Source: a virus. From it: a stretch of DNA of 21,476 nt. Location: positions 1-21,476 of the IMG/VR virus record IMGVR_UViG_3300042868_002830. One strand, written 5' to 3'. Position numbers and translations under genes: made by a program. The notes beneath the pieces were generated by a model that was given only the letters and a program-made list of their open reading frames with translations, had not been told where the DNA came from and did not search any database. Below are positions 1-21,476 of this stretch, piece after piece; position 1 is the stretch's first letter, and each line of letters begins with the position of its first letter.

Positions 1-1
1 G

Positions 2-1864
2 CTGAACACCAGCAGCACCAACGGCGCTCAGAACAACACGTTCCTCGACAGCAGCACCAACAACTTCAGCATCACCCGCAACGGCGACACCACGCAGGGG
101 TCGTTCAACCCGTACATGCCCAGCGGGTACTGGAGCGGGTATTTTGATGGGACGGGGGATTGGCTTAATCCAGGAACAAATGCAGCATTTGCTTTTGGGA
201 CCGGCGATTTTACGGTTGAGGCTTTTGTCTGTGTTGGCTCCTCCGGTGCGGGCCCGTTTGACATTTATGATGGGCGGGTTGGAACAACAGGTAGCGCTAA
301 CGGTTTTTCAATATACGTTATTAGCAATTCAATAAGAATTGATACAGACATAGCAGGAGTAATGTCTGGAGGAAGTGTACCTACAAGTGTTTGGACACAT
401 ATTGCGGTAACAAGAGCTTCTGGGACATGGCGTTTGTTTGTTGGAGGAACACAAGTTGCTACAACCAACGCGTTTTATAACTTAACAGATCAATACGCAA
501 GTATTGGTGCATCTAACGGTACTTTATTTTTTAACGGCTACATTAGTAACTTCCGTCTCGTAAAAGGCACCGCCGTCTACACCGCCAACTTCACGCCCCC
601 CACCACCCCGCTAACGGCCATCACGAACACCTCCCTGCTGTGCTTGCAGGACAACCGCTTCAAAGACAACAGCACCAACGCCTTTGCCATCACGGTGAAT
701 GGTGACACGCGCATCAGCAAGTTCGCGCCGTTCAACCCGCCAGCGTCTTACAGCACGGCCTCGTATGGGGGCAGTGGGTATTTTGATGGGACGGGGGATT
801 ACCTGAGCATTGCGGACTCGGCCACCATCCGCTTTGGCACGGGCACCTTCACCATTCAAGGATGGGTCTACCGAGGCGCAGCAGGAGCCACGCACACTAT
901 TGCGGCCAAGGGCGGGGCGTCTACTGGTTGGGTGTTGCAAATCACTTCTACGAACGTGCTGCGATTTACAGACACGACAACCAACATTGACACCACTACA
1001 ACCATCCCGGCGTCAACGTGGGCGCATGTGGCCGTCGTCAGAACCGGCACGGGGGCCAACGGGCTAAAGCTGTATATCAACGCGGTGGACAGCGCCACAG
1101 GCACCAGCGGCACAAATTTCAACCAAACAGAAGCACTGAATATTGGCGCGGACCGGTCCAACGCAAATGCGTTCAACGGCTACGTCTCCAACCTGAAGTA
1201 CACGGTAGGCACGGCAGAAAGTATTTCTGTCCCCGCGTCTCCGATTACGGGCGGCACGGTGTTGCTGAACTTCACCAACGCAGGCATCTTTGACGCGGCC
1301 ACGATCAACGATGGTCAGACCGTGGGCAATGCGCAGGTCAGCACCACGCAGGCGAAGTGGTCACCAACCAGCATGTCGTTTGATGGTACGGGTGACTATG
1401 TGGCCGTCATTGACAAGCCAGAACTGCGGATTGGTACCGCGCCATTCACTATTGAGTTTTGGCTGTACTTCACATCGTCTGGGGGCACTCAAACTGTAGT
1501 AAGTAAAGGGACTTCTACCACTGGTTGGCAAGTACAAGTGTCAAGCGCAGAGCAAATAGAGTTTGTGTTTGGTAGCCTCACTATTACTTCTGCCACTATC
1601 ACTCCAGGTGTTTGGACGCATGTGGCAGTGGTCCGAGAAGGTACAGGTACGAATCAAACAAAAATATACGTCAACGGCACTAACACGGGCGTTGATACTG
1701 TTGCTACAAACTTCAACCAAACAAATCCGCTGTATGTTGGCGCCAGTAGAATTTTGACCCAACTTTTGTACTTGGGGTATGTTCAAGACCTCCGCATCAC
1801 GAACGGCGTTGCCCGCTACACGGCTAACTTCACCGCACCAACTGCAGCCTTTCCTACGCTATGA
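2..1864 (+). CDS. LamG-repeat phage adhesin/tail protein (5' partial)
   Basis: The frame is open from base 2, so the gene begins upstream of the window; the ATG at 116 is internal. The visible 620 residues hold three concanavalin A-like (LamG/laminin-G_3) jelly-roll units, each opening with a G-x-FDGTGDY/W motif, at about residues 46-190, 259-410 and 459-615. Each also has a WTHIAV/WAHVAV/WTHVAV strand and a GYVSN or GYVQDLR strand. The linker before unit 1 (SSTNNFSITRNGDT) matches the linker before unit 2 (NSTNAFAITVNGDT), so another unit probably lies upstream. LamG modules commonly bind carbohydrate, and in a virion operon this points to a surface adhesin. Bases about 170-560 and 1470-1790 are clearly richer in A/T than the flanks, suggesting exchanged domains. 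The fold is well supported; the receptor role is inference. Confidence 0.85.
   Translation: MNTSSTNGAQNNTFLDSSTNNFSITRNGDTTQGSFNPYMPSGYWSGYFDGTGDWLNPGTNAAFAFGTGDFTVEAFVCVGSSGAGPFDIYDGRVGTTGSANGFSIYVISNSIRIDTDIAGVMSGGSVPTSVWTHIAVTRASGTWRLFVGGTQVATTNAFYNLTDQYASIGASNGTLFFNGYISNFRLVKGTAVYTANFTPPTTPLTAITNTSLLCLQDNRFKDNSTNAFAITVNGDTRISKFAPFNPPASYSTASYGGSGYFDGTGDYLSIADSATIRFGTGTFTIQGWVYRGAAGATHTIAAKGGASTGWVLQITSTNVLRFTDTTTNIDTTTTIPASTWAHVAVVRTGTGANGLKLYINAVDSATGTSGTNFNQTEALNIGADRSNANAFNGYVSNLKYTVGTAESISVPASPITGGTVLLNFTNAGIFDAATINDGQTVGNAQVSTTQAKWSPTSMSFDGTGDYVAVIDKPELRIGTAPFTIEFWLYFTSSGGTQTVVSKGTSTTGWQVQVSSAEQIEFVFGSLTITSATITPGVWTHVAVVREGTGTNQTKIYVNGTNTGVDTVATNFNQTNPLYVGASRILTQLLYLGYVQDLRITNGVARYTANFTAPTAAFPTL
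137..161 (+). repeat. 25-bp direct repeat, copy 1 (LamG unit start)
   Basis: The 25 bases are identical to 776-800 and encode the GYFDGTGD opening of a LamG unit. Identity at DNA level, although sequence downstream differs in composition, suggests recent duplication or homologous exchange between repeat units. Confidence 0.8.
776..800 (+). repeat. 25-bp direct repeat, copy 2 (LamG unit start)
   Basis: Identical to 137-161; encodes the opening strand of the second LamG unit. The third unit near 1374 has the same protein motif (FDGTGDY) but diverged DNA. Confidence 0.8.
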
Positions 1865-2160
1865 CGCTTTACAGCAAAAACGGGTCGATCCCGAAGCCTG
1901 AGACGGACGGCACACCCGGCTGGGTGGAGGTGCCTGAGCCTCCTGTGCCTGGAAAGGGCGAGGAGACGGTCTGGTGGTGCCCGCCTGGGTGGGTGGTGCG
2001 GCCCGTGGAGCCTGCGCCGGTCGAGGGCTATGTGTGGAAGTGGAGCCAGAGCGAAACGCAGTGGGTTGACTATCAGTTGCCACCTAATCCTGGCCCCGCT
2101 CCTGGCCCCGCTCCTGCCCCTGCGCCGGCGCCGATGCCCAGCGGCAACGTGACGATTTGA
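1861..2160 (+). CDS. Small Trp/Pro-rich phage protein, unknown function
   Basis: This 99-residue protein starts at an ATG that overlaps the LamG stop by four bases (ATGA), so it is probably translationally coupled to it. The middle is rich in tryptophan and proline (VWWCPPGW, GYVWKWSQSETQW). The end is a low-complexity Pro-Ala-Gly run (PGPAPGPAPAPAPAP) before a short polar tail. There is no signal peptide, membrane segment or recognisable enzyme motif. Directly behind a large tail adhesin it could be a fibre-assembly chaperone or a small virion decoration, but nothing in the sequence proves this. The length, the overlap and sense-strand codon use support a real gene. Confidence 0.7.
   Translation: MTLYSKNGSIPKPETDGTPGWVEVPEPPVPGKGEETVWWCPPGWVVRPVEPAPVEGYVWKWSQSETQWVDYQLPPNPGPAPGPAPAPAPAPMPSGNVTI
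2089..2135 (+). repeat. Short tandem repeat encoding Pro-Ala/Gly run
   Basis: Two exact 12-base units (cctggccccgct) stand in tandem at 2089-2112, followed by decayed units of the same type. They code for the PGPAPGPAPAPAPA tail of the small protein. Such runs expand and contract by slippage. Confidence 0.7.
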
Positions 2161-2166
2161 GGCATG

Positions 2167-2418
2167 ATGTCTAAGACACCCGCCTGGACGCGCAAGGAAG
2201 GCCAGAACCCCAAGGGCGGCCTGAATGCCAAGGGACGCGCCTCTGCCAAGGCCCAAGGCATGAACCTCAAGCCCCCGGCACCGAACCCCAAGAACGAGAA
2301 GGACGCCGCACGGCGCAAGTCGTTCTGCGCCCGCATGGGCGGGATGCCTGGGCCGATGAAGGACGAGAAGGGCAAGTCCACACGCAAGGCGCTGGCCCTA
2401 AAGGCGTGGAACTGCTGA
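2167..2418 (+). CDS. Small basic phage protein (DUF6321-like)
   Basis: About 83 residues, strongly basic, with the pattern MSKTPAWTRKEGQNPKGG, then NAKGRASAKA, a Lys/Pro-rich centre, and RRKSFCARMGGMPGPMKDE near the end. I recognise this as the small protein found in many podophages beside the portal and tail genes and usually listed as DUF6321; its function is unknown. The second of two adjacent ATGs (2167 rather than 2164) is chosen because GAGG at 2159-2162 is four bases from it but only one base from the first. It sits between the LamG pair and the gp10-type gene. The high charge and lack of hydrophobic core segments suggest a disordered or nucleic-acid-contacting protein (inference). Confidence 0.75.
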   Translation: MSKTPAWTRKEGQNPKGGLNAKGRASAKAQGMNLKPPAPNPKNEKDAARRKSFCARMGGMPGPMKDEKGKSTRKALALKAWNC

Positions 2419-2419
2419 C

Positions 2420-3829
2420 ATGCAAATCCCCATCGTCTCTGGCATCTACACCGACAACGGCCCTGACCTGCGCACGGCCTACCCGGTCAACTTCTTCGTC
2501 ACGCCCAAGGGCAGCGGCATCAGCGATGCCTACCTGCGGCCGGCTGACGGGATCGTGAGCGATGGCACCGGCCCAGGCACTGACCGTGGCGGCATCGAGT
2601 GGCGCAACACGCTCTATCGCGTCATGGGCACCAAGCTGGTGAGCATTGCCAGCAATGGCGCCGTCGCCGAATTGGGCGATGTGGGCGGCCCCGTGGATGA
2701 TCTGGTCGCGTTCGACTACTCGTTCGACCGCCTGGCCGTCGTGTCGGGCGGCCGGCTCTACTACTGGAACGGTGCCACGCTCACGCAGGTGACGGACCCG
2801 GACCTGGGCACGGTGCTGGTCGATGTGGTGTGGGTTGACGGCTATTTCATGGTCACGGACGGCGAGTTCCTGGTGGTCACGGAACTGAGCGATCCGACGC
2901 AGGTGAACCCGCTGAAATACGGTTCATCCGAGGTGGACCCTGACCCCGTGGTGGCCCTGCTGAAGCTGCGCAACGAGGTCTATGCGCTGAACCGGCACAC
3001 CATTGAGGTGTTCGACAACATCGGCGGCGATCTGTTCCCATTCGAGCGCATTGACGGCGCGCAGATCCAGAAGGGCGCCATCGGCACCTTTGCGTGCTGC
3101 GTCTTCAACGAGATGATCGCCTTTCTGGGCAGCGGACGCAACGAGGCCCCCGGCGTCTACATGGGCGCCAACGCCACGGCGCAGAAGATCAGCACCGACG
3201 AGATCGACCGCCTGTTGCTGACCTACACCGAGTCGCAACTGTCGCGGGTGAAGCTCGAAGCCCGCAACGACAAGAACCACCAGCTGCTGTACGTCCATCT
3301 GCCTGACCGCACGGTGGCGTTCGACCTCGCGGCCACGCAGGCACTGAGCCAGCCGATCTGGACGACACTGACCACCACTCTCACGGGCTTCGCGCAGTAC
3401 CGGGCGCGCAACTTCGTCTGGGCCTATAACCAATGGTGTATCGGCGACCCGTCGTCATCGGCCATCGGGCACACTGTGGACACGCGCAGCGACCATTGGG
3501 GCCAGACGGTGCGCTGGGAGTTCGGCACGATCATCGTCTACAACGCCGGCAGCGGCGCCCTGTTCCACGAACTGGAACTGGTGGCGCTCACGGGCCGCGT
3601 GGCGCTGGGGCTGGACCCGCAGATCAGCACCAGTTACTCCCTCGATGGCTCGGCCTGGGGCCAGGATCACTACATCCGCGCCGGGGCTATCGGCAATCGA
3701 ACCAAGCGCCTAGTGTGGCTACGGCAGGGCTTCATGCGCCACTGGCGTATGCAGCGGTTTCGGGGTGACAGTCAGGCGCACCTGTCGTTCGCCCGCCTGG
3801 AGGCGCAGATCGAGCCGCTGGCGTACTGA
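2420..3829 (+). CDS. Packaged DNA stabilization protein, P22 gp10-like tail plug
   Basis: This 469-residue protein matches the P22 gp10 family (Phage_stabilise) along its whole length; P22 gp10 has 472 residues. Recognisable segments include IPIVSGIY at the N-terminus, YLRPADGI near residue 38, LYYWNG, NEVYALNRHTIEVFDN and the FERIDGAQIQKGAIG block. In P22, gp10 forms a hexameric tail-hub ring below the portal and the gp4 adaptor. It plugs the channel after packaging and holds the needle and tailspikes. The start lies one base after the previous stop, and the end overlaps the next ATG (TGATG). The many beta-strand repeats fit the propeller fold of the family. This gene anchors the assignment of the structural block to a P22-like phage. 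Confidence 0.9.
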   Translation: MQIPIVSGIYTDNGPDLRTAYPVNFFVTPKGSGISDAYLRPADGIVSDGTGPGTDRGGIEWRNTLYRVMGTKLVSIASNGAVAELGDVGGPVDDLVAFDYSFDRLAVVSGGRLYYWNGATLTQVTDPDLGTVLVDVVWVDGYFMVTDGEFLVVTELSDPTQVNPLKYGSSEVDPDPVVALLKLRNEVYALNRHTIEVFDNIGGDLFPFERIDGAQIQKGAIGTFACCVFNEMIAFLGSGRNEAPGVYMGANATAQKISTDEIDRLLLTYTESQLSRVKLEARNDKNHQLLYVHLPDRTVAFDLAATQALSQPIWTTLTTTLTGFAQYRARNFVWAYNQWCIGDPSSSAIGHTVDTRSDHWGQTVRWEFGTIIVYNAGSGALFHELELVALTGRVALGLDPQISTSYSLDGSAWGQDHYIRAGAIGNRTKRLVWLRQGFMRHWRMQRFRGDSQAHLSFARLEAQIEPLAY

Positions 3830-4539
3830 TGGCCGCGTCCAAACTCAACCTCACGCGGGATCAACTCGCGTCGTTCCTGCAAGACCATGAGCAGGTGCGG
3901 CAGTTCGAGCGCCTGTTTTCCAACGCTCGCCAGTTGGAGCCCACCACGCTGGTGGATCTGGCCATCGCTGCTGGCACTGCCGATCAGAAGGCTACCGAGG
4001 CACTGGACGCCGTTGAGCAGATGCGCACGGCTCTGGAACTGCTGACCACTGCGCCACCCCCGCGTGAGTTCAAACGCTCTCGCTACGGGTCGTTTTACAG
4101 CACCGCCACGCAAACCGCGACGACCATCAACACGGCCACCGAGGTAACGCTGAACACCACGGACCTGTCATCCGGCGTGTTCCTGAGCGGTTCCCCGCAG
4201 TCTCGAATCAACGTGGACACGGACGGCATTTACAACCTGCAACTGTCCGTCCAGCTTGACAAGACGAGTGGCGGCACCGCCGAGTTCTACATCTGGTTTC
4301 GCAAGAACGGCGCGGACGTTACGGATTCGGCCAGTCATATCAGAATCCAGGGCAACAACGCCGAGATTTTCTCGGCCCTGAACTACTTTTTCAGCCTCAA
4401 GGCCGGCGATTACGTCGAGATCATGTTTTCGGTAAGTGACCTGTCAGTGGAACTGCTGGCCGTGCCTGCTACCGCCCCGCATCCGGGCATTCCGTCCATC
4501 ATCGTCACCGTGTCCAACAACATCCAGGGGTTCCAATGA
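3829..4539 (+). CDS. Virion protein with helical N-terminus and TNF/C1q-like C-terminal jelly roll; tail-needle candidate
   Basis: This is a 236-residue protein. Residues about 5-75 are helical (LTRDQLASFLQDHEQVRQFERLF, written here only to show the type, is followed by a second helix ending MRTALELL). The C-terminal part from about residue 85 is all-beta, with features of a C1q/TNF jelly roll: YNLQLSVQLDKTSGG, FYIWFRKNGADV and LKAGDYVEIMFSV. The N-terminal module occurs in many podophage proteins in front of varied C-terminal domains. Its place directly after gp10 and its length (P22 gp26 has 233 residues) match the P22 tail needle, and the phage Sf6 needle ends in a TNF-like knob. The needle role is therefore plausible but unproven; the coiled coil is shorter than in P22. 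It starts by TGATG overlap. Confidence 0.7.
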   Translation: MAASKLNLTRDQLASFLQDHEQVRQFERLFSNARQLEPTTLVDLAIAAGTADQKATEALDAVEQMRTALELLTTAPPPREFKRSRYGSFYSTATQTATTINTATEVTLNTTDLSSGVFLSGSPQSRINVDTDGIYNLQLSVQLDKTSGGTAEFYIWFRKNGADVTDSASHIRIQGNNAEIFSALNYFFSLKAGDYVEIMFSVSDLSVELLAVPATAPHPGIPSIIVTVSNNIQGFQ

Positions 4540-4871
4540 CCGTAACAGTCCGCGTCCTCGTCCCTCCCAAGCAGATGGAGGCCACGCAGACCACGCAATA
4601 CACCGCGACCAACGCCAAGGCCATCATCGACAAGGCCACGGTGACGAACACCGACACGGTGAACCGCACGTTCAGCGTGAACCTCGTCACCTCGGGAGGC
4701 TCGGCTGGCAATGCCAACCTCGTTATCGACGACCGCACCGTGGTGCCCGGTGAAACCTATCTGTGCCAGGAACTGGTGGGCCAGGCGCTGGAGTCGGGCG
4801 GGTTCATCTCCACCATCGCCAGCAACGCCACGGCGCTGACGCTGCGGGTGTCTGGACGCGAAATCACCTGA
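4536..4871 (+). CDS. Small beta-rich structural protein, unknown function
   Basis: A 111-residue protein whose ATG overlaps the preceding stop by four bases (ATGA). The sequence alternates hydrophobic and polar residues in beta-strand fashion (ITVRVLV-type start, TATNAKAIIDKATVTNTD, RTFSVNLV, GETYLCQELVG) with no helix-forming or membrane segment. It resembles the short all-beta proteins often found among podovirus tail genes. The tight coupling to the jelly-roll protein suggests a partner or accessory in the same assembly. I cannot assign a function. Confidence 0.75.
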   Translation: MTVTVRVLVPPKQMEATQTTQYTATNAKAIIDKATVTNTDTVNRTFSVNLVTSGGSAGNANLVIDDRTVVPGETYLCQELVGQALESGGFISTIASNATALTLRVSGREIT

Positions 4872-4924
4872 CGGGTATGATGCACGCGCCGAGTTCATGG
4901 CTTCCGGCAGCCTCTGAGGACGCC

Positions 4925-5377
4925 ATGAGTTACAGCCTGCGCACGCATTTCGACTCGCTGATGCTGCCCGCCGACGCTGCGGAGTGGCTGCTCATGCTGT
5001 GGCAGAGCATCCAGACGTTCGACGACTACGCCGACGACGATTCTGTCAGGCGCGAGGCGCTGGACGCGACGATCTGGAACGTCTTGGTGGCCATGCCGCA
5101 GAACACATTCTTCTCGCGCCATGTGTCCGAACTGGTGCCCCTGCTGGGCATGATGGTGCTGAAGTGGCAAGCCTCCGACCGCGTGGAGCGTGAGGGTGGC
5201 GCATCGGCTCAATCCTACGTCTGGCGGGCCGGCTACTACGAACTGGTGCTGGCCGCTGTGCGCCTGTGCCACGGCCCTGTGGCGGCGGCTTCGGTGGCTC
5301 ACAAGGTGCTGGGCATGTACGGCGAGAAGCTGGACGACTATCTGACCGAGTTCAAAAAAGGAGGCAGCGATGCCTAA
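4925..5377 (+). CDS. Helical phage structural-region protein (P22 gp14 position), unknown function
   Basis: The product has 150 residues from the ATG at 4925, which has GAGGA at 4916-4920 in front. The open frame extends back to 4763, but that stretch is the antiparallel reading of the previous gene and a poor protein. The protein is mostly helical (SLRTHFDSLMLPADAAEWLL, TIWNVLVAMPQ, YYELVLAAVRLCHG, EKLDDYLTEFKK), acidic, and has no signal or membrane segment. In P22 the gene between the needle and ejection protein gp7 is gene 14, of similar size, but I see no clear sequence match, so the parallel rests only on position. Its stop overlaps the next start by eight bases. Confidence 0.75.
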   Translation: MSYSLRTHFDSLMLPADAAEWLLMLWQSIQTFDDYADDDSVRREALDATIWNVLVAMPQNTFFSRHVSELVPLLGMMVLKWQASDRVEREGGASAQSYVWRAGYYELVLAAVRLCHGPVAAASVAHKVLGMYGEKLDDYLTEFKKGGSDA

Positions 5378-6083
5378 TCCCGTAGTCGCGATTGCCGGGA
5401 GTTCCGTCCTCGGATCGATCACGCAGTCCCGTGCAGCCAGCAAGGCCGCAGGCGCACAGACGCAAGCCGCCGAGATGGGGATTGAGGAGCAGCGGCGTCA
5501 ATTCGACGAGATGCAGAAGCTGCTGGCACCGTACACGCAGGCCGGACAACCAGCGTTGCAGGGCATGCAGAACCTCATCGGCCTGGGTGGCGCAGAGGCG
5601 CAGCAGCAGGCCATTGCAGGCATTGAGCAGAGCCCGCTGCTTCAGGCGCTGACCCGTCAGGGCGAGGAGGCGATCCTGCAGCGTGCATCGGCCACTGGTG
5701 GGCTGCGTGGCGGCAACGTGCAGGCCGCGCTGGCGCAGTTCCGGCCGCAGATGCTGCAGCAGGCCCTAGAGCAGCAGTACAGCCGACTCGGCGGCCTGAC
5801 ATCGCTGGGCCAGCAGTCTGCGGCTCGCGTGGGTACGGCAGGTATGAACACTGGCGTGAACGTGGGGAACCTGCTGCAACAGCAGGGTGCAGCGCAGGCC
5901 GGCGGGGCGCTGGGGCGTGGCGCTGCGTTTGGTCAGTTTGCTCAGATGCCGGGGATGTTAGGCGGGTATCAGTTGCAGACCGGAAAGGACATTTTCGGTA
6001 GTCTGTTCGGTGGCACGCCCATTCAACCCGGTGTAATCAGCGGCCTGCCGTCCTACGCGGTCATGCCGCCCCCTGGAGGCTAA
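5370..6083 (+). CDS. DNA ejection/transfer protein, P22 gp7-like position
   Basis: This protein has 237 residues (P22 gp7 has 229) and is preceded by the strong Shine-Dalgarno AAAAGGAGG at 5356-5364. After a short Ala/Ser start (VVAIAGSSVLGSITQSRAAS) comes a long Gln/Ala-rich helical part (EEQRRQFDEMQKLLAPY, LLQALTRQGEEAILQRAS). A Gly-rich C-terminus follows. The block RQFDEMQKLLAPYTQAGQPA and a later GGLRGGN are typical of phage internal virion proteins often listed as DNA transfer proteins. Such proteins are packed in the capsid and leave with the DNA to form a channel across the envelope. It is the first of three consecutive ejection-type genes, as in P22 (gp7, gp20, gp16). The order and composition are strong evidence; detailed homology cannot be checked here. 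Confidence 0.75.
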   Translation: MPNPVVAIAGSSVLGSITQSRAASKAAGAQTQAAEMGIEEQRRQFDEMQKLLAPYTQAGQPALQGMQNLIGLGGAEAQQQAIAGIEQSPLLQALTRQGEEAILQRASATGGLRGGNVQAALAQFRPQMLQQALEQQYSRLGGLTSLGQQSAARVGTAGMNTGVNVGNLLQQQGAAQAGGALGRGAAFGQFAQMPGMLGGYQLQTGKDIFGSLFGGTPIQPGVISGLPSYAVMPPPGG

Positions 6084-6086
6084 GTC

Positions 6087-7517
6087 ATGGCCCAACCGTT
6101 CAACTACGTCATCCCCCAGGCAGACCCGTTTGCGGGGGTGCTGCAGGGGCTGAAGCTCGGGGCGTCAGCCCAGCAGATGGAAGCGACGCGGGAGCAGCAG
6201 GCCATGCAGGCTGCGGCGCAGCAGCAGGCTATGGCCCTGAAGGCCGCGCAAGAGCAGGAGATTCAGGCCAAACTTGCAGCCCAGAATCGTCTGGCCACGG
6301 CCGCCGACTCTCTGTTGGGGAAGATACGCAATGGCAATGCGACGGAATCTGACTTCGCACAATATCGCCTCATCGCACCGAAGGATCAGTCAGAAGCGGC
6401 CGCGAGGGTATTTGAGGGCATGAGCAAAACGCAGCAGCTAAACGCTCTGAGCTTTGGCACACAAGTCATGGCCGCGCTTGGCAGCGAAGACCCGCAGATC
6501 GGCATTGCTATGCTTGAGGAGCGCGAAGCAGCAGAGCGCGAGAAAAACCCTCAGATGGCGCAGGCGTGGGGGACGGTTGCCAAGCTGGCGAAGCTGGACC
6601 CGGCCAATGGCATCTTTGCAGCAGGCGCTGCGATGGCTGGCCTGCCTGGCAGCAAGGAAGCGATTGAGGGATGGCAGAAGACTCAGGAAGAGCGTAGGGC
6701 GCGGTCGTTGGAGCCGGCAACGCTAGAGGCCAAGAGGCGCGAGAACATCCCGTCCAGCATCCTTGAGGCGATTGACTACGCCAAGCTGACGCCAGAACAG
6801 CAGAAGACCTTCCAGGCGCTGCAAGTGCTGAAAAAGCCTCCTCCTGCGGTGACGAATGTTCAGGTTACAAACCTGGAAAAAACAGCCTCTGGTGAGCTTG
6901 CAAAGCTGATCCCCGACCTGTACGAGCAGGCCAATTCAGCCGTTACGCAACTGAAGGACATTCCACGCTATCGGCAGGCTCTGGACAAGGCCATCACCGG
7001 GCCATTCGCGGACCAGCGGCTGACGGTGGCCCGCATCGGGAATGCCCTGGGGTTCACTGGCGAAAAGAGCATCAACGCCACGCAGGAACTGATTCAGGGC
7101 AACGCTGAGATGGCGCTTCGTTCTCGCAGCATGCTCGCTGGACAGGGGCAGATCACGGAAGGCGAACAGAAACTGCTGCTGAAGGCGCGCAGCGGTGATA
7201 TCAACTTCACCAAGGGCGAATTGAATACGCTCTTCGGGGTCTTTGAGCGCGCAGCCAAGGCTCAATACACCAAGAGCACGAACCTTTTGAAGTCCGCAGC
7301 GGGCAAGTCTGAAACGGCACAGATGTTTTTGGACAACGTGTCTAGACTCCCCCAAGAGGAGCAAGAGGCCGTTATTCCTGGCGCTCCCGTGCGGCCTGGA
7401 CAGGTCACCCCTGCTGGCCCGCGTGCGGCGCCATCTGCGGCTTCCCCCTACGCCGGCATGTCCAATGAGGAACTTCTGCGGCGGCTCACGCAATCGCCCA
7501 TGCCTGGAGGCCGTTGA
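6087..7517 (+). CDS. DNA ejection/injection protein, P22 gp20-like position
   Basis: This protein has 476 residues (P22 gp20 has 471). The N-terminal third is an extreme Gln/Ala/Met-rich helix (about residues 30-75, with runs such as EATREQQAMQAAAQQQAMAL). Further helical segments follow, and a Pro/Ala-rich tail ends in AGMSNEELLRRLTQSP. No signal peptide or transmembrane helix is evident. Second place in the three-gene ejection block, together with the size, supports the role of an internal protein injected into the host periplasm with the genome. The start is three bases after the previous stop, without a strong Shine-Dalgarno. The final TGATG overlaps the next ATG. It could also be described only as a coiled-coil internal virion protein. 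Confidence 0.75.
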   Translation: MAQPFNYVIPQADPFAGVLQGLKLGASAQQMEATREQQAMQAAAQQQAMALKAAQEQEIQAKLAAQNRLATAADSLLGKIRNGNATESDFAQYRLIAPKDQSEAAARVFEGMSKTQQLNALSFGTQVMAALGSEDPQIGIAMLEEREAAEREKNPQMAQAWGTVAKLAKLDPANGIFAAGAAMAGLPGSKEAIEGWQKTQEERRARSLEPATLEAKRRENIPSSILEAIDYAKLTPEQQKTFQALQVLKKPPPAVTNVQVTNLEKTASGELAKLIPDLYEQANSAVTQLKDIPRYRQALDKAITGPFADQRLTVARIGNALGFTGEKSINATQELIQGNAEMALRSRSMLAGQGQITEGEQKLLLKARSGDINFTKGELNTLFGVFERAAKAQYTKSTNLLKSAAGKSETAQMFLDNVSRLPQEEQEAVIPGAPVRPGQVTPAGPRAAPSAASPYAGMSNEELLRRLTQSPMPGGR

Positions 7518-9475
7518 TGGACTTCGAATTGCTCCTTGAGGCTGAGCGGCGCGGCGTCCTGCCGCCTGAGCAGGCCGGATTGCTGCAAGAGGCAAGGCGG
7601 CGCGGCTTGGTGCCTCAGCAGCAGGCCGGCCCTGAGCGTTACGTCGCCCCTCCCGCAGTCAGGCCCGCAGAAACAGGCCCGGAGCCCACCATCGGCGAGC
7701 GCATCGTGGGCGCTGGCGAAACCGCGATGTCGCTGCTGACGGGCGCTGTCGGCGCCCCGCTGGGCATGATCCAGGGCACGGGCGCAGGGCTGGCCAGGGC
7801 GATCCTTTCGGGCCAATTCGGCACGCAGCAGGCCGCAGGCGAGATTGAGCGTGCCGCCACTGAGCAGGCGGGCCGGTTCACCTACGCACCGCGCACCCGT
7901 GCAGGCCGCGAGATGCTGGGCACCGTGGGCGAAGCCGCCCAGGTCATCCCGCCCGTGTTGCCTATCGTGGCCGCGCCTGGTGCTGTGCTGCAAGCCGCTG
8001 GACAGGCCGCGCCGATTGTGCAAGCCACGGCCCAGCGTGCTGCGGCCGCAGTGGCTCCGGTTGCGATGAGTGTTGCCACAGCCCCGGCTCGAGGTGTTCG
8101 TGCTGCCGGCAGGGCTGTGGGGGTGTTGCCTCCTGAGCCGGTGGCGATGGATTCCGTGGGCCAGACGGCATCGGCATTGCAGCGTGGGTCTGCTGGCGCG
8201 TCTGGGCTTGCAATGGGCACCGAGCGCACGGCTCGCGCTGAAATGATGCCGGTGCCGTTCACGGGGCCGTCTGCCCTGACTGCTGGCCAGGCATCGCGGA
8301 ACTTCGCGCAGCTTCAGTTCGAAAAGGAAGCGGCCAAGCTGGGCGATGTGGGCGCACCGCTACGCGAGCGCGTGGAAACGCAGACGGCGAACATGATCCG
8401 CAACTTCGACGCGCTGATTGACATGCCGAATCCGGTGGCCGCAGACCCGCGTGCCATGGGCATGGGTGTGGACCGTGCGCTGGTGAATCGCGTGGAGGTG
8501 CAGCGGCGCAAGGTGCGCGATGCCTACGAAAAGGCCGAGGCCGAAGGCGCACTACAGGCCCCCGTCGAATTGACCCCGCTGGCGGCTCAGTTGTCTGAAC
8601 TGCAGGCCCTTGAGGGTCTGGTGCCTACCATCCCAGCCGTGCGCCGTGAAGCCGTGCGCCTTGGTGCTTTGGTGCCGGATGAAAACGGCAACCTCATCCC
8701 GCAGACGTTGGACCTGAAAACGAGCGAGACGCTGCGCCAGTTCGTCAACGCAAACACCGACTGGACGGACCGGCGCGAGGCCCTGGTTTCCCGCAAGATC
8801 AACGCGTCCATTGACGCAGCCACCGAAGGCGTGGGCGGCGAGGCCTACCGCGCCGCCCGCAAACTGCGCGAGCGATTCGCTAACGAGTTCGAAAACGTGG
8901 GCCTCACGGCCAAGCTGCTGGGCACGAAGCGCGGCACCGACGAGCGCCAGGTGGCGTTCGGGGATGTTTTCGACAAGGTGGTCATTTCGTCGCCCGTTGA
9001 GGAAATGAACAAGCTGCGCAGCACGCTCCTGAGGGCTGGCCCCGAGGGTCAGCAAGCCTGGGCCGACCTGAAGGCTGGCGGTATTCGGTTCATCAAGGAT
9101 TCAAGCCTGAGTCCGTCGCAGCGCGATTCATCCAACAACCCCTTGCTGTCTCCCGACAAACTGCAGCGCACCGTGCGTACGTTGGACCAAGACGGCAAAC
9201 TTGAAGCGCTCTATGGCAAGCGCCAGGCTCAGGTGCTGCGCGATCTGGCCGACCTTGCAACGGACATCTACACCGCACCTCCGGGCGCCATTAACACCAG
9301 CAATACGGCCAGCGCCCTGCAAGTGGCGATGGATTCGCTGGTGACGTTCGGTGCTACCGGAGTCCCCGCGCCGGCTCTCACGGCACTGAGAGAGGCCAAC
9401 AAGTACGTGCGCAACCGCAAGACACGCGCCCGCATTGATGCCGCACTGCGCGGCCAAGTAACATCCGCAGACTGA
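7517..9475 (+). CDS. Large DNA ejection/injection protein, P22 gp16-like position
   Basis: The product has 652 residues (P22 gp16 has 609). I take the ATG at 7517, which overlaps the previous TGA and lies six bases after GGAGG (7506-7510). A TTG one codon earlier would be only three bases from it. The N-terminus carries two copies of a short helix (LLEAERRGVLPPEQAGLLQ, LLQEARRRGLVPQQQAG), reminiscent of SHOCT-like short repeats. Residues about 65-220 are Ala/Gly/Pro/Val-rich with several moderately hydrophobic stretches (TAMSLLTGAVGAPLGMIQG, VIPPVLPIVAAPGAVLQAAG) that could insert in a membrane during ejection. The C-terminal half is helical and charged. It is the last gene of the ejection block, directly before the tailspike. 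Confidence 0.75.
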   Translation: MDFELLLEAERRGVLPPEQAGLLQEARRRGLVPQQQAGPERYVAPPAVRPAETGPEPTIGERIVGAGETAMSLLTGAVGAPLGMIQGTGAGLARAILSGQFGTQQAAGEIERAATEQAGRFTYAPRTRAGREMLGTVGEAAQVIPPVLPIVAAPGAVLQAAGQAAPIVQATAQRAAAAVAPVAMSVATAPARGVRAAGRAVGVLPPEPVAMDSVGQTASALQRGSAGASGLAMGTERTARAEMMPVPFTGPSALTAGQASRNFAQLQFEKEAAKLGDVGAPLRERVETQTANMIRNFDALIDMPNPVAADPRAMGMGVDRALVNRVEVQRRKVRDAYEKAEAEGALQAPVELTPLAAQLSELQALEGLVPTIPAVRREAVRLGALVPDENGNLIPQTLDLKTSETLRQFVNANTDWTDRREALVSRKINASIDAATEGVGGEAYRAARKLRERFANEFENVGLTAKLLGTKRGTDERQVAFGDVFDKVVISSPVEEMNKLRSTLLRAGPEGQQAWADLKAGGIRFIKDSSLSPSQRDSSNNPLLSPDKLQRTVRTLDQDGKLEALYGKRQAQVLRDLADLATDIYTAPPGAINTSNTASALQVAMDSLVTFGATGVPAPALTALREANKYVRNRKTRARIDAALRGQVTSAD

Positions 9476-9500
9476 CCGCAGACTGCTATCAGACTGACCC
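9468..9500 (+). repeat. Three CAGACTG repeats at exact 11-bp spacing
   Basis: CAGACTG occurs at 9468-9474, 9479-9485 and 9490-9496, in 11-base units (CAGACTGACCG, CAGACTGCTAT, CAGACTGACCC). The first copy contains the stop codon of the ejection gene; the block ends just before the Shine-Dalgarno AGGAG (9502-9506) of the tailspike gene. It may be a slippage product at a module border, or a helically phased binding site. Confidence 0.75.
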
Positions 9501-9511
9501 CAGGAGCCCCC

Positions 9512-11521
9512 ATGCCCGCCCTCAGCATCCAGCCCCCGTACCCCATCTTCACTGACACGGACGGCCAGCCGCTGGAAAACGGATACATCTGGATCGGCAC
9601 GGCGAACCAGAACCCGATCACGAACCCGATCGCGGCCTACTGGGACGCGGCGCTCACAGTGACTGCGGCCCAGCCTGTGCGCACGCTGAACGGGTATCCG
9701 TCGAACGCGGGCACGCCGGCGCGGCTGTACGTCAACAGCGACTACTCGATCCAGGTGCAGAACAAGAACGGCACCGTGGTGTATTCGGCGCCGGGGGCTA
9801 CGGAGCGGCTGAGTGCTGATCTGGTGACGTTTGTTCAGGCTGGCTCCGGCGCAGTTACGCGCACGGCGCAGGCCAAGATGCGAGACATCGTGTCGGTCAA
9901 GGACTTTGGCGCGGTGGGCGATGGCGTGGCCGATGACACGGCGGCGATTCAGGCGGCCTGTACGGCTGCAAAGACCGTTACGTTCGGGTCATCGGCAGAC
10001 AACTATCGAATCACTGGCACCATTACCCTGACCAGTGGGGCGACCTTGCTGATGCAGGGGGCCACGGTCACGCAGGCCACTGACCAGACGCCGATCTTCA
10101 ACGCGGGCAGCACCGACAACGTGACAATCACGGGCGGCAGGTTTGTAGGCAAGAGCGAGGCCAGTTACACCAACAGCCCGTCATCGCAGGCCATCTGCGT
10201 CAAGGCAGACAACGCAACTGACTTGCTGGTGACAGAAAATAGGTTTGAAAACTTCTGGTATTCGCCGCTGATGGTTAGCGTCGGCGGGAACCGTGTCGAA
10301 TTTTCAAGCAACACCGTGAAGGGCCCAGGCGCTGCGGTTCTTGGAGTTGACATAAACCGCCGCAACACCATTGGCTGTACGATTCTCGGGTCTAATGTCC
10401 GGGTGTCAAACAATGACATATATGATACTGCGACCGGAATCATTATTGGGCAGGGCTCAACTGAAATCGTGGTTGACGGCAATGTTGTCCACGACCTTAT
10501 AAATGAGCACGGTATATACGTTGACACTGGGATACGTCGACTGACAATTTCTAACAATGTAATCCGTAATACCGGAGCGGATGGCACTGGTATGAAAGTT
10601 CAGTGCTACGACTCCTTTGGCGTTGAGTCCCAGTGCGTTGCCATAACCGGCAACAGCATCAGCAACACAGGCGGCGATGCGATTGCGGTGATCAACACGA
10701 CCGGCTCTCCGACGCTGCGGACGGTTGGCGTCACTATTACCGGCAACACGATCCAGAACGCTGGCGCTTACGGCATCGACGCCCGCGAAGTTAATGACTG
10801 CGTGATTAGCGGAAACGAAATTACAACGGCCGCAAGCAGCGGCATCGCGTGGAGAAACGCTGACAACATTTTGATCATCGGGAACGTCATTCGTAGTTCT
10901 GCGCTGACCGGAATCCGTGACCTTAGTTCATCAACCAACGTTACGGTCAAGGATAACGTCGTGCGCAACTGCGCGACGGCAAACGATGGGTCCGACGAAT
11001 ACGGGATTCTGATTGGTAGCGGCGGCGTCAACCATGTGATTGACGGGAACATTATTTCTGACGCCAACGCGAACATGCGATACGGGATTTACATCATTCC
11101 CGACATCAATTCGACGCTTTCAATCATTGGTAACACGGTCATGCAGTCAACCGACCAAGGCCTGCGGCTTGGTGCGACCACGGCCTTGCGTGAGTATCGG
11201 CGCAACAACTGGATCGGCACTCTTGGAGCAACTTACAACGACCCCGTGCTGCCGGTCGTTGCGTCTGCTGCGACCATTTCTCTGCCCACCGCAGCGGATT
11301 CGGTGTCTATCTCTGGCACGACCAACATCACCACAATAAACGCAAACGGACACTCGGGAAGGCGTGTCACGCTGTACTTTCAGGGTGCGCTTACCGTCGT
11401 GCGAGGTTCTAATTTGACCCTTAACCAGTCACTCGGAAATTTTGTGACCACTGCCGGCGACACCCTGACGCTGTGTTGCGACGGGACAACTTGGTACGAA
11501 ATCGCCAGGTCCGCGAACTGA
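9512..11521 (+). CDS. Tailspike with P22-type head-binding domain and parallel beta-helix
   Basis: This protein has 669 residues (P22 gp9 has 667). Residues about 5-110 resemble the P22 tailspike head-binding domain (YPIFTDTDGQPLENGYIWIG, YWDAALTVTAAQPVRTLNGY, ARLYVNSDYSIQVQNKNG). A connector leads into a pectate-lyase-like motif, DFGAVGDGVADDTAAIQAAC at 131-150. From about 200 to 560 there are NosD/PbH1-type beta-helix turns with recurring I-x-x-N-x-I steps (ISNNVIRN, ITGNSISN, ITGNTIQN, ISGNEITT, IIGNVIRS). The C-terminus is a beta-rich piece ending TLTLCCDGTTWYEIARS, common at the ends of phage spikes. Such spikes bind and usually cleave surface polysaccharide; catalytic residues cannot be named from sequence alone. 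AGGAG stands five bases before the ATG. The helix-coding part looks less GC-rich than the N-terminal domain. Confidence 0.88.
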   Translation: MPALSIQPPYPIFTDTDGQPLENGYIWIGTANQNPITNPIAAYWDAALTVTAAQPVRTLNGYPSNAGTPARLYVNSDYSIQVQNKNGTVVYSAPGATERLSADLVTFVQAGSGAVTRTAQAKMRDIVSVKDFGAVGDGVADDTAAIQAACTAAKTVTFGSSADNYRITGTITLTSGATLLMQGATVTQATDQTPIFNAGSTDNVTITGGRFVGKSEASYTNSPSSQAICVKADNATDLLVTENRFENFWYSPLMVSVGGNRVEFSSNTVKGPGAAVLGVDINRRNTIGCTILGSNVRVSNNDIYDTATGIIIGQGSTEIVVDGNVVHDLINEHGIYVDTGIRRLTISNNVIRNTGADGTGMKVQCYDSFGVESQCVAITGNSISNTGGDAIAVINTTGSPTLRTVGVTITGNTIQNAGAYGIDAREVNDCVISGNEITTAASSGIAWRNADNILIIGNVIRSSALTGIRDLSSSTNVTVKDNVVRNCATANDGSDEYGILIGSGGVNHVIDGNIISDANANMRYGIYIIPDINSTLSIIGNTVMQSTDQGLRLGATTALREYRRNNWIGTLGATYNDPVLPVVASAATISLPTAADSVSISGTTNITTINANGHSGRRVTLYFQGALTVVRGSNLTLNQSLGNFVTTAGDTLTLCCDGTTWYEIARSAN

Positions 11522-11523
11522 CC

Positions 11524-11631
11524 ATGACCCCCACCCGATCCCCCACATCATCCGCTGGCTCCTGCGAACTTCCGGCTACGGCGGCACCCTTACACTTCAA
11601 GAACTCCCAAGCACGCGAGGCTGAACGATGA
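11524..11631 (+). CDS. Very short ORF between tailspike and lysis genes, doubtful
   Basis: A 35-codon ORF starts two bases after the tailspike stop and ends in an ATGA overlap with the next gene, which is the packing style of real genes here. The product is Ser/Thr/Ala-rich and lacks a signal peptide or membrane helix; there is no clear Shine-Dalgarno. Another frame of the same bases also gives a plausible peptide (PHIIRWLLRTSGYGG) but has no start codon. This spacer may therefore hold the remnant of a different small gene. Treat as a weak call. Confidence 0.3.
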   Translation: MTPTRSPTSSAGSCELPATAAPLHFKNSQAREAER

Positions 11632-11978
11632 CGGACTACATCGGCCCTGAGCGGCGCAAGGGTGGCATCACCGAAGATCGGGTGCAGGTGCTCATCCAGG
11701 AGGCTGTGAGCAAGGCCCTGGCAGCGCATGAGCAGCACCTGACCGCGCACATGGACAACCAGTTCAAGGCGCTGCGGCAATCGTTTGCAGATGCCTTTCC
11801 CGGTGGCGATCCGCACGGGCATCGCATCGCGCATGAAAAGGCTATCGCCAATGCCTCTTGGTGGGACAAGGCCAAGGGCGATGCGTTCTCGAAAGTCACG
11901 GCAGCCGGACTCTGGGCCATCGTGGTGTTCCTGGCTGTGGCGGCCTGGGAGCACATCAAGTCGGAGGCCAAGAAATGA
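11628..11978 (+). CDS. One-TM lysis-cassette membrane protein (holin-like or holin accessory)
   Basis: A 116-residue protein begins MTDYIGPERRKGG, a common opening of small phage membrane proteins. It has an amphipathic or coiled-coil middle (DRVQVLIQEAVSKALAAHEQ, NQFKALRQSFADAF). There is one transmembrane helix at about 91-106 (AAGLWAIVVFLAVAAW), then a short charged tail (EHIKSEAKK). It is followed with four-base overlap (ATGA) by a holin of the 3TM family and then an endolysin, so it belongs to the lysis cassette. It may be a second holin, an antiholin or a membrane-anchored accessory; the sequence does not decide between them. Confidence 0.7.
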   Translation: MTDYIGPERRKGGITEDRVQVLIQEAVSKALAAHEQHLTAHMDNQFKALRQSFADAFPGGDPHGHRIAHEKAIANASWWDKAKGDAFSKVTAAGLWAIVVFLAVAAWEHIKSEAKK

Positions 11979-12376
11979 ACCCCCTGATCCTCGGGCCGAT
12001 CCTGGAGGTCGGCAAGACGCTGCTGGACCGCTTTGTGCCGGACCCGGAGGCCAAGCGCCAGGCCGAGATGGAACTGGTTCGGATGGCCGCCGAGGGCGAG
12101 CTAAAGCAAACCATCGCACAGCTTGAGATCAACGCCCGCGAGGCCTCTCACGCCTCGGTGTTTGTCGCTGGCTGGCGGCCGGCCTTCGGGTGGTGCGGTG
12201 CGCTGGGGTTCCTGTACGCCACGATCGGCCAGCCGCTGCTGTCTTGGGGCGCTGCCGTGAAGGGCTGGCCTGCACCCCCTGCGCTGAACCTGGATCTGCT
12301 TTGGGTCGTGATCACCGGCATGCTCGGCATTGGTGGCCTGCGCACGGTGGAGAAGTTCAAAGGGGTCACCAAGTGA
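11975..12376 (+). CDS. Holin (GTA-type 'holin of 3TMs' family)
   Basis: The product has 133 residues from the ATG at 11975, which overlaps the previous stop by four bases. The frame is open further back to 11858, but that part lies inside the previous gene. The N-terminus has NPLILGPILEVGKTLLDRF and PDPEAKRQAEMEL, followed by a helix, then hydrophobic segments at about 69-89 (PAFGWCGALGFLYATIG) and 107-122 (DLLWVVITGMLGIGGL). The block ASVFVAGWRPAFGW is typical of the 3TM holin family (PF11351). Such holins make lesions in the inner membrane and let the endolysin reach the cell wall. It is placed between a one-TM protein and the endolysin, with a GTGA overlap to the latter. Confidence 0.85.
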   Translation: MNPLILGPILEVGKTLLDRFVPDPEAKRQAEMELVRMAAEGELKQTIAQLEINAREASHASVFVAGWRPAFGWCGALGFLYATIGQPLLSWGAAVKGWPAPPALNLDLLWVVITGMLGIGGLRTVEKFKGVTK

Positions 12377-12735
12377 ACTGGGCCGACTATCCCAACTTCA
12401 CCGAAGCCGAGTTCCGCTGCCGGCACTGCGGCAAGCAGGAAATGAAGCCCGAGTTCATGGGCCGGCTTCAGGCGCTGCGGGATGTCTACAAGCGGCCCAT
12501 GACCATCACCTCGGGCTATCGCTGCCCCGATCACCCGGTGGAGAAGGCCAAGGCCACGCCTGGTATGCACTCCACGGGCCTAGCCTGCGACATCGGGGTG
12601 CAGGGCGCAGATGCGCACGAACTGCTGCGCCTAGCGATGCACCTCGGGTTCACCGGCATTGGCGTGCAGCAGAAGGGCGCGGGGCGGTTCATCCACCTTG
12701 ATCTGCGGGCCGCGCCGACGGTGTGGTCGTATTAG
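12373..12735 (+). CDS. Endolysin, M15-type peptidase (Peptidase_M15_3)
   Basis: The product has 120 residues from a GTG at 12373 that overlaps the holin stop (GTGA). It begins NWADYPNFTEAEFRCRHCG, the usual opening of the M15_3 endolysin family. SGYRCP is at 47-52, and the zinc-site motifs are H66-S-T-G-L-A-C-D73 (HxxGxAxD) and H108-L-D110. These residues chelate zinc in D-Ala-D-Ala-carboxypeptidase-like enzymes that cut peptide crosslinks of peptidoglycan. There is no signal peptide, so export would depend on the holin. The length is normal for a single-domain member. The stop codon TAG overlaps the TAA of the converging minus-strand gene by two bases, and no spanin genes follow. Confidence 0.9.
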   Translation: MNWADYPNFTEAEFRCRHCGKQEMKPEFMGRLQALRDVYKRPMTITSGYRCPDHPVEKAKATPGMHSTGLACDIGVQGADAHELLRLAMHLGFTGIGVQQKGAGRFIHLDLRAAPTVWSY

Positions 12736-12932
12736 GGCGCAAAGATCATCACCAGAACGCCAAGGCCGGCCACGATTGCACTGGCAACGCAGAGTGCTGC
12801 GATGACCTCGCCCTCCCAGAACTTGGCTCCGTAGAAGTCAGGGTCATCCTGGCCCAACTCGGTGCATGGCTCGGCGGCTTCGGGGTAACGACCCTGCTGG
12901 TCGCAGCCGTGGGGGATGCGGGGATGTTTCAT
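12732..12932 (-). CDS. Small protein with C-terminal TM helix, last gene of leftward operon
   Basis: A 66-residue protein with GGAGA a suitable distance upstream of its ATG. The N-terminal 40 residues are polar and acidic (CTELGQDDPDFYGAKFWEGE). The C-terminus is a single hydrophobic helix at about 43-64 (VIAALCVASAIVAGLGVLVM) ending FAP, which predicts a tail-anchored membrane protein. Its start overlaps the stop of the preceding winged-helix-like gene by four bases. I do not recognise the family. A tail-anchored early protein could act on the host membrane or on superinfecting phage, but that is speculation. Confidence 0.65.
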   Translation of the reverse strand: MKHPRIPHGCDQQGRYPEAAEPCTELGQDDPDFYGAKFWEGEVIAALCVASAIVAGLGVLVMIFAP

Positions 12933-13165
12933 CTTCCAATCTCCTTAAAAAGCAACGGGCCAGCAGAGTAAATCCACCGGAACTTGGTTCTCGCTGTCGG
13001 GTCGGCGCGCTTGGTGCGGGTGACCCATCCTGCTTGCTCAGCGTACTTCAGCGAGGCGGCCACGTTGTTGGGCTTCACGCCCCACTTAATGCCGACGTCG
13101 TGGGTTGTCAGCTCTTCTTCGGGATTGCGGGCAAAGAAGACGGCGACGTGGGTGACGATGCTCAT
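12929..13165 (-). CDS. Small winged-helix-like DNA-binding protein
   Basis: A 78-residue protein. MSIVTHVAVFFARNPEEELTT is followed by HDVGIKWGVKPNNVAASLKYAEQAGWVTRT. This reads as a helix, a turn and a recognition helix typical of winged-helix modules that sense one copy per chromosome region (compare MarR- or replication-type wHTH). A basic, Arg/Lys-rich wing follows (KRADPTARTKFRWIYSAG). Such proteins are common in the early operons of Burkholderiales phages. It overlaps both neighbours by four bases. The target DNA and role, whether replication accessory or regulator, are unknown. Confidence 0.7.
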   Translation of the reverse strand: MSIVTHVAVFFARNPEEELTTHDVGIKWGVKPNNVAASLKYAEQAGWVTRTKRADPTARTKFRWIYSAGPLLFKEIGR

Positions 13166-13203
13166 GCCTGCCCCCTTGCGCGGATGATGTCGTCGCGGGT
13201 CAT
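13162..13203 (-). CDS. 13-codon coupled ORF, probably a remnant gene
   Basis: This ORF encodes MTRDDIIRARGQA. Its ATG overlaps the previous stop and its TGA overlaps the next ATG, each as ATGA. The peptide looks like the N-terminus of small phage proteins beginning MTRDDIIRMAREAG, so it may be what remains after an in-frame deletion that kept translational coupling. It may have no function beyond passing ribosomes to the next gene. Confidence 0.35.
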   Translation of the reverse strand: MTRDDIIRARGQA

Positions 13204-13295
13204 GTCAACCCCGCCAGTCGAAACGCCACCTCAACCGGCACCGTGGCGTAGACATAAGCCCCGTGCATAGGGCTCCAGAAGTGAATGGTGGTCAT
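13200..13295 (-). CDS. 31-residue ORF, unknown
   Basis: The peptide starts MTTIHFWSPMHGAYVYATVP and continues to a TGA overlapping the next ATG. Its own ATG overlaps the stop of the 107-residue gene (ATGA), and a purine-rich stretch (AGGGGAAGG) lies just upstream. The exact four-base overlaps on both sides and the plausible amphipathic beta content favour a real small gene. No function can be suggested. Confidence 0.5.
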   Translation of the reverse strand: MTTIHFWSPMHGAYVYATVPVEVAFRLAGLT

Positions 13296-13615
13296 ACCTT
13301 CCCCTCTGCCCGTGCGATGGCGGCGCGGATCATTTCGCGCACCACACTGTCATGCTCAAGCACCTCGGCGGCAAACCGCTTGTTGCTCATGGCGCGCTCT
13401 GCTGACTTCAACGCCTCCAGCAGTTCCCCGTTCACCGCATGCAACCGGCGCAGTTCTTCGGCTGCGGATTGCGCCGTGACGCCTGAGATGTGCCACTTGT
13501 CCACCTCTAGCGCATCAGCCAGCCGCAGGGCTTCGGGCCGATTTGCTTTCGCGTCTTTGCGCAACTGCTTCATCCACCAACCGTGGTCTTCCAGCGGTGA
13601 TATTTCTTCAGCCAT
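13292..13615 (-). CDS. Small helical phage protein, unknown function
   Basis: A 107-residue, charged, mostly helical protein. It has MAEEISPLEDHGWWMKQLRKDAK at the N-terminus, a central EALRLADALEVDKWHISGVTA part and a heptad-like segment (AAEELRRLHAVNGELLEALK). Proteins with this ADALE...TAQSAAEELRRLHAVNGELL pattern recur in phages of betaproteobacteria, usually as unknowns. The start overlaps the previous gene's end by eight bases. It could be a dimeric coiled-coil adaptor; no enzyme motif is present. Confidence 0.7.
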   Translation of the reverse strand: MAEEISPLEDHGWWMKQLRKDAKANRPEALRLADALEVDKWHISGVTAQSAAEELRRLHAVNGELLEALKSAERAMSNKRFAAEVLEHDSVVREMIRAAIARAEGKV

Positions 13616-14174
13616 GGTTCAACTCCTTCAGCTTGGCCTCGATAGCATGAGAGAGTTCCGTCATCGACAGCGGCAGCGGTGGCCTCCGCTGAAAACGCTT
13701 CTCTCTTTCCAGTTGGATCACGCTCTGTGTTTCCTCCTCCGTCAGCCCTCGCCACTCGCGGCGGGGTGGGTGGGTGTAGAGGGGCGTCCAGTCGCTGAAG
13801 CGGAATCTCTCGCTGTTGTTGAGATGCAAGTCTTGCCCCGGCGTCATCCACGCCACCGGCTCCTGCTCCGGCTGCTCCAGCGCGGCGCGGAGGGAGGGCA
13901 CCACCAACGGCAACGCCTCTCGCTCAGCGTAAAGTCTCAGCGTGTGGTCTTTGCCTAGCGCAACCAGCCCCTCCATCATTCCAGCGCCCCATTGCGTGCG
14001 CTCTGGCGCTTCTGCCCAGCAGAGGTCGGGTGTCTTCGGCTGCTCCAGCGCGGCCTTGAGGGCGGTGATGGCTTTGCCGTGGACCGTAATCGCGGGTGTG
14101 CCAGCGTAGGCCAATTCCAACGCCTCCAGCGCCTGCTGCACCGTGGTGCGGGGCAACGTGATCAGTTCAGTCAT
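13608..14174 (-). CDS. Phage accessory protein with LITLPRTTVQQALEAL start and LEQPEQEPVAW segment
   Basis: The product has 188 residues from the ATG at 14174, which has AAGGAG six bases upstream; the two earlier in-frame ATGs lack such a site. The N-terminus MTELITLPRTTVQQALEALE is nearly identical to that of the next gene upstream (MSDLITLPRATVQQALEAL), so the two are paralogues. The middle has two copies of an AALEQP unit (AALEQPKTP, AALEQPEQEPVAWM). The C-terminal part includes WTPLYTHPPRREWRGLTEEE. The combination EPVAW...TPLYTHPP is very common in phage and prophage proteins of Burkholderiales and has no known function. The coding DNA holds matching 17-bp and 30-bp direct repeats. Confidence 0.75.
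   Translation of the reverse strand: MTELITLPRTTVQQALEALELAYAGTPAITVHGKAITALKAALEQPKTPDLCWAEAPERTQWGAGMMEGLVALGKDHTLRLYAEREALPLVVPSLRAALEQPEQEPVAWMTPGQDLHLNNSERFRFSDWTPLYTHPPRREWRGLTEEETQSVIQLEREKRFQRRPPLPLSMTELSHAIEAKLKELNHG
14117..14146. repeat. 30-bp direct repeat, copy 1
   Basis: Identical to 14386-14415; with one mismatch the match extends to 37 bases. It encodes the TVQQALEAL start of the 188-residue protein. It probably reflects duplication of a gene start. Confidence 0.85.
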
Positions 14175-14191
14175 GTCTTGCTCCTTGGTGA

Positions 14192-14443
14192 TCATCGAGG
14201 CTTGGCGTAGTACCACGCTTCTATGCCTTCATCTTTGTATACGGCGGGCGGGTTGCTGGACTTGCTGCGGGGTTCTTCAGGTGCGTGCTGGGCTCTCTTC
14301 ACAGGCTCCTGTTCCAGTGCCTTGACGACAGCGTTCACCGCGTCCCACGCCTGTTTACGGGCTGTGGGCGTGTGCAACAGAATTACCAACGCCTCCAGCG
14401 CCTGCTGCACCGTGGCGCGGGGTAGGGTAATCAAATCGCTCAT
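14192..14443 (-). CDS. Short paralogue with LITLPRATVQQALEAL start
   Basis: The product has 83 residues from the ATG at 14443, which lies seven bases after GGAGGG and overlaps the preceding stop (ATGA). The first 18 residues match the following gene. After that come VILLHTPTARKQAWDAVN, one KALEQEPVKRA unit equivalent to the AALEQPEQEP segments of the paralogue, and a C-terminus ending EGIEAWYYAKPR. It looks like a shorter version of the same modular protein. The function is unknown. Confidence 0.7.
   Translation of the reverse strand: MSDLITLPRATVQQALEALVILLHTPTARKQAWDAVNAVVKALEQEPVKRAQHAPEEPRSKSSNPPAVYKDEGIEAWYYAKPR
14386..14415. repeat. 30-bp direct repeat, copy 2
   Basis: Identical to 14117-14146, 269 bp away. 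Recombination between the copies would delete most of one gene and fuse the two. Confidence 0.85.
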
Positions 14444-14565
14444 GTCAGTGCCCTCCACAGCACATACAGACTCCACCCCAGCACCGACACCGCGCCGATC
14501 ACGGCCAGCGCCACCATGGTACGGGCGAAGCGCTCAAGGCCCTGTCCTTCGTACTGCTCTTTCAT
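14440..14565 (-). CDS. 41-residue membrane peptide
   Basis: The peptide is MKEQYEGQGLERFARTM followed by a hydrophobic helix at about 17-38 (MVALAVIGAVSVLGWSLYVL) and WRALT. One N-terminal charged amphipathic stretch and one TM helix fit a small inner-membrane protein. Both ends overlap the neighbours by four bases (ATGA), which strongly supports it as a real gene despite its size. The function is unknown; comparable phage peptides act as membrane-targeted inhibitors or superinfection factors (inference only). Confidence 0.6.
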   Translation of the reverse strand: MKEQYEGQGLERFARTMVALAVIGAVSVLGWSLYVLWRALT

Positions 14566-14753
14566 ACTTCATTTCCCGCCATCTCCAGCATGGCACGCAG
14601 TCGGTCAATTCGCGTCTCGTGGTAGGCAACCATCGCCACGGCGTAATCACGCCCGGTCTGCGCCTCAAGCAGGCCGCGCCTGGCCTGGTCCAACTCGCGG
14701 GCGATCAACTCCTCGGGGCTCGGGGTTCGGAAGGGGTTCGGGATGCGGATCAT
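14562..14753 (-). CDS. Small helical phage protein, unknown
   Basis: A 63-residue protein that starts MIRIPNPFRTPSPEELIARE and continues as one long helix (LDQARRGLLEAQTGRDYAVA, YHETRIDRLRAML). The PNPFRTPSPEELIARELDQARRxLLEAQ pattern recurs in early operons of betaproteobacterial phages. AGGAG lies seven bases upstream of the ATG, and both ends are ATGA overlaps. The helical, charged character suggests a coiled-coil protein; no known function. Confidence 0.75.
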   Translation of the reverse strand: MIRIPNPFRTPSPEELIARELDQARRGLLEAQTGRDYAVAMVAYHETRIDRLRAMLEMAGNEV

Positions 14754-15058
14754 TGGTGGACTCCTGAGATGGCGCCAACGCGGCGCGCGTAATGCCAGAT
14801 GCTGGGGGCTTGCTCGATGGCCCGTTGCAGGGCTACCGAGTCAGGCTCGGGCGGCGGTGGTGGCGGTGCGATGCGCCAGCGTGCCCAGCGGTTGCTGCTG
14901 GACGGCACGATCAGGCCGGCCCGGTGGAGCTGGTGTAGGTAGGTTTTGGCCGTGGCGGCTTCGCATCCCAAGCGGTACGCGACATCGGCCATGGCAACCG
15001 GCTGGCGCTCTTGGACGATGGCCAGGGTTTCGGCTTGGCGGGGGCGCAGGGGGGTCAT
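14750..15058 (-). CDS. Winged-helix-like DNA-binding protein
   Basis: The product has 102 residues from the ATG at 15058, which overlaps the previous stop (ATGA) and has GAGGG seven bases upstream. The longer frame back to 15118 lies within the previous gene. Residues about 1-60 read as a winged helix: PRQAETLAIVQERQPVAMAD, VAYRLGCEAATAKTYLHQLH (recognition-helix region), RAGLIVPSSSNRWARWRI. A poly-proline linker and a helical tail (VALQRAIEQAPSIWHYARRV) follow. It is probably a regulator or a replication/recombination accessory, judged only by its domain and its place just after RecT. Confidence 0.7.
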   Translation of the reverse strand: MTPLRPRQAETLAIVQERQPVAMADVAYRLGCEAATAKTYLHQLHRAGLIVPSSSNRWARWRIAPPPPPPEPDSVALQRAIEQAPSIWHYARRVGAISGVHQ

Positions 15059-15237
15059 GATGCATCCCTCGCGTTCAAGTCCTCGGCCACGCGCTCCGCG
15101 CTGCTGCGCGTCAGGCAATCGGCCACCACGGCGGCCGACCCGTCCAGGCCAGCTAAGCGGCGCACGACAAGCCAGCGGTCGCCGGCTGGGACCACGCGGA
15201 AAAGGCGCTCGGGCGCCTGCTGCTCAGATTGGCTCAT
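15055..15237 (-). CDS. 60-residue small phage protein, unknown
   Basis: The product is 60 residues from the ATG at 15237; GGAGG is six bases upstream of this ATG and only three bases from an adjacent ATG at 15240. The sequence (LFRVVPAGDRWLVVRRLAG, then VADCLTRSSAERVAEDLNAR) suggests a beta-hairpin followed by a helix. It overlaps the end of recT by 14 bases, so it is translated from within that gene. I cannot name a family. Confidence 0.65.
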   Translation of the reverse strand: MSQSEQQAPERLFRVVPAGDRWLVVRRLAGLDGSAAVVADCLTRSSAERVAEDLNARDAS

Positions 15238-15943
15238 CATTGGCCTCCAGCGTCTCAACAGGCGCCTGCGCTGCGCGAATCTGGCCGGCACGAACCTGGG
15301 CGGCGTCCATGGCCTCCGCGCGGGCGTCACGGTCCAGCGTGCGAATTGCGGGCCGCAGATCGTTCAGAGCGTCGATGGTCTGCGCGGCGTCGATCTGGCG
15401 CATGATGGCGCCGAAGTCTGCGACCTCGACCACCGGCCCCATGTCGCGCTGGACGGGCGCCGGTGCGTGGCCGGCGTCTTCGGCCTCCTCGGGCGTGTAG
15501 GTGCCGACCACCACGCCGGGGAACACGGTGCGGATGCCCTCGGAAACGCACCGGGCGCGCAGCATCTGGCGCGGGTAGGACTTCCATGTCGGGTTTTTGG
15601 TCAGGCCGGCAGAGGTCGCCATGTCCAGCGTCCACTCGACCTCCACGCTGCCGCCTTGCGGGTGCGAGAACGTGCCGACCACGCGCCGGTCGGTGTATTC
15701 GCCCCAGCGCACGCTGCCGCCCGCCGAGTGGAAGCGGGCCAGCATGGCGTCGGCCTTGAGCGTGGGCCTGCCGTTGATGACATGGTAGTCACGAGCTGCG
15801 ATGGCCGGGTGCAAGCCCTCGGCCTGCGCGATGAGCATCAGGGCCATGGCCTGGTCTGGGGTCTTGACGCCGAACAAGCCGGACTTGGCGACGGCCACGG
15901 CCATGCGCTCGACTTGATCGACGGGAACGAGTGCAGTTGTCAT
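15224..15943 (-). CDS. recT: RecT-family single-strand annealing protein
   Basis: This 239-residue protein matches the RecT family (PF03837). It has LMLIAQAEGLHPAIAARDYH, VINGRPTLKADAMLARFHSA, GGSVRWGEYT, then NPTWKSYPRQMLRARCVSEG and RTVFPGVVVGTYTPEEAED. RecT proteins bind single-stranded DNA and anneal complementary strands, working with a partner 5'-3' exonuclease. That partner is encoded directly upstream (15968-16648), giving an exonuclease/annealase pair like lambda Exo-Beta or RecE-RecT. The C-terminal 60 residues are helical and charged and look less conserved. AGGAG lies seven bases before the ATG. The pair probably serves replication-linked recombination or genome circularisation. 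Confidence 0.88.
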   Translation of the reverse strand: MTTALVPVDQVERMAVAVAKSGLFGVKTPDQAMALMLIAQAEGLHPAIAARDYHVINGRPTLKADAMLARFHSAGGSVRWGEYTDRRVVGTFSHPQGGSVEVEWTLDMATSAGLTKNPTWKSYPRQMLRARCVSEGIRTVFPGVVVGTYTPEEAEDAGHAPAPVQRDMGPVVEVADFGAIMRQIDAAQTIDALNDLRPAIRTLDRDARAEAMDAAQVRAGQIRAAQAPVETLEANDEPI

Positions 15944-15967
15944 GCAGAACTCCTGTGATTACTGTGG

Positions 15968-16648
15968 TTAAAAGGACACCTTGGCGCGCAACCGCGAAAC
16001 GATCTCGTCGGCCTCTGCGCTGAATGCGATGATCTCGCGCTCCATGTGCGCCTGGAACTCGGGGTTACCCTTGATGCGCTGGACGTAGAGCTGCAGGTCG
16101 GCGGGCATGCGGGGATCGTAGGAAATGAAGTCGCACCACTCGCGCCCTGTCAGCCACATCTGGCCCTGGATCTGCGCCTGGTGATCCTCGGGCATGCCGT
16201 CGAGCCACGTTTCGAGGTGGACCTGAGAACTCCACGGGCACTTGATCTCAATCAGCCCGAACGCGCCATCGGGGTCCGTCTCGTCCGTCACCAGTCCGTC
16301 AGGGCTCACGCCGATGGGCAGCTTCGGGTGCGCCACGAAGCCCGTCTCGGTTATCCTGGCCGAGGTGGTGAACTGGTACGCGACGCGGGCGGCGTCTTCG
16401 TTCTCGCGGCCCCAGCGCAGCGGCGCGGCGTCGGGCATCTGCACGGGCTGACCCGTCAGGCGCTCAGTCACGATCTGCCAGAGGTATGTCGTGCGGGCGG
16501 CGCTCGGGCTGCCCAGCTCGCCGGCCTTGGCCTGCGCGGCCGTGGGCTTGTTGCGGGCCAGGACGTCCTTGAAGCGGCTGGCGGTGACCTTGCCGGCGCG
16601 GGCGGCGTGCCATTCGTCGGTGCGTTGGGTGTCGGTTAGGGTGGTCAT
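15968..16648 (-). CDS. YqaJ/lambda-exonuclease family recombination nuclease
   Basis: This protein has 226 residues, the same length as lambda exonuclease. The YqaJ motifs stand in order: RAGKVTASRF (17-26), RWGRENEDAAR with E84 in WGxxxE (78-88), GVSPDGL with D117 (113-119), and LIEIKCPW with E134 and K136 (132-139). A Gln-rich AQIQGQMWLTG segment follows at 158-168. D117, E134 and K136 form the PD-(D/E)XK metal site that degrades the 5' strand of duplex DNA and leaves 3' tails for RecT. It starts by ATGA overlap with the preceding gene and is followed 24 bases later by recT. No host-nuclease inhibitor of the Gam type is evident beside it. Confidence 0.9.
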   Translation of the reverse strand: MTTLTDTQRTDEWHAARAGKVTASRFKDVLARNKPTAAQAKAGELGSPSAARTTYLWQIVTERLTGQPVQMPDAAPLRWGRENEDAARVAYQFTTSARITETGFVAHPKLPIGVSPDGLVTDETDPDGAFGLIEIKCPWSSQVHLETWLDGMPEDHQAQIQGQMWLTGREWCDFISYDPRMPADLQLYVQRIKGNPEFQAHMEREIIAFSAEADEIVSRLRAKVSF

Positions 16649-16995
16649 GCGGGTTCTCCGGTGGCTTTGGCGATGGCGGCGCGGATGCGATCAACGATGC
16701 CAAGAGGCACGTCGTACTCGCTCCAATAGTCGGCGCTTTCTTCAAGCTCTTGAAGCACTGCCAGAAGATTGGGAGCGGCGGCCATCAGGCGGGCGTTTGC
16801 GGAGGTGGTTTCCTCGTCAACGGAGCTGTCTCGCACAGTGGCAATCTGCATGCACCGCACGCCGCCGAGCCAGATGCTCCGCGATCCCGGCGCCACCACT
16901 TCAGGCTCTCGCGCCTCAATGACGTCTTTATTGGGGCCGTCGTCCAGCTCCCAGTCGGCCAGGAACCAAGGCCCCGGCGTGTGCTTCGCGCTCAT
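16645..16995 (-). CDS. Conserved small phage protein (HTPGPW...NARLMAAAPNLL type)
   Basis: A 116-residue protein that begins MSAKHTPGPWFLADWELDDG and contains SANARLMAAAPNLLAVLQEL, both hallmarks of a very widespread family of unknown small phage proteins. The rest is a mix of short beta segments (SIWLGGVRCMQIATVRDS) and a helical C-terminus (GIVDRIRAAIAKAT). It overlaps both neighbours by four bases and precedes the exonuclease, so it is expressed with the recombination genes. No enzymatic motif is seen. Confidence 0.8.
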   Translation of the reverse strand: MSAKHTPGPWFLADWELDDGPNKDVIEAREPEVVAPGSRSIWLGGVRCMQIATVRDSSVDEETTSANARLMAAAPNLLAVLQELEESADYWSEYDVPLGIVDRIRAAIAKATGEPA

Positions 16996-17192
16996 GCCGC
17001 CACCTCCGCATCGCCCGGGATCTTCAGCCCCTCGGCGCTATCAGCGAACAAGCGCAGCGTCATGGTGACGCCTTTGTCGTCCGTGATCTTCAGCTTGCGG
17101 ACGAAGAACACGCGCCCGGAGCAAGGAATGACCTGAGCCTCTATCGGATCAGCGCTCACGCTGCGCACGTTGTGCATTTGGAATTCCATCAT
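16992..17192 (-). CDS. Small beta-rich phage protein, unknown
   Basis: The product has 66 residues from the first of two adjacent ATGs (17192; the second is at 17189), with AAAGGA upstream. The longer frame back to 17243 would overlap the previous gene more deeply. The sequence reads as beta strands (VRSVSADPIEAQVIP, GRVFFVRKLKITDDKGVTM, TLRLFADSAEGLKI) and could form a small barrel, for instance of the OB or single-strand-binding type. It has no recognisable nucleic-acid motif. It ends in an ATGA overlap. Confidence 0.65.
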   Translation of the reverse strand: MMEFQMHNVRSVSADPIEAQVIPCSGRVFFVRKLKITDDKGVTMTLRLFADSAEGLKIPGDAEVAA

Positions 17193-17205
17193 GATGTCGG
17201 TCCTT

Positions 17206-17628
17206 TCAGTACCAGTGGTGGGAATCGTCGTGATAGGGGTCATCGTTCATGCTGTCGGCCATCAGTTTCATGGCGCGGTCATCAATCCAGGTGCGCTCGT
17301 CGCGGAGGATGCGGTCCTTGAGCTCCATGCGAGCGTGCAGGCACTGCGCGTCTGAGCCGGTGAGCATCAGCGTCCAGAGCTGGTCCACGGTGGCCTCGCT
17401 CATGTCCAGGTCTTCGAAGCCGCGCACGTCGGTGGTGCTGCACTCGGGTTGCGTGATATGCGCGTTGAGCCAGTCGCTGGTGGCCCAGGCGTCGGCCAGC
17501 AGTTCGTCTGCCGCATCTGCGCGGTGGCTGTCGCTGGGCTCGCGGTCGCCATCCCATCGCGGGTCGCGTGGGTCGGTGCACGGTCCCCAGGTGGCGCAGT
17601 CGCCGGGGCCGTAGGTGGTGTATTGCAT
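17206..17628 (-). CDS. Acidic phage protein, unknown function
   Basis: A 140-residue, strongly acidic protein. Its N-terminus is disordered and Asp/Pro-rich (YGPGDCATWGPCTDPRDPRW). A helical middle follows (ADAADELLADAWATSDWLNA, ATVDQLWTLMLTGSDAQCLH), and the C-terminus is rich in Asp and His (DDPYHDDSHHWY). AGGAG lies eight bases before the ATG. The acidic, DNA-mimic-like character could fit an anti-restriction protein, but that is a guess based on composition only. Another possibility is a zinc- or metal-binding accessory because of the Asp/His tail. Confidence 0.65.
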   Translation of the reverse strand: MQYTTYGPGDCATWGPCTDPRDPRWDGDREPSDSHRADAADELLADAWATSDWLNAHITQPECSTTDVRGFEDLDMSEATVDQLWTLMLTGSDAQCLHARMELKDRILRDERTWIDDRAMKLMADSMNDDPYHDDSHHWY

Positions 17629-17646
17629 GAGGTGGGCTCCTGTGGT

Positions 17647-17733
17647 TTAGATAAAGGCCGCCAGCAGGCAGCCGAGGGTGATGCCGAAGGCGGCGGCGAA
17701 TGCGTAGTCGATGGGGCGGAGGTTGGTGGTCAT
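17647..17733 (-). CDS. 28-residue membrane peptide
   Basis: The peptide begins MTTNLRPIDY and continues as a single hydrophobic helix (AFAAAFGITLGCLLAAFI) to the stop codon, a plain small TM peptide. It lies seven bases after the preceding gene, with only a weak Shine-Dalgarno (TGAG), and eighteen bases before the next gene. The position within a packed operon and the clean TM helix make it plausible. The function is unknown. Confidence 0.5.
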   Translation of the reverse strand: MTTNLRPIDYAFAAAFGITLGCLLAAFI

Positions 17734-17740
17734 GGTTTGC

Positions 17741-17983
17741 TCAGATGGCCGCTGCGGCGGCTTCGATCATGGAGCGCATAGCGGCCGACTTGTAGTTCGT
17801 CAGCGCGGCTTGCAGGTTGTTGAAACGCTTGCCCATGCCGCGCCACACTTTGTGCGATGCGTTTTGGTTGCACACTTGCACGTACCAGGGAGCGATCCAG
17901 ATGTGCGCCGACTGATTGCCGCAGGTCAATTCAATCAGGTGGCTGTCGTTGATCTTGTCGTGGCGGGTGATGATGACTTGCAT
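17741..17983 (-). CDS. First gene of the leftward operon, small unknown protein
   Basis: The product has 80 residues from the ATG at 17983, which lies six bases after GGAG. An open frame reaches back to 18106, but that would start inside the operators and upstream of the predicted promoter, so I reject it. The sequence (QVIITRHDKINDSHLIELTC, HIWIAPWYVQVCNQNASHKV, FNNLQAALTNYKSAAM) shows a beta part followed by a helix and an Ala-rich end. I recognise no family. As the first gene behind the promoter it would be the earliest leftward product. Confidence 0.65.
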   Translation of the reverse strand: MQVIITRHDKINDSHLIELTCGNQSAHIWIAPWYVQVCNQNASHKVWRGMGKRFNNLQAALTNYKSAAMRSMIEAAAAAI

Positions 17984-18017
17984 TTGCGTCTCCGGGTTGC
18001 GTGTTGCGATGGAATGA

Positions 18018-18046
18018 ATTCTGCGCTCACTGGACACCAATGTCCA
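18018..18046 (-). promoter_or_regulatory. Predicted leftward early promoter
   Basis: On the minus strand a -35 box TGGACA (18046-18041, five of six consensus bases) and a -10 box CAGAAT (18023-18018, four of six) are separated by exactly 17 bases. They lie upstream of the 80-residue gene start at 17983. The -35 is half of operator-like palindrome 1, so binding there would block the promoter. Confidence 0.55.
18031..18046. promoter_or_regulatory. Operator-like palindrome 1 (TGGACA-N4-TGTCCA)
   Basis: A perfect six-base inverted repeat with a four-base centre (CCAA). Its core GACAC-CA-ATGTC matches sites 2 and 3. It covers the -35 box and spacer of the leftward promoter. Confidence 0.6.
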
Positions 18047-18077
18047 ATGCTTTCGACAATCCCGACCAAAACGCAGG

Positions 18078-18089
18078 GACATAAATGTC
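18078..18089. promoter_or_regulatory. Operator-like palindrome 2 (GACAT-AA-ATGTC)
   Basis: A perfect five-base inverted repeat around AA. Its centre is 45 bases from site 1 and 24 bases from site 3. It shares the GACAT...ATGTC core with the other sites. Confidence 0.6.
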
Positions 18090-18101
18090 TGTTCAGCGAT
18101 A

Positions 18102-18113
18102 GACATCTATGCC
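18102..18113. promoter_or_regulatory. Operator-like palindrome 3 (GACAT-CT-ATGCC)
   Basis: The same core as site 2 with one mismatch (ATGCC for ATGTC). It stands 13 bases before the ATG of the HTH gene and abuts a possible -10 box (CAGAAT, 18113-18118), so it may serve as autoregulatory site. Confidence 0.55.
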
Positions 18114-18125
18114 AGAATCCGCCAC

Positions 18126-18308
18126 ATGATTACCCGTGAACAACTATCCAACCTGCTGCAGCAGGTTGACGCGAAAGCGGTGGCCGATGAGGCAGGCGTC
18201 AACATCAAGACCATCTACCGGCTACGGCACGGCGAGAACTCGCCACGGCTCGAGCTGGTAGAGCGCCTGGTGGCCGCGTGCCGCAAGCTGAAGGGGCGCA
18301 AGCCGTGA
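18126..18308 (+). CDS. Cro/CI-type small helix-turn-helix regulator
   Basis: A 60-residue basic protein, MITREQLSNLLQQVDAKAVA and onward. The helix-turn-helix is at about 15-38 (AKAVADEAGVNIKTIYRLRH), then GENSPRLELVERLVAACRKL, typical of the XRE/Cro family in the minimal size of Cro-like repressors. It has no dimer or cleavage domain, so it is not a full CI repressor. No Shine-Dalgarno stands before the ATG. If the CAGAAT at 18113-18118 is its -10, the transcript would begin at or next to the ATG, giving a nearly leaderless message. It likely binds the GACAT-type palindromes in the adjacent divergent region. Its stop overlaps the next GTG start (GTGA). Confidence 0.75.
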   Translation: MITREQLSNLLQQVDAKAVADEAGVNIKTIYRLRHGENSPRLELVERLVAACRKLKGRKP

Positions 18309-18511
18309 AGCAAGGCGACCGCGTGCGCCTGTCAGACGGCCAGGACGCCATGGTGCTGGAGGTCGGCGTGGCTACCCTGCGCGTGGCCCGCATCCGCCCG
18401 GATTGGCCGTTTCCCGGCCTGCCTGAATCGGTGCTGCGCGGCACGGTCAAGCGGCTGCCGTCGCGGTATCTGCGGGAGACGCCTGCAGATGTGGGGCCGG
18501 CCCGGTGGTGA
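18305..18511 (+). CDS. Small basic protein with SH3/KOW-like pattern, unknown
   Basis: The product has 68 residues from a GTG at 18305 that overlaps the regulator stop by four bases; the frame is open back to 18278 inside that gene. KQGDRVRLSDGQDAMVLEVG and TLRVARIRPDW look like short beta strands of a small SH3- or KOW-like barrel, followed by a basic tail (VKRLPSRYLRETPADVGPARW is its C-terminal part in outline). Coupling to the HTH gene suggests joint expression. It may assist regulation or bind nucleic acid, but no specific family is recognised. Confidence 0.65.
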   Translation: MKQGDRVRLSDGQDAMVLEVGVATLRVARIRPDWPFPGLPESVLRGTVKRLPSRYLRETPADVGPARW

Positions 18512-18530
18512 GCCGGCCCCGATGATTTTT
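18493..18530 (+). terminator. Possible intrinsic terminator/attenuator
   Basis: GGGGCCGGC (18493-18501) can pair perfectly with GCCGGCCCC (18512-18520) around a ten-base loop, followed by GATGATTTTT. The T run begins only five bases after the stem, so termination would be partial. The stop codon of the 68-residue gene lies in the loop. It could lower or delay expression of the helicase-methyltransferase. Confidence 0.45.
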
Positions 18531-18565
18531 CAACCTGCGGCATGGCCGCAACGAAAGGAGAGAGA

Positions 18566-20767
18566 GTGCAAAACTATGAGGACTTCGTGGCCGGCAAGCG
18601 CCGCGCCGAGGTGGGCACTGGCCACCAGCCGGGAGAACTGAACCCGCATCTGTTCGACTTCCAGCACGCCATCGTGTCATGGGCCGTACGGCGTGGCCGG
18701 GCGGCGATCTTTGCGGACACCGGACTGGGCAAGACCCTGATGCAACTGTCATGGGCTGACGAGGTGGCATCGCACACGAATGGCGCGGTGCTGATCCTGG
18801 CGCCGCTGGCCGTGTCGGAGCAGACCATCGAACAGGGCTCCACGTTTGGCATCACGGTGCGGCGGGTTCCGCACGGTGGATCACCGGATGCGCCTGGCGT
18901 ATGGATCACGAACTATGAGCGCATGGATGCCATCGACTTCGGCGGCTTGCACGGGCTTGTGCTGGACGAATCCAGCATCCTCAAGGCTCACGATGGCAAG
19001 ACGCGCACGCGCATCATTGAGTCTGCGCAGGGCGTCCCGTATCGCCTAAGCTGCACGGCCACGCCAAGCCCGAACGACTTCGAGGAGCTGGGCAACCAGT
19101 GCGAGTTCCTGGGCGTCATGACGCGCACGGAGATGCTCGCCACGTACTTCGTGAACGACACCGGAGACACCGGCACTTGGCGCCTGAAGGGATGGGGTGC
19201 CTCAAAGTTCTGGGAGTGGATGGGCACATGGGCCGTGGTGCTGCGCAACCCTTCCGACCTCGGTTTCGACGGGTCGCGGTACGTGCTGCCGGCCCCGCAA
19301 TACCTGGAGCATGTGGTTGAGACTGATCCGCTGGGCAACGACCTATTCAGCCGGCCTGCGCAGACCCTGACAGAGCGCCGTCAAGCGCAGCGCGCAAGCA
19401 TTGAGCAGCGATGCAGGGCGCTGGCCGATGTAGTCAATTCGGAATCGTCTGAGCCGTGGCTGATCTGGTGCCATTTGAACGACGAGGCCGAATTGCTGCA
19501 GAGTCTGATTCCTGGCAGTATCAACGTGCAAGGGTCAGACAGTGCCGAATACAAGGCCGAGCAGATGATGGCCTTCAGCCGTGGCACTCTGCGCGTGCTG
19601 ATCAGCAAGCCGAAGATTTGCGGCTTCGGCATGAACTGGCAGCACTGCGCACGCATGGCGTTCGTCGGGCTGGATGACTCATTCGAGAAGTTCTACCAAG
19701 CCGTGCGCAGATGCCATCGGTTCGGCCAGAAACGCAGCGTGCAGGTGCATCTGTTCACTGCCGAAAACGAAGGCCAGATTTTGCTGAACCTTAAACGCAA
19801 AGAAGAGCAGCACCACGAAATGAGCGCGAACATGATCGAGCACATGAAAGACATCATGAACCATGAGCTGTCGGGGCAGCAGAACATCGTGGACGAATAC
19901 CGCGAGGACACTCACGAAAGCGACGGGTTCACCGTGCATCTGGGTGACTGCGTGAAGTGGACCCGGCGCATGGCAGACAACAGCATTGATTACTCGGTGT
20001 TCTCGCCCCCGTTCGCTGATCTGTTTGTCTACTCAAACAGCGACCACGACATGGGCAACTGCCGCGACGATACAGAGTTCGTGGCCCAGCTGCGCTACCT
20101 GATCGGAGAGTTGTTCCGCATCATCAAGCCTGGGCGCAATGTCAGCTTCCACTGCATGAACCTGCCGACCACCAAGATGCGGCAAGGGTTCATCGGGCTG
20201 CGCGACTTCCGGGGCGACCTGATCCGCGCATTTCAGGATGCCGGCTTCATCTACCATTCAGAGGTGTGCATCTGGAAAGACCCCGTAGTGGCCATGCAGC
20301 GCACCAAGGCGCTGGGCCTGCTGCACAAGACCATCCGCGAAAATGCCAGCATGTCACGCATGGGCCTACCTGACTACGTGGTGACGATGCGCAAGCCTGG
20401 AGACGCCGAGCCGCGTGTAACGCATGGCGATGATCTGCCTGTCATGATGTGGCAGAAGTACGCCAGCCCGATCTGGAGCGACATTGATCAGGGGCGCACG
20501 CTGAACAAACTGCCGGCCCGCGACGAGAACGACGAAAAGCATATGTGCACGCTGCAACTGGACGTCATTGAGCGGTGCATCCATCTGTGGACGAATCGCG
20601 GAGACTTGATCTTCAGCCCTTTTACTGGCATTGGTTCTGAGGGCTACTGCGCAGTGAAGATGGGCCGCAGGTTTGTCGGCACTGAACTGAAGCCGCAGTA
20701 TTGGGAACTGGCCGTCGAGAACATCACCGACGCCACACGCGAGCAGCGCGGGCTTTTCGCAGCATGA
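18566..20767 (+). CDS. SNF2-like helicase fused to beta-type DNA methyltransferase
   Basis: The product has 733 residues from GTG at 18566, five bases after AAAGGAG (18554-18560); an ATG at 18542 adds eight residues without a good site. The N-terminal part (about 25-440) is a superfamily-2/SNF2-like ATPase: Walker A DTGLGKT 51-57, DESS box 134-137, SCTATP 162-167, QAVRRCHRFGQK 378-389. The C-terminal part (about 453-730) is an N6-adenine/N4-cytosine methyltransferase: catalytic SPPF 480-483 preceding the AdoMet motif FSPFTGIG 683-690, then GRRFVGTEL. That motif order is the beta class. Helicase-methylase fusions such as P1 DarB protect phage DNA from restriction; self-modification is the likely role here. 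The target sequence is unknown. It overlaps the nuclease gene by four bases. Confidence 0.87.
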   Translation: MQNYEDFVAGKRRAEVGTGHQPGELNPHLFDFQHAIVSWAVRRGRAAIFADTGLGKTLMQLSWADEVASHTNGAVLILAPLAVSEQTIEQGSTFGITVRRVPHGGSPDAPGVWITNYERMDAIDFGGLHGLVLDESSILKAHDGKTRTRIIESAQGVPYRLSCTATPSPNDFEELGNQCEFLGVMTRTEMLATYFVNDTGDTGTWRLKGWGASKFWEWMGTWAVVLRNPSDLGFDGSRYVLPAPQYLEHVVETDPLGNDLFSRPAQTLTERRQAQRASIEQRCRALADVVNSESSEPWLIWCHLNDEAELLQSLIPGSINVQGSDSAEYKAEQMMAFSRGTLRVLISKPKICGFGMNWQHCARMAFVGLDDSFEKFYQAVRRCHRFGQKRSVQVHLFTAENEGQILLNLKRKEEQHHEMSANMIEHMKDIMNHELSGQQNIVDEYREDTHESDGFTVHLGDCVKWTRRMADNSIDYSVFSPPFADLFVYSNSDHDMGNCRDDTEFVAQLRYLIGELFRIIKPGRNVSFHCMNLPTTKMRQGFIGLRDFRGDLIRAFQDAGFIYHSEVCIWKDPVVAMQRTKALGLLHKTIRENASMSRMGLPDYVVTMRKPGDAEPRVTHGDDLPVMMWQKYASPIWSDIDQGRTLNKLPARDENDEKHMCTLQLDVIERCIHLWTNRGDLIFSPFTGIGSEGYCAVKMGRRFVGTELKPQYWELAVENITDATREQRGLFAA

Positions 20768-21249
20768 CCCGAGGCCGCGAAACCCTGCGCGAGAAGATGC
20801 TGCGCAACCAGGCGACGATGGACCTCTACGCGGCCATGAACAACAAGCCCCGCGTTCTGCTGGACATGCCGCCTGAGCCTGTGAAGCGCGGGCCACGCAA
20901 ACCGTCAGGCCAGCCTACAGAGGCGCAGATTCTCAAGGCCATCATGGCGCTGCTGAAGCGCCACCCGAAGGTCGCCAGCTGCTGGCGGCAGAACTCGGGC
21001 ACGTTCCAGGAGCGCAACCGCGACGGGTCTGTGCGGTACATCCGTGCGAACACGGCTAAGGGCATGTCGGACATCATGGGCGTGCTGAAAGACGGCCGAA
21101 CGCTGGCCATCGAGGTCAAGTCCGCCACCGGCCGCATGCGTCCAGGTCAGGAGGAATTCCTCGCCACGATCCGCCACGCGGGCGGCGTGGCCGGGGTTTG
21201 CCGGTCGGTTGAGGATGCGCAGGCGTTGCTGGAGGAGAAAAGTGCATGA
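20764..21249 (+). CDS. VRR-NUC domain nuclease
   Basis: The product has 161 residues from the ATG at 20764, which overlaps the methyltransferase stop (ATGA); the longer open frame lies inside that gene. After a basic N-terminal region (about 1-50) comes the VRR-NUC core: TEAQILKAIMALLKRHP, CWRQNSGTF, KGMSDIMGVLKDGRTLAIEV and QEEFLATIRHAGGVAGVCRS. D103, E117 and K119 form the PD-(D/E)XK site. Stand-alone phage VRR-NUC proteins are thought to be structure-specific endonucleases, acting for example on Holliday junctions or replication forks. The neighbouring helicase-methyltransferase raises the alternative of a modification-linked function, which is inference. The stop overlaps the following GTG start. 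Confidence 0.85.
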   Translation: MTRGRETLREKMLRNQATMDLYAAMNNKPRVLLDMPPEPVKRGPRKPSGQPTEAQILKAIMALLKRHPKVASCWRQNSGTFQERNRDGSVRYIRANTAKGMSDIMGVLKDGRTLAIEVKSATGRMRPGQEEFLATIRHAGGVAGVCRSVEDAQALLEEKSA

Positions 21250-21476
21250 GCTGGCTCTATTCGCGGGCGCTGGTGGAGGCATTCTCGGGGGGGGGCTGCT
21301 TGGATGGCGCACCATCTGCGCCGTCGAGTGGGAACCCTACGCCGCAAGCCTACTTGCCGCCCGACAGAATGACGGCCTTCTCCCGCCCTTCCCGATTTGG
21401 GATGACGTTCGCACCTTTGACGGACGACCATGGCGCGGCCGTGTTGACGTCGTTTCTGGCGGCTTTCCCTGCCAGG
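21242..21476 (+). CDS. C5-cytosine DNA methyltransferase, N-terminal part (3' partial)
   Basis: From a GTG at 21242, seven bases after GGAGG (21231-21235), the frame stays open to the window end (78 residues). It holds LALFAGAGGGILGGGLLGWR (AdoMet motif I), AVEWEPYAASLLAARQNDG, WDDVRTFDG and VVSGGFPCQ, where Cys77 is the catalytic cysteine of motif IV of Dcm-type enzymes. The start overlaps the nuclease stop by eight bases. A run of nine G (21287-21295) lies in codons 16-18. A second frame from ATG 21246 is also open to the end and resembles a frequently annotated phage peptide (MSWLYSRALVEAFS), but the methyltransferase motifs show which frame is the enzyme. Confidence 0.85.
   Translation, partial: MHELALFAGAGGGILGGGLLGWRTICAVEWEPYAASLLAARQNDGLLPPFPIWDDVRTFDGRPWRGRVDVVSGGFPCQ
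21287..21295 (+). repeat. G9 homopolymer tract in methyltransferase start
   Basis: Nine consecutive G encode Gly-Gly-Gly right after AdoMet motif I of the C5-methyltransferase. Tracts of this length are prone to slippage and a one-base change would move translation into another frame. Confidence 0.8.

Follow-up and report, generated by a model that had tools for sequence, protein, structure and literature searches.

The 142 bp that separate the two divergent early gene groups of this phage probably form an early switch, in which a stand-alone Cro-type autorepressor would shut both early promoters of a phage without detectable lysogeny genes. The sequence analysed, hereafter the window, is the whole 21,476-nucleotide stretch of IMG/VR record IMGVR_UViG_3300042868_002830, in which the 142 bp (17984-18125) were read as the gap between oppositely oriented leftward and rightward phage gene groups. 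The initial annotation had reported three palindromes, a leftward promoter (TGGACA, 17 bp, CAGAAT) and a 60-residue helix-turn-helix (HTH) ORF here. All were recovered as described, the palindromes by direct reading and far above chance in shuffled sequence, the promoter by a consensus scan. The elements of the region are as follows:

18018-18046, minus strand: predicted leftward early promoter PL, with -35 TGGACA (18046-18041), 17 bp and -10 CAGAAT (18023-18018), from the consensus scan
18031-18046: putative operator O1, TGGACACCAATGTCCA, TGGACA-CCAA-TGTCCA with perfect 6-bp arms, overlapping the PL -35
18078-18089: putative operator O2, GACATAAATGTC, GACAT-AA-ATGTC with perfect 5-bp arms, centred 42.5 bp before the HTH start codon
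18102-18113: putative operator O3, GACATCTATGCC, GACAT-CT-ATGCC with one mismatch, centred 18.5 bp before the HTH start codon
18110-18118, plus strand: predicted rightward promoter PR, extended -10 TGC-CAGAAT with no recognisable -35, from sequence and alignment
18126-18308, plus strand: 60-aa HTH protein, putative repressor with an XRE/Cro fold, from Pfam, PHROGs, AlphaFold and Foldseek

A chance origin of the palindromes was ruled out by shuffling. With the half-site word and the gap left free, three related inverted-repeat sites in 142 bp, as found here, were reached by none of 1,409 dinucleotide shuffles, and two sites by 10. Matches to GACAYNNATGYC in the 21,476-bp record are confined to O1-O3, with zero elsewhere (0.2 expected). 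The core first proposed, GACAT/C-NN-ATGTC, identified the right sites, but the half-site pair is better written as (T)GGACA-N4-TGTCC(A). A one-mismatch copy of the operator, GACTTCCATGTC, occurs at 15579-15590 inside recT; it is probably a chance match, though it lies in the operon that O1 would control.

Scanning with the HTH protein gave 25 loci with 87-93% identity, one of them truncated, all on viral contigs (IMG/VR). On the point raised at the outset, whether the palindromes are lost in relatives that keep the gene order, the outcome was favourable: every relative with the window's HTH retains the three sites, in upstream regions nearly equal in length. We aligned 18 distinct haplotypes from related IMG/VR contigs over the span that starts at the PL -10 and ends at the ATG. 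Of the half-site columns (GACA/TGTC) 22 of 24 were invariant, compared with 22 of 61 for the background and 3 of 12 for the spacers, and 0 of 107 circular shifts of the half-site mask equalled this invariance. The alignment indicates that the half-sites are under selective constraint. The variants TGGACA-AGCG-TGTCCA of O1 and GGACA-AAAT-TGTCC of O2 differ in the N4 centre and the spacer, respectively, with the arms kept. The TGCC of O3 was identical in 18 of 18 versions; the apparent mismatch is invariant and is therefore taken as part of the operator, its asymmetry maintained. The single double change seen in the arms (T-A to A-T in O2, at two loci) preserves the symmetry; arm covariation is nevertheless weak and uninformative, because the arms hardly vary. 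Shuffles and alignment support the three palindromes as operators of a compact divergent control region.

The placement of the sites relative to the promoters is that of blocking elements. O1 on the PL -35, which is its right arm, and O3 on the PR -10 occupy positions that block RNA polymerase, and O2 and O3 together cover the HTH gene promoter. O3 does stand just before the HTH start, as first described, but its right arm overlaps the extended -10 of PR. In the two -10 hexamers of the region, 7 of 12 columns are invariant over the 18 haplotypes. The inverted repeats might instead be RNA hairpins (attenuators or terminators), since a fold is predicted for the O1 strand (-7.1 kcal/mol, z -3.4). 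However, no U-run follows the sites, loop and arm lengths differ among them, and neither early transcript would contain O1-O3 because the sites lie upstream of both predicted starts; this last point led us to reject the hairpin reading as extremely improbable.

The last base of the PR -10 lies 7 nt before the HTH ATG, and no Shine-Dalgarno sequence is visible. Because of this short distance, the HTH mRNA is probably leaderless. Hexamers resembling a -10 (TACAGT, TACACT and TACATT) end 6-7 nt before the ATG in the type B and type C cassettes described below and in EBPR podovirus 1, the random expectation for such a hexamer at that place being about 0.9% each (window composition; four cassettes); those of type B and EBPR podovirus 1 are not fully independent, because both regulators are P22_Cro-like. 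In these cassettes, too, a Shine-Dalgarno sequence was not seen. Leaderless cI and cro mRNAs have been mapped experimentally in phage PY54 (PMC4488713).

The HTH protein appears, from its modelled structure, to belong to the XRE/Cro-CI HTH superfamily, with an all-helical domain of the HTH_3 type. Pfam HTH_3 was matched at 21.3 bits (E 2.8e-4), just under the curated cut-off of 23, and the transcriptional regulator family phrog_18104 at E 1.4e-8. The AlphaFold model has four helices in an XRE/Cro fold (pLDDT 82.7), to which Foldseek assigned XRE-fold regulators with probability 1.0 and a best E of only 0.045. Recognition-helix residues are nearly invariant among the relatives. A sequence search against solved regulators gave no significant match, and searching the viral collection again with the HTH alignment brought up no remoter relatives. 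Being a small stand-alone HTH protein at a divergent early promoter pair, with no C-terminal protease or oligomerisation domain, it fits a Cro-type regulator. A 34% HTH match in Alcaligenes phage CASP1, also in divergent position, was set aside; no matching palindromes were seen in its intergenic region.

Repression by this protein has to be weighed against its main alternative, a dose-dependent dual role like that of restriction-modification controller (C) proteins, or of lambda CI at PRM, which we consider rather unlikely: a low dose bound at O2 would activate PR, a high dose occupying O3 as well would silence it, and O1 would repress the divergent promoter. The centres of O2 and O3 lie at -42.5 and -18.5 from the HTH start, compared with -42 and -19 for lambda OR2 and OR3 from the cI start, an agreement within half a base. 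PR has an extended -10 without a good -35, and O2 sits just upstream of the presumed PR -35 position, an activator's place that simple repression does not need. The best Foldseek folds include C.BclI, C.Kpn2I, C.AhdI and C.Esp1396I. C.Esp1396I acts through three operators, of which two form a pair at its own promoter and the other lies at the methyltransferase gene; the half-sites are GAC/GTC, with TG on the outside (PMC3758141). Leaderless C-gene transcripts are common (PMC4824078). The window likewise has one operator at another gene's promoter, a pair at the regulator's own and GAC/GTC half-sites, but the half-sites are spaced GAC-N6-GTC and there is no restriction-modification pair. No C protein was found among the sequence matches of the HTH, and C-protein membership by sequence was rejected; no restriction endonuclease pair was recognised in the window, and for the neighbouring genes Pfam and PADLOC matched no endonuclease partner. 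Moreover, activation would not be general to the locus, because a TTTACA -35 is present in cassettes of types B and C. The lambda OR2/OR3 match is one of layout and falls short of proving activation.

Regulator and sites are exchanged between relatives as one block. Loci with the same flanks but other regulators came to light when the neighbouring leftward gene and the 68-aa gene on the right served as queries, and they delimit the following element:

18020-18286: exchangeable cassette of about 270 bases with PL, O1-O3, PR and the HTH gene; right edge at 18287-18306, depending on the relative

Types B and C have unrelated sequence in the cassette, between flanks 80-95% identical to the window. 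The type B regulator (MKQKRHAGPMPAIST...) belongs to the P22_Cro family (35.9 bits against a Pfam cut-off of 30.2), and that of type C (MMKIVRHPDSKLIDQLGG...) is YdaS-like by a weak match. The type C locus L079 is 92% identical to the window up to 18019 and 93% from 18287, with nothing alignable between; two type B loci (L078 and L054) share this left edge, and their alignment resumes at 18300-18306. Cassette type switches at least 8 times on the tree of one adjacent leftward gene and at least 7 times on that of a second, counts that are approximate because the genes on the trees recombine. With a weight matrix built from the sites of type A, the window's type, the top three ranks in the window and in the related genome G002 went to the control-region sites; in G001 two of them came first and second and the third came fourth, just below an unrelated site at 174. 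The same ranking found the window's operator set absent from four type B/C genomes. A repeated-word test of the B and C cassettes gave a motif only moderately above chance, and one C sequence had none. No comparable HTH gene stood directly upstream in L164-L168, the relatives (40-45%) of the right-hand gene.

Because gene and sites are exchanged together and the site set is absent with other HTH types, the most probable ligand of O1-O3, by a wide margin, is the adjacent HTH protein, judging from these comparisons. An alternative to this predicted binding is that a host regulator or another phage regulator binds the sites, with the adjacent HTH gene unrelated to them. It is very improbable, given that the sites are kept in every relative with this HTH, are missing where the HTH type differs, and travel in one block with the gene.

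The surroundings of the switch bear on what it would control. The neighbouring genes and signals are these:

15224-15943, minus strand: predicted RecT-like annealing protein of the leftward operon (Pfam; PHROGs E 3e-33)
15968-16648, minus strand: predicted YqaJ-type exonuclease of the leftward operon (Pfam E 8e-22)
17741-17983, minus strand: opening gene of the leftward (recombination) operon, coding for 80 aa, start codon at 17983, Shine-Dalgarno GGAG at 17990-17993
18305-18511, plus strand: 68-aa gene whose GTG start overlaps the HTH stop (GTGA)
18492-18521 (to 18530), plus strand: GC-rich hairpin, then GATGATTTTT; 46-nt fold, z -3.1
18566-20767, plus strand: predicted SNF2-type helicase fused to an N6/N4 DNA methyltransferase (Pfam, PHROGs)
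20764-21249, plus strand: predicted VRR-NUC nuclease (Pfam)

On the left, the leader and ribosome-binding site before a variable first gene are the same in 39 loci (including L004-L159). The 80-aa gene of the window has 12 relatives, and the slot it fills is hypervariable, holding 14 unrelated small-protein families of 29-127 aa across the 39 loci. This position looks like a slot for early-expressed cargo, perhaps counter-defence genes.

On the right, the 68-aa gene is conserved behind all three cassette types. The hairpin just past it is decayed or absent in many relatives and was found mainly where the following gene has its own Shine-Dalgarno sequence (AAGGAGAGAGAGTG). Hairpin and T5 together form a possible attenuator before the helicase gene. 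The helicase-methyltransferase is 51-52% identical to proteins of EBPR podovirus 1 and related phages; it is one frame in the window, and in EBPR podovirus 1 a split or a frameshift divides it between two genes. It has its own strong ribosome-binding site, and no match to it was found in G001, G008 or G009, relatives that keep this control-region type. The proposal that a single small regulator governs recombination and DNA modification operons at once therefore stands for the most part with respect to the regulator and PL, whereas PR control of the helicase-methyltransferase is doubtful because of the preceding hairpin-T5, the gene's own ribosome-binding site and its absence from several relatives.

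As to lifestyle, no tyrosine or serine integrase (PF00589, PF00239) was found in the window, a 21-kb fragment, or in the related records searched. Nor did an rve transposase turn up in the related records searched, or an S24-type CI (PF00717) in the window or six related records. Three of the relatives searched carry exact terminal repeats, of 58 nt in G001 (35.9 kb), 127 nt in G006 (36.4 kb) and 32 nt in G009 (32.0 kb). Exact terminal repeats are typical of completely assembled genomes. In 84,980 prokaryote genomes the HTH protein had no relative (33 pattern matches, none of them a relative), and the exonuclease had one 29% match in a metagenome-assembled genome and no close relative; both scans used short exact peptide patterns, which distant prophages could escape. 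A virulent lifestyle is likely because integrase, transposase, S24 repressor and prophage all went undetected. The initial annotation's statement that there is no CI gene goes beyond what a 21-kb fragment alone can show; it is supported by the related records, including the three whose termini repeat exactly. The layout of a lambda-type CI/Cro bistable switch is lacking, with no CI between the control regions and no site-specific integration gene detected.

A mosaic relative, L039, sharpened the earlier contrast with lambda. Its first leftward gene is 86% identical and part of the leader is common to both, yet L039:1931-3243 reads from the first leftward gene through 126 bp to a 194-aa CI-like gene and then a divergent Cro-like gene, on the same contig as an integrase. 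That junction has the lambda order, CI separating two control regions, which the window lacks. Palindromes of the type TTGCGT-N3-ACGCAA are visible between CI and Cro in L039. The shared leftward gene and part of the leader on an integrase contig, together with the lambda-PRM-like geometry, would fit a temperate phage with the small HTH protein as its lysogenic repressor. We regard this as quite improbable: integrase, transposase and S24 repressor are undetected in the related records, three with terminal repeats, no prophage was found in the 84,980 prokaryote genomes, and the HTH protein is without an oligomerisation domain at its C terminus, its gene being read in the direction of lytic-type genes.

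For the Cro-type early switch we propose the following course. On infection, PL and PR would both fire, PL driving the recombination operon from the variable first gene to the exonuclease and RecT, and PR driving the HTH gene, the 68-aa gene and, if there is no termination, the rest of the rightward operon. The HTH protein, made from a presumably leaderless mRNA, would dimerise and bind the (T)GGACA-N4-TGTCC(A) operators. Occupancy of O1 would block the PL -35 and occupancy of O2/O3 would cover PR, so that the protein would lower both leftward transcription and its own production. We infer this binding and the direction of control, repression with possible activation from O2 at low dose. Gene and operators evolve as a unit and are jointly replaced by unrelated Cro-like cassettes.

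Parts of this arrangement have precedents. The lambda immunity region also controls divergent early promoters through three related operators; unlike lambda, the window has no CI, a single 60-aa regulator and both early promoters within 142 bp, and its third site lies 45 bp from O2, at the opposite promoter. The immB regions of PY54, N15 and phiKO2 share a small all-helical Cro and palindromic operators between divergent genes, but these phages are temperate and carry a prophage repressor gene opposite cro. EBPR podovirus 1 (JF412294) already has an annotated Cro in the equivalent position. As in the window, its small HTH gene lies upstream of helicase and methylase genes, a -10 ends seven nt ahead of the ATG, and RecT and exonuclease genes are encoded on the other strand, at the far end of that record. 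Its Cro, however, is a P22_Cro family member above the Pfam cut-off and unrelated in sequence to the window's HTH, no three-operator set is described, and the record annotates a 139-aa 'integrase' (annotation only). In lambdoid heteroimmunity, regulator and cognate operators are likewise swapped as a block between near-identical flanks; here the block is only about 270 bp with one Cro-like gene, and integrase and CI are undetected. On cassette exchange in virulent phages, the open-access texts found by searching contained nothing on point. Such a stand-alone Cro switch with cassette exchange would extend the known phage control regions.

As a probable early switch the region is minimal, needing a single 60-residue protein with three sites and two promoters, all within about 290 bp, and the locus is a source of several small orthogonal repressor-operator sets together with their natural sequence variants. 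When a repressor and its operators are exchanged jointly, heteroimmunity is indicated, and the usual explanation is lysogeny, which is seemingly lacking here; whether lytic phages compete through mutual repression thus becomes a testable question. It is possible, though we think it somewhat doubtful, that phages without lysogeny genes maintain and trade 'immunity' cassettes of about 270 bp, each a Cro-type repressor with operators and promoters of its own, under pressure of cross-repression by co-infecting or resident phages, and that the window's type is in addition a pulse generator of PRM geometry, activating and then repressing. If that were true, heteroimmunity would exist without lysogeny.
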